In this document: one piece after another, positions 1-64,000 of the stretch | How positions within the stretch are numbered: position 1 is the first letter of the stretch | How the letters are laid out: the number at the start of each line of letters is the position of its first letter | From: Acidobacteriota bacterium | Lineage (GTDB): Bacteria; Acidobacteriota; Terriglobia; UBA7540 | Assembly: GCA_021838785.1 (NCBI GenBank) | Contig: JAKCCV010000003.1 | Coordinates: 20,001-84,000 of the forward strand | DNA length: 64,000 nucleotides | Direction: 5' to 3' | Notes under the pieces: model-generated | Database searches by the model: none | What the model was told of the DNA's origin: nothing | Seen by the model: the letters and a program-made list of their open reading frames with translations, nothing else | Position numbers and translations under genes: made by a program

Positions 1-1
1 C

Positions 2-1093
2 ATCCACGCGACGTTTTGGCTGTTGATTGCTTTTATTCTGTTTGAAGACTGGAGCCAAAAGCACAGCATGGGCGCCGCCTTGTACGGCGCCATTTTTGTC
101 ATGGTGATTTTTGGATGTATCGTGCTGCACGAGTTGGGGCACGCCTTGACGGCGCTCCACTTCGGAGTCAAGACACGTGACATTACCTTGTTGCCCATCG
201 GCGGGTTGGCGCGCCTGGAACGTATGCCCGACGAGCCGCTACAGGAATTGTGGGTCGCGCTGGCAGGGCCGGCGGTGAATGTCGCCATCGCCATCGTGCT
301 TTACGTTGTTCTTTTGGCAGCGGGCGCTCACGCCAATTTGGCGCAGTTTCGATGGCAGGGTGGGAACTTCTTGAACAAGTTGATGGTGGTCAACATTTGG
401 CTCGTTTTATTCAACATGATTCCGGCCTTTCCTATGGATGGTGGGCGGGTGCTGCGGGCGCTATTGGCAACGAAAATGGAATTCACGCAAGCCACGCACA
501 TCGCCGCGAGGATTGGACAAGGAATCGCGTACTTGTTTGCGCTGGTAGGATTGTTTACCGACCCCTTTTTGCTCTTTATCGCATTGTTTGTATGGATGGG
601 CGCCGAACAGGAAGCGGCCATGGCGCAAATGCACACCTGGGTGGGCAATATTCCCGTCGGACGAGTGATGGTGACAGATTTCCGCGCCTTGCAGCCAGAC
701 GATCCGCTGACGGATGCTGTGGCGCACACCTTATCCGGCTGGCAATACGATTTTCCGGTGATCTTTGGTGACCACGTGTTGGGCATCCTCACGCGCGAAG
801 ACATGGTGAAGGCCCTGGCTCAAGGAGGGCCCACGGGGCGCGTGCGTGACGCTATGCGACGCGACGTGCCGATCGCCGATTCTTACGACATGCTGGAAAG
901 GACCCTACCGCTGTTTCATGAATGCCATTGCCGGTCTCTGCCGGTCGAGCATGACGGACGATTGGTCGGCATGTTGACGATGGATAACGTGGGGGAGTTT
1001 CTGGCCATCCAATCTGCCTTGCGTCGGGCAAAAGGAAAGACCAAGGACACCGACCATCAGCCAACCCGATCCACAGGGGAAACCATGTTTTGA
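2..1093 (+). CDS. Site-2 protease family zinc metalloprotease with CBS domains (5' end cut off)
   Basis: Intramembrane zinc metalloprotease of the M50 (S2P) family, acting within the inner membrane. The zinc site HELGH is encoded at about 128-142 and the second motif NMIPAFPMDGG at about 413-445; together they are the HExxH and NxxPxxxxDG signatures of the family. Several hydrophobic segments surround them. The C-terminal 140 residues look like two CBS modules, as in the S2P-CBS subgroup, where they are thought to sense nucleotides. The reading frame is open to the first base and its first codons (IHATFW) match the usual N-terminal membrane segment of this subgroup, so the true start lies before the window. 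The TTG at 23 is probably not the start. Substrate unknown. Confidence 0.9.
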   Translation: MHATFWLLIAFILFEDWSQKHSMGAALYGAIFVMVIFGCIVLHELGHALTALHFGVKTRDITLLPIGGLARLERMPDEPLQELWVALAGPAVNVAIAIVLYVVLLAAGAHANLAQFRWQGGNFLNKLMVVNIWLVLFNMIPAFPMDGGRVLRALLATKMEFTQATHIAARIGQGIAYLFALVGLFTDPFLLFIALFVWMGAEQEAAMAQMHTWVGNIPVGRVMVTDFRALQPDDPLTDAVAHTLSGWQYDFPVIFGDHVLGILTREDMVKALAQGGPTGRVRDAMRRDVPIADSYDMLERTLPLFHECHCRSLPVEHDGRLVGMLTMDNVGEFLAIQSALRRAKGKTKDTDHQPTRSTGETMF

Positions 1094-1168
1094 CGGAAGC
1101 GCGGAGAGGCCGAGCGGGACCCTACCCCAACGAATCGTGGCCCCTCGCGCAGCACCTCACGAGGCAGG

Positions 1169-2629
1169 ATGGCTCGACGTTACTTTTCCTATCGCACTCT
1201 GGATGACCTTCGCTCGGATGCCCGCCGACTGGGATTGACCTTGCCATTGTTAGAGAACCGGGATGAAATTCGCCGCTGGCTGGCGCGGCCGGTGATGATT
1301 GCCGGTCCAGCTCGAAGTTGGAAGGTGGGGAATTCTGTCGCCATTCACCCGATGGAAGGCTGCGATGGGAACCCGGACGGAACCCCGGGCGAACTGACCT
1401 TTCGCCGCTACCGACGGTTTGGGGAAAGCGGCGCTAAGTTGATTTGGTTTGAGGCGTGCGCGGTCGTGGCCGAGGGACGAGCCAACCCTCGGCAACTTTG
1501 GATGCACCGAACGTCCGCCCCGCTGCTCAAAAGCCTGCTGGAGGCTTGCCGTCAGGCCCATGAGAAGCGATTCGGCTCGCTTGAAGGGTTCATCACGGTT
1601 TTGCAGTTAACCCATTCGGGACGGTACGCCGTGCCGAAGCCTTGGGTTGCCTACCATCACCCTCTATTGGACCGATGGCCCGTTGTTTCCTCCGTCTTCG
1701 CGCGGGAGCGTCCGGCGGCGCCCGAGGTTGCAAGCGACGGATATTTGGAAGCCCTCGAAGACCAATTCGCGGAGGCGGCGGCGCGGGCGCGCGATATTGG
1801 CTTTGACGGCGTGGATCTGAAGATGACGCACGGCTATCTGCTTTCCGAACTTCTGAGCGCGCGTCATCGGCCTGGAGCGTACGGCGGCACGCTTGAAGGG
1901 AGGGCTCGATTTGCGCTCCGCACCCTTGAAAAGATTCAACAACGCGCAGGAAAAGATTTTCTCCTGGCGGTGCGACTGGGCGTTTATGATGGCGTGCCAC
2001 ATTGTCTTAAAGAAGGCCAAGGCGAGGGCGCGCCTCGGGAATTTCCCCGGCCCTACACCTTTGGCTTTGGGGTCCGAGAAGATAATCCCCTTCAAATGGA
2101 CTTATCGGAGCCGTTGCAACTGGTGGGTTGGCTGCGCCGTGCGGGCGTCTCGCTGCTGAATGTCTCCATGGGCATCCCTTACGTGAACCCGCATATTTCG
2201 CGGCCTTATGAAAAACCGAACGAAGGCGTGTATGAAACGCCGGAACATCCGCTGCTAGGGGTGGCGCGACACTTTGAGGCGCAATCGAGCCTTCAGAAGG
2301 CTTATCCTGAATTGGCGGTGGTGGGAGCGGGCTACAGTTGGCTGCAACATTTTTTAATCCACGCAGCGGCGGCCAACCTCAAGCTGGGACGAATCAAATT
2401 GGTGGGTTTGGGGCGGGCGGCGCTGGCTTATCCGTGGCTTGTCCGCGATGCGCTTGAAAAGGGTGAGCTCAACCCGCTCCAAACCTGCAAGACGCTTTCT
2501 TTTTGTACCTACTTGATGCGGTCGAAAAACCACCCGCTAGGGCAATTTCCGACGGGTTGCCCGCCCTTTGATAAGAACCCTTACGGGCGAATCATCAAAG
2601 AAGCGCGTCACGCAGCGCGAAAGAACTAA
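1169..2629 (+). CDS. Old yellow enzyme family NADH:flavin oxidoreductase
   Basis: FMN-dependent ene-reductase-like TIM barrel protein, expected to be cytosolic. Seen: an N-terminal segment with IHPMEGCDGNPDG, a central HGYLLSELLSARHRPGAYGG block that matches the conserved HGYL...YGG substrate/FMN region of the family, and RLGVYDG further on. At 486 residues it is longer than the usual 350-400 residue OYE; the extra length is an N-terminal extension and a Cys-containing C-terminal tail that does not look like the NADH-binding domain of the large 2,4-dienoyl-CoA reductase type. ATG start at 1169, 75 bp after the protease gene. Substrate cannot be predicted. Confidence 0.85.
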   Translation: MARRYFSYRTLDDLRSDARRLGLTLPLLENRDEIRRWLARPVMIAGPARSWKVGNSVAIHPMEGCDGNPDGTPGELTFRRYRRFGESGAKLIWFEACAVVAEGRANPRQLWMHRTSAPLLKSLLEACRQAHEKRFGSLEGFITVLQLTHSGRYAVPKPWVAYHHPLLDRWPVVSSVFARERPAAPEVASDGYLEALEDQFAEAAARARDIGFDGVDLKMTHGYLLSELLSARHRPGAYGGTLEGRARFALRTLEKIQQRAGKDFLLAVRLGVYDGVPHCLKEGQGEGAPREFPRPYTFGFGVREDNPLQMDLSEPLQLVGWLRRAGVSLLNVSMGIPYVNPHISRPYEKPNEGVYETPEHPLLGVARHFEAQSSLQKAYPELAVVGAGYSWLQHFLIHAAAANLKLGRIKLVGLGRAALAYPWLVRDALEKGELNPLQTCKTLSFCTYLMRSKNHPLGQFPTGCPPFDKNPYGRIIKEARHAARKN

Positions 2630-2664
2630 CCCGTGGGTTAGCCTGGAGATTGAGGGGCGCATAG

Positions 2665-3498
2665 ATGCTTTCTCTCATTGGAATCAGAAGAGTAAGAATC
2701 CGCGCGAGCGGCGGTCCACGCAAAACCCGTCTGGCGGTGGAGGCAACGGCCATCCTCCTCTTATTGTTTGCGCCTCCACTGGCGGCCGAAAGGATTAGAA
2801 GCCTTAAGCCGCAAGGCTATGTGAATGACTTCGCGGGCGTGCTAAGTCCCACCGTGCGTCAGCAACTCGAAGCGTTGTGTACGGAAGTGGATCAAAAGGC
2901 GCACGCTCAGATCGCCGTCGTCACCATTCATTCGCTCGGCGACCGAACCGTCGAGATGTTTGGCCATCGGCTTTTTGACGTTTGGGGCGTCGGGGACAAG
3001 AAGAAAGACCGGGGTGTGCTCATTCTGCTGGCGATCAACAACCACAAGTATTGGACGGAGGTCGGCTACGGGCTGGAGCCTGTGTTAACCGACGGGTTGG
3101 TAGGACGATGGGGACGCGAGATGATTCCAAAGCTGCGGGCCGGGGACTACAACGGCGCTATCTCGCAAATGACCTTGAAGGTGGCGGAAGCGATTGCCGA
3201 GAGCCGCCACGTCAAGCTGGTCCTTCCGTCGGCCGCCAACCCACCGCCGGTCGCCTCTTCGCAGCCCAATAGCCGCAGCGGAGGGGGCCTTCTAGGCTTG
3301 ATTATGCTCATGGTCATTGCCTACTTCGTCTTTCGGGGAGGAGGGTGGTGGCTGTTGCCGATGTTTTTGGGCGGGGGCTTCGGAGGCGGAGGGTTTGGCG
3401 GCTTTGGCGGAGGTGGCGGCCTGGGAGGCGGAGGTGGTGGGTTTGGCGGCTTTGGCGGGGGGATTTCAGGTGGCGGCGGAGCGGGCGGCGGTTGGTAA
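2665..3498 (+). CDS. TPM domain protein with glycine-rich tail (YgcG-like)
   Basis: Membrane-anchored extracytoplasmic protein of the TPM (DUF477/YgcG) family. An N-terminal hydrophobic signal (about residues 25-42) is followed by the TPM domain, which starts at YVNDFAGVLS and contains the typical stretches AQIAVVTIHSL, RGVLILLAINNHK and EVGYGLEPVLTDG. A transmembrane segment near residue 215 precedes a tail made almost only of Gly with Phe and Trp. This domain order is typical of proteins encoded beside LemA, and a LemA gene does follow after one intervening gene. GAGGGG lies about 8 bases before the ATG. Molecular role uncertain; some TPM proteins have been described as phosphatases or as photosystem assembly factors. 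Confidence 0.85.
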   Translation: MLSLIGIRRVRIRASGGPRKTRLAVEATAILLLLFAPPLAAERIRSLKPQGYVNDFAGVLSPTVRQQLEALCTEVDQKAHAQIAVVTIHSLGDRTVEMFGHRLFDVWGVGDKKKDRGVLILLAINNHKYWTEVGYGLEPVLTDGLVGRWGREMIPKLRAGDYNGAISQMTLKVAEAIAESRHVKLVLPSAANPPPVASSQPNSRSGGGLLGLIMLMVIAYFVFRGGGWWLLPMFLGGGFGGGGFGGFGGGGGLGGGGGGFGGFGGGISGGGGAGGGW

Positions 3499-3591
3499 AC
3501 CAGTAGAAAAAGAGACGCCGACATAGAGAACGTACTCTTACGGACGGTTCAAATTCGTGTTGTCCGGATGATTCCAGAAAAGTGAGGGACG

Positions 3592-4359
3592 ATGGATTCA
3601 GAAAAGTTGCTGGAACAGCTTGTGGACAAATTGAAGGCGGCGGCGGGGCCGAGCCTGAGAACGGTGGCGCTCTATGGCTCGGCGGCGGGAGGAGAATTTC
3701 ACGAAAAATACTCGGACCTCAACGTGCTCTGCCTCATCCGAGAATTAGACGGATCGAAACTGGAGAAACTGCGAGAGGCCGCTGCGCAGTGGACCAAGAA
3801 AGGTCATCCCGCGCCCCTGGTGTTTGCCGCGGAGGAGTTGCAACGCTTGGCGAGCGTCTTTCCGATCGAACTTACGGATATCCAGAGCCGGCGCCGAGTG
3901 CTGTATGGCGAAGACGTCTTCGCCACGTTCGAGGTGCCGATGCAATGGCACCGCGCTGCGGTGGAGCGCGAGCTGGAGACCAACCTCGTCCGACTGCGGC
4001 AGAACTACCTGAGCACAAAGTTGAGCGCTAAACCCATGATGCGTTTGATGACGGCTTCCGTGAGTTCCTTTGTGACGTTGTTCCGCCACGCGCTGGTTGC
4101 GCACGGCGAAGTTCCGCCTCAAAACGCGCGGGAAGCGATTGATCGCTTGGCGGCACGGTTGGGCTTTGACGCGGCGCCGCTTCACCTGATGTGGGACGTT
4201 CGAGAACGGAAGCGGTCAGAGAGTAGTGTGGATGCTCGCGCTACATGGCGCGCTTACGTCGAGAGCTTACAGTGCGCCGTTCAGATGGTTCATCCGTACC
4301 TGGAGGAAGCGTTGAACCCCGGGAAGCAGACGGAACCTCAGCCTCCCGCATGGCCGTGA
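3592..4359 (+). CDS. Nucleotidyltransferase-fold protein with altered active site
   Basis: 255-residue protein with an N-terminal polymerase-beta-like nucleotidyltransferase fold. The motif ALYGSAAGG...YSDLNVL corresponds to the GS(x)n-SD(I/L)D signature of MNT-type enzymes, but the second metal-binding Asp is Asn (DLN instead of DLD). The rest is helical and not recognised. The change suggests lost or altered catalysis, although it may be normal for this subfamily. GAGGGACG sits just before the ATG. The gene lies between TPM and LemA genes that are usually adjacent, on the same strand with short gaps. Function unknown. Confidence 0.7.
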   Translation: MDSEKLLEQLVDKLKAAAGPSLRTVALYGSAAGGEFHEKYSDLNVLCLIRELDGSKLEKLREAAAQWTKKGHPAPLVFAAEELQRLASVFPIELTDIQSRRRVLYGEDVFATFEVPMQWHRAAVERELETNLVRLRQNYLSTKLSAKPMMRLMTASVSSFVTLFRHALVAHGEVPPQNAREAIDRLAARLGFDAAPLHLMWDVRERKRSESSVDARATWRAYVESLQCAVQMVHPYLEEALNPGKQTEPQPPAWP

Positions 4360-4424
4360 ATCGCGCTTGGCCCCGCGGGAGGTTGTGGCATCTTATAAAT
4401 AAGAGAAAATGAGGGAGGATGTTC

Positions 4425-5006
4425 ATGAGCAAAGGTTGGCGAATATTGATTGGTTTGGGAATCATCGTTGTTCTTCTTTCCAGCATGTACGTAACGCGAC
4501 GCAACGAGATGGTGAAGAAGCATGAGGCCGTTCGCGCCGCGTGGGCCCAGGTGGACGTCGTCATTCAGCGGAGAGCCGACTTGATTCCAAACTTGGTCAA
4601 TACGGTGGAGGGCTACGCCGCTCACGAACAAACGGTGTTCGATTCGGTGACGCGAGCGCGAGAAGCGCTCATCGCTGCCCGAACGCCTACCGATCGCGTC
4701 GCCGCCAATTCCCAGCTCGATGGAGCGCTGGGACGGCTTCTCATGGTGGCGGAGGCCTACCCGAATCTTAAGGCCAATGAAAATTTTTTGGAGTTGCAGG
4801 ACCAGTTGGAGGGAACCGAGAACCGCATTGCGGTCGAGCGGCGCCGGTACGACGAAGCAGTTCGCAGCTATAACACCTACATTGGGCTTTTTCCCAACAA
4901 TTTGGTGGCGGCAATGTCAGGGTTTCGCCGCGAGAACAATTACTTTGCCGCGGTGGGAGCGGCTCGTGCCGTGCCCAAGGTTGAGTTCCCTCCCGCCAAG
5001 CCGTGA
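4425..5006 (+). CDS. lemA: LemA family membrane protein
   Basis: LemA-type protein with one N-terminal transmembrane helix (ILIGLGIIVVLLSSMYV) followed by a helical extracytoplasmic domain. Hallmarks seen are AAWAQVDVVIQRRADLIPNLVNTV and ERRRYDEAVRSYNTYI, close to the family consensus (VQRRADLIPNLV; ARRDYNDAV..YN). An ATG at 4419 directly abuts the ribosome site GGGAGG (4413-4418), so ATG 4425, with six bases of spacing, is the better start. Length 193 residues is normal. The function of LemA is not well established; it is commonly genetically linked to TPM proteins, as here. Confidence 0.9.
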   Translation: MSKGWRILIGLGIIVVLLSSMYVTRRNEMVKKHEAVRAAWAQVDVVIQRRADLIPNLVNTVEGYAAHEQTVFDSVTRAREALIAARTPTDRVAANSQLDGALGRLLMVAEAYPNLKANENFLELQDQLEGTENRIAVERRRYDEAVRSYNTYIGLFPNNLVAAMSGFRRENNYFAAVGAARAVPKVEFPPAKP

Positions 5007-5021
5007 TCTGCTGGGCGCTCG

Positions 5022-5906
5022 TCACTTCCAGGGTGGAGTCTCCGGCAGAAGCTTCTCGAAGTCGGCGATGAGCGCGGTCTCGTAGTCTCCGGCGAAGGTC
5101 CGGTCGAAGAAGCGACCGATCCCCTCATCGCGTAGTCGCTGCCAGGCTTCCTCCTCGTGGCCGGGGTTGATGGGGAAAAAGAGAGCTCCGTTGGCGCGAG
5201 CCGCAGCGAGGTCCCCCGGCGCATCCCCGATCATGAGCATGTGGCCGGTGGCGTATTTTCCTCCCGCGGCCAAGCGGAGGTGGTCTTTCTTGCTCCCCAT
5301 TTCCTGCCCCGCGATGACGGCTGCGTGGCGGGCAATGTCGTGCTCTTCCCATTCGCGCTCGAGCGCTTCTCCCGGGGTTTGTGAGACGCAGATGATGTCC
5401 GCCTCCCGAGCGAGACGTTCCGCGCACTCCCGAAAATACGGAAAGGGCGGCACGCCCTTCACCATTTCGGCAATCCGCCGATTCACATCCTTGCTCCACG
5501 TCAAGGTGCGTTGCAGGAGCGCATCCCCGGTGCGGTTGGCTTCGGCTTCCAGGGAGGGATTGCCCAGGGGTTGGCCGGAATGGATCCACGCTTCGAGCGA
5601 GGTGAGGCGCGGGATTTCTACGCCGCGGCGCATCGGCTCGGGCCAATCCAGCAACACGTCGAGCGTTTGGGTCAGCGCAGGGAAACGGTTCACGCCGCGC
5701 CATCGTGAGTAAAGGTTGACAAATTCCCAGGCCCTTCGGGCGTATTTGGAAATGGCCTGAAGGCTCCAGTGGAGGATGAAGGCAGGGATAAAGCATTCCT
5801 TGTGTTTAATCTCCATCGTGTCAAACACGCAGCCATCGGAATCAATCCCGACAAAAAAGGAGTGTTGGGGAACAAAGTTCCGCAGTTTGTCCTGAGCAGA
5901 GTTCAT
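5022..5906 (-). CDS. HAD superfamily hydrolase
   Basis: 294-residue cytosolic HAD-like phosphohydrolase. Motif I is GIDSDGCVFDT near residue 21 (the nucleophile is the first Asp of DSDG), the middle part is helical cap, and a later region reads MLMIGDAPGDLAAA, fitting motif IV with two acidic residues. A threonine/serine motif (ICVSQTP) and a lysine (SKKDHL) between them complete the set. It is convergent with lemA, with 15 bp between stop codons. Substrate unknown; closest in appearance to phosphoglycolate-phosphatase-like enzymes but with a longer insert. Confidence 0.75.
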   Translation of the reverse strand: MNSAQDKLRNFVPQHSFFVGIDSDGCVFDTMEIKHKECFIPAFILHWSLQAISKYARRAWEFVNLYSRWRGVNRFPALTQTLDVLLDWPEPMRRGVEIPRLTSLEAWIHSGQPLGNPSLEAEANRTGDALLQRTLTWSKDVNRRIAEMVKGVPPFPYFRECAERLAREADIICVSQTPGEALEREWEEHDIARHAAVIAGQEMGSKKDHLRLAAGGKYATGHMLMIGDAPGDLAAARANGALFFPINPGHEEEAWQRLRDEGIGRFFDRTFAGDYETALIADFEKLLPETPPWK

Positions 5907-6009
5907 CAGTTCTCGCTTTCCAGCTTCAGAATCTGAAACCGCATCTTACCCTAATTGAAGGCCGCAGCGAAAGAATCCGTCATGACGGCAACCAAGGGCC
6001 CAATAAAGC

Positions 6010-6038
6010 TTGGGAATAAGCGAACGATCTGTTAGCAT
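6010..6038 (+). promoter_or_regulatory. Putative sigma70-like promoter upstream of ispH
   Basis: TTGGGA at 6010-6015 and TAGCAT at 6033-6038 are separated by 17 bases, close to the consensus spacing. It lies about 40 bases upstream of the ispH start in a divergent intergenic region. The assignment rests on sequence match only. Confidence 0.35.
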
Positions 6039-6078
6039 AGAGCTATCGGTGAGCCCATACTGCCAATAGGCCGACAGG

Positions 6079-7056
6079 GTGAACGCGTTGTCCAGGAAAC
6101 TTCAAAGGGTTCTTCTCGCAAGGCCGCGTGGATTCTGTGCCGGCGTGGATCGCGCCATTGACGTGGTCAATATGGCGCTCGAGCTGTTTGAGCCGCCAGT
6201 CTATGTCCGCAAGGAGATCGTCCACAACCGCTATGTTATCGAATCGCTGGCGCGCCGGGGCGCCATCTTCGTGGATGAAGTGGAAAGCATCCCCGAAGGT
6301 TCCTTGACCATTTTCAGCGCCCACGGCGTCTCTCCCGAGGTCCGGGCCCGCGCCGCCGCGCGGCGCCTAAGAGTCATTGACGCGACCTGCCCGCTGGTCA
6401 CCAAGGTGCATCTGGAAGCTCTTCGCTTTGGCAGGGAAGGACGCACCGTGATCCTGATCGGCCACGCCGGTCATGAGGAAGTGGAAGGCACGATGGGAGA
6501 GCTTCCGGGTCGTATCCTCCTGGTGGGCAGCGTGGAAGAGGCGGAGCAAGTCGAGGTGCCCAACCCGGACCGCGTGGCCGTGGTCACCCAGACGACCTTG
6601 GGAGTGGACGACGCCCAGGTCATCCTCAATGTGCTGCGACGAAGGTTCCCCACGCTCGCCACGCCCGCCAGCGACGATATTTGCTACGCCACGCAAAATC
6701 GCCAGACGGCCGTCAAGCGCCTCACGCAACAGGCCCAACTTTTTCTGGTCCTGGGTTCGGATAATAGCTCCAATTCCAGGAGGCTCCGCGAGGTGGCGGA
6801 GAGTTATGGCGCGCGCGCTTATCTGATTGACGACGCCTCGGCAATTGACTTGGCATGGCTCGAGGACGTCGAGTGCGTGGCCCTCACCGCCGGCGCTTCG
6901 GCGCCCGAGCATCTCGTACAGGATGTGGTGGAATTTCTGAAGCAGGCTGGCGCGGAAACGGTGGAAGAAGTGGAGTCCGTGCCCGAACGCGTCACCTTCA
7001 TCCTTCCGCAAGAATTGACGCGCGAGATCGCACGCCGCGGCGAAGATCGAGTGTGA
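6079..7056 (+). CDS. ispH: 4-hydroxy-3-methylbut-2-enyl diphosphate reductase
   Basis: IspH (LytB) catalyses the last step of the MEP isoprenoid pathway, reducing HMBPP to IPP and DMAPP with a [4Fe-4S] cluster. The three cluster cysteines are visible in their usual contexts: RGFCAGVDRA (Cys20), DATCPLVTKVH and DDICYATQNRQ. Other conserved stretches are VRKEIVHNRYV, FSAHGVSP, GHAGHEEVEGTMGE and SSNSRRLREV. 325 residues is slightly longer than E. coli IspH. GTG is the start in this frame; TTG at 6088 is an alternative. Stand-alone gene between divergent and convergent neighbours. Confidence 0.97.
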   Translation: MNALSRKLQRVLLARPRGFCAGVDRAIDVVNMALELFEPPVYVRKEIVHNRYVIESLARRGAIFVDEVESIPEGSLTIFSAHGVSPEVRARAAARRLRVIDATCPLVTKVHLEALRFGREGRTVILIGHAGHEEVEGTMGELPGRILLVGSVEEAEQVEVPNPDRVAVVTQTTLGVDDAQVILNVLRRRFPTLATPASDDICYATQNRQTAVKRLTQQAQLFLVLGSDNSSNSRRLREVAESYGARAYLIDDASAIDLAWLEDVECVALTAGASAPEHLVQDVVEFLKQAGAETVEEVESVPERVTFILPQELTREIARRGEDRV

Positions 7057-7114
7057 CCGCATCTCTGTAAGAAGATCTCCGGAGGCCGGTCCGCCGCGGG
7101 ATTTCCCAATTCCT

Positions 7115-7822
7115 TCAAACCGTCTTATCGGGTGAATCGCACGTCGCCTCAAGTGGGCACTCTGCGCAAAGCGGCTTGCGCGCCTGGCAGATTTTTCGCC
7201 CGAACCAAATCATTTGATGCCCAAAGCTCACCCATCGTTCTTTGGGCACCAGGCGCATCAAATCCTCCTCTACTTTTTCAGGCGTCTTGCCTTCGGAAAG
7301 TTTCAGACGATGCGCAATCCGAAAGACGTGGGTGTCCACAACGACGCCGGTTGCCAGGCCATAAGCTGTTCCCAAAACGACATTGGCCGTCTTGCGCGCG
7401 ACGCCCGGCAAAGTGAGCATCTCCTCCATGGTCCGGGGCACCTTGCCACCATAGTCGGCGCAGATTTTGCGGGCCGCAGCTACAATATTCTTGGCCTTGT
7501 TGCGGAAAAATCCCGTCGAGCGAATGTTGGGCTCGAGATCTTTGGGATCCAGTGCGGCGAAATCCTGCGGCGTGGGGTATTTGCGGAAGAGCTCCGGCGT
7601 GACTTGATTAACGCGTTCATCCGTACACTGAGCCGACAGAATCGTCGCTACCAGAAGCTGAAAGGGATTTTCATGACGAAGCGCGCATTGAGCCTGCGGG
7701 AAGACCCGATCCAGCGCCTCATATATCCGCTTCAGCCGTGCCGGGGATGTATAGTCCTTCTTCCGCTTCTTTGAGGACAGATGGTTTCTCTTGAGCCGTG
7801 GCGGTTTCGATTTCGGTTGCAT
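7115..7822 (-). CDS. nth: Endonuclease III (DNA glycosylase/AP lyase)
   Basis: Base-excision repair enzyme that removes oxidised pyrimidines and cleaves abasic sites. Seen: the N-terminal helices (NPFQLLVATILSAQCTDERVN), the helix-hairpin-helix with catalytic Lys (LPGVARKTANVVL), the catalytic Asp in VVDTHVFRIA, and a C-terminal [4Fe-4S] cluster C-x6-C-x2-C-x5-C (CQARKPLCAECPLEATC). It has a basic N-terminal extension of about 25 residues rich in Lys and Arg. A GGGGGATACGCC segment precedes the ATG. Convergent with ispH. Confidence 0.97.
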   Translation of the reverse strand: MQPKSKPPRLKRNHLSSKKRKKDYTSPARLKRIYEALDRVFPQAQCALRHENPFQLLVATILSAQCTDERVNQVTPELFRKYPTPQDFAALDPKDLEPNIRSTGFFRNKAKNIVAAARKICADYGGKVPRTMEEMLTLPGVARKTANVVLGTAYGLATGVVVDTHVFRIAHRLKLSEGKTPEKVEEDLMRLVPKERWVSFGHQMIWFGRKICQARKPLCAECPLEATCDSPDKTV

Positions 7823-7969
7823 GGCGTATCCCCCCTTTAGGCTGCCGGCTGCAGGCGGTCCCTGACCTCGAGCGAGGCATCAAACTCACATGAGCCTACC
7901 CACCCAGCCTCGAAACGTAGCCCTTCGCCTCTTCTCGTCGGGCTTACCGAAGGCCTGTCGCGGTCCGAT

Positions 7970-8845
7970 TCAAAGACCTGCATTTTCTGCCACTACACGC
8001 GCCACTGACGACCAGTCATGCTCCTCCCAGCCGCGGGCCTTGGCGGTGAGCAAGTGGTCATGGACAATGTTGGCGACGGGCATCGGCGCGGAAACAGCTT
8101 CGGCGGCCGCCAAAATCAATCGCACGTCTTTCAACCCCAGCGGAACCTTGAAGCCTGCCGGTTGGTATTTTTCCTCCAGAATGAGAGCGCCGTAACCTTT
8201 ATAGACCGGGGCGGCAAACAAGGTTGAAGTCATCGTTTCATAGAAAACGCGGGGATCAACTCCTGACTTTCGGAGGAGGGTGAAGGCTTCTCCCAGGACT
8301 TCGAGGGTTGAGCCAATCAGGAAATTACCGGCCAGCTTAAAGACGTTGGCGGTGGGAGGATGCTCACCCACGACGACGGTTTTTCGCCCCACCACATCCA
8401 ACAAGGGCTGGCAGCGCGCGATAGCTTCGGGCGGCCCGGCGACGGCAATCACAAGCTCGGCAGCTTCCGCGGCGGAGGGGCGGCCAAAAACCGGCGCGGA
8501 AACGAATTCGCGTCCGGCGGCTTGATGAGCCTCCGTAAGGCGATGCGAGAGATCGGCGCTGATGGTGCTTGAGGAAATGTGAACGGTTTGAAGGCCAAGC
8601 GCTCCGATCAATTGGCGCGAACCCAAAAACAGGTCCGCCACCGCTGCGTCATCGGCCAGCATGGAAAAGACCGCGCCCCCCTGGCACGCCTCTTCGGGTG
8701 TTTCAGCGATTCGCACGCCGTCGGGTTTCAATTCCTCCGCTCGGGCTCGAGTTCGATTCCACGCGGTAACCCGGTGGCCTGCGCGAGCCAAGTTTCTGGC
8801 CATCGGCAATCCCATTGCTCCGAGGCCAATAAATCCCACGTTCAT
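7970..8845 (-). CDS. NAD(P)-dependent beta-hydroxyacid dehydrogenase family protein
   Basis: 291-residue reductase of the 3-hydroxyisobutyrate dehydrogenase/GLYR1 family. The Rossmann motif GFIGLGAMGLPMARNLARAG opens the protein and NRT follows at the end of beta-2, suggesting NADPH preference. FVSAPVFGRPSAAEAAEL is the substrate-binding motif and NVFKLAGNFLIGSTLEVLGE contains the catalytic Lys (K of KLAGN). Likely reduces a small semialdehyde or glyoxylate-type substrate; the exact one cannot be told. Located 98 bp downstream of hemQ on the same strand. Confidence 0.88.
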   Translation of the reverse strand: MNVGFIGLGAMGLPMARNLARAGHRVTAWNRTRARAEELKPDGVRIAETPEEACQGGAVFSMLADDAAVADLFLGSRQLIGALGLQTVHISSSTISADLSHRLTEAHQAAGREFVSAPVFGRPSAAEAAELVIAVAGPPEAIARCQPLLDVVGRKTVVVGEHPPTANVFKLAGNFLIGSTLEVLGEAFTLLRKSGVDPRVFYETMTSTLFAAPVYKGYGALILEEKYQPAGFKVPLGLKDVRLILAAAEAVSAPMPVANIVHDHLLTAKARGWEEHDWSSVARVVAENAGL

Positions 8846-8943
8846 GGTAGTCCTCCTCAGTTCCCGAAGATGAGCTCATGAGTGGAAAGACCCACAGATT
8901 CCTCAGCGGCCGATTCAACAGCCGCCGTTACAGGGTGGGCCGT

Positions 8944-9675
8944 TCATCCGCCCAACAACTCCAAGACCCGCTCGAGTTCGTGGTGGATGCAGGTAAAGAC
9001 CGGCGTGTCGCGCAGCGTATAGTTGCTGGTTTCCGCGTGGCGTAACTCCATGACCAGATCGAGGAAATGTTCCGGGCGATCACTCTCGAAAGCAACGACA
9101 AATTCCTGGTCATCCAAACCAAAGGAATACGTCGTGTTCAGCCGGACCGTCGGGAAACGGTGGCCGATTTCGATATGCTCATTCATCATGCCCTGGCGAG
9201 CCGGCTGCGTCAGCCGATACCAGGCGCGGGTCTTCACGAACGGATAAACAAAAAGGTAGCGAAACTGTCCCGGCGTCAGGCGAAGCCGCGTGCCTTCCTG
9301 GTCCGCGTGGTGATGCTCCCGCACATAAGTCGAGCGCTTGGTCATGGCTAAATAGGAGTACGGGGTCGTCAGGTATTGGCCGAGGCCCGTGCCGAGCAGT
9401 TCGGCCGTCATCTCCTGGAACTTCGGCAACTCATAGCCGATTCGCCACAGCATAAAGTCGCAATCGCCGCGAATGCCCACCAGTGAGTAGGCGATGACCA
9501 TGATGTCCGTTTCATACTTCCGGACCGTCTGAAGAAATTGAAGCTTGCCGCACTTGCGCTCCTCGACCGGCAAGCGGCGCCAGGCCGGATCAACCTTGTA
9601 GAACGCGAAATTGACGTATTGCCGACGTTCGTCCTTTTCGCGGGGTTCTCTTTCTTGTTCTTCTTGCGCGGCCAT
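8944..9675 (-). CDS. hemQ: HemQ-type coproheme decarboxylase (chlorite dismutase family)
   Basis: Heme-binding protein of the chlorite dismutase family acting in the coproporphyrin-dependent route, converting coproheme to heme b. From the ATG at 9675 the protein has 243 residues; FVYPFVKTRAWY holds Tyr144, equivalent to the radical-forming Tyr (about 145) of characterised HemQ, and HIEIGHRFPTVR holds His172, matching the axial ligand. No Arg typical of true chlorite dismutases was identified at the distal site. The start is chosen because GGGGAG lies 7-8 bases upstream; the frame stays open to 9714. This supports a coproheme pathway in the organism. Confidence 0.88.
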   Translation of the reverse strand: MAAQEEQEREPREKDERRQYVNFAFYKVDPAWRRLPVEERKCGKLQFLQTVRKYETDIMVIAYSLVGIRGDCDFMLWRIGYELPKFQEMTAELLGTGLGQYLTTPYSYLAMTKRSTYVREHHHADQEGTRLRLTPGQFRYLFVYPFVKTRAWYRLTQPARQGMMNEHIEIGHRFPTVRLNTTYSFGLDDQEFVVAFESDRPEHFLDLVMELRHAETSNYTLRDTPVFTCIHHELERVLELLGG

Positions 9676-10022
9676 CGAGCTTCTCCCCATTCCAGTCTGT
9701 ACGACGCAAACCAAACTTAGCCGTCAGAAACACAAATATAACATGGAAGCCCACAGCGGCGCCGTCATGCCAAGAGCCTGCGCGAAAGGTTTGCTCTTCC
9801 GTGCCGCGGAACAAGCTCTGCGGCTGCACATTGCCGGCCAAAAAGGGCATCGAATCTTGGCTGGGCAGGCGCCGCCGGCTTCGGCCACCGCTTGCCGTGA
9901 TAAAATCAAGGGGGGCTCTCGCAGCTTCATTCACCAAGCCTCGGCCTGAAAAGATTGGCGGATCAGAACGCCCGCGGCGTCGCCGATGATACGCTCGCCT
10001 TGTCACGTAGGCGCAGAAAGGC
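9676..10022. other. Divergent intergenic region hemQ/marC
   Basis: About 350 bp between the divergent hemQ and marC genes. It should hold both promoters. A TATATT box on the minus strand near 9738-9743 and TAAAAT on the plus strand near 9903-9908 are possible -10 elements, but no convincing -35 partners were found. No supported gene. Confidence 0.4.
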
Positions 10023-10691
10023 ATGTTCATGAAGGCAGTGGAAGAGTTTTTGGGCTTCATCCCGCTCACCGTGAGCGCTCTGCTGCCGGTCGTCAACCCG
10101 GTTGGATCCGCCGTGTTGTTCCTGGGGCTGGTGGGCAGCGCGGATCACAAAAGGCGCCGGAGACTGGCCCGCCGAGTTGCTTTCGACATGACCTTATTCC
10201 TTCTCATCGTCTTGATAGTCGGCACCAACATCCTCAGCTTTTTTGGGATTTCCATGCCCGTCGTTCAGGTGGCTGGAGGGTTTGTGTTGGCCACGATGGG
10301 ATGGTCTCTGCTCAACAAGCCCAATCCAGGAGCAGGCAGTTTACTTCCGACCTCTGCTCCCACCGCTGATTTGGAATCCCTGGCGTTTTATCCGTTAACT
10401 TTTCCCCTGACCGTCGGGCCCGGATGCATTGTCGTCACTCTGACGTTGAGCGCCCACGCTTCCAAACCCAGCCTCGTGCAAACGGCCGTCGCTTATTTGG
10501 CGGTCACCGTGGGCATCATCATCGTGGCGACTTCAGTTTACCTGAGCTACACCTACGCTGACCGATTGACGCGTCGCATATCCGCGCCGATGGCGGAAGG
10601 TATTATGCGGATTATTTCATTTATTCTCCTTTGCATCGGAGGAGAATTTATGTGGGAAGGAGTCGCCAATCTAATCCGATCCCTCCATTGA
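10023..10691 (+). CDS. MarC family integral membrane protein
   Basis: 222-residue polytopic inner-membrane protein of the MarC/YchE (UPF0056) family. Six hydrophobic segments are visible. Family features include FIPLTVSALLPVVNPVGSA near the N terminus, a central FYPLTFPLTVGPGCI stretch typical of the second repeat, and LCIGGEFMWEGV at the C terminus. Despite the name, MarC has been reported not to contribute to multiple antibiotic resistance, and its substrate is unknown. ATG 10023 and ATG 10029 are both possible starts. Confidence 0.9.
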   Translation: MFMKAVEEFLGFIPLTVSALLPVVNPVGSAVLFLGLVGSADHKRRRRLARRVAFDMTLFLLIVLIVGTNILSFFGISMPVVQVAGGFVLATMGWSLLNKPNPGAGSLLPTSAPTADLESLAFYPLTFPLTVGPGCIVVTLTLSAHASKPSLVQTAVAYLAVTVGIIIVATSVYLSYTYADRLTRRISAPMAEGIMRIISFILLCIGGEFMWEGVANLIRSLH

Positions 10692-10824
10692 GCAAGCGAC
10701 ACCTTCCTCCTCTTCCGGCTTCCTCGGGCTGACGGGAGAAAGAACGACGTGGCAGCACCGGGCGTGGGATGTGACTTTGCCCCTGCTTGGCCAAAATGGA
10801 GAGGTCGGGTATCCTTTTCAATCC

Positions 10825-11742
10825 ATGGCTCAGCGGACCTCTTTTAAGATTGCGTTGATTCAGATGGCCTGCGCGAAGGAGCCGGAGCAGAATCTGCGGA
10901 CGGCGGTTGAGGCGGTCGGCGAAGCGGCGCGCCGCGGTGCTCGAGTGGTTTGCCTTCCGGAACTCTTTCGCTCGCAATACTTCTGCCAGCGCGAGGATGT
11001 CAAGGTTTTTGATCTGGCGGAGCCTGTGCCGGGCCCCTCTGTTCGAGCCTTGGCCCGAATTGCGCGCAGAAGGCGGATTACCGTCATTGCTCCGATTTTT
11101 GAGCGCCGAGCCCCTGGCGTCTATCACAACAGCGCCGCCGTCCTTGGTCCCAGCGGCAAAATCATCGGCCTTTACCGCAAAATGCATATCCCGGACGATC
11201 CCGGTTACTACGAAAAGTTCTATTTCACGCCGGGAGACCTGGGTTTCCAAGTATTTGACAGTCCCGCTGGCCGGTTCGCCCCGCTTATTTGTTGGGACCA
11301 ATGGTATCCGGAAGCAGCGCGCCTGGTGTCATTAAGGGGCGCCCATGTCATCTTTTATCCCACCGCCATTGGCTGGCATCCCGCCGAAAAGCGCGCGTTC
11401 GGAAGAGCGCAGCTGGAAGCCTGGCGGACGGTGCAACGCGCCCACGCCATCACCAACGGCGTTTACGTGGCGGCGGTTAATCGCGTTGGACTCGAGAAAG
11501 CGCATTCCTCCGAGGCGGGGATTGAGTTTTGGGGCTCCTCCTTCATCGCCGACCCTCAAGGGGTGGTTGTTGCGGAAGCTTCGAGCAAGCGCGAGGAGAT
11601 CTTAATCGGCGAAGTGGACTTGAGACATCTAGAAGAGGTTCGTCGCCATTGGCCCTTCTGGCGAGACCGTCGCATTGATGCTTACGCTGATCTCAATCAA
11701 CGCTTCCTCGACCGTCCCCGGGGCGACGGAGAAAAGTCGTGA
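10825..11742 (+). CDS. aguB: N-carbamoylputrescine amidase
   Basis: Nitrilase-superfamily amidohydrolase that hydrolyses N-carbamoylputrescine to putrescine, CO2 and ammonia. The catalytic triad is in its usual motifs: Glu in VVCLPELF, Lys in LYRKMHIPDDPGYYEKF and Cys in LICWDQWYPEA. The motifs PDDPGYYEKFYF and WYPEAARL are characteristic of AguB rather than of other nitrilases. ATG 10825 gives a normal N terminus (SFKIALIQMAC); the frame extends upstream to a GTG at 10771 that would add 18 unconserved residues. It overlaps the agmatine deiminase gene by 4 bp, completing agmatine-to-putrescine conversion. Confidence 0.94.
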   Translation: MAQRTSFKIALIQMACAKEPEQNLRTAVEAVGEAARRGARVVCLPELFRSQYFCQREDVKVFDLAEPVPGPSVRALARIARRRRITVIAPIFERRAPGVYHNSAAVLGPSGKIIGLYRKMHIPDDPGYYEKFYFTPGDLGFQVFDSPAGRFAPLICWDQWYPEAARLVSLRGAHVIFYPTAIGWHPAEKRAFGRAQLEAWRTVQRAHAITNGVYVAAVNRVGLEKAHSSEAGIEFWGSSFIADPQGVVVAEASSKREEILIGEVDLRHLEEVRRHWPFWRDRRIDAYADLNQRFLDRPRGDGEKS

Positions 11743-12821
11743 AAGATGAAGGAACTCCGGCGTCGCTCGGCTTCCGCTTGCCTGCCGAAACCGCGCCGCA
11801 CGAAGCCACCTGGATCGCTTGGCCCCACAATGTGACGGATTGGCCGGCTCGTTTTGGCCCCATTCCGTGGGTTTATGGCGACCTGGTGCGCAAGGTTGCG
11901 GCGGGCGAGGTGGTCCGCATCCTCGTTAACTCCGCCCGGCACGAGGCTCGGGCGCGCCGCCTGTTGGCGCGGGTTGGCGCGGACAGTTCGCGCATCCAGT
12001 TCTTTCGCATTCCCACCAACCGCGGTTGGACACGCGATTGTGGCCCCCTTTTCCTCCAGCGGCCGCCCTCTCCGGGCGCGGCGCATGGCGAGTTGGCCAT
12101 TCTCCGTTTTCGCTTCAACGCCTGGGCCAAGTATCCTGACTGGCAGCGGGACAACCGCGTGCCCGAACGCGTTGCCCAAGCCCTGGGAGCGCGCATCTTC
12201 GCAGCCCGCCATGGCGAGAGCCTTGTGGTGCTCGAAGGCGGAGCCATTGACGTGAATGGCTGCGGGACGCTGCTGGCGACCGAAGAATGTCTTCTTGATC
12301 CTACCGTTCAAGTCCGCAACCCAGGCCTCGGCGGCGCCGACTTGGAAAAAATCTTCCGCGATTTTCTCGGCGCACCTCACATTCTATGGCTCGCTCGCGG
12401 CATTGCCGGCGATGATACCCACGGCCATGTGGACGACTTCTGCCGCTTCACAGGCCCCCGCACGGTCGTCCTTTGCCAAGAAAGCAATCCGCACGATGAA
12501 AATTATCGTCCGCTTGAGGAAAACCGCGAGAGACTGGAAGGCATGAAGACCGAAGACGGCTCGCGCCTGGAGATTGTCCGCTTGCCTATGCCGCAGCCCG
12601 TCTTCTTTGAGGGCCGCCGACTGCCCGCCAGCTACGCGAATTTTTATGTGGCGAATGCCGCCGTGCTGGTGCCGACGTTCAATGATCCTCACGATCGCCT
12701 GGCGCTGGGCATTCTCAGTGAGCTTTTTCCAGATCGTCCGGTGGTTGGCATCCATTCGCTCGATCTGGTATGGGGTCTTGGAACCCTCCACTGCATGACG
12801 CAGCAACAACCCGCGGTCTAA
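11739..12821 (+). CDS. aguA: Agmatine deiminase
   Basis: Porphyromonas-type peptidyl-arginine deiminase family enzyme that converts agmatine to N-carbamoylputrescine. Seen: MPAE-like opening (LPAETAPHEATWIAWPHN), TRDCGPLF, LEGGAIDVNGCGTLLATEECLL, the catalytic His-containing GDDTHGHVDDFCRF, and near the C terminus the catalytic Cys in LHCMTQQQP. The GTG start overlaps the aguB stop (GTGA), so translation is probably coupled. Length 360 is typical. Arginine decarboxylase was not seen in the window. Confidence 0.95.
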   Translation: MKDEGTPASLGFRLPAETAPHEATWIAWPHNVTDWPARFGPIPWVYGDLVRKVAAGEVVRILVNSARHEARARRLLARVGADSSRIQFFRIPTNRGWTRDCGPLFLQRPPSPGAAHGELAILRFRFNAWAKYPDWQRDNRVPERVAQALGARIFAARHGESLVVLEGGAIDVNGCGTLLATEECLLDPTVQVRNPGLGGADLEKIFRDFLGAPHILWLARGIAGDDTHGHVDDFCRFTGPRTVVLCQESNPHDENYRPLEENRERLEGMKTEDGSRLEIVRLPMPQPVFFEGRRLPASYANFYVANAAVLVPTFNDPHDRLALGILSELFPDRPVVGIHSLDLVWGLGTLHCMTQQQPAV

Positions 12822-12914
12822 CCCCCCGTGCATCAACAATCCAGTCAAATCCTGTCGCTCCCAGCTTGCGCCAGAAGGTATCGGTGGCGATTTGGAAATG
12901 GCAACCAGGCGCCT

Positions 12915-13283
12915 TCATGCGTCCGGCGTGCCCATCCTTCCGCGAATGGCGCTGACGAGCGCCGCGAGGTCTATCGGGCGAAAGAAAATTTTTTCAAAGC
13001 CACGGTTTCGCACCACGGCTTCGGGTAGCGTCGCGCGGCTTGCGACAAGCCACACCGGAATCATTTCAGCCCATGCGCTGAGGGCACTAACCTCAGCCTC
13101 CGGCTGACTGCTCTCGGAAAGATCAGCAATCATCAGCGCCGGCAACGAACGAGTGCGTGCCAAGTTCGCCACCGCACTGGCCACGGAAGCGAAAGCTTCA
13201 ACTTCGATTCCTTCTTCGATGAGTTGCGCCCGCAAGAGCGCGCGCAGACGCCACTCTTTTCCCGCCAGAATGACGCGGCTCAT
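12915..13283 (-). CDS. Degenerate receiver-like (pseudo-CheY) protein
   Basis: 122-residue protein with the length and alternating pattern of a CheY receiver: VILAGKEWRLRALLRAQLIEEG, LPALMIADLSES, IPVWLVASRA and FEKIFFRPIDLAALVSAI. An Asp equivalent to the phosphoacceptor is present (IADL), but the acidic pair after beta-1 is replaced by GKE and the conserved Lys before Pro is Arg (FRP). It is therefore probably not a normal phosphorylated receiver. The frame is open further upstream to 13526, but ATG 13283 fits the domain start. Divergent from the TIGR01777 epimerase gene. Function unknown. Confidence 0.65.
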   Translation of the reverse strand: MSRVILAGKEWRLRALLRAQLIEEGIEVEAFASVASAVANLARTRSLPALMIADLSESSQPEAEVSALSAWAEMIPVWLVASRATLPEAVVRNRGFEKIFFRPIDLAALVSAIRGRMGTPDA

Positions 13284-13427
13284 GCGCGACCAGTATAAAC
13301 ATTGAGAGAGGATGAAAACACCATTTTCACCATGCCGTGACGCTTGTGCTAAGCTACGGGGCGGGGTGGCCGCAATTCTGGTTGGACCATGGGCTCGGCC
13401 TGCCTCCGCCATGTGAGAGGTCAAGGA

Positions 13428-14327
13428 ATGCAAGTTCTTGTTTCCGGTTCGACGGGGCTTATCGGCGGGGCGCTGGTGCCGGCATTGGAAGCTGCCGGTC
13501 ATCACGTCACGCGATTGGTTCGCCAACCGTTAGCAGCTGGCGAAGACGGCCTGACCTGGGACCCCCCGGCTCGAGGCCCGGATGCGGACGCTTTGCAAGA
13601 GTTCGACGCCGTGATTCATCTAGCCGGCGAAAGCGTGGCGCATCGGTGGACGGAAAATCACAAGGCCCGCATTCGGACCAGCCGTGTGACCGGAACGGCT
13701 CTGTTAGCCCAAGCTTTGGCAGCCGCGCGCATTCCGCCTCGGGCTCTGATTGCCGCCTCGGCGGTGGGCTATTACGGCGATCGAGGCGCGGAGCTGCTGA
13801 ACGAATCGGGCGCCTCCGGCACCGGTTTTCTCGCGGAGGTTTGCCGGGACTGGGAAGCCGCGACGGAGGCCGCGGCCGCGAATGGACTTCGCGTCGTCAA
13901 CCTCCGCCTCGGCATGGTCCTCAGCCGCAGAGGAGGCGCGCTCGCGCGCATGTTGCCGGCGTTTCGAATGGGATTGGGCGGTCCCATCGCTGGCGGCGAT
14001 CAATACATAAGTTGGATAGCGCTCGATGACCTCGTGCAAGTGATTCTGTTCACTCTGACTCAAACTTCGCTGCGGGGCTCCGTTAATGCCGTCGCCCCCC
14101 ATCCGGTTACGAATGCGGAGTTCACTCGCACCTTGGCCAAGCTCCTTCACCGGCCCGCCGTGCTGCCATTACCAGCCTCTGCCGTTCGACTGCTGTTCGG
14201 AGAAATGGGGCAGGAACTTCTTCTCTCGAGCCAGCGCGCGGAGCCTGCCCGCCTGTTGGCTGCCGGTTTCCACTTCGAATATCCCGATATCGAATCCGCC
14301 TTGCGCCATATCCTGAAAACCTCTTAA
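13428..14327 (+). CDS. TIGR01777 family NAD(P)-binding epimerase-like protein
   Basis: Extended short-chain dehydrogenase (SDR39U1/YfcH type). The Rossmann motif VSGSTGLIGGALVPALEAAGH starts at residue 4, followed by the subfamily signatures VIHLAGESVAHRWTE, RTSRVTGTALLAQAL and ASAVGYYGDRG. The C-terminal half contains ISWIALDDLV and NAVAPHPVTNAEFTRTLA, the DUF1731-like tail. ATG 13428 is chosen because AAGGA precedes it and the Rossmann motif follows directly; the frame is open upstream. These proteins have been linked to cell division inhibition, but the reaction is not known. Confidence 0.9.
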   Translation: MQVLVSGSTGLIGGALVPALEAAGHHVTRLVRQPLAAGEDGLTWDPPARGPDADALQEFDAVIHLAGESVAHRWTENHKARIRTSRVTGTALLAQALAAARIPPRALIAASAVGYYGDRGAELLNESGASGTGFLAEVCRDWEAATEAAAANGLRVVNLRLGMVLSRRGGALARMLPAFRMGLGGPIAGGDQYISWIALDDLVQVILFTLTQTSLRGSVNAVAPHPVTNAEFTRTLAKLLHRPAVLPLPASAVRLLFGEMGQELLLSSQRAEPARLLAAGFHFEYPDIESALRHILKTS

Positions 14328-14450
14328 ATCGAGAGGGGTGGATGGCGCTGCTCCTCGAAGTCGCACTAAAGGCTCGCCGTGGGGCAAATCCCATAAAAGT
14401 GATACCATCTCATCTGAGGATGGAGGGCCGGACACCGGGTGCATCGTGCG

Positions 14451-15161
14451 ATGACGTTACGACGCAAGGACAGGGCGGCCTCACAGGGTTCGCTTCGAGG
14501 GTGGGGCGCAAGGCTCGGCGCGGTGCTGGCAGTTGCCTTGCTTTGCGGGCAGGCGATGACGGCTGATGAATTCAGCAAGGTGTCTCATTATCGGGTTCGC
14601 CTTTTTTCGATGGGCACGCTAAGGATAGCGACGCGCACCGGAGACATTACAATTATCGGGTGGGATCATCCGCACGTCGTGATTCGTGCGAGAAAGGTTG
14701 TTCGAGCCGGCAACGCCAAAAAAGCCGAGCGGCTCTACCGACGTTATCAAGTGCGGCTCCAAGGAGCGGACCGAGAGGTTCGACTCGAGACCATTTATCC
14801 GCCCCGCCGCCCCTGGCGACCTTTCCGCGACGAATCCAAATTGACGGTTAATTTCCGCATCCACATGCCTTATGACGCCGGTTTGATCCTCCACGTCGTT
14901 GATGGAGACGTTACTCTTCGCGGGTTGACAGGAAACCAGAAAATCTTGGTGAACTATGGCGATGTGGAAGATGACTTGGTGTCCGCCGACATGGTGCGCT
15001 CACTTTACGCTCACACCTGGCTGGGAACGATTCAGAGTGATTTGAACGGGACCGACGGGTCGGGCTTTCGCCAGAAGACGGTTTTTTGGAACCCCTATGG
15101 ACGGCAAACCGTAAATATCTACGTAAGAATGGGCGGCGTGTTTATTTACAGCGGGAACTAA
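14451..15161 (+). CDS. Secreted DUF4097-like beta-strand protein
   Basis: Exported protein with a basic N terminus and hydrophobic signal (about residues 18-35) and then an all-beta domain. The pattern GTLRIATRTGDITIIGWDHPHVVIRARK resembles the first rungs of DUF4097/putative adhesin domains, where each strand pair ends in Gly-Asp. It lacks the TSGG repeats of the next gene. ATG 14451 is preferred; GTG 14439 in frame is possible. The spacing to the next gene is 136 bp, and the two may act together. Function unknown. Confidence 0.65.
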   Translation: MTLRRKDRAASQGSLRGWGARLGAVLAVALLCGQAMTADEFSKVSHYRVRLFSMGTLRIATRTGDITIIGWDHPHVVIRARKVVRAGNAKKAERLYRRYQVRLQGADREVRLETIYPPRRPWRPFRDESKLTVNFRIHMPYDAGLILHVVDGDVTLRGLTGNQKILVNYGDVEDDLVSADMVRSLYAHTWLGTIQSDLNGTDGSGFRQKTVFWNPYGRQTVNIYVRMGGVFIYSGN

Positions 15162-15297
15162 CGCGTGAGCCGCTTCTCTTGGTTGTGCGCCTCGCCCTGG
15201 CGACCGGGCTGTTGTGGGGCCTTCCCTTCACGCCGAAATCGCCGGGCACGAACAACTGAAAACCAACGCGCAAGGGTGCTATGAGGGAGCGATGAAA

Positions 15298-16194
15298 ATG
15301 AGTCGGCGCACCATTTTGGTTACGGCCGTGGCGGTGTTCGCACTCGGGACGATTGCAGGGGCGCAAACACGAATCACGAAGACGCTAAACCTTTCGCCCG
15401 GCGGTGAATTTGTCCTGAATTCGGACCAAGGCAGCGTGACGGTCAGCGGGCTTAGCCGCCGCGGGGCTCGCCTCGTCATCACGTCCAATCGGGAGCAGTT
15501 GAACAAGCTGTTTGAAATCACGTATCTCGCAAGCCCGGGGCGGGTTCAAGTGATGATTCACCGGCGAGAGCGGAGTTGGTGGTTCAACCACACCAATTTG
15601 CACATTGACGTGACCGTTCCGACCCAAACCCGACTCAACATCCGAACCGGAGGCGGCGCGATTCGCACCTCGGGATTGGAAGGAGATGAGCTGCTGGTCA
15701 CTTCCGGCGGCAGCATCTATGTCTCCGACCTGAACGGACGCCTCGCAGCCCGCACTTCGGGGGGGCCGATTCGCCTTCGCGAGGTAACAGGGGATGCCCA
15801 ACTTTCCACCTCCGGCGGGCCTATTGACGTTGGTTCGTTGGAAGGTTCGCTGATCGCCCGCACGAGCGGTGGCTCGATCAGCATCGAGGGTATCAGCGGT
15901 CGGGTGGATGCGCAAACCTCGGGCGGAACCATTGAGGCCGTCTTGGCTCGAGGGGATGCCGACGGCGGCATCCTGGAAACCTCCGGCGGTTCGATCCATG
16001 TGGCCCTCGATCCAGAGGTCAATCTTGAAGTGGACGCTTCAACTTCCGGGGGCAGTGTCACCACAGATTTGCCCCTGCATCGGACGGGCAAAATTTCGCC
16101 TTCGAGCTTCCACGGGTTCTTGGGATCGGGCGGCGCCTTGTTGCGGCTGCACACGAGCGGCGGGTCCATCCGCATTACCTCACGGCCCAGCTAA
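15298..16194 (+). CDS. Secreted DUF4097 family protein with TSGG beta-helix repeats
   Basis: Exported protein with a clear signal peptide (RRTILVTAVAVFALGTIAGA) and a repetitive beta domain. TSGG recurs seven times; the first four repeats are exactly 18 residues apart (TSGGSIYV, TSGGPIRL, TSGGPIDV, TSGGSISI), then 21, 21 and 37 apart. This predicts a regular right-handed beta-solenoid with the Ser/Gly turns stacked on one face, as in DUF4097/YvlB-like proteins. ATG 15298 has GGAG eight bases upstream, better than ATG 15292 at two bases. Role unknown; surface or periplasmic binding is an inference. Confidence 0.75.
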   Translation: MSRRTILVTAVAVFALGTIAGAQTRITKTLNLSPGGEFVLNSDQGSVTVSGLSRRGARLVITSNREQLNKLFEITYLASPGRVQVMIHRRERSWWFNHTNLHIDVTVPTQTRLNIRTGGGAIRTSGLEGDELLVTSGGSIYVSDLNGRLAARTSGGPIRLREVTGDAQLSTSGGPIDVGSLEGSLIARTSGGSISIEGISGRVDAQTSGGTIEAVLARGDADGGILETSGGSIHVALDPEVNLEVDASTSGGSVTTDLPLHRTGKISPSSFHGFLGSGGALLRLHTSGGSIRITSRPS

Positions 16195-16245
16195 AACCTC
16201 TTGGCCTCTGTTTTCCCCGAGGCTACGGCAGAAAGCGAGCCGCTG

Positions 16246-17517
16246 TCAGCGTGGTTTCAAACTGGCAACGAAGATGGAGCCGGCCAACATCGCCGCCGCA
16301 CCGTAGGCGAACGCTAGAGCAGGCGAGACACTGGCCCAAAGGATTCCTACCACGACGCTGGCGAGAAAATCCCCCAAGCCGTTGACGGCGCCGAGCATAC
16401 CGTAGGCTGTTCCGCGAGCTTCCGGCTGAGCCAAATCCGCCGTCAGCGCGCCTTCCACCGCTTCGCTCGCCGCCGCTGAGATACCTGCTAGAGAAAACAG
16501 CAGCAGGAAGATGGGGATCGAAGACCATTGCCACACAAACGCAGCGGCAAATCCGGCAGCGGCTGCGGCGCCAAAAAAATAGCCCGTCGCTAGCAAAAAA
16601 GCTCGCCCGAAGCGGTCCGAGAGCGCGCCTATCGGGTAAGCGGCTGCCGCGTACAAAACATTGTGCGCCACGTAAAGGAGCGCAGCAATCTGAGCTGCGT
16701 GCGCCAGGCCATAGCGCGGCGCGAGCCGTTGGGCGGCCGCCAGAATCATCAGAGTGCGGGCATAGTCGCCCAGGCCAAACAAGCCGATGCCCCACAGGGC
16801 TCGACGAAATGGAGCGGGCAACTTGCCTATATCGGAGCCCAAGCGAGCTGAGGAGTCGGAGCGGGGAATTTCTCTGACGAGCGCTGCGAAGCAGAGGCCG
16901 GCCGCCAGCCCGGGAATCAGGGTGCAGGCGAAAACAACCCTAAAAGGGAAAAGCGAACCGGCCCAGGGAAGATGGTGAAAATGCGCCCAAAGGGCTACCG
17001 CGATGAGCGGGCCAAGAACGGCGCCGGCCGTATCCCCGGCACGCTCAAATCCAAACGCTTTTCCGCGAGAAGACGATGGAACAGAGCTTGCCAACATGCT
17101 GTTTCGAGCCGGGCTTCGCACACCACGGCCTAGCCACGCGGCGGCCCGCGCGAGCAGAACCATTGGCCATCCTGCGGCGATAGCCAGAAGGCCGGTGGCG
17201 CCGCTGGTGAGGAAGTATCCGCCCACCACCAAAGGCTTGCGACGCTCGAGCCGGTCGGATAGCCGACCGGCCCAAAGCTTGGTCAAACTCATCAGTCCGT
17301 CCGCGACGCCCTCGATGAATCCCAAGGCAGCGGCGCTAACGCCGAGGGTGGCCAAAAATCCCGGCAGGATGGCCGTCGCCATCTCATGGCTGACGTCGGA
17401 GAGAAAGCTGGTCAGGCCCATGCCGAGGACCGTCCGGTTGAGCCACCTTTCCCGCTCTCGCCGGTCAGGAAATGGCGTTTCAGAGCGTTGCATACGCGTA
17501 AGACCATTTTGCAGCAT
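16246..17517 (-). CDS. Major facilitator superfamily transporter
   Basis: Inner-membrane secondary transporter with about twelve hydrophobic segments. The MFS loop 2-3 signature appears as KLWAGRLSDRLERRKPLVVGGY and its second-half counterpart as YPIGALSDRFGRAFLLATGY. WLGRGVRSPARNSMLA after helix 4 matches a subgroup of uncharacterised bacterial MFS proteins. The start is uncertain: GTG 17535, ATG 17517 and ATG 17493 are all in frame and none has a strong ribosome site. Substrate cannot be predicted. Confidence 0.85.
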   Translation of the reverse strand: MLQNGLTRMQRSETPFPDRRERERWLNRTVLGMGLTSFLSDVSHEMATAILPGFLATLGVSAAALGFIEGVADGLMSLTKLWAGRLSDRLERRKPLVVGGYFLTSGATGLLAIAAGWPMVLLARAAAWLGRGVRSPARNSMLASSVPSSSRGKAFGFERAGDTAGAVLGPLIAVALWAHFHHLPWAGSLFPFRVVFACTLIPGLAAGLCFAALVREIPRSDSSARLGSDIGKLPAPFRRALWGIGLFGLGDYARTLMILAAAQRLAPRYGLAHAAQIAALLYVAHNVLYAAAAYPIGALSDRFGRAFLLATGYFFGAAAAAGFAAAFVWQWSSIPIFLLLFSLAGISAAASEAVEGALTADLAQPEARGTAYGMLGAVNGLGDFLASVVVGILWASVSPALAFAYGAAAMLAGSIFVASLKPR

Positions 17518-17611
17518 CCCACGTTGGGAGGCCACTTACGAAATGCTGCGACGAATCTGGACCATAACGGCCATCGAACCGGCATGGCCCTCAAACAACG
17601 GCGTGGTCAGC

Positions 17612-18040
17612 CTATGGATTCTCGCTGTGGAGAGCCGCCTGGCGGATGCGCTCCGTATCCTGGAGCAAGGCGCGAATGTGCTGCCCCCACTCTTCTCGGT
17701 CGTCCGGCGCAAGTTCGCGGCCGTAACCCTTCATTCGCTCGGGTAGCGAGTCCTCAAGCATCACCCACAGGGACGAAAGCTCGGCCGCAATCACCTGCTG
17801 CGGCTCGGGTGCCCGACGCTGCACGTTAAAGCGGTCAGCAAGCTCTCGAACATGTCTCCGCATAACTTGGAGATGTTGGTGGGCTTGGTAAATCTGACGT
17901 TGCGTAAGCCTGACAGATGGAAGGCCTGCCTCGAGAAGGGCGCTCTGTTTTGCCAATATCCTCTCGATGCGCTCGATCGCATCCTCAATGAGGTTCACGA
18001 GGGTGGCCAACCGGCGCGCGTGAACTTCGTTCAATGCCAT
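17612..18040 (-). CDS. Hypothetical helical protein
   Basis: 142-residue soluble protein that I do not recognise. It is almost wholly alpha-helical, with a heptad-like N-terminal half (LVNLIEDAIERIERILAKQ) and a second helix rich in His, Gln and Arg. No signal peptide and no catalytic motif. ATG 18040 is chosen because the coding character begins there; the frame is open to 18181 but the upstream translation is low in complexity and lacks helix pattern. It lies 142 bp downstream of the fluoride operon on the same strand. Function unknown. Confidence 0.5.
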   Translation of the reverse strand: MALNEVHARRLATLVNLIEDAIERIERILAKQSALLEAGLPSVRLTQRQIYQAHQHLQVMRRHVRELADRFNVQRRAPEPQQVIAAELSSLWVMLEDSLPERMKGYGRELAPDDREEWGQHIRALLQDTERIRQAALHSENP

Positions 18041-18181
18041 CGTCTTGTCAGGAGCGATATCTGGCCGCAAAAGTCCATTGGGCAGGAGGCAGAGCCAAAG
18101 CCGGCTGAAGGCTCCGCCAAACGTCTGCGCGCAGGGGTTCGCCTTTCTGTTGCCACCTGCAAGCCCCGACCGTAGGAGCAT

Positions 18182-18352
18182 TCAGCACTCGCACCAGCAG
18201 TAGAGGCTAAGGACGCCGTTTAAGTAAATTGCCTGGGAGCCCAAAGCTTCCGGCGGGATGTTCATGACCTTCCATTCTCCGCCTTGTGAACGAACTACAG
18301 TCAACCGCGACTCCAAAGGACCTACGGTTTGTCCCATCATGATGAAAGTCAC
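18182..18352 (-). CDS. Small 56-residue protein with Cys-rich C terminus, coupled to the DUF190 gene
   Basis: A short reading frame that starts with GTG overlapping the DUF190 stop codon (GTGA at 18349-18352) and ends at 18182. The product reads as a normal folded segment: strands around LESRLTVVRSQGGEWKVM, then LGSQAIYLNGVLSLY, and the last residues are YCWCEC. Three cysteines in the last six residues suggest metal binding or a redox role, though this is inference. Tight coupling to crcB-DUF190 makes it a candidate third member of the fluoride-induced transcript. ATG 18340 is an alternative start. It may also be the surviving 3' end of a longer gene. Confidence 0.5.
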   Translation of the reverse strand: MTFIMMGQTVGPLESRLTVVRSQGGEWKVMNIPPEALGSQAIYLNGVLSLYCWCEC

Positions 18353-18711
18353 GTCCCCGCGCTCGAGCGATAGAGCACCACCCTCACCTTTTCAAGCGTG
18401 ATTAGTCCGCCGCCGACCATTAGGTCGAGTTGAGGAAGGATCTTCTCGATCCGCTCCGCGTACTCAACGGCCTCAATGACAATCGGCAGGTCCTGGGACA
18501 AGCGAAGAATGTTGGCCGTGTGGTAGAGTCCTTGGCGGCGGCTGCTTGAGCCGTATCCTCCCACGCCGCGCAACACGGTGACACCGCAGAAGCCTTCCTC
18601 GCGGAAGAGTTCGACAATGGCCCGGTAAAGCGGCTTGCCTTGCCACCGGTCATCCTCGCCAATATGAATCCGCATCAGCGTTCGTTCACCCTCGAACTTT
18701 TCGGACTCCAT
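18349..18711 (-). CDS. DUF190 domain protein
   Basis: 120-residue cytosolic protein of the DUF190 family, which has a ferredoxin-like, PII-related fold. Seen: RIHIGEDDRWQGKPLYRAIVELFREEG at the N terminus, GVTVLRGVGGYG (the family's glycine-rich turn) and LPIVIEAVEYAERIEKILPQLD. GGAGGG precedes the ATG. It starts 8 bp after the crcB stop. DUF190 genes are often next to, or fused to, crcB, so a regulatory or accessory role in fluoride export is a fair inference, but the biochemical role is not established. Confidence 0.9.
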   Translation of the reverse strand: MESEKFEGERTLMRIHIGEDDRWQGKPLYRAIVELFREEGFCGVTVLRGVGGYGSSSRRQGLYHTANILRLSQDLPIVIEAVEYAERIEKILPQLDLMVGGGLITLEKVRVVLYRSSAGT

Positions 18712-18719
18712 GATCCCTC

Positions 18720-19091
18720 CTAGAGGCGGTCGGCTAAGACCATGCCTGTGCGCAGCAAAATAAGGCCGCCGAGCAAGCTGGCTCCGATATAAAGCGTGGC
18801 GCGGATCCAATCTCCGTCGTCCAGCAAGTGAACACTTTCCCAACTGAAGGTTGAAAAGGTAGTGAACGCTCCGAAGAACCCTACGGTGAGGCCGACTCTC
18901 CAGTCCGCCGGCACCCAAAGGTGCTGGAGGGTGTATTGCCCAACGACGCCCAACAATAAGCATCCGATCCAGTTGACCGTCAGTGTGCCCAACGGGAAAC
19001 CGGGTCCCACCAAATATTGAATCGCCCCCTCCATGATGTACCGAGCCAGGGTCCCAAGCGAGCCGAAGACCACCAACAGAATAATTTTCAA
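18720..19091 (-). CDS. crcB: Fluoride ion channel CrcB (Fluc)
   Basis: 123-residue inner-membrane protein with four hydrophobic helices; Fluc channels work as dual-topology dimers that release cytoplasmic fluoride. Signatures seen: GSLGTLARYIM at the N terminus, GTLTVNWIGCLLLG (conserved Asn in helix 2), and GFFGAFTTFSTFSWE, which contains the Phe/Thr residues lining the fluoride path and the sodium-binding region. The start codon is TTG with GAGAGG four bases upstream. Expression is probably switched on by fluoride through the riboswitch and terminator just upstream. Confidence 0.95.
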   Translation of the reverse strand: MKIILLVVFGSLGTLARYIMEGAIQYLVGPGFPLGTLTVNWIGCLLLGVVGQYTLQHLWVPADWRVGLTVGFFGAFTTFSTFSWESVHLLDDGDWIRATLYIGASLLGGLILLRTGMVLADRL

Positions 19092-19124
19092 ATCCTCTCC
19101 GTTTTCTGCCGCGCGTGAGCCTCC

Positions 19125-19165
19125 AAAACAAAAAACTCCCGGACGCCACGCGGCGGCCAGGAGTT
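19125..19165 (-). terminator. Riboswitch-controlled intrinsic terminator upstream of crcB
   Basis: On the minus strand AACTCCTGG pairs with CCGGGAGTT (nine pairs including one T-G), extended by CGCC/GGCG across a C-T mismatch around a GCGT loop, and is followed at once by TTTT, a G and TTTT. The 5' arm (19157-19165) is also the 3' end of the fluoride aptamer, so ligand-bound aptamer and terminator are mutually exclusive. Confidence 0.85.
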
Positions 19166-19206
19166 ATCAGTCCCTTCAGAGGACGCTTGAGGCGAACTCC
19201 ATCGCC
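19157..19206 (-). promoter_or_regulatory. Fluoride riboswitch (crcB motif)
   Basis: The minus strand reads GGCGATGGAGTTCGCC, a linker with CAAGCG, a GTCC/GGAC hairpin and then CTGATAACTCCTGG. This matches the crcB RNA consensus (GGNGAUGG..UUCGCC ... GCUGAUGA..CCU). It sits between a promoter and crcB, with an overlapping terminator as expression platform. Fluoride binding is expected to stabilise the pseudoknotted aptamer and allow read-through into crcB. Confidence 0.93.
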
Positions 19207-19217
19207 TTTTTGCTGCT

Positions 19218-19246
19218 ATTATACGTGACGGGTCAGGCTTTGCCAA
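19218..19246 (-). promoter_or_regulatory. Sigma70-like promoter of the fluoride operon
   Basis: On the minus strand TTGGCA (19241-19246) and a perfect TATAAT (19218-19223) are separated by 17 bases. The predicted transcript start, about seven bases downstream, leaves only a few bases before the aptamer. This position strongly supports it as the promoter for the riboswitch-crcB-DUF190 transcript. Confidence 0.75.
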
Positions 19247-19304
19247 GCCGAACCCCGGCTGGCAGTCGGGCAGGCCCGGTAGTTGCTCGGCCTGGAGAAA
19301 CTTG

Positions 19305-20621
19305 GTGGCGGCGAAAGGTGCGTCCGCACGATTGATGGTGATTTCAGCCGATGGCTTGCGGCCGGATGTGTACCTCCGCTCTGACGCGCTGGGCCTCAAG
19401 GTTCCAAATCTTCGACGCTTGGTGTCGTCTGGCGCCTTTGCCGAAGCAGTGACGAGCGTCTATCCTTCGACCACTTACCCGGCTCACGCCACGATTGTGA
19501 CCGGCACCTTGCCGCGAAAGCACGGCATTTACAGTCATCTGGCCTCGCTCGACCCCACCGAAAAGGCTCGTCCCTGGAGTTGGTTTGCCCGAGCCATGAA
19601 CGTCCCCGCCATGTGGGATGTGGCTCGCGCTTCCGGACGAAAAAGCGCCGCGGTCGGATGGCCGGTGAGCGCGGGCGCAGCGATTGACTACAATATTCCT
19701 GAAATCTGGAACCCGGCGTTGCCCGATCCTTACCAGGACTTCGAGACGGTGGCGCGGCATTCAACGCCTCATCTCTTTGAAGAGGTTGTAAGGGCGCTCG
19801 GACCGCTTATGGCGCATTCGATGGAACCACCGGCCGATCAGGCGCCGGCTTTGCAGGCTGACCGCTTACGGGTGGAAGCAGCTCTGTTCCTCTGGCGACG
19901 CTATCGTCCTGACCTTTTGCTTCTCCATTTGATCGTTTACGATCACCAAGCGCATCATTACGGGCCGTTGGCGAGGGAGTCGCTTGCAGCCGTCGAGCAA
20001 ACCGATAGTGAAATCGGCAAAGTCTGGGACACGGCCCTCCAGGAGGGACCGGTGACGTTGGTTGTCCTTTCGGATCACGGTTTCGTTCCTGTGAGCCATG
20101 AGGCGGCTCCGCTGGTTCGACTGAGCGAGGAAGGGCTTTTTGCGAGGACAGGGGATGGCAAGCTGAGATTGAAGCGCCTCGGCGCGATTCATGCCGGCGG
20201 GTCGTTTGCGATTTACTGGTTGGAGGAACCCAAAGCCGAGGATCGCCGACGTCTCGAAAGAGCAGTGACGGGGCTTGAGAGTACCGGTGCAATTGCAGAA
20301 GTTGTGGACCGTGGGAAGCTCGAGCGTTTGGGAGCTGACCCCGATGCTGAGCTGATTTTGGAAGCTGCTCCCAATTATTATTTTTCAGACCGCTTCCAGG
20401 GCCCCGAGGTCCGCGAATCGGAGTCGGACCGAGGCACTCATGGCAAGCTGCCCTCAACCCCGGGGCTTGAGGCGAGCCTGGTGGCCGTCGGGCCGGGAAT
20501 CGCAACCGGGAAAAATCTCGGGCGCGTGGAGTTGACACAGATTGCTCGCATGCTCGCGCAGCAGATAGGACTGGCGACCGACATCCTCGCCTCGGACGCC
20601 GAGCCGCTCGATTTATCCTGA
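19305..20621 (+). CDS. Type I phosphodiesterase / nucleotide pyrophosphatase family protein
   Basis: 438-residue member of the alkaline phosphatase superfamily (NPP/autotaxin type). The first metal Asp is in VISADGLRPDVY; the nucleophile Thr is in YPSTTYPAHATIVTG; further metal ligands appear in HLIVYDHQAHHYGP, VLSDHGFVPVS and, near the C terminus, DRGTHGKLPSTPG. No signal peptide, so it is probably cytosolic, unlike most bacterial relatives. GTG 19305 has GGAG eight bases upstream; TTG 19302 is also possible. Its start region lies next to the divergent crcB promoter. Likely substrates are nucleotide or phospholipid phosphodiesters. Confidence 0.85.
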   Translation: MAAKGASARLMVISADGLRPDVYLRSDALGLKVPNLRRLVSSGAFAEAVTSVYPSTTYPAHATIVTGTLPRKHGIYSHLASLDPTEKARPWSWFARAMNVPAMWDVARASGRKSAAVGWPVSAGAAIDYNIPEIWNPALPDPYQDFETVARHSTPHLFEEVVRALGPLMAHSMEPPADQAPALQADRLRVEAALFLWRRYRPDLLLLHLIVYDHQAHHYGPLARESLAAVEQTDSEIGKVWDTALQEGPVTLVVLSDHGFVPVSHEAAPLVRLSEEGLFARTGDGKLRLKRLGAIHAGGSFAIYWLEEPKAEDRRRLERAVTGLESTGAIAEVVDRGKLERLGADPDAELILEAAPNYYFSDRFQGPEVRESESDRGTHGKLPSTPGLEASLVAVGPGIATGKNLGRVELTQIARMLAQQIGLATDILASDAEPLDLS

Positions 20622-21397
20622 TGAGGCGGCCCCGGCGGTGTCAAGCCATGTTCGTTCGGAACGCCAAGATGGAAAGTGCCGCCGCTCATACTCCGCGTCA
20701 AGAATCGGCGGAAGCGGAAGTTATTTCGCCCACCGCCATCATGGCTTACCTGGCGTCGCGGCCCAGGTGGGTTCGCTGGCGGGAGTGGTTGGCCGGCCGG
20801 CGCTATTTGACAGCGCGGTTCGGCGACTCCGAGCGCCCGTTGCTCGTGGTGGCCTTTCGAGAACGCGATCGGGCGCGGGCCGCCGTTCTAGAGCGGACTC
20901 TTTCAGCAGATTGGCGGATGGCTCCGGCGGAGGGCCGCAAAACGTACGAGGAAATCCTCAGCCGCGCCCCAAGACTTATCATTCTTCAACTCCATCGTAA
21001 CAACGTTTGCGGGTGCCTGGGGCATCGGCACGTCGCGGTGCAGGAGAAGCCTTTCGCCTTTCCTCATGACGCCTTAGGAGGGGAGAGTAGCGGGGAAGTG
21101 GACGTTGCTTATGAGCGGGTCAAGAATTGGCAGGCGCTGCCCCTGAGCGATACGGCACTCGACGCAAAATTCCTCGACGGCAGCCGCCTGGTCGAATTCC
21201 ACGCCACCCAGTTCCGCCTCCGCCTGCTGAGCGTTGTGCTGCATGAGATTCACCACCTGGTTTCCCCTCGGGAACAAGAAAGCGTGATTCGCGAGCAAAG
21301 CCTGACCTTCTACCGTCGGGCTTTGGCTCATTACGTCGAAGGAACCGTCAAGACGCTTTCCTTGACGATTGACCGGTCGTTCTCAAGATTCGGATGA
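20621..21397 (+). CDS. Unknown protein with HEIHH zincin-like motif
   Basis: 258-residue protein that I do not recognise. It overlaps the phosphodiesterase stop codon (TGATG), so it is translationally coupled. The C-terminal part reads LLSVVLHEIHHLVSPREQES, an HExxH zinc-protease motif inside a predicted helix, followed about 12 residues later by a helix with further Glu and His (YRRALAHYVEG). A middle segment, NNVCGCLGHRHVAVQE, carries CxCxxHxH, another possible metal site. No signal peptide. A metallopeptidase or metal-chaperone role is inference only. ATG 20621 is the coupled start; ATG 20648 is an alternative. Confidence 0.6.
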   Translation: MRRPRRCQAMFVRNAKMESAAAHTPRQESAEAEVISPTAIMAYLASRPRWVRWREWLAGRRYLTARFGDSERPLLVVAFRERDRARAAVLERTLSADWRMAPAEGRKTYEEILSRAPRLIILQLHRNNVCGCLGHRHVAVQEKPFAFPHDALGGESSGEVDVAYERVKNWQALPLSDTALDAKFLDGSRLVEFHATQFRLRLLSVVLHEIHHLVSPREQESVIREQSLTFYRRALAHYVEGTVKTLSLTIDRSFSRFG

Positions 21398-21419
21398 GCT
21401 ACCGAAGTTCGAGCCCATA

Positions 21420-22130
21420 TCAGTCAAATTCCTCGGCGCTAATGTCAAAGGGGCCGTAACCGATCTTCATAAGCTCTCGCGTCACGTCCTCGACCATTCG
21501 GCGCTGGCCACAGACGTAAGCATGGAAACCATCCTTGCTGGAAAGGACGCGAGGAATATGCTGTTGAACATAACCCCGCAGACCCGTCCATTCAGGGTCA
21601 GGACGGCTGAGAACAGGAAGGAAGTGAAAGCCGGCATTCTCCCGCGCTAACCTTTCAAACTCGTCGCGATAGAGGATGTCTGGCTCGCGGCGAACCCCAA
21701 CCATCAACCAGACCTCGCCGCGGTAAGGGCGGCGATAAAGTTGCTGAAGCATAGCTCGAATGGGCGCGATGCCCGTGCCCGTAGCGATGAACGCTGAGAC
21801 AGGGTCAAGGGGTTCGCGGAGCGTAAACAGACCGAACGGGCCGGTGAAATGAACCTCATCGCCCGGTTTCAAGGCATCGAGCAGGGACGCTACTCCGCTC
21901 TCAGGAGCTAAATTGAGGCAGATCTCAAACCGATTGTCGCCTCGCGGAGCCGAGGCGATGGAATAAAACCGAGGGCCTTTGCCTCCGTCTCGCTCAAACG
22001 TGACCGAGATGAATTGCCCGGCTTGAAAGTCAAATCGCCGACCGTTTTGCACCTCCAACTCCAAGTAGCGTGCGCGGTCGGTGGCGGGGCGAATGCTTCG
22101 CAAAATCGCAATGTGAGAAATGTGATTCAT
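21420..22130 (-). CDS. FAD-dependent ferredoxin/flavodoxin reductase-like oxidoreductase
   Basis: 236-residue protein of the ferredoxin-NADP+ reductase superfamily. FAD-binding motif RFYSIASAP (RxYS) is in the N-terminal barrel; the NAD(P) domain has IATGTGIAPIRAMLQQL and ends with AYVCGQRRMVEDVTREL, the CG(x)3-M motif. No ferredoxin domain is fused. It overlaps by 4 bp (ATGA) with the upstream chelatase gene, so both are made from one message. The electron acceptor is unknown; supply of electrons to a reductase using siroheme, or to ferredoxin, is possible. Confidence 0.88.
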   Translation of the reverse strand: MNHISHIAILRSIRPATDRARYLELEVQNGRRFDFQAGQFISVTFERDGGKGPRFYSIASAPRGDNRFEICLNLAPESGVASLLDALKPGDEVHFTGPFGLFTLREPLDPVSAFIATGTGIAPIRAMLQQLYRRPYRGEVWLMVGVRREPDILYRDEFERLARENAGFHFLPVLSRPDPEWTGLRGYVQQHIPRVLSSKDGFHAYVCGQRRMVEDVTRELMKIGYGPFDISAEEFD

Positions 22131-22528
22131 GGAATGGCCTTCAGGCTCTCGAGAGCCTCCCGAATGCGGCCAAGCAGGATGGAGGCCATTAGGGGATGGT
22201 CGTCGAGCGATTGTCCCACGTGAAACTCAACGTCCGGATAACGTTGCCGCGCCGCTTCGACCAGCCGCGGTAAATCCCGACGCAGGTGGAGACCTAGCGT
22301 CAGGAAATAAGGAATGACCACGATGCGCTTAAAGCCGGCCTCGACGGCTTGACCGGCAGCCTGAGCCAGTGTCGGAGCAGCCGGCTCCAGGAAAGCGGCG
22401 CGGACGTAGCGATAAGGTCCCTGCCGTTCGACTTGCTCGGCCAGGGCGTGGACTCCTCGGTTGGCCTCTTCAACGCTGCTGCCGTGCGCGAGCAATATAA
22501 CCGCCAGCCGAGCATCTGATTCTGCCAT
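22127..22528 (-). CDS. Small CbiX/SirB-type sirohydrochlorin chelatase
   Basis: 133-residue single-domain chelatase of the CbiX family, which inserts Co2+ or Fe2+ into sirohydrochlorin. The first motif VILLAHGSSVEEANRG carries the active-site His; IVVIPYFLTLGLHLRRDLP contains the second conserved His of the family. The length fits the short CbiX(S) form, which works as a homodimer, rather than the two-domain SirB/CbiK. ATG 22528 is chosen over upstream in-frame codons because the core begins there and GGGAGGA lies upstream. Cofactor product (siroheme or cobalamin) cannot be told; no other tetrapyrrole genes are adjacent. Confidence 0.85.
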   Translation of the reverse strand: MAESDARLAVILLAHGSSVEEANRGVHALAEQVERQGPYRYVRAAFLEPAAPTLAQAAGQAVEAGFKRIVVIPYFLTLGLHLRRDLPRLVEAARQRYPDVEFHVGQSLDDHPLMASILLGRIREALESLKAIP

Positions 22529-22717
22529 GAAAAACGGCTTCCTCCCTTCCGCTATTTTAACCCGCATTCCTCGTGAGAGGTCCACTTTTGAGCCTGCGAG
22601 CGGCGGGGGCGGGTGGCGCTGTTTCTGGCAGGAATGACAGGGTTTACGCGGCGAGAACTGGCGCTTGCGCCGCGGCGCGGGCGATTATTCACGGGGGTCG
22701 CCTTTCAGAGCCGCGTC

Positions 22718-23545
22718 TCACAAGATGAGCAGCTCCTGGCGGATGGTTTGGGCGAGGGCATCCACTTGAGCAAGCCGGTGAAGCGCGACATGGCCTTCCG
22801 CAAGAATGCGCTCCGACAGAAGTGTGGCGTCATCCGGCGCGGGGGAAGGGTCTTCCACGACAGCCACCAACTCGGCGGGCTCGCGGCGGCGGACGTGTTC
22901 GATGGTGTAAACAAGCACCTTGGCAAGTTCCGCGTCGCGCCGCAGCGAAAGCGCATGGAGGAACTTGATGTGGCCGTTTGGGCGGCCTTCAACCTGGAGC
23001 GGGCGGTAACCGAAGTCGAAGGTGAAGGAATCGCCCGGCTGAGTCCACGGCGCCGCCGGAATGCGTTTTTCAAGATGCTCCCACGCGCCGGCGCGAACCA
23101 GCGCGGTTGTCAGCCGCTGTTTGATCCGCAGACGAGTGTCCTGCGGGAGCGTTCCTTCCAAGCGCTGCCCGACGTAGCGCTCGAAAAGCAACTGGATCTC
23201 CGCTTGAGGGTCCCCTAACAGGCAGGGGAGAGGGTCGCCAACCTGGATGAGGTTGGAAAACGTTTGTTCCATTGAGCGAAGATACGCTTCGGGATCCTCG
23301 GAGTGTTCGTCTATCTGTTGTTCGAAATCCTGCTGCAACTCCCGCAGGAAATCGAGATCCGCCTGGGGGTGGAAGCGGCGAACGCGGCGGAAGTCGTCGG
23401 TAAAAAGGCAGCCGAGAAATTTTTCTTCAGGGCTGTGCAGAAGCAGGCCGATGTTCAGGAACTCGCCTCGCGCCAGGTCCGGGACGTAGCGCACCAGGCG
23501 AAAAGAGCACGCCTTGCGTCTTTCCTTTTCAGCCTCCGCCATCAT
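22718..23545 (-). CDS. DUF3037 domain protein
   Basis: 275-residue cytosolic protein. The N-terminal half has the DUF3037 signature FRLVRYVPDLARGEFLNIGLLL, then a mostly helical region with acidic patches (LQQDFEQQIDEHSEDPEAY). The remainder has no known motif. The start is the first of two ATGs (23545, 23542), preceded by GAGGA. It follows the HipA-like kinase gene by 34 bp on the same strand; this pairing recurs in other bacterial genomes as far as I know. Function unknown. Confidence 0.8.
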   Translation of the reverse strand: MMAEAEKERRKACSFRLVRYVPDLARGEFLNIGLLLHSPEEKFLGCLFTDDFRRVRRFHPQADLDFLRELQQDFEQQIDEHSEDPEAYLRSMEQTFSNLIQVGDPLPCLLGDPQAEIQLLFERYVGQRLEGTLPQDTRLRIKQRLTTALVRAGAWEHLEKRIPAAPWTQPGDSFTFDFGYRPLQVEGRPNGHIKFLHALSLRRDAELAKVLVYTIEHVRRREPAELVAVVEDPSPAPDDATLLSERILAEGHVALHRLAQVDALAQTIRQELLIL

Positions 23546-23579
23546 GCTTCCTCTCGCCAAATCGGGCGCCCAAAACCCC

Positions 23580-24380
23580 TCACGTCCAGTTGGGGAATGG
23601 CCGAAGGGACGAATTTTTGGCGTCAATGATGAGCTGGCGCAATCGTCGCCGACGCTCGTAGAGACGCTCCACCAAGCGCAAAAGCTGGTCGCGTCCTCCG
23701 TTGCACCACGCCGAAGGAATCTCCCGAACGCATGCCTCCAGTTCGCCGGGCGGGAGGTTCTCTATCCGAGAAAGATACGGCTCAAATGAGCGAAGCCCGC
23801 GCACGCTTTCATACACAAGCCGGCGCGGATAAAGGCTGCGAATGGGGCTATCGGGAAAGTTCCATTCGCCGTCGTTGAAACAAAATCCGTGGTCAATGAG
23901 GAAGGCCGAGTAGCTGGACCCCTCGGAGTCGGCATCCCGTTGGAAGATCACCTGACGGCCGTCACAGTTGCAGGTCCATTTATCCAGAACAAACGCTCCG
24001 AGAAAAATGGGAGCCAAATTCGCCACTCGGCGCAAGAGACGGTCAGGAAGAAAATCAACGATCAAGGAGCGGCTGGGCAAGCCCGCCAGGCGGGAGCCAA
24101 AATGCAACCCGGGTTCGCAAGGCACGGTGCGCGTGCCGAATTCGAAGCGCAGGGGGCCATTCGCTGGCGTCAGTTCAGGCCCAACCTCCACGATGGCGCA
24201 GCCCGGAACAGGAAGACCCACGCGCTGCGCCAGTCTTCCGGCGAGCATCTCATTGGCAAGCACACGAACATGTTGGGGATTATTTTGGAATTTAACGACG
24301 TAAAAGAAGTCATCATCGCAGCGCATCAGGAAGGGCTGCGATGCTCCCCGCATACGGCGAACAAACTCGATGGCCAGCAC
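23580..24380 (-). CDS. HipA-like kinase family protein
   Basis: Protein-kinase-fold protein related to HipA but shorter (about 266 residues) and lacking the N-terminal HipA domain. Seen: an early segment GGASQPFLM-like (RRMRGASQPFLMRCDD) and the ATP-binding Lys in FYVVKFQNNPQH; the catalytic loop appears as LDKWTCNCDGRQVIF, and the metal-binding DxG as AFLIDHGFCFN. GTG 24380 is preferred because GAGGGG lies nine bases upstream; ATG 24470 would add 30 unconserved residues. Pairing with DUF3037 suggests a two-protein unit. Whether it acts as a toxin, regulator or modifier is unknown. Confidence 0.78.
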   Translation of the reverse strand: MLAIEFVRRMRGASQPFLMRCDDDFFYVVKFQNNPQHVRVLANEMLAGRLAQRVGLPVPGCAIVEVGPELTPANGPLRFEFGTRTVPCEPGLHFGSRLAGLPSRSLIVDFLPDRLLRRVANLAPIFLGAFVLDKWTCNCDGRQVIFQRDADSEGSSYSAFLIDHGFCFNDGEWNFPDSPIRSLYPRRLVYESVRGLRSFEPYLSRIENLPPGELEACVREIPSAWCNGGRDQLLRLVERLYERRRRLRQLIIDAKNSSLRPFPNWT

Positions 24381-24608
24381 ACGGCGCGTCCCCTCTCCCG
24401 GGCTTTCGCATCCCGGCGATGCCCCGGTGACTGGCGCGCGGGAAGATTCGAATGTTCTTTCGCCCGGCATCTTCCGCCCCTGGTGACTTTTCTCTCGCCA
24501 CCCGGCTCTCGAAACGGATTCCGAACGCGGAACGATAACCCGCCTTCAACAGTCATACCGGGCGACGCGCGATCCGAAGCGTCGCGCTGCCCACTCGGTC
24601 TGCGGCGG

Positions 24609-24941
24609 CTAGCGCTTGCGACGCTGTCGAACCGTTTTCTTGGCTGCTGTTCGCTTGCTTCGACTGGGTTTTTTAACCTTGGCCGCCTTTTTAGGCTTTG
24701 CTTTGGGTTTGGCCGTTTTTTTAGGTTTCGCCCTTCGCGGCGGCTTTGGGGGCCCAGGCGCCGGTGCGGGAGCTTCTACCGGAGGTGGGCTGGGAGGGCT
24801 TGGCTCAGGCTCGTAAGACACCTGTTCCTCAATCTCCTCAGTCTCTTCTTCTTCCGTTTCCTCTTCATGATAGTCCGTGGAGAGCTCGTCGCCGTAATCT
24901 TCCAACTCGTCACCCGGTTCCTTTTCGTCCTCGAAGATCAT
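24609..24941 (-). CDS. Low-complexity acidic/basic (polyampholyte) protein with histone-like tail
   Basis: 110-residue protein of strongly biased composition. The first half is rich in Asp and Glu (EEETEEEETEEIEEQ), the middle is Pro/Ala-rich, and the last 45 residues are Lys/Ala/Arg-rich (KPKAKPKKAAKVKKPSRSKR), like histone H1-type tails of some bacterial nucleoid proteins. A strong GGAGGAG ribosome site three bases before ATG 24941 supports translation. Predicted to be disordered. Binding to DNA or RNA through the tail is inference. Confidence 0.65.
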   Translation of the reverse strand: MIFEDEKEPGDELEDYGDELSTDYHEEETEEEETEEIEEQVSYEPEPSPPSPPPVEAPAPAPGPPKPPRRAKPKKTAKPKAKPKKAAKVKKPSRSKRTAAKKTVRQRRKR

Positions 24942-25154
24942 AATCTCCTCCCGCTTCTCATTATGGAAGCACGGCGGCCGCGGGCTTGCCTGGAATCTGC
25001 TGACGCCTACCAACGGCCACCACCGCTGGAGATGTATAACACAGTTTGGGTTCTGTCAAGAGGGTGTTGCATCACATCGTTTCGGGCGGAGCAACGGAAC
25101 CCGCTGGCTGCTTCTTAACCCACGGAGCGCTCCCTTCACCGCAGTGACCTGCGG

Positions 25155-25754
25155 CTACATCTCTCGCCGGCCTTCGAGGGCCTTGCTCATTGTGACCTCA
25201 TCGGCGAACTCGATCTCTGAACCGACGGGCAAGCCCATCGCAATGCGTGTGACGCGGAGTCCCAGCGGCTTGAACAATTTGGAAAGATAGACGGCGGTAG
25301 CTTCGCCTTCGACGGTGGGGCTGGTGGCAATAATCAGCTCTCGCACTTCTCCCCGCTTGACGCGCTCCATCAGATTTTGCAGCTTCAATTGCTCGGGGCC
25401 GATCCCCTGCAATGGCGCGAGGGCACCGTGCAGGACGTGATATACGCCGTGAAACTCGCGCGTCTTTTCCACGGTCACGACGTTATACGGTGTCTCCACC
25501 ACGCACACCAATTGGTGGTCGCGGGAAGAATCGGCACAGAACCGGCATGGGTCGGTATCCGTAAAATTGTTACAGAGCGAGCAAAGGCGAATCTTATCCT
25601 TGGCGTCGAGCAACGAGCGCGCCAGACGCTCAACGTCCTCGCGGGGCGCCCTTTCCAGGTGAAAGGCAATCCGCTGCGCTGATTTCTGCCCGATGCCCGG
25701 CAATTGCTTCAACTCCTCGATCAGACGGGCCAGCGGCTCGGCATAATCTTTCAT
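25155..25754 (-). CDS. recR: Recombination mediator RecR
   Basis: 199-residue RecFOR-pathway protein. Order: helix-hairpin-helix ([19 protein letters not shown]), a four-Cys zinc finger ([16 protein letters not shown]), then a Toprim domain with [14 protein letters not shown] and later [17 protein letters not shown]. Length and layout are standard. It is the third gene of the conserved dnaX-ybaB-recR block, but here a palindromic repeat lies in the 163 bp gap before it. Confidence 0.98.
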
Positions 25755-25827
25755 TGGGGATTCAACCTGAAATCGAAAAACAAGGAAGCTCGTGGGGCGT
25801 GCCTAACGCTCCTTTACAGTGTCCGGC

Positions 25828-25879
25828 GTGGCACGGGCGCCCCCCCCGTGCAGGAACACGGCCAAGATGGCCGTGCCAC
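25828..25879. repeat. Dispersed palindromic repeat, copy A (HGRDARAT type)
   Basis: Two nested hairpins between the inverted ends GTGGCACGG and CCGTGCCAC: GCACGGGCG...CCCCGTGC and CACGGCC-AAGAT-GGCCGTG. Spurious translation on the plus strand gives GQDGRAT, the peptide hallmark of this repeat class. It lies between ybaB and recR, and matches copy D (56797-56848) in the opposite orientation. Confidence 0.75.
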
Positions 25880-25917
25880 ACGCTCTGCACCTGTAAACCT
25901 ATTTCCGACGCGCCACA

Positions 25918-26235
25918 CTAGGGCAGGTTAAGTCCAGGAAAATTCAACCCGCCGGCCAGGTTACCCATCTGGCTGGCCAGTTGTTCGTCCACTTTTTTCG
26001 CCGCCTCGTTGACGGCCCCACGTATTAGGTCTTCCAACATCTCTTGATCCGCCGCCTTGAACACTTCCGGGTCAATTTTCACGTCCACGAGGTTCTTTTG
26101 CCCGTTCATCTTGACGCTCACCATGCCGCCGCCCGCCGAAGCTTCCACCACCAAATCGTCCAGTTGCTTCTGAAGCTGCTCTTGAAATTGCTGGACTTGC
26201 TTAAGAATTTGCTGCATCTGTTGCAGGTTTTTCAT
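25918..26235 (-). CDS. ybaB: YbaB/EbfC family nucleoid-associated protein
   Basis: 105-residue DNA-binding protein with a long N-terminal helix (LQQMQQILKQVQQFQEQLQ) and the family core VEASAGGGMVSVKMNGQKNLVDVKIDPEVF. A Gly/Leu-rich tail ends the protein. It forms dimers that bind DNA with little sequence preference. The gene starts 3 bp after the dnaX stop and precedes recR, the usual order. Confidence 0.96.
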   Translation of the reverse strand: MKNLQQMQQILKQVQQFQEQLQKQLDDLVVEASAGGGMVSVKMNGQKNLVDVKIDPEVFKAADQEMLEDLIRGAVNEAAKKVDEQLASQMGNLAGGLNFPGLNLP

Positions 26236-26238
26236 GGC

Positions 26239-27873
26239 TCACTCCTGGCTAAGGTCCACGACGTGCATCACGGCGCATCCAAATCTTTTGCGAAACTCGG
26301 CCACCCCCGCATCACTCTCAGCCCGCTCCTGCGCTTCCGGCTTTCGTATTCCCTCCTGCTCGTCGAGTTTAACACAAATCCGGACGTCCCGCCCCACGAC
26401 GTCCGCGCAGGCGCTCCGCAGTTTTTCTTGTTGCTCCCGGGATTTCAGCAATTCAACGCTCCAGGAGTGGTTTCGCGGAAAAACAAAATGAACTTCGCCG
26501 TTTTCAAGCCAGCACCCGACCACCGGTTCAAGACAGCTACTCAGCAGCTTCGAGCGGGCAAAGGCGGCCGCCTTGATTTTGCCCAGCAACGAATCTTCCG
26601 CTGCGGGAAGGGGTGCCGACGCTTCTTCTCCAGCCGTGGGTGTTGCGCTGACGGATGGGCGTGGCGGGAGGCTCGCGGGGGGATTTGCGGGGATCGCCCT
26701 CTGCCGCTCGAAGCCACCCGCCGGCGCGGAACGGGGTGGCGTGCCGGATCGCACTTCGTTCAATAGCGCCTCGAGCGGCGCCAACCGCTTGGCATAAACC
26801 AATTTCAGCAGCGCCAGTTCGAGATTCAGGCGCGGGTCCAGCGCATAGCGCATCTCGCTCTCCGCGCGAAGTACGATTTGGAAAAATCGGGCCAAGTCCT
26901 CCTCACGGAAAAGTTTCGCTAACCGTTCCAGCCGCGGCCGCTCCGTTTTCGGCACTTGGAGCAAGGAGCTTTCGGCGCCGCAACTTTTGGCAACCACGAG
27001 GTCGCGCAGATAGCGAGCCAATTCGCCGCAGAAGTGCGTCAGGTCGTAACCCTCCGCCGTCAGCCGGCCGGCAATTTCTAGCGCGTGCTTGCTGTCCTCG
27101 GCGTCAATGGCCGTCAACAATTCTTCGAAGAGCTCCGAGGGCGTTACCCCGAGAATCTGCCGGACTCGTTCCGCCACCAGCGTTCCGCCGCAGGCCGCAA
27201 TCACCTGGTCCAGAAGCGAAAGCGCGTCTCGGACGCTGCCTTCCGCGGCTCGGGCAATGGCGGCCAGCGAGCCTTCATCCGCCTGAACGTTCTCCTGGCT
27301 GAGGACCCATTCCAGCCGCGACACAATTTCTTGGTAATCGAGTAGCCGAAACGCGAAGTGCTGGCACCGCGATTGAATGGTCGTGGGCAACTTGTGCGCC
27401 TCGGTTGTGGCCAGAATAAACAGCGTGTGCGGCGGCGGCTCTTCCAGGGTCTTCAGTAGAGCGTTGAAGGCCTCCGTCGTCAGCATATGAGCTTCATCAA
27501 TGATAAAGATCTTGTTTCGATCGCGGGCAGGCAGGTAGCGGGTATTCTCCCTGAGTTCGCGGATTTCGTCAATGCCGCGGTTCGAGGCGGCGTCAATTTC
27601 GACCACGTCCACGGAATTGCCGGCGGCAATCTCGCGGCAGGAGTCGCACTTTCCGCACGGTTTGGCGGTCGGCCCCTGCCGGCAATTGAGCGCCTTTGCC
27701 AGAAGCCGTGCGGTGGTCGTTTTGCCCACGCCACGCGCCCCCGAGAAGATGTATCCGTGCGCCACGCGGTTGTGCAGGATGGCGTTTTTTAGTGTTTCGG
27801 TAATGACCCGTTGCCCCACCACGTCGTCAAAAGTTTGGGGTCGGTATTTGCGGGCGATGCCCTGGTAGGACAT
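26239..27873 (-). CDS. dnaX: DNA polymerase III subunit gamma/tau
   Basis: 544-residue clamp-loader ATPase. Walker A is in FSGARGVGKTTTARLLAKAL, the zinc-binding cysteines in CGKCDSCREIAAG, Walker B in IIDEAHMLTTEAFNALLKTLEEPP, and sensor 1 in ILATTEAHKLPTTIQSRCQHF. The domain III collar follows, then a Pro-rich linker and a C-terminal domain (about 445-544) that would bind the alpha subunit in the tau form. No obvious slippery frameshift site was looked for in detail. First protein gene downstream of the SRP RNA. Confidence 0.98.
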   Translation of the reverse strand: MSYQGIARKYRPQTFDDVVGQRVITETLKNAILHNRVAHGYIFSGARGVGKTTTARLLAKALNCRQGPTAKPCGKCDSCREIAAGNSVDVVEIDAASNRGIDEIRELRENTRYLPARDRNKIFIIDEAHMLTTEAFNALLKTLEEPPPHTLFILATTEAHKLPTTIQSRCQHFAFRLLDYQEIVSRLEWVLSQENVQADEGSLAAIARAAEGSVRDALSLLDQVIAACGGTLVAERVRQILGVTPSELFEELLTAIDAEDSKHALEIAGRLTAEGYDLTHFCGELARYLRDLVVAKSCGAESSLLQVPKTERPRLERLAKLFREEDLARFFQIVLRAESEMRYALDPRLNLELALLKLVYAKRLAPLEALLNEVRSGTPPRSAPAGGFERQRAIPANPPASLPPRPSVSATPTAGEEASAPLPAAEDSLLGKIKAAAFARSKLLSSCLEPVVGCWLENGEVHFVFPRNHSWSVELLKSREQQEKLRSACADVVGRDVRICVKLDEQEGIRKPEAQERAESDAGVAEFRKRFGCAVMHVVDLSQE

Positions 27874-27990
27874 GGCAGCACTTCCAATTTTCGACGGCGC
27901 CTCCGCGCTTCCGGAAGCATCTATTGCCGGTCGCGGTTGGGGCGAAGATTGGGTTTCTCCCTATCCGCCATCGAAAATCGCATGTGGGTC

Positions 27991-28092
27991 AGACTTCGGG
28001 CAAAACTGCAGCACACGGAGAGGCTCGCTACCGTTGCTTCCTTCCGGACCTGGCGGGGTTCACGAACATCCGTCGCACAGTGCCCGAAGTCT
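27991..28092 (-). ncRNA. ffs: Signal recognition particle RNA, small bacterial (4.5S) type
   Basis: The minus strand contains CAGGTCCGGAAGGAAGCA, the universal SRP domain IV region with GGAA tetraloop that binds Ffh. The ends are perfectly complementary over twelve bases (AGACTTCGGGCA with TGCCCGAAGTCT), which defines a 102-nt hairpin RNA. It lies 117 bp upstream of dnaX on the same strand, a common arrangement. The RNA pairs with Ffh for co-translational membrane targeting. Confidence 0.95.
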
Positions 28093-28423
28093 GTCATGCT
28101 GAGCCAGCCGCTTCTTCGCCGCGCTCTTGCGGACAAACGCTCGGCCTCCCGAAACGGATAGGCGAATTCGGCCGTCCTCAAGAACCCTCGAGGAGAGCGT
28201 GGCGCGGCCGCCGAAATCACAGTTTTCGACAACATTTATACACTACCACGCCCGCGCTGGCGAAGGCGAGTTTTTTGGGTTGCGCTTTAATTTAGCCGGG
28301 CTTCGTGCTATCTTCACAGTGGGTGAGGCGCGTCGGCCCGCAAGCAGGGAGTTGAAACTCTCTCGTGGGGGAACGCCACCCGGATCCAATCATCACAGAA
28401 CACGATTGCACGGGAGGAATGCC
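28093..28423. other. Intergenic region between SRP RNA and lipoprotein gene
   Basis: About 330 bp between divergent transcripts. It should contain the promoters of ffs/dnaX and of the lipoprotein gene, but no element stands out beyond AT-rich patches near 28230-28300. No supported gene; open frames here lack coding character. Confidence 0.4.
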
Positions 28424-29152
28424 ATGACTAGAAAGGCTCAAGGGGCCACTATAGTCCTCTGTGTTTCTGTCGCGCTCCTTACGGGTTGCCAATCGAATAC
28501 GCCGCCGAACCAAAATCAGCCCGCCGCCACCAGTGCAAGCCCCGGTTCAACTTCCTCCGGGGCACCGAGTCGCCGCTCCGAGATGCGGAGCTCGGGGAGT
28601 CGCTCAACATCGGCACCCCAAGCCCAGACCGTCACGCTCACCGCCCCGGCGGGGACTCAAATCCCCATCCGGCTGGTTAGCAGTCTAAGCTCCGCCACGG
28701 CGCAGGCGGGAACCACGTTCCAGGGAACGCTGGCGCGTGCGCTCGTGGTTCAAGGAGTGGAAGTGGCTCCTGTCGGCAGCCGCGTTGACGGTCGGGTGAC
28801 GAATGCGGTCAGTTCGGGCCGATTGTCGCGCCCGGCCGAGCTTTCGCTCACGCTGGCTTCGCTAACTCCGCCTGGAGGGCAACCTATCCCCATCTCCACT
28901 TCCACTTGGAGCGCGTCGGGCCAGTCTCACAAAAAGCGTGACATTGAAATGATTGGCGGCGGCGCGGGGGTGGGAGCTTTGATTGGGGCGCTGGCAGGGC
29001 ACGGGAAAGGCGCAGCGATTGGTGCCGCGGTCGGAGCGGGCGCGGGCACCGCGGGCGCGGCCTACACCGGGAAAAAGGAAATCGTCCTTCAGCCCGAAAC
29101 GGAGCTGGTTTTTAAGCTGACCGCACCCGTCAGCTTCGCGGCGCAAAAATAA
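28424..29152 (+). CDS. Glycine-zipper lipoprotein
   Basis: 242-residue predicted lipoprotein. The signal ends in a lipobox (VALLTGC, Cys about residue 22), followed by a disordered Ser/Thr/Pro-rich linker. A beta domain (VTLTAPAGTQIPIRLVSSLSSA ... FQGTLARALVVQGVEVAPVGS) resembles TrbI/VirB10-like and secreted beta-barrel folds. Near the C terminus GGGAGVGALIGALAGHGKGAAIGAAVGAGAG is a glycine-zipper that may insert in a membrane. GGGAGGAAT lies upstream of ATG 28424; the upstream extension of the frame is not coding-like. Role unknown, probably envelope. Confidence 0.75.
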   Translation: MTRKAQGATIVLCVSVALLTGCQSNTPPNQNQPAATSASPGSTSSGAPSRRSEMRSSGSRSTSAPQAQTVTLTAPAGTQIPIRLVSSLSSATAQAGTTFQGTLARALVVQGVEVAPVGSRVDGRVTNAVSSGRLSRPAELSLTLASLTPPGGQPIPISTSTWSASGQSHKKRDIEMIGGGAGVGALIGALAGHGKGAAIGAAVGAGAGTAGAAYTGKKEIVLQPETELVFKLTAPVSFAAQK

Positions 29153-29463
29153 GGGCTGACGGTCAAGGAAACTTTGGATGTTCGCAGGTCGTGGGAAGGG
29201 GTGTGTATGACCATGCGGGCGGCCCCTGCGCATCAGGAAGAGGAAAGGTTCTGACGGCAAATGGTGAGGGACGCAGCCACTTGCCCGCGAACGCTGGACT
29301 CCTGGACGAGAAGGTTGCATTCCAACGCTCGGATCTTCTCCTGAATCCATATTTGCTGACACATCAGCATCTTTAGGTCTCCCATTGACCCTGGCACTAT
29401 GGCGCGATGAGCGTTTCGGCGCCTTCGGAGGCGAACAACTCCGGCGGGTAGTACTTTGGTTTA

Positions 29464-29493
29464 TTGACACCAGAGTTATATTCCACCTAGAAT
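29464..29493 (+). promoter_or_regulatory. Sigma70-like promoter before the exopolysaccharide-type operon
   Basis: A perfect TTGACA at 29464-29469 and TAGAAT at 29488-29493 are separated by 18 bases. It is the best promoter match in the 730 bp gap and points toward the HEAT/GT2 operon, giving a leader of about 385 nt. Confidence 0.5.
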
Positions 29494-29884
29494 GCAAGCC
29501 CTGATGGGGGCGTTGATTTTGCAAGTCGCCCGGAGACGAGGGCGCAAAATTGCAGGATGATAGGGATTCAGGAAGTCGCTTGGGGAGGGGCGGCTGTTGC
29601 AAGAACTCCAACGGTTGCTTCTCTCTCAATATCGTCGGTCTGAAATCAGGGGATTTTGCTGGCCCTACTGCGGCACAGGAAACGCTGGCCACGCTCCCTC
29701 ATGGGTGGTTGAGAGCAGCGGCCACGCGGGAAAGCCTTCCAGGGGGAAGATGGCTTTTGGGATATTCCGTCAAGTGTCTTTTGAAAGGTGCCGATGCTCC
29801 ATAGTTGGTGGGAGGAACTTAAGCGGGGGGCCAAGACGAGGAGCCTTGTCGGCGTCAAGGTTGCCCAATCAAAAGTAAAACTTC
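29494..29884 (+). other. Long untranslated leader with hairpins
   Basis: No convincing gene in this stretch. Two stable hairpins are visible: TTTTGC...GCCC pairing with GGGCGCAAAA at about 29517-29549, and AAAGCC-TTCC pairing with GGAA-GGCTTT at 29731-29757, followed by TTGGGATATT. I could not match it to the c-di-GMP or other riboswitch consensus sequences I know. The preceding 29153-29463 segment also shows no supported gene. Confidence 0.4.
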
Positions 29885-31369
29885 ATGCCCTTTCTTATTG
29901 AAAACATCATCAAGGTTGTCTTCGCGTTGCTCGTCCTCATCGTCATCGGCAACTTCGTCTTGATTGGGTTGGCGATTTCCCGGCGGCAGCGACGCGAAAA
30001 GTATTTTCAACGGATTGATGCGGTAAGAGCAGAATTTCGACCGGTTGTGGGAGAGGTTTTGTCCGGCCGAATGGAATATCAGGAAGGCTTGAAGCGCCTC
30101 CAACAAATCTCCGGGCTTGACCGTCTTTATCTGTTGGAGCAACTGCTGCTTGAGAAGAAGCCGAACCCGACGGAAGAACCCATCCTGCGTCGGCTTTGCG
30201 AGGATTTGGGGTTGGTTCGAATTTGGCAAAACCGTGTAAAGGGTCATGTGGATACGGCGTCGGTGCGGGAAGCGGTGGGCCGGCCAGAAGGCATCCTTGA
30301 ACGGGTGGGGCGATTGCGCTTTTTGATTCGCGCCAAAAGCGCGGAGAATTTGGGGATTATCCGACACCGAGACAGTTGGCCGCTGCTGGTAAAAGCTTTG
30401 GATGATCCGCACCCGGATATTCAGTCGGTCGCGGCGCGGGCGCTGGCCGCCATTCGCGAAACTGAAAGTTTTCCGGCTCTGGTGGCGCAACTCCACAAAG
30501 TGGTGCTGGACGCCTCCGCGACCGCTCTTTCCTTGCGGTCGGTGAAATCGGCGCTGGTGAGCTTCCCGTTGGATTGCGCCCCGGCCTTGGTTCGCTCACT
30601 CCAACACCCGAACCGCCGCATCCGTTTTCTGGCGACCGATATCCTGCGCGAGATGGTCTTGCGTGAGGCCAACGGTGACGGTCAATATGATCTCGACCGA
30701 AAGAGGGTCGGCGTGGAGATCGTCGAGATTTTCCTGACCCAATTGCCCTTCGATGAAAATCCCGATGTGCGAGCCCGCTCGGCGGCGGTGATCGCCTTTC
30801 TTCCCGATCCCCGCTCCACTCCGGCGCTTTTGACCCTGCTACGCGACGACACTTGGTTCGTCCGCCTGCACGCGGTCCGGGCGTTGGCGCGCCGAAAATT
30901 CCTCTCCCAAGCCGCCGAGATTGGCCAGGCGCTTTCCGATCCCAACTGGAGGGTGCGCGAAGCCGCCGTGGCGACGCTTCGGACGTATGGCGCTGCTGGC
31001 CTGAACCAATTGACTGCTCACTTTATCCATACCGACGACGCCTACAGCCGCGAGCAGGTGGCCGACGAGTTCCAACGAGCCGGACTCATCCCTGACCTGT
31101 TGCAACGGTATGCCAGTGAAGACGATTCCCAGGCCGCTCAGGTCCTGAACCGGATGGCTCGGATGGGCAAAACCGGATACTTGGTGAGCGTGCTCTCCGC
31201 GGATGCTCAGCCGGCCTTGCGCAAAAAATTCCTTCTGAACTTCGCCAGGAACCCGGACCCGCAGATCCGTCAATGGGTTGAGCGCGTCGCGTCCCAGGAG
31301 CCAGACCCCGACCTGCGAAGCGTCGCGGCCGCAGCCCTGGAGCCGCCTTCCGCGGCGGGGGAAGCCTAG
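29885..31369 (+). CDS. Membrane-anchored HEAT-repeat protein
   Basis: 494-residue protein with one N-terminal transmembrane helix (residues about 8-31) followed by RRQRREK, which places the rest in the cytoplasm. Residues about 160-480 are HEAT/PBS-lyase-like repeats (DDPHPDIQSVAARALAAI, NPDVRARSAAVIAFL, DDTWFVRLHAVRALARR, DPNWRVREAAVATL). HEAT arrays act as protein-binding scaffolds. The glycosyltransferase gene begins 4 bp after its stop, so a role as assembly or regulatory partner of the synthase is a reasonable inference. First gene of a five-gene operon. Confidence 0.8.
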   Translation: MPFLIENIIKVVFALLVLIVIGNFVLIGLAISRRQRREKYFQRIDAVRAEFRPVVGEVLSGRMEYQEGLKRLQQISGLDRLYLLEQLLLEKKPNPTEEPILRRLCEDLGLVRIWQNRVKGHVDTASVREAVGRPEGILERVGRLRFLIRAKSAENLGIIRHRDSWPLLVKALDDPHPDIQSVAARALAAIRETESFPALVAQLHKVVLDASATALSLRSVKSALVSFPLDCAPALVRSLQHPNRRIRFLATDILREMVLREANGDGQYDLDRKRVGVEIVEIFLTQLPFDENPDVRARSAAVIAFLPDPRSTPALLTLLRDDTWFVRLHAVRALARRKFLSQAAEIGQALSDPNWRVREAAVATLRTYGAAGLNQLTAHFIHTDDAYSREQVADEFQRAGLIPDLLQRYASEDDSQAAQVLNRMARMGKTGYLVSVLSADAQPALRKKFLLNFARNPDPQIRQWVERVASQEPDPDLRSVAAAALEPPSAAGEA

Positions 31370-31373
31370 CCTT

Positions 31374-32792
31374 ATGGAAGAATGGCGACAAATCTTTATC
31401 CACGGCATGGACATGTTCAATGTCGTGATCGTAGCCTACTTTTTCTTGGGCAACGGGATGTACACGATCTTGATGGTCATGTCCTTGATGGCGGTGTGGC
31501 TGCACAATCGTCGCCTGGCTTACCAGGGCTTGGATGAGATCCGCGAATCACCGGTGACGCCTCCGGTCACCGTCATTATCCCGGCGTGGAATGAGCAAGA
31601 AATCATCACCCAGACAACGGAATCCATTCTGCGCACCGATTATCCGGACGTTGAGGTCATCGTCGTGGATGACGGCTCGACGGACCAAACCTTGCAACGC
31701 CTGATGGATTACTTTCACCTGGTCAAGATGGATTTGATCTACCGTCCCCGCCTGGCCACGCGGTTGGTGCGGGGCTTCTACATGAACCCCGAGATTCCGA
31801 ATCTTTTGGTGATCAGCAAAGAGAACGGCGGCAAGCCGGATGCCCTCAACGTCGGTATCAACATGGCGCGCACGCCGTACTTCTGCACCCTCGACTCCGA
31901 TTCGATTTTGGAGCACGATGCGCTCCTGCGATTGATGCGCCCGGTGGTGCGCTCCCCGATCAACGTGGTTGCCAGCGGCGGCATTGTGCGCATCTTGAAC
32001 GGCTGTCGCGTGGAAAAGGGCCGCGTGGTCAGCGTCAGCCTGCCCAAGAGCCGCCTGGAGCGGTTTCAAGTGGTGGAGTACCTGCGGAGCTTTTTGTTCG
32101 GCCGCACCGGCTGGGACTTGTTCGGGGGGACGCTGATCGTTTCCGGAGCCTTTGCCGTGTTTCATCGAGAAACGGTCGTCGAGGCGGGGGGCTTTGAGCA
32201 TGATACGGTGACCGAGGATATGGACTTGATTGTCCAGCTTCACCATTGGGCCGTGCGCCATCACCGAAAAATTCGCATGTGCTTTACCTCGGATCCCGTC
32301 TGCTGGACGGAATGTCCTTCCACGGTGCGGATGCTGCAAAAGCAGCGGCGCCGCTGGCAACTGGGTCTTTGTCAAACGCTCTGGAAACACTCGGAGATGC
32401 TCTTCAACCGCGATTATGGGACGGTCGGATTTCTGAGCTTTCCGTTTCATCTTTATGTGGAGGCCCTGGGGGCAGCCGCCGAGTTTATGGGCTACTTCAT
32501 GGTTCCCCTCGCTTTTCTTTTCAACATGGTCCCCCCGCTCCTCTATTTGTTGTTTGTCCTCTTAAGCCTTGCGTACGGAGGACTGCTCTCGGTGGGCGCC
32601 GTGCTCTTGGAAGAACTCACCTACCGGCGCTATCCAAGCTTCCGGGAATTGACCACCCTGTTGTTCTTCGCGTTTCTGGAGAACATTGGCTACCGCCAGA
32701 TGGTGCTCTACTTCCGTTTCGAGGGAGTGGTCCGGTTCTTCGCGGGATTCCGACAATGGGAGAAGGTGACGCACGTCGGCGCCGGGTCTTAG
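31374..32792 (+). CDS. Membrane family 2 glycosyltransferase (processive polysaccharide synthase type)
   Basis: 472-residue inner-membrane synthase. One or two N-terminal helices precede the GT2 domain, which has VIIPAWNEQE, VVDDGSTDQT, ENGGKPDALNVGI, the metal-binding DSDS, the catalytic base in VTEDMDL and the QRRRW (Q-x-x-R-W) motif that marks processive enzymes such as cellulose, hyaluronan and PNAG synthases. Several C-terminal helices follow and would form the export channel. No PilZ domain is present. ATG 31374 is 4 bp after the upstream stop; the frame is open to 31278 but overlaps the HEAT gene. The polymer is unknown. Confidence 0.9.
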   Translation: MEEWRQIFIHGMDMFNVVIVAYFFLGNGMYTILMVMSLMAVWLHNRRLAYQGLDEIRESPVTPPVTVIIPAWNEQEIITQTTESILRTDYPDVEVIVVDDGSTDQTLQRLMDYFHLVKMDLIYRPRLATRLVRGFYMNPEIPNLLVISKENGGKPDALNVGINMARTPYFCTLDSDSILEHDALLRLMRPVVRSPINVVASGGIVRILNGCRVEKGRVVSVSLPKSRLERFQVVEYLRSFLFGRTGWDLFGGTLIVSGAFAVFHRETVVEAGGFEHDTVTEDMDLIVQLHHWAVRHHRKIRMCFTSDPVCWTECPSTVRMLQKQRRRWQLGLCQTLWKHSEMLFNRDYGTVGFLSFPFHLYVEALGAAAEFMGYFMVPLAFLFNMVPPLLYLLFVLLSLAYGGLLSVGAVLLEELTYRRYPSFRELTTLLFFAFLENIGYRQMVLYFRFEGVVRFFAGFRQWEKVTHVGAGS

Positions 32793-32795
32793 GCT

Positions 32796-35705
32796 ATGTC
32801 GCTTTTTTGGAATCGCATTGGCTTCTCGTTGCTGGTCATCGTGGTTCTCCTGTTCCTGTGGGAGTTCTGGGTGCGGCCGGTCAGCGGGCCGATTTACCTT
32901 GAAGCCGTCCACGAGTATCGCCAGGGGGATTATCTGCGGGCGCGCAGACTGTTGCAGCACGCCTACGCCATTGACCCCAACAACACCGATATCTTGACGC
33001 TGATGGGTTGGAACGAACTCAAACTGAACCATCTTCGGCACGCCAACCGTATCTTCTCCCGCGCCCATCAGCTCTCGCCGCACGCTTCCGACGCCACCCT
33101 CGGCTATGCCTACGCGCAAATTGCGCTGCACCACCTGCGCCGGGCGGAGGCTCTGCTCAACCAACTGCGCCGCCAAGGGGTGCGCTCGGTGGACACGCAC
33201 CTTGCTTGGGGAGTGGTTGACCGCAAAGAGGGCAGGAATCGCGCTGCGGCCCGCGAATTTGAAGCGGCTCTGGCCCAGCATCCCAACGATCCGTTGGCTC
33301 TCAAAAATCTGCGCCAACTTTACGACGTTACCGAAGCGCAGCTATCTCGTGTGCGCTTTGAACCCCTACGCCGAGCTGCTCGGCTGACCTATACCTCGCG
33401 TGTTCAAGGTGAAGACTTCGCGCGGAATCAGGGTGGCGCATGGAAGCCCTCTTATTGGACCGGGGTGGACCTGACCGCCGCGCTGCCCGGCCAGTTTCCT
33501 GTCCAATCGGCTCGCCGAGCCAGCGTGTACGCGGGATGGCTCGAACAGATCAGCGCCCTCGGGGTGAACACCGTGCGGGTTTCGACCATTATGCCACCCT
33601 CATTTTATCGAGCGTTGGTAGAATTCGATTCAGATCCTTCCCATCCGCCACTTTGGCTTTTGCAGGGCATCACTTTCCCCCGCCCCCCGCTCAATTACGA
33701 CCTTTTCAATCAGTCCTATGACGACGCCTGCGCCGCCGAACTGCGAGACGCCGTGGATGTTATTCATGGGCAAGGGGATGTGCCTGCCAATCATTTGCAC
33801 GCCGGAGGGCTCTACCCTAACGACGTGGCGCGTTGGGTGGCTGGGTTTGTGGTAGGCAATACGTGGGTTTCCCCGGTGGTCATTGGGAACAATCAACTCC
33901 ATCCCAACCTCACCAGCTATCACGGCAGTTACGTTCAGGTCCCCTCGGGCAGCCCCACCGAAATCTTCTTAGCCCAAATGATTGACCGTCTGGAAGAATA
34001 CGAGCAGCGCAAATATAACTGGCAACATCCAGCGGCCTTTCTCAACTGGCCCACGCTCGATCCGATGTACCATCCGACGGAAAGCACGATGGTGGAAGAA
34101 ATGGCCATTCGGCGTTCGCTGGGCGAGCGTTTCCTCACCCCGCCCGGCCCCTACGATGACGATGACGCGGTGACGGTTGACCCCACGCACCTTCATCCCA
34201 CCTCGAAATTTCCGGCCGGCTATTTTGCCGATTACAGCGTATTCCCGTTCTATCCTGACTTCATGAATGACGATCCCGGTTATCAGGCCGTGCGCGATAG
34301 CGAGGGCAGCGATCCTTTCCTTGGCTATCTGGAGGATTTGAAAGCCCACACGCCCGGGGTGCCGCTGGTCATCAGCGACTATGGCCTTCCGACGAGCCTC
34401 GGCATTGGACACTTTAGCCCCGCCGGTTTCAACGAAGGGGGACAAACCGAGGCGCAGCAGGGACATTTGCTGGCGCGAATGACCCGCAACATTTATGATG
34501 CCGGTGCAGCGGGAGGAATGGTATTTGAATGGCTGGACGAGTGGTTTCGTCGCTCATGGATTACCCGCAATTATGAAACCCCTGCGGCCGATAAGCCTTT
34601 GTGGACGAATTTCATGGACCCCTCGGAGTATTACGGCTTGGTGGCGGCGGACCCGGACCGAGCGTCGGCGCATCTCCTCGAGGGCGGGCCGGCGGGATGG
34701 GAGAACCTTACGCCGCTCTATTCCAAGTCCACGGCACAGCCATCTCGGCCGCTGGGGGACGGCTGGGATGCGGCGCGAAACCTGGTGGCGCTCTATGCTG
34801 ACGCCGATGAAGGTTTCCTCTATCTGAGGCTGGTCGTCAACCAACTCGACCCCAAGCACACCGGCCGACCCAACTGGAACAAGGTCAATTACCTGATTGC
34901 TATTTCAACCGATCCCGGACAGGCCGGGCTCAGATATCCGCCGGCCATCCAACCGGTGCAATTCCCGGACGGCATCACTTATGCCATTCAGATTTCCGGC
35001 CCGCAGTCGAGCCACATTTGGGTTGCTTCGACTTATGACCCTTACGAAATCATTCCGGTGCCGGGGCTACCCGGTGAGACCATGCTGACACAGCAACTTG
35101 GCTGGAATCCTGCCCTAAGCGACACAGGAACGTTTGAAGGTCAAATCATTGAGCCCAATCGCCGCCGTTACGGACGCAATGGGCAGTACTTCCCGGCAAT
35201 CCGTTACGACCGCGGCATTTTGAGGTATGGGACGCTCAACCCCGCCTCCCCTCACTACGATTCGCTCGCCGAGTGGTATGCGAGTGTTCGCAACAATGCC
35301 ATTTCGATCCGCATTCCGTGGGCTTTGCTCAATGTGACCGACCCGTCCACGCTTCGCGTTTTCGCCGGCCTGGCCAAGGATGGCACCGTCCTGACGAAGG
35401 TGACGCCGGGGTTTGAGATGGCGGCGTTTTCCTACCGCCCGAATCCCGCGGTTGCCTCCCGCCCGCTGATGGAGCAGGGACAGCCCATTACGGATGCCTT
35501 GCCGACATTGCCCGCGAACGGCGTGATGGCTCCGAGTCACCTTTCCAAGTTTCGTTGGCAAGGATGGACCCATCCGGCCTATACCTTGAGGCTTAAAGCA
35601 TCCTACGGCATTCTGCGGAAAGCCTTTCAGTCGTTGCCTTCCACGCCACCGCCTCTCAAGCCCGGCACGCGCAGCGCCGAAGTCAGGGGTAGAGCCGGGA
35701 GGTGA
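32796..35705 (+). CDS. TPR protein fused to GH-A-like barrel with altered catalytic residues and CBM9/DOMON-like domain
   Basis: 969-residue protein: transmembrane anchor (9-28), TPR repeats (about 33-185), a TIM-barrel-like domain (about 195-600) and a beta-sandwich resembling CBM9/DOMON domains (about 650-960). The barrel has the look of clan GH-A glycosidases: GFVVGNTW (354-357) occupies the place of the GNE(P/W) acid/base motif and PLVISDYG (Asp528) that of the nucleophile SEYG, followed by GGMVFEWLDEW. If this alignment holds, both catalytic Glu are replaced (Thr356, Asp528). It starts 3 bp after the GT2 stop. Likely periplasmic and polysaccharide-binding rather than cutting, by inference. 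Confidence 0.75.
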   Translation: MSLFWNRIGFSLLVIVVLLFLWEFWVRPVSGPIYLEAVHEYRQGDYLRARRLLQHAYAIDPNNTDILTLMGWNELKLNHLRHANRIFSRAHQLSPHASDATLGYAYAQIALHHLRRAEALLNQLRRQGVRSVDTHLAWGVVDRKEGRNRAAAREFEAALAQHPNDPLALKNLRQLYDVTEAQLSRVRFEPLRRAARLTYTSRVQGEDFARNQGGAWKPSYWTGVDLTAALPGQFPVQSARRASVYAGWLEQISALGVNTVRVSTIMPPSFYRALVEFDSDPSHPPLWLLQGITFPRPPLNYDLFNQSYDDACAAELRDAVDVIHGQGDVPANHLHAGGLYPNDVARWVAGFVVGNTWVSPVVIGNNQLHPNLTSYHGSYVQVPSGSPTEIFLAQMIDRLEEYEQRKYNWQHPAAFLNWPTLDPMYHPTESTMVEEMAIRRSLGERFLTPPGPYDDDDAVTVDPTHLHPTSKFPAGYFADYSVFPFYPDFMNDDPGYQAVRDSEGSDPFLGYLEDLKAHTPGVPLVISDYGLPTSLGIGHFSPAGFNEGGQTEAQQGHLLARMTRNIYDAGAAGGMVFEWLDEWFRRSWITRNYETPAADKPLWTNFMDPSEYYGLVAADPDRASAHLLEGGPAGWENLTPLYSKSTAQPSRPLGDGWDAARNLVALYADADEGFLYLRLVVNQLDPKHTGRPNWNKVNYLIAISTDPGQAGLRYPPAIQPVQFPDGITYAIQISGPQSSHIWVASTYDPYEIIPVPGLPGETMLTQQLGWNPALSDTGTFEGQIIEPNRRRYGRNGQYFPAIRYDRGILRYGTLNPASPHYDSLAEWYASVRNNAISIRIPWALLNVTDPSTLRVFAGLAKDGTVLTKVTPGFEMAAFSYRPNPAVASRPLMEQGQPITDALPTLPANGVMAPSHLSKFRWQGWTHPAYTLRLKASYGILRKAFQSLPSTPPPLKPGTRSAEVRGRAGR

Positions 35706-36715
35706 TGCCGCATCCAGGGGAGCTAAAATGGAATGAGTCGGCCGGCGAACAGAAGGCGATGAGGCGCAGGAACATCATGGTTGTGTTGTTGGTTTTCCTC
35801 GCCGCCAGTGTGGGCGCCGGCTACTGGGTTCTGGTTCACCCGGCGAGCATTTTTGTTCAGTGGGCAGAATCAGATTTTCCCCAACGGATCACAAAAATTT
35901 CCTTTGGCCCTTATCCGACGGCCCAGGACCTTCAGCGTTTCAAAGCGGCGGGGGGCAAGTACGTGGTGAGCTTGCTCGACCCGCGATTGCCATATGAGAA
36001 GGTTCTCCTGGAGCGGGAACAGGCGGAGGCCCGGGCCGACGGCTTGATCTTCAAGGATTTCCCGATGGCCAGCATTTTTGATCATCGGATTTTTAACAAC
36101 TACCGCCAAGAAGAGAAAAAGGCGGCTGAATTTTTGAAAAAGGCAGACGGCCCTTGTTACGTCCACTGTTATCTTGGCAAGCACCGAGTGATGCACGTGC
36201 GCGATGAGTTGATTCGGGAGGGAGTCTCGGCGCTGGATTGGACCCCCCTGGGCACCAACCGGCAATACTGGAATCTCGTCACTCGCCTGGATCGGGCCCA
36301 GAAGCATTTTGACAAAGACAATTTCGCAAAGGTTCTGGAAATTCTCCAGCCTATTACCCAAGGCGATGTGGACGTCGCGGCCCTGCGCGGGTGGTCTTAT
36401 TATCGTCTGGGTTTGTTTGAAGAGGCCGCGGCGGCGTTTCGGCAGGGGCTGAAATTGGAGCCGACCAACCCACGGAATTTGGAGGGCTTGGGATATTGTT
36501 ACCTTCAGCAGGGTCAGCCCGTGATGGCTGAACGGTTGTTTGAAAGGGTGCTCAATCAGATACCGGACCAGGAAGGGGCGATGGTCGGTGAGGGATTGGC
36601 GTATCTCGCCTTGCAGCAAAAGACGTTGGCGGCTGAAACCTTCCGCAAAGTGCTGGCGATGGATCCGACCAATGCGGAAGTTAAAAACTACCTTGAACGC
36701 GCCGACGCGGAGTAG
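35705..36715 (+). CDS. Membrane-anchored CX5R phosphatase-like domain with TPR repeats
   Basis: 336-residue protein. A transmembrane anchor (about 24-44) is followed by a dual-specificity/tyrosine-phosphatase-like domain: VHCYLGKHR holds Cys155 and Arg161 in the HCX5R signature, and DFPMAS (Asp118) could supply the general acid. TPR repeats fill about 195-335. Topology predicts an extracytoplasmic location, unusual for such phosphatases. The ATG overlaps the previous stop (TGATG); ATG 35759 is an alternative start. Within the operon it may act on a phosphorylated polymer, lipid or protein partner; this is not established. Confidence 0.7.
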   Translation: MPHPGELKWNESAGEQKAMRRRNIMVVLLVFLAASVGAGYWVLVHPASIFVQWAESDFPQRITKISFGPYPTAQDLQRFKAAGGKYVVSLLDPRLPYEKVLLEREQAEARADGLIFKDFPMASIFDHRIFNNYRQEEKKAAEFLKKADGPCYVHCYLGKHRVMHVRDELIREGVSALDWTPLGTNRQYWNLVTRLDRAQKHFDKDNFAKVLEILQPITQGDVDVAALRGWSYYRLGLFEEAAAAFRQGLKLEPTNPRNLEGLGYCYLQQGQPVMAERLFERVLNQIPDQEGAMVGEGLAYLALQQKTLAAETFRKVLAMDPTNAEVKNYLERADAE

Positions 36716-36807
36716 TGCGCACATCGGCCCCGCGGCCAAAGCGGTCGCCGAACCGGCGAGCCAAGGATGAACGCCGCCGGCCTCAAGGCACGGGGTGGAG
36801 GGGAAAG

Positions 36808-39800
36808 ATGAGGAGAATCACAAGAACGTTCCACGGGCTTCTTCTCGTGGGAATCCTGGCCACCGGTCGAGCGCTGGGCGCGCAAGCTCGCCGGCCCCAG
36901 AAGTTGTCCCCGCTCGAAATGCTGCAACGCGCCCACGCCTACTTCGTCGAGGGGGATTGCGATCAAGCGAGAAAATATTATCTGGAAGCGCTCAAATCCT
37001 TTCCAGACCACTTCGACATTTTCAAAAACCTTGGCGATTGCTATTTTGCCATGGGGCCGGAGAAATACGCTCAGGCAGCTACGTATTACGCTCAGGCCGA
37101 CGCGCTCAACCCGCGGTCGGCCGTGGTGGGCTCGCGACTGGCGGCATGTTACATGGCGCTTCACCGCTACGAAGCAGCGGCGGCCGTTTCTCTTCGACTT
37201 GCGCAGTTGCCGAATGCGCCTCCCGAGGCATGGCGGCGCGTGGCTGAAGCTTACGAAAACGCCCAGGACTGGTCCAAGGCAGCCTCGGCTTACAACACCT
37301 ATCTCCAGCGCAATCCTGACGACCTGCGCGCCCGTGTCCGGTTGGCTCGGATTGATGCCCGCCTGAAGTCCTACCACCAAGCGATGGAACAGTACCGCAT
37401 CCTTCTTTCCACCAATCCGGACTACCCCTCGGCGCTCGTCGGCATGGGTCAAATTCTTTCTTGGGAAGGTCAATTGGACCGCAGCTTGGTTCTGTTCAAT
37501 CGGGTTTTGCAAGAGGAACCTCACAATGCGGAGGCGGAATCGGGCAAGGCCTTTGTGCTGCTGTGGCAGGGACATGACCGACAGGCTTTAACCCTCTTCC
37601 AAAACCTGCACCGGCGCTTCCCCAACGATGCCGACGTGACGCACGGCCTTACGGAAGCCCACGATGCGCTGGAGCAGAAGGCCTTTCTCGCCGCCAAGAA
37701 GACGGGCAACGTTTCCGCCATCGTTGCTTACTATCGCCAGAGGCTGGCCAAAAATCCGCGCGACGTGGATGCCTTAAAAGCGCTCATGGCGTTTACGGCC
37801 AACCCCCAACAGTGCCAGCAGAGCATCGCCTACGGGCGGGAGGCGCTGCGACTTTCCGCCGGTGACCCCGACGTGGAGCTTGGCTTGGCTCGCTCACTCA
37901 CCCTCTGCCAGCATTACACGCAAGCCATTGCCCGTTACCGCGAGTATCTTGCCTCCCACCCTAACGCCGAAGGCGCGCTCTATGAACTGGGCGATACGCT
38001 CACGCGGGCACGTCGTTTATCGGAGGCCATCGCCACCTTCCGCCAACTGCTCCATGTGGACCCCAAGAACCTGGGGGGGCAAATTGGTTTAGCTCAGGAT
38101 TTAGCGGCCACGGGGCAATACGGCGAGGCCAGGAAGGAATTCGACCTTGCGCTCCAGCAAGCGCCGAACAATTATGAGGCTTTGCAGGGCAAAGCCTACC
38201 TTCTGTACTATCAAAACGATTTTGCCGAGGCGCGCAGCATTTTCCAGAGCCTGGAAGCTCAAAACCCCGGCGATCCCCAGAACGCTCAGGCGCTGCGGGA
38301 CATCTCCAAGGCGGAAGAACAGGCCCGGTGGGCAGCGCTTCGCCCGGCCCCCGACGCTCCCCCACAAGCTTGGCTCAAGTTCTACCGCGAAAGACTGGCG
38401 AGCTACCCCAACGATCGTGATGCCTTGAAGGGTTTGGCCTATGTGGAGGCGGAGCTCAACAACGCTCCCGCCGCCATCGCCGGTTACCGGCACGTGCTCG
38501 AGCTCTACCCCCATGACCGAGGCGCTATGCTGGAGTTAGCCCACCTGTTGAGTCTCAATCGGCAATACCTGGCTTCGATTCAGCTTTACCAGGAGGTCTT
38601 AAAGGAAACGCCCGACGATCCCGCGGTTCTGCAGGATTTGGCGCGCGTGGAAGTGTGGGCAGGCCATGATTTCTCCGCCCTCAAAATTTACCAGCATCTT
38701 CTCGCCTCCGAGCCTTCCAACACCGGTTATCAGTTGGAGGTGGCGAGCCTCGAAGCAAGGCTGAAGCAGTACCCGGCGGCAGAAAACACGCTGGCTTCTC
38801 TGCTTGCCGAGGAGCCTGAAAATCGCGACGCTCGGCTGGAAATTGCCCACTTGGATCTCGCGCAGGGTCAGCTTGACTCGGCCCTCCAAAATTTTGAGAT
38901 TCTGCTCAAACACAATCCGCAAGACCCTGACGCGCTGCTCGGCCAAGCTGAGATTAACTATCGGCAGGGAAAACTTGCGCAGGCCCGGGCCTCGGCCTCC
39001 CAGGCACTCCAAGCCCGCCCTAAAGATTTCTCGAGTCTGTTTTTGATGGCCAGCATCGAGCACGCCCAGGGGCATCGCAAGCAAGCTTTAGAGTTGCTCC
39101 GCCAGGCGGACGCCGCGAGCCCGGGTAATCCGGAAGTCGCCTCGCTCCGCCAAGCAATCTTGTCGGAGTCGCGGGTCACCGTTTCAACCACGGTTGCCTA
39201 CGCGCGGGAGATTGGTCCGCCTTCGAGTTCCGGCAAAGCCACCGGCCTGGCCAACGAAGACCTTCGCATGTTTACCTATGGCACCACGGTGGCGGCATCG
39301 CTGATGCCCAAGACCACATCGTTTTTCACCTTCAACTCCATGCCCTCTGATAGCCCGCCCAGTCCGTTTCGAAACGCGCTCGGTTATCCCCTGCCAACCG
39401 GCATTACGGGTGCCGCGGCCCCGGCAGAATATCTCTATCGCCAATCCACCGACATCACCCCTCACTTCCAGATGCGAGGCGGTATCGGGGTGGTGCGGTT
39501 TGGACCGGGTGATCTGGTCAGCCTGGGTGGCCAAACGGAGTTAGTGCCCTCCGCTCGACAGCGGGTCCTATGGCAAGCCGGCATCAGCTATCTGCCCACG
39601 ACGCGGCTGGATATTGCCCTCGATGCCATTCGTTCACCTTACGCGTACACTCCCATCGCGGCACGTTATGGATTGATTGAGGACGAGTTCCGCGCCCAAC
39701 TGCGCTACAACTTTAACCCTCGGACCCGCCTCTATCTGGCCTACGCTTACGGTCGCTTCTCCACCGAAAGCTACGACCACTATGCGCCTGTCTCCGGCCA

Positions 39801-40230
39801 AGCCTTGGGCAGCTATGCGGAGACCGATCGCGCCAATTTCGGCTGGTTCAGGTTCACCCACACCTTTTACGAGTCGGAGCGTTTTTCCGTTGACGGAGGA
39901 TATTCCGGGAGGGTTTACGGCTTTACCCATCGGCAACATCCTTTCCTGGGCTTCTATAACCCTAACCTGTACCAACTCCACGAGTTAGTTTCGCGAATTT
40001 ATGGAAAGTTCTGGGGGCCCATCGGTTATGACATTGCCGGTGGATTGGGAATTCAGCAAGCCGGCCGAGGACAAGCCCTCACTCGCGCTTGGGACGTGAC
40101 CCCAGCTTTTTCGCTGCAAGTCTCGCGCAACCTTCTTTTAACTCTCAGCTACACGCACTACAACACAGCCCAAGCCCTTGGCCCGCTGCGCGGCAATGCC
40201 GTTCAGTTGAATTCTCAGTGGAAGTTTTGA
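36808..40230 (+). CDS. Outer-membrane TPR / beta-barrel export protein (BcsC/PgaA-like)
   Basis: 1140-residue exported protein. A signal peptide (residues 1-25, ending ALGAQA) is followed by about 20 TPR repeats up to residue 800, for example YHQAMEQYRILLSTNPDYPSA. The last 330 residues are alternating aromatic beta strands ending in VQLNSQWKF; a terminal Phe is the mark of outer-membrane barrels. The layout matches BcsC, AlgK-AlgE and PgaA-type secretion proteins. ATG 36808 has GGAGGGG upstream and starts the signal peptide; the frame opens at 36715. As last gene of the operon it would provide the outer-membrane pore. Confidence 0.85.
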   Translation: MRRITRTFHGLLLVGILATGRALGAQARRPQKLSPLEMLQRAHAYFVEGDCDQARKYYLEALKSFPDHFDIFKNLGDCYFAMGPEKYAQAATYYAQADALNPRSAVVGSRLAACYMALHRYEAAAAVSLRLAQLPNAPPEAWRRVAEAYENAQDWSKAASAYNTYLQRNPDDLRARVRLARIDARLKSYHQAMEQYRILLSTNPDYPSALVGMGQILSWEGQLDRSLVLFNRVLQEEPHNAEAESGKAFVLLWQGHDRQALTLFQNLHRRFPNDADVTHGLTEAHDALEQKAFLAAKKTGNVSAIVAYYRQRLAKNPRDVDALKALMAFTANPQQCQQSIAYGREALRLSAGDPDVELGLARSLTLCQHYTQAIARYREYLASHPNAEGALYELGDTLTRARRLSEAIATFRQLLHVDPKNLGGQIGLAQDLAATGQYGEARKEFDLALQQAPNNYEALQGKAYLLYYQNDFAEARSIFQSLEAQNPGDPQNAQALRDISKAEEQARWAALRPAPDAPPQAWLKFYRERLASYPNDRDALKGLAYVEAELNNAPAAIAGYRHVLELYPHDRGAMLELAHLLSLNRQYLASIQLYQEVLKETPDDPAVLQDLARVEVWAGHDFSALKIYQHLLASEPSNTGYQLEVASLEARLKQYPAAENTLASLLAEEPENRDARLEIAHLDLAQGQLDSALQNFEILLKHNPQDPDALLGQAEINYRQGKLAQARASASQALQARPKDFSSLFLMASIEHAQGHRKQALELLRQADAASPGNPEVASLRQAILSESRVTVSTTVAYAREIGPPSSSGKATGLANEDLRMFTYGTTVAASLMPKTTSFFTFNSMPSDSPPSPFRNALGYPLPTGITGAAAPAEYLYRQSTDITPHFQMRGGIGVVRFGPGDLVSLGGQTELVPSARQRVLWQAGISYLPTTRLDIALDAIRSPYAYTPIAARYGLIEDEFRAQLRYNFNPRTRLYLAYAYGRFSTESYDHYAPVSGQALGSYAETDRANFGWFRFTHTFYESERFSVDGGYSGRVYGFTHRQHPFLGFYNPNLYQLHELVSRIYGKFWGPIGYDIAGGLGIQQAGRGQALTRAWDVTPAFSLQVSRNLLLTLSYTHYNTAQALGPLRGNAVQLNSQWKF

Positions 40231-40234
40231 CAAG

Positions 40235-40279
40235 GGGCTCGGTCCCTTGCGCCGCCCAAGCGCTCGTGTCACCGAGCCC
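40235..40279 (+). terminator. Stem-loop after the exopolysaccharide-type operon
   Basis: GGGCTCGGT (40235-40243) pairs perfectly with ACCGAGCCC (40271-40279). A shorter hairpin, CAAGGG with CCCTTG, overlaps it. No T tract follows, so it is a possible Rho-assisted or mRNA-protecting terminator only. Confidence 0.4.
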
Positions 40280-40880
40280 TCCGCTCGTCGGCTCGGCAAG
40301 GCCAATCCGCGGCTCTATCCTTCACGCGCCATCCTCCAGACAACCCTCGACACTCTCGGACGGATCTTCCTCGTAGAAATTTGGTGATGTGCTTGTGCTC
40401 ACAAGACCTAGCCCGAAGCTGCACGAGCCCTCGGAAAGTATTCTACTGCTTCCCAGAGGGATAGCGTCAGAATTAGTTTCCGGTTACTGGCAACGTTCGC
40501 GTCCGCTCATAAGCCCGCGCCTGGCGCGGCGTGGGCTCCAGCACTTGTCGGAACGTCAGGTTGGAAGCATCCCGCCGCATCTCGTAGGTGATCTTCGCCC
40601 GGCTCGCCAGTTCCAACGGCAGCGTCCGAAAGCTGCGCACCGGGGAACCCTCCGCCGTCTCGTGGGAACGCTTCTTGGCGTGATCTGAGGCGGAAGGTTT
40701 CGCGCAGGAAGATGGGTTCACCGGACGCCTACGAAGATGGGCGGGGAAGTTGCGGTTGGGGATGGTTTCGATGTAGATGGGATTTCTTATTCATCCTTGG
40801 CCGTGTTACAGCGCGGGCGGGGCGCCCGTGCCACAGACCTTGCAACCATCGCCATTCAGAAACTCCGAGGCCCTCTCGCC
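40280..40880. other. Gene-poor region with possible small ORF
   Basis: 600 bp between convergent operons. One minus-strand frame (GTG 40721 to stop 40473, 82 residues) contains a plausible segment, KITYEMRRDASNLTFRQVLE, and might be a small gene or a remnant of one; there is no good ribosome site and I do not recognise it. A partial copy of the palindromic repeat lies at 40813-40834. Nothing else is supported. Confidence 0.3.
40813..40834. repeat. Dispersed palindromic repeat, partial copy B
   Basis: GCGGGCGGGGCGCCCGTGCCAC is half of the repeat seen at 25828-25879 and 56797-56848: the CGGGCG...CGCCCGTGCCAC arm without the CACGGCCATGATGGCC arm. Confidence 0.5.
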
Positions 40881-42269
40881 TCAGCCCTTAGCGCACTTTG
40901 TGAAAACCTGGTCTAGCAATTCGAGCGCCAGGTCTATTTCGTCGCGGGTGATGGTCAAGGCGGGGGCCAGCGTGAAGACGTTTTTGTAATAACCCCCGAC
41001 GTCGAGCACCAGGCCCATTTTGCGGCCGCGGGCATTCAGTGTGCCGCTCAGGCCCTCGGCGAAAATGCGGTCGGTCAATTCGCGGTTGGGCGTGATGCGG
41101 TCGGGCTGGGTGACCTCGATGCGCAGGGCGAGGCCGAGGCCGTCCACCTGCCCGATGGATTGGAGGTGTCGCCGCTCCAGTTCCCGCAGGCCGTTCAAAA
41201 AATAGGCGCCTTTCTCCCGAACGATGCTTTCGTAGTCCTCTTCTTCCAGCATCTTCAGCGTTTCGAGCGCCACCGCCGTGCCGAGCGTGTTCGAGGAAAA
41301 CGTCGAATGGGTTGAGCCGGGCGGAAACACTTCCGGCGCGATCAGCTCTTCCCGCGCCCACAGTCCCGAAATCGGGTTCAGGCCGTTCGTCAGCGCCTTG
41401 CCAAACACAATAATGTCGGGCACGATGTCGAAATTCTCAATCGCCCAGAACTTGCCCGTGCGATAAAACCCCATTTGGATTTCATCGTCCACAATAAGAA
41501 TCTTGTGTCGGCGGCAAGTTTCCGCCAGGCGCTTGAAATAATCTTTGGGTGGAATCACGTAGCCGCCGGTCCCCTGCACCGCTTCAATGTAAAACGCGCC
41601 AAACTCCGCCGCGCCCGCCTTCGGATCCCACACGCCGAAGTATTCCGAATCAAAAAGCTTTTCAAACTCCTCTTCGCAATAGAGGCCGCAGGTTTCCGGC
41701 TTCAGGCCGTAGATGCAGCGCAGGCAATACGGGTAAAAAACGAACTGGGCGCGGTCGCTGAAGTGCCCGTAGCGCCGCCGGTAGCGGTAACTTGAGGTGA
41801 TGGCCGAGGCACCGAGCGTCCGCCCGTGGTAGCCGCCCATGAAGGCGAACATCAAGTTCTTGCCCGTCGCGTTCCGCACCAGCTTCAGCGAATCCTCGAT
41901 GGCCTGCGAGCCGCCGACGTTGAAGTGGACGCGGCCTTTCACGCCGAAGCGTTTTTCGCAATACTGCGCGATGCGCGCCGCCGCTTCAATCTTTTCCGCG
42001 TGCAAATACTGGCAGGCCAGTTGCGGCAGGCGGTCCACCTGCCGCTTCAGCGCCTCGCTGAGCCGCGGATTTTTGTATCCAAAGCTCGCCGCCGAGTACC
42101 ACATCTGCAAGTCGAGATACGGCGTGCCCTGATCGTCATAGAGCGTGCTTCCCTCGCAATGGACAAAGATTTTGGGCGGCTCGAGGTAGTGAACCGTGTC
42201 CCCAAACGAACAATACTTCTGCTCCAGCGCCAGCAGTTCCGCCGTCTTTGAGCTCGTCTCAATCGCCAA
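40881..42269 (-). CDS. Class III (GABA/ornithine-type) aminotransferase
   Basis: 462-residue PLP enzyme of fold type I, subgroup III. The PLP Lys is K291 in IVFGKALTNG, the PLP-ring Asp is in LIVDDEIQMG, and GGSQAIEDSLKL and GGYHGRTLGASAITSS bind phosphate. An insert has four cysteines (C182-x2-C185-x8-C194-x3-C198); mammalian GABA aminotransferase holds a [2Fe-2S] cluster through a similar CxxC, so an iron-sulphur or zinc site is possible. It is the last gene of a lipid-like operon, 58 bp after the phosphatase gene, so it may aminate an acyl-derived keto or aldehyde group. Substrate unknown. Confidence 0.88.
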   Translation of the reverse strand: MAIETSSKTAELLALEQKYCSFGDTVHYLEPPKIFVHCEGSTLYDDQGTPYLDLQMWYSAASFGYKNPRLSEALKRQVDRLPQLACQYLHAEKIEAAARIAQYCEKRFGVKGRVHFNVGGSQAIEDSLKLVRNATGKNLMFAFMGGYHGRTLGASAITSSYRYRRRYGHFSDRAQFVFYPYCLRCIYGLKPETCGLYCEEEFEKLFDSEYFGVWDPKAGAAEFGAFYIEAVQGTGGYVIPPKDYFKRLAETCRRHKILIVDDEIQMGFYRTGKFWAIENFDIVPDIIVFGKALTNGLNPISGLWAREELIAPEVFPPGSTHSTFSSNTLGTAVALETLKMLEEEDYESIVREKGAYFLNGLRELERRHLQSIGQVDGLGLALRIEVTQPDRITPNRELTDRIFAEGLSGTLNARGRKMGLVLDVGGYYKNVFTLAPALTITRDEIDLALELLDQVFTKCAKG

Positions 42270-42327
42270 ATGCTTCCTCCCAACCCATCCTTGCTTTCCG
42301 GCAACCCAACCGCGCGGCCGCGCAGCC

Positions 42328-43107
42328 CTACCTCACCGGCGCCGGCCTTCGCGCCTTGGCGCCTTGGCGTGAAATCTTTGGCTTGGCCGTCAGCTTCTCA
42401 AGTTTCGTCTGCACGTCGGCGAACGTTTCAAACGCTCGGCAGGGGATGTTGCGCCGCCGGCAATATCCGAGCAATTGCTTTTTGGCGAACACCACGTCGG
42501 CTTTCTCGACGGCAAATCGGTCTGAGAACCCGTCGCCGATAAAAACGATTCGCGTCTCGCGGTTTTCCACCTGACGCATCACCGCCGCTTTGCACGTGGC
42601 GCAGCCGTGCTCGCAATCCGAATGCGGGAAGGATGCCGCCACGCGCCGCCCGCTCACCTCCAGGTGGCTCGCGTAGATATGCCGTCCGTTTTCAAGTTCG
42701 CCGTCCACTCCGGCGCGCTTCAAAATCCGCGAGATGACGTAATCAAACCCGTCGCTCACCACATAAAACGGAATCCCTCCCCGTCGCGTGAATTGATAAA
42801 ACGCCGTGAAGGTTGGGTCGAGCGGAATCGAGTCAATCACGGCGTTCAATTCCTCCGTCGAGGCGTCCACCAGCGCCATTTGCCGCTCCAGACATTCCCG
42901 CGAACCAATCAGCCCGCGCACCCACTCGTCCTCGACCTCGCGCCACAACGGGTGCGCCAATTCCTCCAGGATGCGATCCGTCACGTCCGCCTGCGTAATC
43001 GTTCCGTCAAAGTCGGAGAAGACGATGAAGGCGGAGTGGTGGAGTGGTGGAGTCGTGGAGTCGTTAAAATCGCGGGCTTCGGATGTGCGGTCAACGGCCA
43101 CCGTCAT
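42328..43107 (-). CDS. MtnX-like HAD-IB family phosphatase
   Basis: 259-residue HAD phosphatase. Motif I is FSDFDGTITQADVTD, motif II IPFYVVSDGFDYVI, and motif IV IVFIGDGFSDRFAVEKAD, with the MtnX-type CEHGCATCKA segment containing three Cys. The family includes 2-hydroxy-3-keto-5-methylthiopentenyl-1-phosphate phosphatase, but no other methionine-salvage gene is near, so another substrate is likely. The ATG overlaps the stop of the four-helix-bundle gene (ATGA). Residues about 15-27 (NDSTTPPLHHSAF) are encoded by an 8-bp repeat array that seems to have replaced the original N terminus. Confidence 0.85.
   Translation of the reverse strand: MTVAVDRTSEARDFNDSTTPPLHHSAFIVFSDFDGTITQADVTDRILEELAHPLWREVEDEWVRGLIGSRECLERQMALVDASTEELNAVIDSIPLDPTFTAFYQFTRRGGIPFYVVSDGFDYVISRILKRAGVDGELENGRHIYASHLEVSGRRVAASFPHSDCEHGCATCKAAVMRQVENRETRIVFIGDGFSDRFAVEKADVVFAKKQLLGYCRRRNIPCRAFETFADVQTKLEKLTAKPKISRQGAKARRPAPVR
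43032..43063. repeat. Array of 8-bp repeats, consensus GGAGTNGT (left copy)
   Basis: Four tandem units read GGAGTGGT, GGAGTGGT, GGAGTCGT, GGAGTCGT on the plus strand, inside the 5' part of the MtnX-like gene. The same unit recurs in inverted orientation at about 43547-43588, on the other side of the four-helix-bundle gene. Confidence 0.75.
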
Positions 43108-43535
43108 TTCCTCGCCTCGAGGTACCGCACGAAGGCTCGTAACATTTTCCCGACTTCCTCGCATCCTTTAGCCATGTGGCCCAGATCTTCTTCAGCGCCA
43201 ACGCCGATTCGGCGGCAAAGAATAACGTGCGTTTCGAGCTCCTTCAGCGACCCCTGAGACGCCCGTAGGAACCGGATAAAATCACCACGGCTTTCCCGGC
43301 CGTAACCTTCGGCAATGTTGGCCACAACTGAAGTTGCCGCGCGGCGAATCTGTGACGTCAAGCCGTAAATCTCTTCCCTGGGAAATTGCCCCCTGGCGGC
43401 ATAGCAGGTCTCAGCTAATTCCATCGCGCGTTGCCAAACTCTCAAATCCTGATATGTCCCAGGCGTTTTTTGCAACGGTTCGCGCCCATCTCCGTCCTTG
43501 GGAGCCCGAGACCGCGCGTCCCGCAGCTTCACCAT
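43104..43535 (-). CDS. Four-helix-bundle protein (S23 / Avd-like family)
   Basis: 143-residue protein of the family that includes 23S rRNA intervening-sequence proteins and the Avd protein of diversity-generating retroelements. Signatures: YQDLRVWQRAMELAETCYAARGQFP, EIYGLTSQIRRAATSVVANIAEGYGR and FLRASQGSLKELETHVILCRRIG. The pentameric basic barrel of Avd binds nucleic acid; for stand-alone copies the role is unknown. GGAGGA directly precedes ATG 43535; ATG 43562 would add residues encoded by the repeat array. It sits inside a lipid-like operon between inverted 8-bp repeat arrays, which suggests insertion. Confidence 0.88.
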   Translation of the reverse strand: MVKLRDARSRAPKDGDGREPLQKTPGTYQDLRVWQRAMELAETCYAARGQFPREEIYGLTSQIRRAATSVVANIAEGYGRESRGDFIRFLRASQGSLKELETHVILCRRIGVGAEEDLGHMAKGCEEVGKMLRAFVRYLEARK

Positions 43536-43546
43536 TCCTCCGCCCT

Positions 43547-43588
43547 CCCACTCCCACTCCACTACTCCACGACTCCCCTACTCCACCG
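43547..43588. repeat. Array of 8-bp repeats, consensus ACNACTCC (right copy, inverted)
   Basis: Plus strand reads CCACTCCCACTCCACTACTCCACGACTCCCCTACTCC, i.e. the complement of GGAGTNGT units with some variation. It abuts the stop codon of the PaaK-like ligase gene (43591) and precedes the four-helix-bundle gene. Confidence 0.7.
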
Positions 43589-43590
43589 CT

Positions 43591-44907
43591 TCACGCTCCT
43601 CGCTCATCCACCAACCTTTTGGCCTTTCTTCCCTGCGCGAGCGTACCCGGGCGATGAAACCGGAACGCCAGCCGGTACATGCCGCACGTGTGGTTGGCCC
43701 ACATTTCCGGATAGCGGCTCTCGATTTTCTGGCGCACCGCCTGCTCCACGCGGCTGGCCTCGATTCCGTCGGTCAGCTCCATTCGGAACTCCAGCACGTC
43801 GTGCAGACCATCCTGCCGCACCGCAACCTGCCAGTTAGGCGAGATTCCCTCCACCTCGTGCATCAGATTTTCAAAGATGGCCGGGTGCAGATTTCCCGCG
43901 CCCATGACCACCATTTCGTCGCGTCGTCCCTTGATGGGGGAGAGCCGTCGAAGCGTCGCGCCGCAGGCGCACGGCTCGGGGATAAACCGCGCCACGTCAC
44001 GCACCCGGTAGCGAATGAGCGGCATCGTCCGCCGGCCCAAGGTGGTCACGACCAGTTCGCCGTACCCTTCCGCGTCCGGCTCCAGAATCTCGAACAGGAA
44101 ATTGAATTCGTCCAAATGGTAGCCGTGCCTTTCGCCGCATTCCATCCCGCAGCCGCCGCCCATTTCCGTCGAGCCGTAGCCCAAAATGACAGGCGCTTTC
44201 CAAACGTCCTGGATATACCGCCGGTAAGCGTTGGTCATCCGGTCGCCCGCCGCCAGAATCAGCTTCATGGGAACAGTGCCTTCTTTTTCAGCAATTTCGC
44301 TCAGGCTGACCATCCACGTTGGATCGGCGACGATCACGTTGTAGCGATAGAGCCCCAGGCGCGAGTAAACTTCGCGCGGCGCCGGCTTTCCGATCGCCGA
44401 GCAGAAAGCGCCGATCGCCCGGCACGCGAAGAAAGTGACCCAACTGCTGATCCAATACCCAGCGTCGAACGCGCAAACCACGTAATCCTCGGGTCGCACG
44501 CCGTTTTCCCAGAGTGCTGCCGCCTCGTAGCGTCCCGCCAGCTCCAGTTCCTGATGATCGAAGTACACGCGCTTCGGCTCGCCACCGGTTCCCGTCGTCT
44601 CAAACACGGCCTGCGGCTCCCGGCAAAGAAAATCCTCCGGCGGATGCGACAGAAGGTCTTCGGGCGTGGTGAAAATGTCGCCCAAATCCTCCGGCCGGCG
44701 CACCTCCTCCGGCGCAATCGCCGCTTCCTTGAGCTTTCTTGCAAAAAATTTCTGGCGCCGAGCGGCATACCGCACGGTATGTCGAAACGCGTCCTCTTGC
44801 ATTCGCCGAATCAGCGCCGGTGGCGCCGACTTGCCCGCTCGCGCCAGTCTCGGCACCGAATCGCCGATGACGGTTCGCTCCACGAATTGTCGCATCTGGC
44901 TTAGCAT
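43591..44907 (-). CDS. Phenylacetate-CoA ligase (PaaK)-like adenylate-forming enzyme
   Basis: 438-residue ANL-superfamily protein of the PaaK/F390-synthetase branch. ATP-binding motifs include FETTGTGGEPKRVYF (P-loop-like TTGTGG), VILGYGSTEMGGGCG (acid-activation motif) and MPLIRYRVRDVARF with the conserved Arg/Asp of the hinge; VMGAGNLHPAIFENLM belongs to the small C-terminal domain. Substrate is probably a carboxylic acid that is activated to an acyl-AMP and loaded on CoA or on the ACP of this operon. ATG 44907 or ATG 44895 may be the start. Its C terminus ends exactly at an inverted repeat array. Confidence 0.82.
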   Translation of the reverse strand: MLSQMRQFVERTVIGDSVPRLARAGKSAPPALIRRMQEDAFRHTVRYAARRQKFFARKLKEAAIAPEEVRRPEDLGDIFTTPEDLLSHPPEDFLCREPQAVFETTGTGGEPKRVYFDHQELELAGRYEAAALWENGVRPEDYVVCAFDAGYWISSWVTFFACRAIGAFCSAIGKPAPREVYSRLGLYRYNVIVADPTWMVSLSEIAEKEGTVPMKLILAAGDRMTNAYRRYIQDVWKAPVILGYGSTEMGGGCGMECGERHGYHLDEFNFLFEILEPDAEGYGELVVTTLGRRTMPLIRYRVRDVARFIPEPCACGATLRRLSPIKGRRDEMVVMGAGNLHPAIFENLMHEVEGISPNWQVAVRQDGLHDVLEFRMELTDGIEASRVEQAVRQKIESRYPEMWANHTCGMYRLAFRFHRPGTLAQGRKAKRLVDERGA

Positions 44908-44961
44908 GTGACGAATAGCGCCCTCAGCGACGGCCCATTTTCCTATCGCGACGCCACAACC

Positions 44962-46149
44962 CTACATCAAATAGGCGGATTCTCCTGACCGCGAGGGCGG
45001 CGCGGCGAGCAGGTCAATAAACGTTTCTTTATCCAGCAGCGCCCGCGCCACCTGAGCCACGCCGTCGGCCGCGTCCGGTCGCGCCAACTCTCGCGCCCGC
45101 TGGCTCATCGCCTTCAAACGCTGGGGCTCCCGCAGCAGGGCGGAAATGATTTTGGGAATGTCGGCAAGGGTGGGCGCGCCCACCGCGACCTCGAGACCGG
45201 TGAGGTAATGGAGATGCCGTTCTTCCGGCCCCGGAATCGGGTGCGTGAGCACCATGGGCAACCCCGCCGCCAACGCCTCCGAGGTCGTGAGCCCGCCGGG
45301 TTTGGTAATGAGCACGTCCGCCGCCGCCATCAGCTCCGGAATATTCTCCGTCCAGCCGAAAATATGCAGGTCCAACGCCACGCGGCCGCGCAACTGCTCC
45401 AAGCGCAGCCGCACTTCTCGATTGCGGCCCGCCACCGCCAACACCTGAACGGGCTGGCCGCACCGTTCGAGCGATCGCACGATCTCATCCAGAGGCGCCG
45501 GGCCCATGCCTCCTCCCATCACCAAAATCACCGGTCGCCGAGCCTCCAATCCCAAAGCCTTCATTACTTCCGCGCGGTCAAACCGCAACGCGAACGCCGG
45601 GTCCACCGGAATGCCGCAAGTCACAATGCGATGCGAAGATACACCCCAGCCGGTCAGTTGGCGCTTGGCCTCCTCGCTGCCCACGCAATAAAAATCAATC
45701 TCCGGTTGAAACCAGGGTGGTTCCGTCACAAAGTCGGTTTGAACGGCAAGGATGGGCGCGCTAAAAACGCCTTCCCGGCGACCCAAGGCGGCCAACTCCG
45801 CCGCTCCCACTTCCGTGGCGATGACGAGGTGCGGCGACATCGCCTTCAGTTGGTTCAGCGCCTTGCGGCAGCCGTGGCGGAAAACCCATGCGGGCGCCGT
45901 CGCGTGATGGTGGTGCGTCAGCCGCCGCTCGAAGGTCCACCGCCACAGCCAGGGTGCCCGCCACAGCATCCACCAATAGGGCCGCACGTACACCCAGTCG
46001 AACCATCGCGTCGCGTCGTCGAGCGCGTCCATCGTCCGCGCCTCAATATCCTCGCCGCCGTCGTAGAGCGCCCGATGAATTACCTCCGCCGCCCGCAGGT
46101 GCCCCGCTCCAATTCCCAGGGATAAAATGGCAATGTTTTTCGTTCGCAT
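44962..46149 (-). CDS. MGDG-synthase-type glycosyltransferase (GT28)
   Basis: 395-residue GT-B glycosyltransferase resembling monogalactosyl- and glucosyl-diacylglycerol synthases. N-terminal motif SLGIGAGHLRAAEVIHRAL is the lipid-acceptor signature (GxGH), DLVIATE-like PHLVIATEVGAAE follows, and the C-terminal nucleotide-sugar domain contains ILVMGGGMG, FGWTENIPELMAAADVLITKPGG and the SEALAAGLPMV loop. Acts at the membrane surface to glycosylate a lipid. Position in an operon with ACP and ketoacyl synthase suggests its acceptor is the lipid made there. 54 bp upstream of the PaaK-like gene. Confidence 0.87.
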   Translation of the reverse strand: MRTKNIAILSLGIGAGHLRAAEVIHRALYDGGEDIEARTMDALDDATRWFDWVYVRPYWWMLWRAPWLWRWTFERRLTHHHHATAPAWVFRHGCRKALNQLKAMSPHLVIATEVGAAELAALGRREGVFSAPILAVQTDFVTEPPWFQPEIDFYCVGSEEAKRQLTGWGVSSHRIVTCGIPVDPAFALRFDRAEVMKALGLEARRPVILVMGGGMGPAPLDEIVRSLERCGQPVQVLAVAGRNREVRLRLEQLRGRVALDLHIFGWTENIPELMAAADVLITKPGGLTTSEALAAGLPMVLTHPIPGPEERHLHYLTGLEVAVGAPTLADIPKIISALLREPQRLKAMSQRARELARPDAADGVAQVARALLDKETFIDLLAAPPSRSGESAYLM

Positions 46150-46270
46150 AAATCCATCCCCACCGTCACCGTACCTACGGCCGTGGCGGCGGCTTTTAGG
46201 CCGTCCTCAGGCGAACGTCCCGCCGGGCCTTACGCCGCCATCGGCCCTCGCCTCGCCCTCAAAAGCGACG

Positions 46271-47500
46271 CTACGACAGCTTCCGCACCAGCAGCACGGC
46301 GTTGAGGCCGCCAAAGGCGAAGGAATTGGAAACGGCCACGCGGATCGGCCTTTCTCGGGCTTGATTGGGCACATAGTCCAGGTCGCACTCGGGGTCGGGT
46401 TTGGTGTAATTGGCGGTGGGAGGGATGATGCCGCGTTCGAGCGCCATGACGGTGGCCACCAATTCAATCGCTCCGGTCGCTCCCATCGTGTGCCCGTGCA
46501 TGGATTTGGTCGAGCTAATGGCCAACCGGCGCGCGTGCTCTCCAAAAACCTCTTTAAGGACCTTGGTCTCCGTGACGTCATTCAGCCGAGTTCCCGTTCC
46601 ATGAGCGTTGATGTAATCCACTTCATCGGGCGCGACCTGCGCCTGCTCGAGCGCCATGCGAATGGCTCGCACCGGGCCGGCAACGGTCGGCTGGGTCATG
46701 TGGCTGGCGTCCGAGCTGAGGCCAAAGCCCGCCAACTCCGCGTAAATCTTGGCTCCTCGCCGCTTCGCGTGCTCCAGTTCTTCCAGCACCAAAATGCCTG
46801 CCCCTTCGCCAATCACTAATCCCTCGCGGTCGGCTGAAAAAGGCCGGCACGCCGTCACCGGGTTCCCGTTGCCTGACGCCAGCACCCGCACCGATTCCCA
46901 ACACCGCATCATGCCGTAGGTAATGGGCGCGTCGGCGCCGCCCGCCAGCATGATGTCGGCCAAGCCCAATTGAATCAGGTGATAAGCCTCCCCGAGCGCG
47001 TGGCCCGACGAGGAGCACGCCGTGGCCGTGGAAAGCGCCGGGCCTTCGGCTCCGTACTCCATGCAGATCTGGGAGGTGGCGGCGTTGTGCATGATTTTCG
47101 GGATGGTGAAAGGGTGCAGGCGCGTGGCTTGTTTGGCGTAAAGGTTGTAATAACCGACGTCGAAGGTGCTCGCGCCCCCCATCCCCGTTCCAATCACCAC
47201 GCCGAACCGCGGGCGCTCCGCCTCCGCAACCTCCAGCCCCGCCGATTGCACCGCTTCGCGCGCCGCAATCAGCGCCAGTTGGCTGAAGCGATCCAATAAG
47301 TCCAGCCGCTTGGGATCGAAATAATCGGTGGGACGGTAATCGGGAATCTCGGCCGCGATTTGAATGCTTAAGGATGAGGGATCAAATTGGGTAATCCGAC
47401 GAACGCCCGACCGCCCGGCAATGAGGTTTGAGAAAAAGGCTTCGCGGGACTTGCCCGTCGAGCAAAACGCCCCCATCCCCGTCACGACCACTTTGCGCAT
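46271..47500 (-). CDS. Beta-ketoacyl-ACP synthase, FabF-like
   Basis: 409-residue condensing enzyme. Catalytic residues are in TATACSSSGHALGEA (Cys), NAHGTGTRLNDVTET (His) and STKSMHGHTMGATGA (Lys/His). It resembles FabF but also the KAS II-type enzymes of specialised lipid and polyene pathways; no FabD, FabG, FabZ or FabI gene is nearby, and it is clustered with a ligase, glycosyltransferase and aminotransferase, so a dedicated rather than general fatty-acid role is likely. AGAGGGAGT precedes the ATG. 27 bp downstream of the ACP gene. Confidence 0.93.
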   Translation of the reverse strand: MRKVVVTGMGAFCSTGKSREAFFSNLIAGRSGVRRITQFDPSSLSIQIAAEIPDYRPTDYFDPKRLDLLDRFSQLALIAAREAVQSAGLEVAEAERPRFGVVIGTGMGGASTFDVGYYNLYAKQATRLHPFTIPKIMHNAATSQICMEYGAEGPALSTATACSSSGHALGEAYHLIQLGLADIMLAGGADAPITYGMMRCWESVRVLASGNGNPVTACRPFSADREGLVIGEGAGILVLEELEHAKRRGAKIYAELAGFGLSSDASHMTQPTVAGPVRAIRMALEQAQVAPDEVDYINAHGTGTRLNDVTETKVLKEVFGEHARRLAISSTKSMHGHTMGATGAIELVATVMALERGIIPPTANYTKPDPECDLDYVPNQARERPIRVAVSNSFAFGGLNAVLLVRKLS

Positions 47501-47527
47501 CCTGAACTCCCTCTTCCGATGAGGATG

Positions 47528-47818
47528 TCAATTACTGGCCGCCGGGGTCTCACCCTTGGCAAGGGCCACCAGGTCGGAAATATCCTTGCCTTCGAGCACC
47601 CGAGTGAGGCTATCTACCACTTGCCGAACGCTCTTCATGTTTTGCGCCACCGCGTCCGGGATATCAATCTTGAATTCCTCTTCTAGCGCGAACAGGATGT
47701 TGACCCCGTCGAGCGAATCAATCCCTAGTTCAGCAAAGGTGGAATCTATCGTCACCTTGTCGGGTTCAAGGTGCTGCTCTCGGGCGATGATTTCGATCAC
47801 TTTGTCGGCAACGTTCAT
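47528..47818 (-). CDS. Acyl carrier protein
   Basis: 96-residue acidic protein with the phosphopantetheine attachment site GIDSLDG (Ser about residue 36) and typical helix II (VNILFALEEEFKIDIPD). It carries a C-terminal extension (DLVALAKGETPAASN) beyond the usual 78 residues. GAGGAG lies five bases before the ATG. It is the first gene of the lipid-like operon, directly followed by its ketoacyl synthase. Confidence 0.95.
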   Translation of the reverse strand: MNVADKVIEIIAREQHLEPDKVTIDSTFAELGIDSLDGVNILFALEEEFKIDIPDAVAQNMKSVRQVVDSLTRVLEGKDISDLVALAKGETPAASN

Positions 47819-47859
47819 CTTGGCTCCTCAAAATTCAATTTGGCGTTTTGGATAGCCTC

Positions 47860-48252
47860 TCAGGATGGGATCCCCATCGCGCTCTTCGAGGTTAGTTCCC
47901 CCACCACGCGCAGCAATTCGGATAGCTGAAACGGCTTCTCCAGCACCCCTTGAGCCCCTAAATCTTCCGCCAGCTTCTTGTCCGCTCCACTGATAAACGA
48001 CGACATCAAAATAACGCGCTGCTTGGCGTTGTGTTGGCGCACCTTCCGCAACAACTCCCAGCCCGACCGTCCCGGCATCCGAACATCCGCGATAATGACC
48101 CCGTAACCCTCTTCTTGCCCCGTCAGGGCTTCCCAGGCCGCAACCCCGTCCCCTACCGCTTCCACTTCGTAGCCGTTCGACCCAAGAAACTCTGAAAGCA
48201 AATCGCGGCTTTCTCGGTCATCATCCACGACAAGAATTTTCGCCCCAGCCAC
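47860..48252 (-). CDS. Single-domain response regulator
   Basis: 130-residue CheY-like receiver with all key residues: acidic cluster ILVVDDDRES, phosphoacceptor Asp in IIADVRMPG, Ser in VILMSSFISG and Lys in VLEKPFQ. No output domain, so it would signal through protein contacts or act as a phosphotransfer intermediate. Two GTG starts are possible (48252 and 48312); the shorter begins directly before the domain and has a purine-rich GAGCGGAA upstream. It lies just upstream of the acp gene on the same strand, 41 bp away, so it may be co-transcribed with the lipid operon. Confidence 0.88.
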   Translation of the reverse strand: MAGAKILVVDDDRESRDLLSEFLGSNGYEVEAVGDGVAAWEALTGQEEGYGVIIADVRMPGRSGWELLRKVRQHNAKQRVILMSSFISGADKKLAEDLGAQGVLEKPFQLSELLRVVGELTSKSAMGIPS

Positions 48253-48527
48253 TTCCGCTCTCTTCTTACCACAAAATTCCGTCCGTCTTGATGCCGAATA
48301 GGTCGTTTGCACTTATTCTACCAAAGAATTCGCATTTTTGTATTGCATTCATTTTACGTCCCTTGATGATTTAGACCCATTCTCATTGGAACTCCCCTCA
48401 TCCTCGCGCACGTATCCTTTCGATACGTTATGTTGGATGCGCGTGTAGCCGTGACACGTTGGGTCTCAGTTTCCACCTCCACCAGGAGCAGCCCATTCTC
48501 CGCCCATCAACGTCTCAGGCTAAACGG

Positions 48528-49850
48528 TTAGGCTCGCGTGCAAATCCCTCGGCTCGCGGTTGGCCTGGGCGTAGTCCGCCAAACGATGGAGCCAGACAAC
48601 CGAGCCGCGGGTGCGCCTTGAGAGCGAATTCCCAGCCAAAGGGTGCTTCTATTCTCGACCTCGGAGAGATAGAATGAGCGCTCACGCCACTGCTCTTGGC
48701 GAGGAAGGGGGAACGGCCTATGACGACCGACGCAAAGCTGACCCGGCGAAAATTCATGGGGGTAGATTCTCTCTTGGACTTCAAGAGGTTTTTTCCTTTC
48801 GAAGGTGCAGGAAACCTTTCTTTTGGGCATCAGGCGGCGGCCTTTGTTGTGAAGATTTCGGCTGCGGGGAGCAGGGTAGAGCTTGTTGCCGTCGAAGGCA
48901 GTCCGATGTTTGAACATACCGAAGATGGCATGGAGGAGTTTGCGCATGACGGCCACCAGAGCGACCATCTTGGCTTTGCCGCGAGCTCGCAGATGTTCAT
49001 AGAAGGCGCGCCGGTGGGGCTGGCGGCGAAGGGCGACCAGGGCGGGCATGTAGAGGGCGCGGCGCAGGTGGACGTTGCCGTGTTTGCTGAGGCGCGGTTG
49101 CTTGTGGACGGAACTGCCCGAAGAATGCTCGCGCGGGTCCAGGCCGGCGTAGGCCACCAGTTGCCGCACGTCGAGGTCTTGCGGTGCCACGGCCAACTCG
49201 GCCAGCAAGGCCATGGCGCTGGTCTCGCCGATGCCCTTGGCGCTGAGCAGCAGATGGAAGCGCTGCTGAAGGCCAGAGTCCTGCCGGATGATTTTGACCG
49301 CCTCGACGGTGAGTCGCGCGACGGCACGGCGCAGCGAACGAAGGCTTCGCTCCAGGTCGCGGCGCACGGCGGCAGGGGAGGTGTCGGTGGCCCGAGCAGC
49401 GTGGAGCCGGTTCTGTTCGGCGGCCTGCGTGTCTTTCAGGGCCTGCAGGCGGCGCGACAAAGCGTGCAATTGAAGAACCACGGGCGGCGGCGTCCAGGCT
49501 TGAAACGGCATGCGCTTGGCAAATTCCAGCAGCATCCGCGCATCCAGCCGGTCATTCTTGCTGCGTTGCATCATGGCCGTGGCAAAGTGACGCGCCTCGC
49601 GCGGATTGGCCACCATCAGTTCGATCCCGGCTCGCGCCAGGAGCAGCGCCAGGTCCAGACCATAGACGCCGGTGGATTCCATACAAACGCGAACCCGACG
49701 ACCTGCGCCCCGCAAGAAGCGCAGCACGGCTTGATGGCCCTGGGCGTCGTTGGCAAAACGCTCCAGGGAAATCGTCCGCTCTTCACGCTCCACCGCCACG
49801 ATCAGTTCCTCGGCGCTCACTTCAATGCCCGAAAAATCATGCTTGTCCAT
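48528..49850 (-). CDS. IS110 family transposase
   Basis: 440-residue DEDD transposase (recombinase) of IS110. The N-terminal RuvC-like domain has GIEVSAEEL (Glu10 where most relatives have Asp), CMESTGVYG (Glu58) and KNDRLDARML (Asp100, Asp103). The C-terminal domain has KGIGETSAMALLAEL and SGSSVHKQPRLSKHGN with the catalytic Ser. GGAGGGACTT precedes ATG 49850. After NKLYPAP, where such proteins usually end, the frame runs on for about 105 residues without family likeness, so the stop may have been lost or the frame shifted. IS110 elements are guided by a bridge RNA from the non-coding end. Confidence 0.88.
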   Translation of the reverse strand: MDKHDFSGIEVSAEELIVAVEREERTISLERFANDAQGHQAVLRFLRGAGRRVRVCMESTGVYGLDLALLLARAGIELMVANPREARHFATAMMQRSKNDRLDARMLLEFAKRMPFQAWTPPPVVLQLHALSRRLQALKDTQAAEQNRLHAARATDTSPAAVRRDLERSLRSLRRAVARLTVEAVKIIRQDSGLQQRFHLLLSAKGIGETSAMALLAELAVAPQDLDVRQLVAYAGLDPREHSSGSSVHKQPRLSKHGNVHLRRALYMPALVALRRQPHRRAFYEHLRARGKAKMVALVAVMRKLLHAIFGMFKHRTAFDGNKLYPAPRSRNLHNKGRRLMPKRKVSCTFERKKPLEVQERIYPHEFSPGQLCVGRHRPFPLPRQEQWRERSFYLSEVENRSTLWLGIRSQGAPAARLSGSIVWRTTPRPTASRGICTRA

Positions 49851-50277
49851 AAGTCCCTCCTTGCGTGAGGCTGGGTTCCGGCTCCCCGACCCTGAGCCCT
49901 CTCCCGTCGAGCTTGTCAATGCAGGCTGGCCGTTGCGACGGCGCCTCAAATTCTCCTCGGCTTGGGAGAAGAGGGCGGGGGGCCTATCTACCCAACAGGC
50001 TCGCAGCTCATCGCCGGGCCTCAGCGCAGATCGGCCTTCCCGCCGAACCCAACCCTTCGCCTGAAAGCGGGGTAGCGCAAAGGTGGCCGCGGTTTAGCTT
50101 CCTTTGCGGCGTTTGAGTTGATTTGATAGACGTTGGTTGATTGCCGAGGGCGCGTCGCGCGGGTTGGCGGTAGAATCCCGGAAAGGTCGCCGGGGAACGC
50201 AAAAGGCAAAAGCCGCTGAGGAGCGCACAAGACGCGCACCTCAGCGCTACCTAAGGTGGGAGGCGGCGGGGTGAGGG
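49851..50277 (-). mobile_element. Non-coding left-end region of the IS110 element (candidate bridge RNA source)
   Basis: 427 bp without a supported gene between the transposase start and an unknown gene. In the IS110 group the non-coding end before the transposase encodes the bridge RNA. The segment contains GC-rich inverted stretches (for example around 49870-49990) that could form loops, but I cannot fix the element ends because IS110 has no terminal inverted repeats. Boundaries given here are those of the gap, not of the element. Confidence 0.3.
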
Positions 50278-51033
50278 TTACAAAAAGGCGTTGACGAAGT
50301 CGTCGCCGAGGATGAGGCGGTCGAGGAGGTCATCGTCGTCGTGGGGGCGGGAGTAGAAATGAGTTTGGAAGACAAGTTTCGGGTCGCCAGCACGAAGGCG
50401 AATGAGGCGGCGCAGAAGGCGAGCGATGGCGCCAGTGATGAGGTTTCGCTTGTGCCAGATTTTAGGGTCGCCGACGAGCGTGGTGAGCAGTATGTAGCCG
50501 CGGTCAATGAGCACGTCGGGGTTGGATGTTTCCAGGCGAGGCGCGGTGCGTAGAAAAAAGAGCAAGCGAACCAGTTCCGCCTTGGCTTGGGCGTAATGGA
50601 CGCGGTGATGGCGCCAGAGCTCGTGGGCAATCTGCTCGCACAATTTGCGCTCCTCGTCGTTTTGCGGATTCAAGTAGCGGCGAGTGAGGCGCTGCACGGA
50701 ATCGAAGTCACGGGGATTTTCGCCGAGCGACACCGCGGTATCGCGCAAATGGCGGGAAAACAGGCCGTGACGGAGCACCTTGCGGGCTTGCTTGAGAATG
50801 CTTTCCTGGGTGCGAGCGGCGCGGGCGCCCACGAGATTGCGGCGCAACTTCTCCAAGTGCTCGGGCGTTAAGCCGCGCTCCCGCAGCACTTGGTTGGCTT
50901 TGTCAAGATTGGCGCGCGAGGCAGCGACTTTGGCCGGCGAGCGCGACCGGCCGCCAATGAGACCGGCCTTCCGCCGGCTCGCCCGGCTGGCTCTCCGGGC
51001 GTACATGGCGGCGTTTTCCGAAGTGAAAGGCAT
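50278..51033 (-). CDS. Hypothetical protein
   Basis: 251-residue basic protein that I do not recognise. The N terminus (MPFTSENAAMYARRAS) resembles openings common in small phage or mobile-element proteins. The middle is helical with many Arg, Leu and Gln residues (RESILKQ-like, LTRRYLNPQNDEERKLCEQIAHELWRHHR). The C terminus has an acidic DDDDLLDRLILGDDF stretch. No signal peptide or membrane helix. It lies upstream of the IS110 element on the same strand and could be part of an accessory segment. Function unknown. Confidence 0.55.
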   Translation of the reverse strand: MPFTSENAAMYARRASRASRRKAGLIGGRSRSPAKVAASRANLDKANQVLRERGLTPEHLEKLRRNLVGARAARTQESILKQARKVLRHGLFSRHLRDTAVSLGENPRDFDSVQRLTRRYLNPQNDEERKLCEQIAHELWRHHRVHYAQAKAELVRLLFFLRTAPRLETSNPDVLIDRGYILLTTLVGDPKIWHKRNLITGAIARLLRRLIRLRAGDPKLVFQTHFYSRPHDDDDLLDRLILGDDFVNAFL

Positions 51034-51196
51034 GAGGCTCCCCCCTCAAGGCTTTCCGGTTTTAATCGGTGATACAGGCTTGTCCGAGAATTCATTAAGT
51101 GTGTAATTGACTACATTCTAACATGCCGGCCTGGCGCCGTCAAGGAAAAAATGCGCGCTGAGGGTTCAAAGACGCTGTGAGGTGCCGGGGCGTTGA

Positions 51197-51221
51197 GGCC
51201 ACGGGCGGGATGCCGTGCCAC
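51197..51221. repeat. Dispersed palindromic repeat, degenerate copy C
   Basis: GGCCACGGGCGGGATGCCGTGCCAC resembles the ACGGGCGAGACGCCCGTGCCAC arm of copy D with several substitutions. It lies downstream of the gene at 51238-52278. Confidence 0.4.
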
Positions 51222-51237
51222 GGATGTAACACGCAGA

Positions 51238-52278
51238 CTAGCGGGCGGGCGGCACGCTGTTGAGGAGTTGGGCGAGGGCGGTGATGGGCGCGGTCATATC
51301 GAGGTCCAGCCGGGAGCCGTCGGTTGAGACTTGGAGGTTTTGCAGGACTTGGGCCACAGCCGGAGACAGTTGCGCGTTGGCGGCGGCGGGGGAAGAGGCG
51401 GAATTGTGCAGCAGCGTGAACAATTGATTGAGGCCGGCGGCGGCTTGCAGGTTTTGGCAGTGGACCGACAGGTGCAACGATACGCCGTCGGCTTGGGACC
51501 AGTTGACGCGATACAGCACGGCCTTGATGGGCGCGAACATCGAGGAAAGATTGCCCGGAACGCCCTTGCCCGCCATGAGCCAGGGAAGGGCTTGATTGGC
51601 CGCCGCAGGTCCGGTGGCAATGCCCCATTGCGGGGCGGTGCCGTCCAAATCGCCTTCCCAGCGCACAAAATCGTTGTTGCTATCGAGGGAGGAAAGCGTG
51701 TTGTTCTGAACGTCAATGAGGGCCTTCACGTCCTCGAGACGGCCGAAGGCGGCGGTGGAAGAATTGAGGAACGTGACGTACATCCGAGTGCGCGGCGAGC
51801 CCGCTCCGACCGGATAAAGGTAATAACCTTGATAGGCTTGCAAGGGCAGACGCTGGCGGACAAAATACTGCTGAACCTGATCGGCATTGAAATTACCTTC
51901 GGCAATGCCGAAGAAGCTGGCGCTCGAGGCGCCGGCGCGCCAGCCGAGCACCAGTTGCTGAACGTCGCGCGTGGTGTCAATGCCAGCGGGCCGAAGCCCC
52001 GACTCCAAACTGCGCAGTTCGGGGCCAACCAAGCTGCTGAGGATCAGCGGAAATTGAGGCAGGCTGCGAAGCTGAGAAAGATCAGAGAACGCAAATTGTT
52101 GGGTGTCGGACGGGAACATGGCCAGAGCGTCTTGCGCGGCGGACTGGGCGCGGACGGGTTGAGCGCGCAGCGCCGCGAGCGTCACCGCCAAGAATAAACT
52201 CAGATGCAGGCCGCGACGAGGCGAAGCTGCACGGCGAATGTTTCGGCTTGGCAAAACGAAGAAAGATTTTTGAGTCAT
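51238..52278 (-). CDS. Secreted hypothetical protein
   Basis: 346-residue exported protein with a basic N terminus and signal segment (LHLSLFLAVTLAALRAQPVRAQ). The mature part starts ALAMFPSDTQQFAFSDLSQLR and contains mixed strand/helix with repeated Ser/Ala-rich loops. I do not recognise a domain, although similar proteins are common in Acidobacteria genomes as far as I recall. The ATG overlaps the stop of the lipoprotein gene upstream (ATGA at 52275-52278), so the two are co-translated. Function unknown. Confidence 0.7.
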   Translation of the reverse strand: MTQKSFFVLPSRNIRRAASPRRGLHLSLFLAVTLAALRAQPVRAQSAAQDALAMFPSDTQQFAFSDLSQLRSLPQFPLILSSLVGPELRSLESGLRPAGIDTTRDVQQLVLGWRAGASSASFFGIAEGNFNADQVQQYFVRQRLPLQAYQGYYLYPVGAGSPRTRMYVTFLNSSTAAFGRLEDVKALIDVQNNTLSSLDSNNDFVRWEGDLDGTAPQWGIATGPAAANQALPWLMAGKGVPGNLSSMFAPIKAVLYRVNWSQADGVSLHLSVHCQNLQAAAGLNQLFTLLHNSASSPAAANAQLSPAVAQVLQNLQVSTDGSRLDLDMTAPITALAQLLNSVPPAR

Positions 52279-53744
52279 TGGATTTGGTCAACCTCGCTGG
52301 CTTCTTCCACGACGCTGGGGGTTGCGGCGGACATGCCGTTGAGCGCAACCACATTGGACTCATAAAAAACTAGCCCTTGGACAATCAATTGCGAGCTGGA
52401 CGGCAAACCGGCGAGGCCGTTGCCGGCGACGCCAGGGAAGGCGGTGGTGAAAAAGGTAAAGACGGTCATGGGATTTGAATTCAACAGCGTGGAGCACGGG
52501 GCGAAGGTGAAGCCGCCGGTAAGACCGTCGGATCCAATCACCGGCGGCGGCGTGGCGACAAAGCTGCCGAGCACCGATTGCACCCGCAGAAAGACGGCGT
52601 TGGCGTTGAGCGCGAGCGGGCTTGCGGTCAGCATTTGCGCGTGGACGACCACTTCTTGGCCGGGGCCGAGATTCGCCAGGGTCAAAGGGAGGTTGCCCTG
52701 GTTCAAACGCGCGGGAAACAGCCCGAGCGCGGTGCTGGAGGTTAAATTGAACGTCACCAAGCCCGGCACGGTAACGCCGCTCAGAGCCGGTTCGAGTTGG
52801 CGGACGTACACGGTGAGTTGGGTCGGCGTGCCGGAGGAATTCTGGCTCACGGAAGTTACCACACCCTCGAAAGCCGCTTCAGAAAGGCTCGGGTTTTCTT
52901 CAGCTTCGGCATCCACCTCGACGGCCACCACGTTGCCGTTAGAGTCCAAAAAAGCGTCCACCTCCACAAAGGATTTGCCGGGCACAAGGCCGCCGAGCCG
53001 ACTGGCATTGTCAAACAGCGTGGTGCCGGTGGTTTGGATGGTCAAGGTTTGGCCGGAGATGCCCGGCATGGGAATAGTGAAGCTGCCGGCAAAGGATGAG
53101 CCGGGCGCCGGAGAAGTCGAGACCGATTGCACGATGCCGGCAAGGTCGTTCATCTCGCCAAAGCCGGTGCCCACAACCGGCGTGGGGAGCGACACTTGAA
53201 CCGTCGGATTGACCACGCCCGTGACCTGTCCCGCGCTCGACACTTGCACGGACTGAAGCAGATTGAAATCTATCTGCGCGACCGCCGGCGCCGTGGCGCT
53301 GACGACCACGGCGGGGTTGAGCGTGAACGTCAGCGTGAAGGTGGTCGAAGGGAGGGAAAAGGTGACAGGCGCGGGCGGGGTGACGGTGGTGTTGATGACG
53401 GTCAGACGTTGAATGGTGAGTTGAAGGGTCAGCGTCGAATAGGTTCCGGTGGGAACTTGGGTCTCGGTGAGAAAAGTCAGAAAATCGGAGAGCGAGGCGA
53501 AATCTACCGTGACGGGCGCGCTCGAGCTAATCAAGGCGACGGGCGAGCCGCCCCCGGCGGGCGTGAGGGTGGCGCTCGAGATGGTCACGGGCGCGGAAAT
53601 AACGTCGCACGCCGGCGCGTCCCCTCCCAGCAGCGTCACCGAACCCATGGTGGGTTGAAGAATGTTCGGCGCGGGGCCTCCGCCGCAACTAAGGGTCGCC
53701 AGAACGATAGGGAGCATCGCCAGTCCGACCATCCGCTTTCGCAT
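52275..53744 (-). CDS. Lipoprotein with DUF4382 and DUF5666-like domains
   Basis: 489-residue predicted lipoprotein. Signal with lipobox (IVLATLSCGGG, Cys about residue 20). The N-terminal part has GSVTLLGGDAPACDVISAPVTISSATLTPAG, the start of a DUF4382 domain; the middle and C-terminal parts contain repeated FEGVVTSVS / LAGIVQSVS and NGNVVAVEVDAEAEENP stretches typical of DUF5666 beta domains. AAGGGGAACTCC precedes ATG 53744; the frame is open to 53834 without coding character. Co-translated with the next gene. Probably an envelope protein of unknown role. Confidence 0.75.
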   Translation of the reverse strand: MRKRMVGLAMLPIVLATLSCGGGPAPNILQPTMGSVTLLGGDAPACDVISAPVTISSATLTPAGGGSPVALISSSAPVTVDFASLSDFLTFLTETQVPTGTYSTLTLQLTIQRLTVINTTVTPPAPVTFSLPSTTFTLTFTLNPAVVVSATAPAVAQIDFNLLQSVQVSSAGQVTGVVNPTVQVSLPTPVVGTGFGEMNDLAGIVQSVSTSPAPGSSFAGSFTIPMPGISGQTLTIQTTGTTLFDNASRLGGLVPGKSFVEVDAFLDSNGNVVAVEVDAEAEENPSLSEAAFEGVVTSVSQNSSGTPTQLTVYVRQLEPALSGVTVPGLVTFNLTSSTALGLFPARLNQGNLPLTLANLGPGQEVVVHAQMLTASPLALNANAVFLRVQSVLGSFVATPPPVIGSDGLTGGFTFAPCSTLLNSNPMTVFTFFTTAFPGVAGNGLAGLPSSSQLIVQGLVFYESNVVALNGMSAATPSVVEEASEVDQIQ

Positions 53745-53949
53745 GGAGTTCCCCTTTCGGTGAAATGCGCCGTCAGGCACGGCTACTGAGGTGACTTGGT
53801 TCGCCCTTGATGGAGAACCTGCACACACGCGCATTGTATCATAGCGGGCGGGGCCACCTCGGAGGACTTTTCGGTCAAGGCCTCGGGCGGACAGGGTTGT
53901 TCACTCAGCGAAGCTCGCGCGCGGGGAAAGGGCAGGGAAGCGCGGTCAG

Positions 53950-54648
53950 CTATTTTGACGGGCTGTTCATCGGCCCGAGCAGCAGGCGAAAGGTGAAGGT
54001 GGCAATCATCGAGCTGGCAACGGGTTGGCCGTCAAGCGTGGCGGGACGGAAACGCCACTTGCGCACGGCCTGCTCGGCTTGCCGCGTGAGCGAAGGCACG
54101 CCGCGCATCACTCGGATGGAAGTGATGCGGCCCCGCTGGCCCACCGATACCTTCAACACCACCGCGAGAAAAGGCGGGACGCCTTGAATGGCGACGCTCG
54201 TAATTGGGAACACCGGAGGGGCAAAGGATATGACTCGAATGGGCATAAACCCCGAGATACTCTCCGGCGTGGAGGGAGCGACCCACCGCGCCGTGGAGGC
54301 GAACGTGCTGCTGAAGCTGAGGGCGACGGTTACCGAGCTCTCGACGGGACGGCCGCCGAATCGCGCGGCACGGAATCGCCACTTGCGAACGGCTTGCTCG
54401 GCTGCTGCGGTGAGGGACGTGACGCCGTGGATGACCCGGAGGCGTCGGATGTTCCCCGACGGGGCTATCGTTACCGTGAGAATGACGGTCCCGGTGGCGA
54501 CGCTAGCCGGCGGGTAAACGGGTCCGACAACGCGCGTCACTCGGACAGGGATGAAGGAAACTGGGCTTCCTGCGACAGGCCGCGCCGCGAACAGCCCGCC
54601 CAGCAACAGGACAAGCGCTGCCGACAACAGGACGGACCGGTGTGTCAT
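53950..54648 (-). CDS. Exported protein with two TonB C-terminal-type domains
   Basis: 232-residue protein with a signal segment (SVLLSAALVLLLGGLFAARPVAG) and two tandem TonB_C-like domains. Each has the pattern of a VxPxYP-like strand (VVGPVYPPASV; FAPPVFPITSV) and ends in the same motif (AVRKWRFRAARFGGRPV; AVRKWRFRPATLDGQPV), so they arose by duplication. The proline-rich linker and long membrane anchor of classical TonB are missing. GAGGAGG is 12 bases before ATG 54648. Probably periplasmic; partner unknown. Confidence 0.78.
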   Translation of the reverse strand: MTHRSVLLSAALVLLLGGLFAARPVAGSPVSFIPVRVTRVVGPVYPPASVATGTVILTVTIAPSGNIRRLRVIHGVTSLTAAAEQAVRKWRFRAARFGGRPVESSVTVALSFSSTFASTARWVAPSTPESISGFMPIRVISFAPPVFPITSVAIQGVPPFLAVVLKVSVGQRGRITSIRVMRGVPSLTRQAEQAVRKWRFRPATLDGQPVASSMIATFTFRLLLGPMNSPSK

Positions 54649-54892
54649 CCGGTCTTTGCCTCCTCGGGCTGAGCGGCTGTGTCTATTGCTGCTCAAAACC
54701 GGCCTCCTTATAGATTTTACCACTCGTGCCATTTTGGTTTCGGCGTCAGCTTGACGGAGCCGCGTGGGGACGAGCGGCGTTCATCGCTCTCGTCATCGTC
54801 GGCATCGGATTGAAAGGCAACCTGTTATGCGAAAAAGGCGTCGAAGCAAGGGCGTTGCGCCGGTTAAGCCGCGCGGCTTCGCGTGGGGGGTC

Positions 54893-55609
54893 ATGCCGAC
54901 GACTCGTTTAAGAATCGCTGTCCTCGGGTGTTTGTGCGTGCTGCTCGCTTCGACGTGGGCGGCCGCGCAAGGGGTTCGGCGTCGCCACGCCGCGCATCCG
55001 AGCCTTGTAGCGTTGGCTTATCAACTGAATGTGCGCAAAATTTTGGAGGAGGATCCGGCCTCGGCCCCCAAACAGGGGCAAGGCGCCTCGTCATCCTCGG
55101 GAGGGTTGTCTCTCAAGTCCCTGGGTTTTTCACCGAGCGCGATTCAAGGCAACCCCAAAGAGCAGGCGCTGTTGAACAAGCGCTCGCACATGCTCCAGAT
55201 TCATCAGAAGTTGGGGCTGCTGACGACAATCCCCATGGTGGCTTCGCTTTTCACGTCGTTCGGGGCCAAAGGGCATCACGGGCTACCGGGTCCGGCGTCG
55301 GGGCGAAATCTGCACATGGCGCTCGGCCTGGTGACGACGGGGATGTATTGGACCACGGCTTATTACGCCATCCGCGCGCCCAAAGTCCCCGGCACCAAAT
55401 CTTACGGCTTGATCCGGCTGCACGAGGCGCTGGCTTGGGTTCACGGAACGGGGATGATTCTGACGCCGATTCTGGGGGCCATCGCCTACAGTCAGCTTAA
55501 CAACAATGAGAGGGTTCACGGAATCGCCAAGTACCATTCGTGGGCGGCTTATACGACGGCAGGGGCTTACGGGCTGGCGCTCTTGTCGGTCACCTTGAAG
55601 AAGTTTTGA
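54893..55609 (+). CDS. His-rich four-helix membrane protein (b561-like) next to YceI
   Basis: 238-residue protein with a signal peptide (RIAVLGCLCVLLASTWAAAQ), a periplasmic linker and four hydrophobic helices. Each helix starts with His: MLQIHQKLGLLTTIP, LHMALGLVTTGMYW, LHEALAWVHGTGMIL and VHGIAKYHSWAAY. Evenly placed His pairs in a four-helix bundle resemble di-heme cytochrome b561, though I cannot assign it to that family. The yceI gene follows after 9 bp, and in E. coli yceI is paired with the b561 gene yceJ. ATG 54893 gives a clean signal peptide; ATG 54827 would add a basic leader. Confidence 0.65.
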   Translation: MPTTRLRIAVLGCLCVLLASTWAAAQGVRRRHAAHPSLVALAYQLNVRKILEEDPASAPKQGQGASSSSGGLSLKSLGFSPSAIQGNPKEQALLNKRSHMLQIHQKLGLLTTIPMVASLFTSFGAKGHHGLPGPASGRNLHMALGLVTTGMYWTTAYYAIRAPKVPGTKSYGLIRLHEALAWVHGTGMILTPILGAIAYSQLNNNERVHGIAKYHSWAAYTTAGAYGLALLSVTLKKF

Positions 55610-55618
55610 AGAGGCGCA

Positions 55619-56164
55619 ATGAACAAAACCATCCTCATCGCGGTCCTGCTTTTTGCTGGGCCGCGGCTTTTGCGGGCGGAGAGCCAATGGGTGCTGGTTG
55701 AATCCACGCTCACCTACCACATTTCCCATCCGCTTCACAGCGCCGCGGGCGTGAGCCATGCGGCTCGCGGCAAGGGCATTTGCCACGCCGGCGAATGCAA
55801 CTTCCTGGTGGCCGTGCCGGTGAAGACGTTCAACTCCGGCAATAGCAACCGCGATCTGCACATGCTGCAAGTGGTTCGCGGGGCCGAGTTTCCCATGGTG
55901 GAGGTGAGCTTTCGGCTGCCGGAATCGGAGCTGACCGCCCCGACGATTCATGCCAATCTTCACATTCAGTTTGCCGGGCAAAGCGCGGAATACAAGCAGG
56001 TGGCGTTTGAGCGGCTGCAGAAGGGAACGGAGACCGAAGTCAAAGGCACCATTCCGATGAAGATTTCCGACTTCAAAATTACGCCGCCTGAACTGCTCTT
56101 CATGCCGATCAAGAATTCCGTGCCGGTCAGGGTGGATACGTTTTGGAAGCCGGTAGGGAAGTGA
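55619..56164 (+). CDS. YceI family periplasmic protein
   Basis: 181-residue exported lipocalin-like protein. A signal peptide (ILIAVLLFAGPRLLRA) is followed by the YceI fold: STLTYHISHPLHSAAGVSHAARG, FLVAVPVKTFNSGNSNRDLHML, FPMVEVSF and ending with FKITPPELLFMPIKNSVPV. Family members bind polyprenyl or quinone-like lipids. GAGGCGC precedes the ATG. It is in one operon with the four-helix His-rich membrane protein. Confidence 0.85.
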   Translation: MNKTILIAVLLFAGPRLLRAESQWVLVESTLTYHISHPLHSAAGVSHAARGKGICHAGECNFLVAVPVKTFNSGNSNRDLHMLQVVRGAEFPMVEVSFRLPESELTAPTIHANLHIQFAGQSAEYKQVAFERLQKGTETEVKGTIPMKISDFKITPPELLFMPIKNSVPVRVDTFWKPVGK

Positions 56165-56304
56165 AGCGGGGATAAAATCGGCGTCCCGGTGGCCTGGCTT
56201 CGCCGAGCGGAGGACGGTTATTGCATTCAGGCGCCGATGTTGGTATTCTTGCAATAGAAGAGGGCGCAGGAAGCGCCCGGCATCTTTGAGGGAGGTTAAG
56301 GAGC

Positions 56305-56631
56305 ATGGGTCTTGAGCTGACACCCCTGGCGGTGAGCAAGGTTAAGGAGATTATGGAGCAGCAGAATCCCCAGCCGCTCGGCTTGCGCTTGGCGGTGGTG
56401 GGAGGCGGCTGTTCCGGGTTCTCCTACCAGATGAACTTTGAGAACGAAACCAATCCGATTGATAAGACTTACGAATTTGACGGGCTCAAGGTGTTTGTGG
56501 ATCAGGCGTCGTTGATGTACCTGAACGGCACCAAGATTGATTTTGTGGAGAGCCTGGAAGGGTCGGGCTTTAAGTTCGATAATCCCAACGTCAAAACGAC
56601 GTGCGGCTGCGGCAGTTCGTTCACGGTGTAA
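56305..56631 (+). CDS. erpA: HesB/IscA/ErpA-type iron-sulphur carrier
   Basis: 108-residue A-type carrier protein that delivers Fe-S clusters. The three ligating cysteines are in GGGCSGFSYQM and TTCGCGSSF, separated by the usual spacing. Other family features are TPLAVSKVKEIM and VDQASLMYLNGTKIDFVE. GGAGGTTAAGGAGC precedes the ATG. Other Fe-S proteins in the window that could be clients are IspH and Nth. The choice of ErpA over IscA cannot be proven from sequence alone. Confidence 0.9.
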   Translation: MGLELTPLAVSKVKEIMEQQNPQPLGLRLAVVGGGCSGFSYQMNFENETNPIDKTYEFDGLKVFVDQASLMYLNGTKIDFVESLEGSGFKFDNPNVKTTCGCGSSFTV

Positions 56632-56796
56632 CCGCGCGGCCATTTCCATCGCGCCCGGGCGCGGCCTGATGACTGAGCTCGCGCCCGTTGCACTGTTTTC
56701 CTGCACTCCATTCCTGAGCACTTAGCTTAAAACCGGCAGGCGGATAAAGTGGCTTGCCCGTACCGCCGTGCGCGCTACAATGGCGGTTCGGAGCTT

Positions 56797-56848
56797 GTGG
56801 CACGGCCATCATGGCCGCGCTCCCGCACGGGCGAGACGCCCGTGCCAC
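56797..56848. repeat. Dispersed palindromic repeat, copy D (HGRDARAT type)
   Basis: Inverted ends GTGGCACGG and CCGTGCCAC enclose two hairpins, GGCCATCATGGCC and GCACGGGCGAGACGCCCGTGC. Plus-strand translation gives HGRDARAT, a peptide often seen at falsely extended N termini. It lies in front of nadE, about 45 bases before its probable start, and is the same element as copy A in the other orientation. Confidence 0.8.
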
Positions 56849-56891
56849 GCGAAAAGGAGCGCGGCATTTTTGGCTCGCGGAGTGCAATCCC

Positions 56892-58532
56892 TTGAAGATC
56901 GCGCTGGCCCAAATCAACACGGTCATCGGCGACTTTGACGGCAACGTGGAGCGCATCGTTCGCTTTGCGGAGAAAGGCAAAGCCCGCGGCGCGGAGTTGG
57001 TGGTGTTTCCGGAGTTGGCAGTTTGCGGTTACCCGCCGCGCGATCTGGTGGAAAAGCCGGCCTTCGTGCGCCGTTCCGAACAGGCCCTGGAACGCCTCAT
57101 CCCGCGGCTGCCCGATGTGGCCGTTCTGGTTGGCTACGCGCGGAGGTCGGGGGTGACCTCCGGCAAGGCGGTCTCGAACGCCGCGGAGTTGATTCACGGC
57201 GGCCAAAAGCGGCTCGATTACGCCAAAATCTTGCTGCCTTATTACGACGTATTTGACGAATCCCGCACCTTTGAGCCGGGCACGCAACCGGGCTTGTGCG
57301 ATTTGGGTGGCTTGCGCCTGGGCACGACGATTTGCGAGGACGTTTGGAACGACAAAAACTTTTGGAAGCAGCCGCTCTACTCGCGCGACCCGGTGGAGGA
57401 AGTGGCGAGAGGCGGCGCGCAAGTCCTGCTCAACATCGCCTCCTCGCCTTATCATGCGGAAAAGATCGTGCTGCGATATGACATGCTGCGGGCCATTGCG
57501 CGCGAGCGGCGCATGGTGGTGGCGTACGTCAACCACGTGGGCGGCAACGACCAGCTCATCATGGATGGATCGAGCCTGGCGTTTGATGCCGAGGGCGAGC
57601 TGTTGGCGCGAGCGCGGTCCTTTGAAGAGGATTTGGTGGTGTTTGACACCGACGGAGGGGAGCGCGAACTTCACGAGGCTCCGTCTTCGACGGTGGAGGA
57701 GATCTACCAAGCCTTGATGCTGGGAACCCGCGACTACGTGCGGAAATGCGGCTTTCGCAAGGTGCTGGTGGGGCTGAGCGGCGGGATTGACTCGTCGCTG
57801 GTGGCGACGATTGCCGCCGACGCGCTGGGGCCGCAAAACGCGCGGGGGATTTCCATGCCGGGGCCGTACTCTTCGCCGGGCAGCGTGCGGGACGCCGAAG
57901 CCCTGGCGCGAAATCTGGGGATTGATTTTCGCGTGGTCCCGATAACGCCTATCTTTGAAAAATACCTGGAGACGCTCGACCCGGTTTTTGAGGGTTTGCC
58001 GCGCGACGTGACCGAAGAGAATTTGCAAGCCAGAATTCGCGGCAACCTGCTGATGGCGCTTTCCAATAAATCCGGCGACCTGCTGCTGAGCACCGGCAAC
58101 AAGTCGGAGTTGGCAGTCGGCTACTGCACGCTGTACGGCGACATGGCGGGTGGACTCTCAGTGATTGCCGATGTGCCGAAGACCATGGTCTATGAATTGG
58201 CGCGGTACGCCAACCGGAAGGGAATTCGGATACCGGAAGCATGCCTGGAAAAAGCGCCGTCGGCCGAGCTGCGCCCAAACCAAACCGACCAGGACACGCT
58301 GCCGCCTTACGAGGTGTTGGATCCGATCTTGCGGGCCAGCATTGAAGAAAATATGAGCGTGGAGGAAATTGTCCGGACGTTGGGGATGGAGGAGAGCGTG
58401 GTGCGGGACGTGGTGCGGCGCGTGGCGCGCGCCGAATATAAGCGGCAACAGGCCGCTCCGGCGCTCAAAGTGACGGCCAAGGCATTTGGCATGGGCCGGC
58501 GATATCCCATCGCGCAGAAGTTTGAAGAATAA
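56892..58532 (+). CDS. nadE: Glutamine-dependent NAD+ synthetase
   Basis: 546-residue two-domain enzyme that makes NAD+ from deamido-NAD+, glutamine and ATP. The N-terminal nitrilase-type glutaminase has Glu in VVFPELAVCGY, Lys in YAKILLPYYDVFDE and Cys in TTICEDVWND. The synthetase domain has the P-loop VGLSGGIDSSLVATIAADAL and STGNKSELAVGYCTLYGD. The true start is probably TTG 56892 (LKIALAQIN), preceded by GGAG; an in-frame ATG at 56754 would add 46 residues that translate the palindromic repeat and are not real protein. Confidence 0.95.
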   Translation: MKIALAQINTVIGDFDGNVERIVRFAEKGKARGAELVVFPELAVCGYPPRDLVEKPAFVRRSEQALERLIPRLPDVAVLVGYARRSGVTSGKAVSNAAELIHGGQKRLDYAKILLPYYDVFDESRTFEPGTQPGLCDLGGLRLGTTICEDVWNDKNFWKQPLYSRDPVEEVARGGAQVLLNIASSPYHAEKIVLRYDMLRAIARERRMVVAYVNHVGGNDQLIMDGSSLAFDAEGELLARARSFEEDLVVFDTDGGERELHEAPSSTVEEIYQALMLGTRDYVRKCGFRKVLVGLSGGIDSSLVATIAADALGPQNARGISMPGPYSSPGSVRDAEALARNLGIDFRVVPITPIFEKYLETLDPVFEGLPRDVTEENLQARIRGNLLMALSNKSGDLLLSTGNKSELAVGYCTLYGDMAGGLSVIADVPKTMVYELARYANRKGIRIPEACLEKAPSAELRPNQTDQDTLPPYEVLDPILRASIEENMSVEEIVRTLGMEESVVRDVVRRVARAEYKRQQAAPALKVTAKAFGMGRRYPIAQKFEE

Positions 58533-58587
58533 GCGGGACCCGCGAGCGCCCGGCTCGGCAGCCAACGCCGAGAGGCGACGCCCACCG

Positions 58588-60429
58588 TTAAGGCGCAGGC
58601 CGCAGCGAACCCGAGGATGTTCGGGTTAAGAGAGCGATCTGTTTTTGCGCGGCGGCCCACTGAGTGCTCTGGCGCGGCTCGGCTTCAAACTCCAAAAGCG
58701 CCCGCCTTCGATGACCTTCTTTGAGCAAGGCCAAACCCAACGCATAGTGGAAACCGTAAGCGTGCGGCTTGAGCGAAGCGGCGTAACCGAGAACCTCGGC
58801 GGCGCGACGCGCGTGCCCGAGTTGATATTCAGAAATGCCCAACAGGTAATAGCCGTCTGGCATGTCGGGGCTAAGGCGCAAGAACTGCTCGGCGCAGGCA
58901 ACGGCTTGGCGGTAATCGCCGGTTTGATAATAGAGATAGGCCAGGTCGTCCCACGGATAGGAGAAATCCGGGGCCTCGGCAATGGCGGCGCGGAACAGGT
59001 TGATGGCTTTGCGGTAATGCTTGTCCGCCATCATGGCCGTGCCGAGCGCGGTTTTGGCGTTGGGGCTATCGGGAGCCACTTGAACGGCGTGATAGTAGAG
59101 CAGCGTGTCATTCGCCCAGTAGGTGCTCTGCGCCAGCGTGGTTGTGGCGTAGGCCATGAGAATGAGCGTGGCCACGCCGCTGGCAACCCGCGAGAGCCGG
59201 GCGGGATTCGAGCGACGCGGGAAAAGCGACGCTAAGAGCTCGACCAGCAGCATCGAAAAACCGAGTGATGGCAAGTACAAATACCGGTCTTGCACCAAAT
59301 TGTCCGACGGCAACAAAGCCAAGTCCAAGACGGGAGCAAGAAAAACCAGAATCCACAACCCCGCCCACCCCACCACGGGCCGGCGCCATGACCACCAGGC
59401 GAGGGCGATGGCGACCAGCGCAAGACCCAACAGCGGAAGCCAAAATTGCCGAAAGCTCGGATGATGAATCCAGGGCATATCGTAATAGATGGAAAGCGGA
59501 CTCGGCCAAATCAACAGACGAAGATAAGACCAGAGAACCGTCGGCAAGGTGAATAGCGTAAGGCGCCAGGGCCGGGGACGGGTTGGGCCGGTGATGCTGC
59601 CGAAGATCCACACGCGCAGCAGCAGGTACGCCAGGCTAAGCAAGAGATAAGGCGCGGCCGCGAAGAAAGCCGAGCGCCAGCGAGTCCACCATGTCTTGGC
59701 TCGGCTTCGAGCGAGGGGTGATTGTGTGGGTTCGAGCCGCCTAGGCTGCTCGGTCGCGGGCGAGGATGAGCCGAGCAGTCCGTCATAGGCCGCGACGATC
59801 AACGGGAAAGTGACGGCGGTTTCCTTGGTGAGCAGGCCCAGCGCGAAGAGCAACCAGGAACCGACGGCCCAGCGCCATTTCCCGGCCAGCCCTTGGCGGA
59901 ATTGAAGGTAAGCAAGAAACGCGGAAAGAAGGAAAATCGCGGTTAAGGGATCGGTGACGCCGGAGACCCAGGCGACGGCTTCCAAATGAATCGGATTGAG
60001 GCCGAAGAGCGCGGCGACCCAGGCGGCTTTCCACGCATCGCGGAGCAGGCGCGCGGCCAGCCGATACACGAGCCACGTCACGCCGACGTGAAGCAGGACG
60101 GCGGTCACATGCCAACCGGTAGGCTTCAAATGAAACAACCAGTAATTGAGACGCAGCCATAACAGAAACAGAGGGCGGTAATAACTGCTGCCTTGCCCGC
60201 GGCCGGATTGACTCCAAACATCGCGCGTGAAATAGCGCCCCACGAAATGCCAGGTTCGCAAAAAGGGATTCAGAACGATTTGGACGTGGTCGTCATAGAC
60301 AAAACCGAAATCCACCGTCCCGCTGAAAACGACCAACGTGGCCAGCAGCACCAGCCCCTCGGCAAGGCGGCGCAGCGCGATGGAATCCTGGCCGGGGCGT
60401 TCGGGCGTGGAGAAGCGCGAAAGGAGCAT
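58588..60429 (-). CDS. TMTC-like GT-C membrane protein with C-terminal TPR repeats
   Basis: 613-residue inner-membrane protein with about ten hydrophobic helices and then five TPR units (residues about 450-600). The first periplasmic loop has FVYDDHVQIVLNPFL, the DD motif typical of TMTC/PMT-type GT-C glycosyltransferases that use lipid-linked sugars. YYRPLFLLWLRLNYWLF and LNPIHLEAVAWVSG also match that group. ATG 60429 is used; GTG 60438 in frame is possible. Probably a glycosyl- or mannosyltransferase acting on proteins or lipids; substrate unknown. Convergent with nadE. Confidence 0.78.
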   Translation of the reverse strand: MLLSRFSTPERPGQDSIALRRLAEGLVLLATLVVFSGTVDFGFVYDDHVQIVLNPFLRTWHFVGRYFTRDVWSQSGRGQGSSYYRPLFLLWLRLNYWLFHLKPTGWHVTAVLLHVGVTWLVYRLAARLLRDAWKAAWVAALFGLNPIHLEAVAWVSGVTDPLTAIFLLSAFLAYLQFRQGLAGKWRWAVGSWLLFALGLLTKETAVTFPLIVAAYDGLLGSSSPATEQPRRLEPTQSPLARSRAKTWWTRWRSAFFAAAPYLLLSLAYLLLRVWIFGSITGPTRPRPWRLTLFTLPTVLWSYLRLLIWPSPLSIYYDMPWIHHPSFRQFWLPLLGLALVAIALAWWSWRRPVVGWAGLWILVFLAPVLDLALLPSDNLVQDRYLYLPSLGFSMLLVELLASLFPRRSNPARLSRVASGVATLILMAYATTTLAQSTYWANDTLLYYHAVQVAPDSPNAKTALGTAMMADKHYRKAINLFRAAIAEAPDFSYPWDDLAYLYYQTGDYRQAVACAEQFLRLSPDMPDGYYLLGISEYQLGHARRAAEVLGYAASLKPHAYGFHYALGLALLKEGHRRRALLEFEAEPRQSTQWAAAQKQIALLTRTSSGSLRPAP

Positions 60430-60562
60430 GTTGAGCACGATTCAGTATAACCCGCGCCTCGCTTTTAGCGCCGCGAGCAAGAAGGATAACCAGGGGGCAG
60501 GAGAGAGCCCGCAAGGATCGTGACGTAGCGGAAAGAGCCGGAGCCCTCGGGCATTTACACCT

Positions 60563-61954
60563 ATGCTAAACTTCCTTTTGCGGTATTTGACTCCTTCGCA
60601 TGGCCGGATGGGCGTTTCCCCAGGACACCTGTATTCCGCGTGGTTATTGGCCATCATCATGGCGGGGGCGACGGCGGGCCGCGCCGCGGCCATGGAGCCG
60701 CTGCCCCGCGTTCCCGTCCGAGAAATCACGCTATCGAACGGCCTCAAAGCGGTTTTAGCGCGGCAAGGCCACGCTTCCGTGGCGACCTTGGAGGTGTGGT
60801 ATCATGTCGGCTCCAAAAACGAAGCGCCCGGCATGAGCGGATTTGCCCACTTGTTTGAGCACCTGATGTTTGACGGCACGGTGGACGTTGGCCGCGGCGT
60901 ATTCTCGCGTGATATCGTCAGTACCGGAGGCGTGGACAACGCTTACACCACCGTGGATGCCACGGTTTTTTGGGAAACCGTTCCCAGCAGCACGCTGCCG
61001 CTCGCCCTTTGGCTGGAAGCCGACCGGATGCGCGACTTGTCCATCACCCGTCGCGCCTTTGAGACAGAGCGGCAAGTGGTGGAAGACGAACGCCGCTATC
61101 GGCTCGGAAGCCAGCCTTACGGGAACGTCATCGAGAAGCTCTATCAAACCGCCTTCAAGGTTAGCCCGTACCGGCACTTGCCCATCGGCAGCGTCAAAGA
61201 CCTGAACCGCGCCAGGTTAAGTGAGGTGAGGCAATTCCATGACACTTATTACGTTCCCAACAATGCCACGCTGGTGGTGACGGGGGATTTTCCGGCGGCG
61301 AGGACGGAAGCCCTCATCCGAAAATACTTTAGTCCACTGAGGCGCAGCGCCCAGCCGATTCCTCGCCAAATTCCCCAGGAGCCTCCGCAAACCCACGAGC
61401 GGAAGGTTCAGCTTCACGAAGAGGTCGCGCTGCCCGCCTTCGTCATGGGGTTTCATATTCCGGCGGATGGGGCGCCGGATTCCTACCCGCTGCGATTGCT
61501 CGCCGACATTCTGTCGCAAGGCCATAGTTCGCTCCTCTATCGGGAACTGGTTTACAAAAAACAGATGGCCTTGGAATCGCAAGCCGAAGCCAACTTAACC
61601 GAAGACCCCAATCTGTTTCTCATCTTCGCCGTGATGAACCGCGGCGCCACGGTCGCCCACGGTGAGGCGGCGGTTCGCGCCATTCTGCGGCAGTTGAAGA
61701 GCCGGCCCGTCAGCGAAGCGACCCTCAAAAAGGCGGAGCGCCAAATGGTTTTCCACTGGGCGCGGGAGCGAGAGACCTCGCGCGGCGAGGCCGAACAGCT
61801 TGGCTACGATGCGGTCATCTTGAACGACCCCAACGCTATCAACACGGCCATGACGCGGCTGTTGGCCGTTACGCCCCGGCAGATTCAAAGCGTGGCGCGG
61901 AAATATTTTGTTCGGCGCAATCTGACGGTGATTGAGGTGGACCCGAGCCGATAG
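60563..61954 (+). CDS. M16 family zinc peptidase (active subunit type)
   Basis: 463-residue exported peptidase. After a signal segment (LLAIIMAGATAGRAAAM) comes the M16 core with the inverted zinc motif HLFEH (FAHLFEHLMFDGT) and the distal Glu in ETERQVVEDERR. The C-terminal M16 domain has HIPADGAPDSYPLRLLADIL. Such proteins act in pairs with an inactive partner, and the next gene encodes one. Secreted or periplasmic peptide degradation is the likely role. Confidence 0.9.
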   Translation: MLNFLLRYLTPSHGRMGVSPGHLYSAWLLAIIMAGATAGRAAAMEPLPRVPVREITLSNGLKAVLARQGHASVATLEVWYHVGSKNEAPGMSGFAHLFEHLMFDGTVDVGRGVFSRDIVSTGGVDNAYTTVDATVFWETVPSSTLPLALWLEADRMRDLSITRRAFETERQVVEDERRYRLGSQPYGNVIEKLYQTAFKVSPYRHLPIGSVKDLNRARLSEVRQFHDTYYVPNNATLVVTGDFPAARTEALIRKYFSPLRRSAQPIPRQIPQEPPQTHERKVQLHEEVALPAFVMGFHIPADGAPDSYPLRLLADILSQGHSSLLYRELVYKKQMALESQAEANLTEDPNLFLIFAVMNRGATVAHGEAAVRAILRQLKSRPVSEATLKKAERQMVFHWARERETSRGEAEQLGYDAVILNDPNAINTAMTRLLAVTPRQIQSVARKYFVRRNLTVIEVDPSR

Positions 61955-61956
61955 AT

Positions 61957-63501
61957 ATGGGCCGCCGAATCCATCATCTCGGCTTGAAAGGCCCAGCGCG
62001 AATGCGCTCGCAAGACCATCGGACAGGCATCGTCGCCGCGCTCTTGGTGTTCGCGGCCTCGGTTGGAACCGCCGGAGGGCAGGGAAGCGTCAACGTTCCG
62101 CCCGCCGCGCCGCCGCCCTCGGCGGTGTCGCTTCCTCAACCGCTTCTCGAGACCTTGCCGAACGGTCTTCGCGTGCTGTTGATAGAGCGCCGCTCGGATC
62201 CGTTGGTCACATTGCACGCCATGGTGATGGCGGGATCGAGCGAGGACCCTCCGGGGCGCGCCGGAACCGCGCAGTTTGTGGCGGGCTTGCTCACGCAAGG
62301 CACCGCGCGACAATCCGCCCTGCAGCTTGCCCAAACCATTGACGCAGCCGGAGGCTCCATGCAAGCCGGAGCCGGCTGGGATGAGACAATGGCCAGCGTG
62401 AGCGTGCTGGCGGACCGACAAGCGTTGGCCTTTCGCCTGCTGTCGGACATGCTCATCCATCCCGCGTTTGCGCCCAGTGAAATGCAGCGTTACCGCCGGC
62501 AAACGATTTCCGCGCTTCGCGTGCTGAAAGAGGATCCCCACTACGTCGCTCACACCCTCGTGCGTGAGGCTCTGCTCGCCGGAACGCCTTACGCCCATCC
62601 GCCGGAAGGAACCGAGGCCACGCTCGATGCGATAACGCGCGAGGATTTGGAGCGCTTTCATGCCAAATATTTTCGTCCCGCCAACACCGCTCTCGCGGTC
62701 TTGGGTGACGTGACGCCGGAGGAGTGCAAGGCATTGGCTGAAAAATATTTTGGCGGATGGGTCGGAAGGGAAATGACGGCTGTAAAAATGCCGTCGAACC
62801 GGCAGGCAAAGCCCCGGCACGAAGTCATCCTGATTAACCAACCCGGCGCCGCCGAAACCGAAATTCGCGTGGGATTCCCCGGCATCCCGCGGTCAAGCCC
62901 TCAGTATCCCATTCTCAAGGTGGCCAATGAGGCGCTGGGAGGGCCGGCGGGCAACCGGCTGTTTTTCGAGCTGCGGACGCGCCGGGGTCTGGCCTACAGC
63001 GCGTCGAGCCGTTTGCGCTGTTATCGTTGGCTCGGCGCGTGGATCGCCAAGACCTCCACGCGCAGCTCGGAGGCCGCGCGCGCCGTCACGGAAATGATGG
63101 CCCAGATTCAACGGCTTCGCTCTCGGCCCGTCAGCCGGCCGGAGCTGCACATGGCTCAAAATTATCTCGTGGGACATCTTGCGCTGCAGTTTGAACCGCT
63201 TAATGGCATTGCCGCCCATTCTCTGGAGCTTATTCTTTACAACATGCCGCTCGATTATTGGAGCACTTACGCCAGCCAAATCCGAAGCGTGAGGCAGCGG
63301 GAAGTCCGGCGCGCGGCGGCGCGGCTCCTGCGGCCGAAAGACGATGTGATTGTGCTGGTCGGCAACGTTGCAGGCGACGTCCAAGCGATGAGAAGGTTCG
63401 GGCCGGTGCGGATGATTTCGCTTCGCCGGCTGGATCTCGGGGCGCGCGATTTTGAGTCCGGCCGGGAAACGCGGGCCGCGGGCCGTCGCCATCGGCGTTA
63501 A
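61957..63501 (+). CDS. M16 family peptidase-like protein lacking the zinc motif
   Basis: 514-residue exported M16 homologue. Signal segment GIVAALLVFAASVGTAGGQ; core begins LLETLPNGLRVLLIERRSDPLVTLHAMV. At the HxxEH position it has AQFVAGLL, so it cannot bind zinc in the usual way. The second domain has ETEIRVGFPGIPRSS and FFELRTRRGLAYSAS, where the Arg-Tyr pair used by active partners is conserved (RRGLAYS). It begins 2 bp after the active-type gene, as expected for a heterodimer. ATG 61957 is used; ATG 62002 directly before the signal peptide is possible. Confidence 0.88.
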   Translation: MGRRIHHLGLKGPARMRSQDHRTGIVAALLVFAASVGTAGGQGSVNVPPAAPPPSAVSLPQPLLETLPNGLRVLLIERRSDPLVTLHAMVMAGSSEDPPGRAGTAQFVAGLLTQGTARQSALQLAQTIDAAGGSMQAGAGWDETMASVSVLADRQALAFRLLSDMLIHPAFAPSEMQRYRRQTISALRVLKEDPHYVAHTLVREALLAGTPYAHPPEGTEATLDAITREDLERFHAKYFRPANTALAVLGDVTPEECKALAEKYFGGWVGREMTAVKMPSNRQAKPRHEVILINQPGAAETEIRVGFPGIPRSSPQYPILKVANEALGGPAGNRLFFELRTRRGLAYSASSRLRCYRWLGAWIAKTSTRSSEAARAVTEMMAQIQRLRSRPVSRPELHMAQNYLVGHLALQFEPLNGIAAHSLELILYNMPLDYWSTYASQIRSVRQREVRRAAARLLRPKDDVIVLVGNVAGDVQAMRRFGPVRMISLRRLDLGARDFESGRETRAAGRRHRR

Positions 63502-63571
63502 ATCTTCGAGAGGCGTAAGCGCCCAGCGGAACTAACCTCATAAAGAACGTCGGTTTCGCGCTGGAAAAACC

Positions 63572-64000
63572 ATGAGCCTCCGAAAACAAGTCGCGGTTCT
63601 TATCGGCGGTTCGCTGGCCTGTACGGCAATCGCGGAAGCGATAGTGCTGGCCGAGGTTCATTTGAATCCGTGGCGAGTGGCCGCGCTGCTCGAATCGTTC
63701 GCGCTGGTCCTAATGGGCTTCGTGGCGCTTGCCCATTCGGGTTTTGTGCGGCAGCTCCGGCACTGGGCGGTTCGCTCGGCCGCGATGGCCTTCGCCATGC
63801 CGTTGATTCTGCTGATTCCGTACTTGGTTCTGGCGCTAGCAACGCAAACTTTCTCCTGGCTCGCGGTCGTGAAACTCTTTCTCTATATTGCGATTCCCAC
63901 GCTCCTGCTGATGCCAGACCGTTTGCACGGAAGGGAAGCCGCGAGTTGGAGGGATTTTGCGGCGATGGCGGCCTTAGCCGTGCCGGTGCCCTCCGGCTGG
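63572..64000 (+). CDS. Polytopic membrane protein, possibly CPBP family (3' end cut off)
   Basis: The first 143 codons of a gene that runs off the window. Four hydrophobic segments are visible (for example AVLIGGSLACTAIAEAIVLAE, VAALLESFALVLMGFVALAH and PLILLIPYLVLALAT), then RLHGREAASWRDFAAMAALAVP. The last part resembles the start of the CPBP (CAAX-like) intramembrane protease region of Acidobacteria proteins, but the conserved EExxxR motif would lie beyond the end and cannot be seen. Follows the M16 pair by 70 bp on the same strand. Confidence 0.55.
   Translation, partial: MSLRKQVAVLIGGSLACTAIAEAIVLAEVHLNPWRVAALLESFALVLMGFVALAHSGFVRQLRHWAVRSAAMAFAMPLILLIPYLVLALATQTFSWLAVVKLFLYIAIPTLLLMPDRLHGREAASWRDFAAMAALAVPVPSGW

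Follow-up and report, generated by a model that had tools for sequence, protein, structure and literature searches.

Five adjacent genes in the genome of a soil acidobacterium most likely make a sugar polymer and move it across both membranes. We put the probability that they form one synthase-dependent exopolysaccharide machine, Pga-like in its working and different in its build, at roughly three in four, a reading based on the genes, their predicted folds and motifs and a conserved neighbourhood. The window, by which we mean the whole stretch of DNA analysed, comprises 64,000 nt of an Acidobacteriota bacterium (GCA_021838785.1, contig JAKCCV010000003.1, positions 20,001-84,000 of the forward strand), and the presence in it of the five-gene set is confirmed. 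Because the gene set recurs across phyla, the cluster is not a product of chance. Its features are as follows.

29464..29493, + strand: promoter-like site, TTGACA-N18-TAGAAT (11 of 12 consensus matches; the whole scan gave no more sites than shuffles)
29885..31369, + strand: gene 1, HEAT-repeat protein, 494 aa (PF13646, HEAT_2, 99.7 bits; adjoins the GT2 gene upstream in relatives)
31374..32792, + strand: gene 2, predicted processive-type GT2 polysaccharide synthase, 472 aa (PF00535, PF13641, motifs)
32796..35705, + strand: gene 3, predicted TPR protein with a membrane anchor, a GH-A-type barrel and a C-terminal beta-rich domain, 969 aa (TPR Pfam matches, AlphaFold2, Foldseek)
34044..34064, + strand: NWPTLDP motif of gene 3, residues 417-423, past the fourth barrel strand (Trp apparently standing where NEP normally has its acid/base Glu)
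34374..34385, + strand: SDYG motif of gene 3 on the seventh barrel strand, where Asp528 would stand in the nucleophile position (Glu in 52 and Asp in 5 of 57 sequences)
35702..36715, + strand: gene 4, predicted membrane-anchored TPR protein with a CX5R phosphatase-like domain (HCYLGKHR motif, hydrophobic segment)
36715..40230, + strand: gene 5, predicted TPR/outer-membrane 16-strand beta-barrel exporter (TPR_19, 210 bits; AlphaFold2; Foldseek)

Organisation of the locus

All five open reading frames are intact, lie on the plus strand and are free of internal stops, with a coding span of 29885-40230. Their coordinates match the single strand and the gaps of 4, 3 and about 0 bp among the first four genes described in the initial annotation, which had placed the start of the cluster at 29464; coding begins at 29885, and 29464 is the -35 element of the promoter-like site. 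Gene 4 encodes 337 aa from a GTG at 35702 (alternative start Met20 at 35759) and gene 5 encodes 1171 aa from a GTG at 36715, its alternative Met32 at 36808 opening a signal peptide, so that the distance between the two is about 0 or 92 bp, depending on the start chosen for gene 5. The TTGACA and CCTAGAAT of the promoter-like site are kept in the congener L063 and in the diverged congener L064, where the site persists while the remaining leader has diverged. A search of the 390-nt leader against Rfam gave zero matches at E up to 1, to a c-di-GMP or to any other riboswitch. The conservation of the promoter-like site and the tight gene spacing count in favour of one machine.

Conservation of the gene set and the place of gene 4

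The initial annotation had proposed the five genes as a set, a claim that the gene neighbourhoods of relatives bear out in part: the HEAT, GT2, GH-like and TPR/barrel genes co-occur, and the phosphatase-like gene is confined to the window's family, with 6 carriers among 61 relatives. The GT2 is present in 46 of 199 Acidobacteriota genomes, among them all 24 that have the GH-like domain (1.4e-18 under random placement; neither counts nor probability take account of phylogeny or shared ancestry). Beyond this phylum, members of Gemmatimonadota, Nitrospirota, Desulfobacterota and other groups also carry the set. It is present, too, in Geothrix species, which are culturable (loci L088, L089, L101, L102, L108 and L109). 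Of the 42 loci with both flanks complete, 36 have a barrel gene close to the GH gene, and 13, mostly in Gemmatimonadota, have a GH gene with no GT2 nearby; three Firmicutes loci combine HEAT-GT2 with the GH gene, and no barrel was detected in them. As judged from these neighbourhoods, the conserved core is the HEAT-GT2 pair, usually with the GH and barrel genes, and the five-gene set is not the unit.

The gene 4 product has a hydrophobic segment (residues 23-47) preceded by RRR, and its HCYLGKHR motif (residues 155-162), which has the form of an HCX5R loop, is invariant in the 6 sequences. Its best phosphatase profile, PF03162, falls short of family membership, with 20.7 bits against a cut-off of 27 (E 3.3e-4) in the homologue L067 only. 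Weak matches to the PTP profile 3-4 kb upstream of the GH gene in Gemmatimonadota (L075, L077, L085, L094, L116, L119) were set aside as possible drift of the iterated profile; at L077 and L116, the loci inspected, an opposite-strand gene lies between the match and the GH gene.

Where the CX5R gene is present it always stands 3' of the GH gene and 5' of the barrel gene, as far as the contig reaches. In nine loci of Nitrospirota/Desulfobacterota type the same slot between GH and barrel holds a PgaB/IcaB-like deacetylase (126.8 bits against TIGR03938, PgaB, in one relative; cut-off 321.9), and in other close relatives it is vacant. By its distribution, gene 4 is a local accessory. One could go further and regard it as a passenger inserted in a single family, with some other periplasmic phosphate function, the machine then consisting of the HEAT, GT2, GH and barrel proteins only; the rarity of the gene, and its absence from close relatives that have the rest of the set, speak for this, but its constant position, which is the deacetylase slot of other phyla, and the anchored-TPR design common to gene 4 and its neighbours make it rather unlikely.

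The predicted synthase and its putative HEAT partner

The GT2 scores 84-85 bits with the Pfam models, has the DDG, DxD, TED and QRRRW motifs (QRRRW at residues 324-328) and carries hydrophobic segments at its termini. The combination of QRRRW with terminal membrane segments is typical of processive synthases, and on sequence gene 2 would qualify as the inner-membrane processive GT2 of a synthase-dependent exopolysaccharide system. Its best NCBIfam match is PgaC_IcaA (TIGR03937), at 126.4 bits against a cut-off of 422.3, and it is thus no PgaC equivalog; against the CelA/BcsA equivalog TIGR03030 it reaches 51.9 bits (cut-off 699.1), which together with the lack of PilZ places it outside Bcs. 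Run on E. coli proteins, the family profile scores 125 bits for PgaC, 63 for YaiP, 40 for BcsA and 18 for NfrB; by this measure PgaC, with 28% identity to the window GT2, is the nearest of the four.

Synthase-dependent exopolysaccharide systems are defined in part by a co-polymerase or a c-di-GMP-binding regulatory domain or subunit (PMC7112194). Pfam finds no PilZ domain in any of the five cluster proteins; the same genome has 21 PilZ matches elsewhere. Judged by gene position, the candidate co-subunit is the HEAT protein, whose gene lies immediately 5' of the GT2 gene in 40 of the 43 relative loci having a GT2 (one exception is contig-cut), and whose matches in Acidobacteriota genomes adjoin the GT2 in 15 of 16. 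A hydrophobic segment at residues 1-34 is followed by RRQRR, so that the protein probably has one N-terminal membrane helix, with its repeats on the cytoplasmic side. HEAT-GT2 pairs are also seen in genomes without the GH-like gene, and the GH and barrel genes are therefore not strictly tied to them.

A predicted GH-A-like domain with a probably altered active site

The TPRs of the cluster proteins score far over their Pfam cut-offs. The GH-like part of gene 3 has no Pfam match and no meaningful match among PDB sequences, and its 301 detected relatives apparently fall in no Pfam family (11 tested). The AlphaFold2 model (mean pLDDT 92.2, pTM 0.92) is closest by Foldseek to GH157 and next to GH2, at 10-12% identity, and we are confident in predicting a TIM-barrel fold of clan GH-A. 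The pair of Glu residues that marks this clan after strands 4 and 7 is missing. Placing the catalytic positions by motif and strand position in the model, and not by superposition, we infer that the Trp of NWPTLDP, found in 57 of 57 GH-like sequences, occupies the acid/base position; the nucleophile position is Glu in 52 of the 57 and Asp in 5, the window among the latter. Since the barrel is without the standard acid/base residue, its likely task is to hold or steer a chain, or to shorten it slowly, and not to act as an ordinary hydrolase.

The predicted exporter and the relation to Pga

An outer-membrane beta-barrel had been claimed for gene 5, and structure prediction supports it: AlphaFold2 gives a barrel of 16 strands (mean pLDDT 84.4) ending in a C-terminal Phe, for which Foldseek returns BcsC as the best match, along with PgaA (4y25, TMt 0.81) and PelB. 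The model is consistent with the coupling of a TPR domain to an outer-membrane pore that is general to exopolysaccharide systems. The PgaA_barrel profile PF21197 recognises the barrel of the relative L034 (29.2 against a cut-off of 27) and gives no match to the window's own.

The earlier claim of a synthase-dependent exopolysaccharide machine, with its unusual make-up, HEAT subunit and export-type barrel, finds support, and the distance from Pga shrinks, given a GT2 nearest PgaC and a relative's barrel that passes PF21197. Could the cluster then be merely a divergent Pga (PNAG) operon, with the GT2 as PgaC, the GH-like domain as the hydrolase half of PgaB, the barrel as PgaA and the HEAT protein as a substitute for PgaD? 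The affinity of the GT2, the PgaB-like deacetylase of relatives and the PgaA-like barrel fold favour this, but we consider it improbable. The GT2 stays far under the PgaC_IcaA cut-off, PF21197 misses the window's barrel, the HEAT family profile has zero matches among the E. coli Pga proteins, and the GH-like profile misses E. coli PgaB, which is also not among the best 50 Foldseek matches, led by GH157 and GH2; this reading of the domain found no support. No PgaB (TIGR03938) is found in the cluster, and the genome's only match, at 72 bits, lies elsewhere. Lastly, the GT2 might instead attach sugar to a lipid or a protein, with the barrel and the TPR proteins serving another envelope function and lying next to it by chance. 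This is very improbable: lipid glycosyltransferases exist among GT2 families and HEAT-GT2 pairs occur without barrel and GH, but the QRRRW motif and terminal membrane segments are of the processive type, the barrel is of the polysaccharide-export class and the linkage recurs across phyla.

Proposed mechanism and significance

Taking the five genes as one exopolysaccharide machine, the GT2 would polymerise a sugar at the cytoplasmic face and thread the chain across the inner membrane. The sugar would most likely be a beta-linked N-acetylhexosamine, which, as the window's cluster has no deacetylase, we infer from the relatives. The anchored HEAT protein would bind the synthase from the cytoplasm in place of PgaD or a PilZ domain. 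The candidates for periplasmic modification enzymes are the two predicted anchored proteins: the TPR/GH-like protein would take up the chain, probably to bind, guide or slowly trim it, and the CX5R protein may occupy a family-specific processing slot. The TPR/16-strand barrel would then export the polymer.

We read this as a Pga-like synthase-dependent exopolysaccharide system in which a HEAT protein is the new co-subunit and the occupant of the processing slot varies. A phrase-based search of the open-access literature found no published system with the same gene set, nor any HEAT-GT2 exopolysaccharide system, which is weak evidence. The core recurs in many phyla but in its composition fits no described polysaccharide-secretion system, and so looks like an overlooked relative of the biofilm-polymer machines. 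A bolder version, which we offer tentatively and at somewhat less than even odds, is that of an unrecognised cross-phylum exopolysaccharide class, in which a HEAT/GT2 core replaces the PgaD/PilZ-type co-subunit, a new GH-A-like family handles the chain, and the polymer is tailored through a periplasmic slot of varying content: a deacetylase, a phosphatase or nothing. In the window's family the occupant would be a phosphatase working outside the cytoplasm, on either the polymer or its carrier.

Much of the biofilm matrix is made by synthase-dependent systems; to our knowledge, few of these have been described, and little is known of the matrix chemistry of soil and subsurface bacteria. If true, a HEAT-linked synthase conserved across Acidobacteriota, Nitrospirota, Desulfobacterota, Gemmatimonadota and Firmicutes would represent a further, widespread class among such bacteria. 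It would also open to test how synthase activity is regulated where neither PilZ nor PgaD is present. The exchangeable slot, in turn, predicts which lineages deacetylate their polymer.

Comparison with known systems

Among the systems closest to it is Pga/Hms (PgaABCD), with which the cluster shares a GT2 nearest PgaC, a TPR protein with a 16-strand barrel of PgaA type by fold (4y25), a periplasmic barrel-fold carbohydrate protein and, in several relatives, a PgaB/IcaB-like deacetylase. It differs in having a HEAT protein and no PgaD-like gene among its five, in a GT2 far under the PgaC cut-off, in a GH-A-type domain without sequence kinship to PgaB, and in a CX5R/TPR protein in place of a deacetylase. 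The Bcs system (BcsABZC) likewise combines a GT2 carrying QxxRW, a periplasmic glycosidase-type protein and a TPR-barrel exporter, BcsC being the top fold match of the barrel; in the window, however, PilZ is absent from the cluster, no BcsB was seen, the GT2 is only distantly like BcsA (40 bits), and the glycosidase-like protein fits GH-A folds and no cellulase model. In E. coli, NfrA/NfrB and YaiO/YaiP also pair a GT2 with an outer-membrane partner, but have no HEAT protein, and the GT2 profile favours PgaC (125 bits) over YaiP (63) and NfrB (18); of PgaA and YaiO, the barrel profile matched the former only. Finally, the GH-like domain resembles the GH157 and GH2 glycosidases of clan GH-A in its predicted fold, and departs from them in its 10-12% identity, in the Trp at the acid/base position (57/57), in the window's Asp at the nucleophile position, and in being joined to TPRs and a membrane anchor.

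Layout of the gene cluster and its leader

The five genes of the cluster lie on the plus strand at 29885-40230 of the window, all in frames free of internal stops, and the spacing of 4, 3 and about 0 bp that the initial annotation gave for the first four was borne out; gene 5 has two candidate starts, which place it about 0 bp or 92 bp after gene 4. The start then assigned to the cluster, 29464, corresponds to the -35 element of a promoter-like site, but the coding part begins only at 29885.

29464 (-35), leader of the cluster: promoter-like site TTGACA-N18-TAGAAT, identified by hexamer match and retention in the relative locus L064

Over the whole scan, promoter-like sites were no commoner than in shuffled sequence, and an Rfam search of the leader found no element. 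Both hexamers of the 29464 site are kept in the congener L064 despite a diverged surrounding leader, which lends the site modest independent support. Just upstream, an ORF at 28127-29152 has a glycine-zipper-like region at its end and a PF13441 match of 26.2 bits, slightly under cut-off; a look-alike (LVVAAGTEFSVRLEETLSSASSHNGDSFAGTLDQPLVV) is found at 16696-17661 of the relative locus L154, ~3.3 kb upstream of HEAT.

Predicted products

Gene 1 encodes a HEAT protein with a single N-terminal membrane helix, and because positive charges come after this helix, the repeats are probably cytoplasmic. The GT2 enzyme of gene 2 contains the motifs DDG, DxD, TED and QRRRW, and its hydrophobic segments fall close to the N-terminus and within the C-terminal part. 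The best curated model for it, PgaC_IcaA, scores 126 bits against a cut-off of 422. The anchored gene 3 protein starts with TPRs, followed by a large domain with no Pfam match and no meaningful match to PDB sequences. Structure prediction of this domain from 57 sequences (pLDDT 92, pTM 0.92) gave a fold matching clan GH-A enzymes, with GH157 on top, at 10-12% identity. With catalytic positions assigned by motif and strand position, Trp stands in all 57 sequences where the acid/base Glu is expected after strand 4, and the strand-7 nucleophile position holds Glu in 52 of them, with Asp in the window's domain and in the four homologues nearest to it, so that hydrolysis would be weak, altered or absent. 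Gene 4 encodes an anchored protein with an HCYLGKHR motif and TPRs, a putative phosphatase, since this motif is invariant and one homologue matches PF03162 below threshold. In gene 5, TPRs are joined to a C-terminal barrel, predicted from 37 aligned sequences to have 16 strands (mean pLDDT 84); its closest solved folds are BcsC, the PgaA barrel and PelB, all known polysaccharide exporters, and general porins rank lower.

Distribution and modularity

Of 199 Acidobacteriota genomes, 24 have a convincing GH-like domain (one further match, short and with E 1.4e-4, was left out), and all 24 are among the 46 with a close GT2 relative; the random-placement probability of this overlap, 1.4e-18, is indicative only, given shared ancestry. 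A HEAT match adjoins GT2 in 15 of the 16 Acidobacteriota genomes having one. A search for the GH-like domain across 84,980 species genomes brought up 301 relatives, the best 80 coming from Acidobacteriota, Gemmatimonadota, Nitrospirota, Desulfobacterota-type MAGs, a cyanobacterium, Lysobacter, Bacteroidota, a spirochaete and Firmicutes. Among these best 80, GT2 lies near the GH-like gene in 43 loci, with HEAT immediately 5' of GT2 in 40; of the other three, L065 is cut by a contig end. Some genomes that lack the GH-like gene (G059, G145, G185 and others) still have a HEAT-GT2 pair, which argues that the pair is the core of the system and the other genes are attached to it.

Members of the window's family keep the order HEAT-GT2-GH-barrel whether or not the CX5R gene is present. 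A deacetylase occupies the slot between the GH-like and barrel genes in nine relative loci (L086, L087, L091, L107, L111, L113, L115, L122, L132); the one scored, that of L087, has PgaB as top model (126.8 bits) and IcaB third, and bears a twin-arginine signal. In many other relatives a single-domain response regulator, absent from the window's cluster, lies 5' of HEAT as a possible control input for the synthase. At L032:2734-3120, L034:5068-5466 and equivalents, this regulator (~130 aa) has the barrel gene on one side and the HEAT gene on the other. The Firmicutes loci L137, L138 and L141 have regulator, HEAT, GT2 and GH, and no barrel was detected in them, which would be in keeping with a barrel that acts in an outer membrane.

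Other arrangements were also seen. Upstream of the GH-like gene, Gemmatimonadota loci have in common a divergent gene of ~500-550 aa (L077:3437-5104, L116:7453-8961; VVLHADPEGRVRILFPLDP), beyond which lies a small HCX5R phosphatase-like gene. On Ignavibacteria, Flavobacteriales and Cloacimonas contigs, a conserved ~620-aa gene beginning near PKVLFITTGD follows the GH-like gene (L142:4305-6155, L134:3315-5177, L135:5399-6441); neither GT2 nor HEAT was detected in the flanking sequence searched, and by gene content these loci put the domain to another use. The window's own genome (G000) contains, on the minus strand at C30:2605-4275 (L004, L162, L163), a 591-aa open frame with GT2 and PgaB-like deacetylase matches, apparently a fused deacetylase-GT2 protein, with a second GT2 gene beside it at C30:6336-6983.

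Proposed mechanism and relation to known systems

Taking the predicted folds, motifs and neighbourhoods as observed, we infer the sugar, the subunit contacts and the enzyme activities as follows. The HEAT protein would hold, and possibly control, the synthase; GT2 would polymerise and extrude the chain, which the anchored TPR/GH-like protein would take up and the slot enzyme modify before export through the TPR barrel. Since GT2 is near PgaC and relatives have a PgaB-like deacetylase, these analogies point to a polymer of N-acetylhexosamine type.

Membership of Pga and of Bcs was rejected because of subunit content and scores under the curated cut-offs. Searches of open-access literature turned up no report of a HEAT-GT2 exopolysaccharide system, and the main text of a systematic operon survey (PMC7112194) does not mention HEAT. 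For its predicted synthase and exporter, the cluster agrees with how that survey (PMC7112194) defines synthase-dependent systems in general. Compared with Pga, the window's GT2 is closest to the PgaC_IcaA model yet far under its cut-off, and relatives carry a PgaB-like deacetylase.

Follow-up and report, generated by a model that had tools for sequence, protein, structure and literature searches.

The closest known description of an arrangement like the one reported here is the S23-bearing intervening sequence (IVS) found in 23S rRNA genes of Leptospira and Coxiella (PMC4990558). The Coxiella IVS is 428 nt long, is bounded by a 28-bp terminal stem, carries heptamer repeats before its S23 ORF and is excised by RNase III; the ORF itself has been described as expendable (PMC4990558). 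S23 genes are also known from cas loci (PMC3936711), from positions adjoining CRISPR adaptation modules (PMC10910872) and from a survey of DGRs, whose accessory protein Avd is a homologous four-helix bundle (Avd 4DWL and 2GSC; PMC10053308). Heptamer arrays have been described in Xanthomonas and Nostoc, with convergent pairs in Xanthomonas (PMC4692102), and TAACTGA repeats occur in Beggiatoaceae, cyanobacteria and Bacteroidetes (PMC4679880). The texts of these last two reports make no link between S23 and heptamer repeats, and a search of the open-licence literature found no published description of S23 cassettes as a class.

We analyzed a 64-kb stretch of an acidobacterial genome (the window), in which a minus-strand operon runs from a paaK-like ligase through an S23 gene and an mtnX-like phosphatase to a class III aminotransferase. 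The S23 gene and its surroundings are laid out as follows, in window coordinates:

43591..44907, minus strand: paaK-like AMP-dependent ligase, the upstream host gene, intact (NCBIfam and Pfam matches; orthologues in relatives)
43556..43586, minus strand: upstream arm, an array of GGAGTNGT units as read along the operon, with the paaK-like stop codon 4 bp before it (TRF, arm alignment, genome-wide uniqueness)
43104..43535, minus strand: S23/IVP four-helix-bundle gene, 143 aa from a likely ATG start at 43535 (PF05635 5.3e-37, TIGR02436 3e-35, XCC0516 relative)
43104..43107, minus strand: ATGA overlap of the S23 stop codon and the mtnX-like start codon (sequence)
43033..43061, plus strand: downstream arm, the inverted copy of the array, translated as the N terminus of the mtnX-like protein (TRF, reading frame)
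42328..43107, minus strand: mtnX-like HAD phosphatase, the downstream host gene, which starts inside the cassette (TIGR01489 7.9e-33; orthologues in relatives)

The initial annotation had placed an S23/Avd-like gene between inverted arrays of an 8-bp unit, one reaching the stop codon of the PaaK-like gene and the other translated into the MtnX-like N terminus, and had proposed that the insertion broke neither neighbor and coupled translation downstream through ATGA. Each of these points was borne out. The GGAGT...GGAGT array at 43033-43061 on the plus strand has its complement at 43556-43586, and within the window GGAGTNNNGGAGT or its complement occurs only in these two arms. Aligned to each other, the arms scored 41, compared with a maximum of 24 among 4898 equally spaced pairs from elsewhere in the window. 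A search of the whole 3.4-Mb genome for GGAGTNGTGGAGTNGTGGAGT, allowing at most 2 mismatches, gave 4 matches, all at the cassette, while a reversed control pattern gave 0. The units run head-to-tail with no spacers, which excludes a CRISPR array. The N terminus of the mtnX-like protein reads MTVAVDRTSEARDFNDSTTPPLHHSAFIVFSDFDG, the array sequence in frame. The stretch from this array to the conserved DFDGT motif contains no in-frame ATG, GTG or TTG, and the downstream array is therefore read as translated. A longer S23 ORF reaches back to 43562, with a GTG start at the array edge. No Rfam family matched positions 42200-44950.

Like the 23S rRNA IVS, the window element holds an S23 ORF between terminal inverted repeats, is of similar size and has a scattered distribution; tandem repeats upstream of S23 are likewise shared with the Coxiella IVS, where they are heptamers. 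It departs from the IVS in lying outside rRNA, in a protein operon between paaK- and mtnX-like genes, in having arrays on both sides with an 8-bp unit, and in an S23 gene that is under purifying selection (see below), unlike the expendable Coxiella ORF. The repeats of Xanthomonas, Nostoc and Beggiatoaceae resemble the window arrays as short, intergenic tandem units, and in Xanthomonas also as convergent inverted pairs, but those units are 7 bp whereas the window unit is 8 bp and specific to its element.

The window ORF is a member of the 23S_rRNA_IVP family: it matched PF05635 at 5.3e-37 and 126.7 bits (curated cut-off 33.8) over profile positions 1-105 of 106, and TIGR02436 at 3e-35 and 120.7 bits (cut-off 24). 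It is also related to XCC0516 (PDB 2gsc, 5.5e-21), a pentamer of four-helix bundles (PMC4990558), from which the four-helix-bundle fold of S23 follows. Although homologous to Avd, the protein does not classify as a DGR Avd, as the Avd models scored under their cut-offs (NF033474, 21.5 bits against 80; bAvd, 22.6 against 40), and profile models found no reverse transcriptase among the eight neighboring proteins scanned. Of the ORFs lying between the arms, S23 alone matched a known family, and no recognizable transposase was seen inside the element, which speaks against an insertion sequence carrying its own transposase.

The paaK-mtnX pair is conserved throughout the family, and the initial annotation had suggested comparing this operon among relatives. 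Only three genomes, the source genome and two others (G000, G001 and G002), have S23 in the gap, and the outer flanks of these three are homologous; none of the other family genomes with a readable paaK-mtnX gap has S23 there. In our sample the insertion is therefore confined to one genus, and it predates at least three species. Having preceded their split and been inherited vertically since, the window copy is settled. A further genome of the same genus (G003) has no S23 in the gap and keeps an ACTCC array next to mtnX; a 109-aa ORF lies between its paaK-like gene and that array (L038), where S23 would be. This ORF has no Pfam match and only a 14-residue S23 similarity at chance level. In some other genera, different heptamer arrays occupy the gap without S23 (L043, L044 and L049). 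For the window copy the element is missing only in distant relatives, and no empty site lies close enough to date or delimit the insertion exactly; empty sites do exist for related elements, as described below.

S23 genes are numerous in the relatives, with up to 23 per genome, and we fetched 80 regions around them. Over 81 loci, tandem arrays covered 31% of positions at 50-100 bp from the S23 domains; the share fell to 0.7% at 200-400 bp and was about 0.5% at distances above 4 kb. Arrays were thus about 60-fold denser beside S23 than more than 4 kb away, rather than equally common in both places. Most units at these loci are 7 bp long, and the unit changes from one S23 gene to another. Array length is variable and some arrays are degenerate. 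Where arrays lie on both sides, the more distant array generally repeats the nearer one in reverse complement: inverted pairs outnumbered direct pairs 50:4 near S23, and the two arms of an element aligned with a mean score of 43.6, which dropped to 19.9 when arms were swapped and to 17.0 when they were shuffled. Neither outcome named beforehand as refuting the earlier idea of a mobile or domesticated cassette was thus seen, whether the gene at this place in every relative or arrays just as common elsewhere. The idea is supported, and it was understated, as inverted short-repeat arrays are a property of S23 genes in general. The proposed search for S23 genes flanked by the same arrays succeeded as to arrays but not as to the word, since GGAGTNGT was seen in this genus only, other S23 elements having other units.

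The same pattern appeared in 80 further loci from many phyla, including Acidobacteria, Cyanobacteria, Chloroflexi, Planctomycetes, Bacteroidota, Nitrospirota and several proteobacterial classes, a set gathered with a narrow search pattern and biased to that branch of S23. In 187 elements, exact 5-mer repeats at a lag of 7 occurred at 40 per kb, compared with 2.8 in control stretches. Strong arrays were present in 57% of these elements and 2.9% of controls; by this strict measure 43% of elements have none. The window element belongs to a small 8-bp minority of the 187. A mirrored order of variant units between arms (29 of 61 when segments were chosen by aligning the arms to each other) weakened to 4.9% against a null of 2.4% when arms were defined independently, and we give it no weight.

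In the sampled loci (L066-L145), about half of the short-period arrays have no adjoining S23 gene. Away from S23 we counted 137 arrays in the sampled loci, with 16 inverted pairs, mostly compact with gaps of 7-131 bp in the main; these pairs look like gene-less hairpins. REPIN/RAYT and MITE systems are small inverted-repeat elements with gene-less derivatives. The S23 cassette is similar in both respects, but its gene is S23 rather than a transposase, and its ends are short-unit arrays that vary by element. No S23 match was found in phage records and no paaK-like gene in viral contigs.

We compared elements across groups, setting those of the relatives against genomes or plasmids from elsewhere. 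Array similarity rose with S23 protein identity (r = 0.42, or 0.41 when only tandemly repeated 5-mers were counted; permutation maximum 0.11 or 0.12). Units were shared by 0.2% of cross-group pairs at 40-45% protein identity and by 44% at 65-70%. Among pairs with at least 72% protein identity, arrays were often shared while the outer flanks were unrelated. Across unrelated genomes the repeat unit thus follows the protein, indicating that the gene moves together with its arrays.

On cyanobacterial plasmids, some sites occur both with and without an element. In the cleanest case, Trichormus variabilis plasmid C (L231) is filled where Nostoc linckia plasmid2 (L238) is empty, and the flanks are 97.6% identical: the empty site is AAAAAGTAATTAACAAATAAATATG, and the filled site has GTAAT at both sides of the element, a 5-bp target duplication. 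This is the one site with a clean duplication; four others, L226, L229, L232 and L242, had none and show small target replacements instead. One element family occupies three unrelated sites (L231, L232 and L242), and at known insertion sites there are also a copy in decay (L240) and arrays that have no S23 (L235). Within the window's own family, G013 carries an element that fits precisely into the gap separating a TAG stop from the following ATG, a gap that is 12 bp long in G011. Several insertions occupy gaps of this kind, after one gene's stop codon and before the start codon of the next. In Flavobacterium and relatives (L263-L266, L218), the content of one two-gene gap varies with the species: in one case it is an S23 element with a given unit, in others S23 elements built on different units, or hairpin arrays alone. 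Elements may have inserted here more than once, or a single old insertion may have had its arrays turn over quickly. The gene downstream of this gap looks, from its start, like a thiolase gene.

The neighbors of S23 elements tend to point the same way as S23. By simple gene calls, both neighbors shared its direction at 107 of 160 loci and both opposed it at 8. The bias likely comes from the element's need for transcription by the host, though insertion at the RNA level would produce it too. Selection could also be its source, and it is no proof of directed insertion. The S23 gene is under purifying selection: dN/dS was 0.05-0.11 in 8 of the 9 computable pairs. The close pair of the window gene and L110 gave 0.31, from very few changes, and the pair with L104 is saturated at silent sites (pS 0.82, pN 0.12).

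With co-inheritance, matched arms, gain or loss at sites, an orientation bias and purifying selection all observed, we think it probable, as one joint explanation, that the feature in the window represents, in settled form, a mobile element widespread among bacteria, the "S23 cassette", consisting of one S23/IVP gene between inverted short-repeat arrays, and that it leaves paaK and mtnX open while giving mtnX its start codon and N-terminal peptide and linking mtnX translation to that of S23 through ATGA. The S23 protein would recognize its own repeat word in both arms, the two arms would bring the ends of the element together, and the S23-bound arms might then mark the element for an enzyme that moves the block. 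Expression of S23 would come from riding on the transcription of the host operon. With less assurance, we lean towards a broader proposal, in which S23/IVP genes constitute a previously unrecognized, bacteria-wide class of mobile element with inverted arrays of element-specific repeats, each with its matched recognizer protein and repeat word; its special cases and gene-less derivatives would be the rRNA IVS and the dispersed heptamer repeats seen in Xanthomonas, in cyanobacteria and elsewhere.

The main rival, which we consider unlikely, is an RNA-level element resembling the 23S rRNA IVS, in which the arms of the host transcript pair into a stem whose loop holds S23, RNase III cleaves this stem, and copies return by way of a reverse transcriptase with S23 in an Avd-like role. 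The Coxiella IVS offers a precedent in its S23 ORF, terminal 28-bp stem, preceding heptamers and RNase III excision (PMC4990558), and the homology of S23 and Avd (PMC10053308) and the sense orientation of the neighbors are in keeping with such a route. The RNA of the window also folds better than its shuffles (z = -3.8), with the arms paired in the predicted fold. However, a test for selection on an RNA stem, made on arm mismatches across many elements, showed no preference for G-U pairs in the transcript (115 versus 107, p = 0.64). Cutting the stem in the window would take away the start codon of mtnX, and the eight scanned neighbors, as noted, include no reverse transcriptase.

Purifying selection on S23, its translational coupling and its retention at the window site in three species would suit a host regulatory module, in which, for example, an RNA- or DNA-binding regulator and its operator sites serve to control the operons they lie in and spread by ordinary gene transfer and not as a mobile element. 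We judge this very improbable given the very many unrelated insertion sites, with as many as 23 genes in a genome, the empty sites (one with a duplication), and the decayed copies and bare arrays. The idea that ordinary slippage repeats grew by chance beside S23 genes draws on the variable and sometimes degenerate arrays and on the commonness of heptamer repeats in bacteria (PMC4692102, PMC4679880), and is scarcely credible: slippage would not be expected to yield matched inverted arms, the inverted excess near S23, a unit that tracks the protein across genomes or the enrichment beside S23, and it is already contradicted by the matched-arm and co-inheritance tests.

The S23 cassette as a mobile element would bring four loose ends into one frame: the function of the S23 family, the origin of the 23S rRNA IVS, the abundant heptamer repeats of bacteria, and the recurrence of S23/IVP genes beside CRISPR-cas loci (PMC3936711, PMC10910872) and among the genes found in DGR surveys (PMC10053308), which in part may be no more than a consequence of insertion into operons. 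Matched pairs of protein and repeat make recognition directly testable. If each S23 protein does read its own 7-mer, the many natural variants would be a ready series for learning the recognition code. Searches would then also have a concrete target in the enzyme responsible for moving the element.

Other features of the source genome are recorded here as separate observations. Its only other S23 gene (L002:1370-1480 and about 1768-1795; G000:C27:99474-99794) has a different upstream array, with ATTTGAG / ATTTGAGATTACAG type units, a short copy of the motif within the gene and a weak downstream arm. The host operon at window positions 40881-47818 encodes the aminotransferase, HAD phosphatase and PaaK-like ligase together with a glycosyltransferase, FabF and an acyl carrier protein, and has the look of a pathway for a lipid or natural product; its ligase scored 143 bits against the flexirubin ligase model FlxY, far under its cut-off. 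An IS110-family RNA-guided transposase gene lies at 48528-49949, about 5 kb from the S23 cassette. A second 8-bp array, GCCTTGGC, at 42345-42369 in the 3' end of the mtnX-like gene, is translated as QGAKARR, and the same position in the mtnX-like gene of G003 encodes a similar peptide, HAKAPRRQG.
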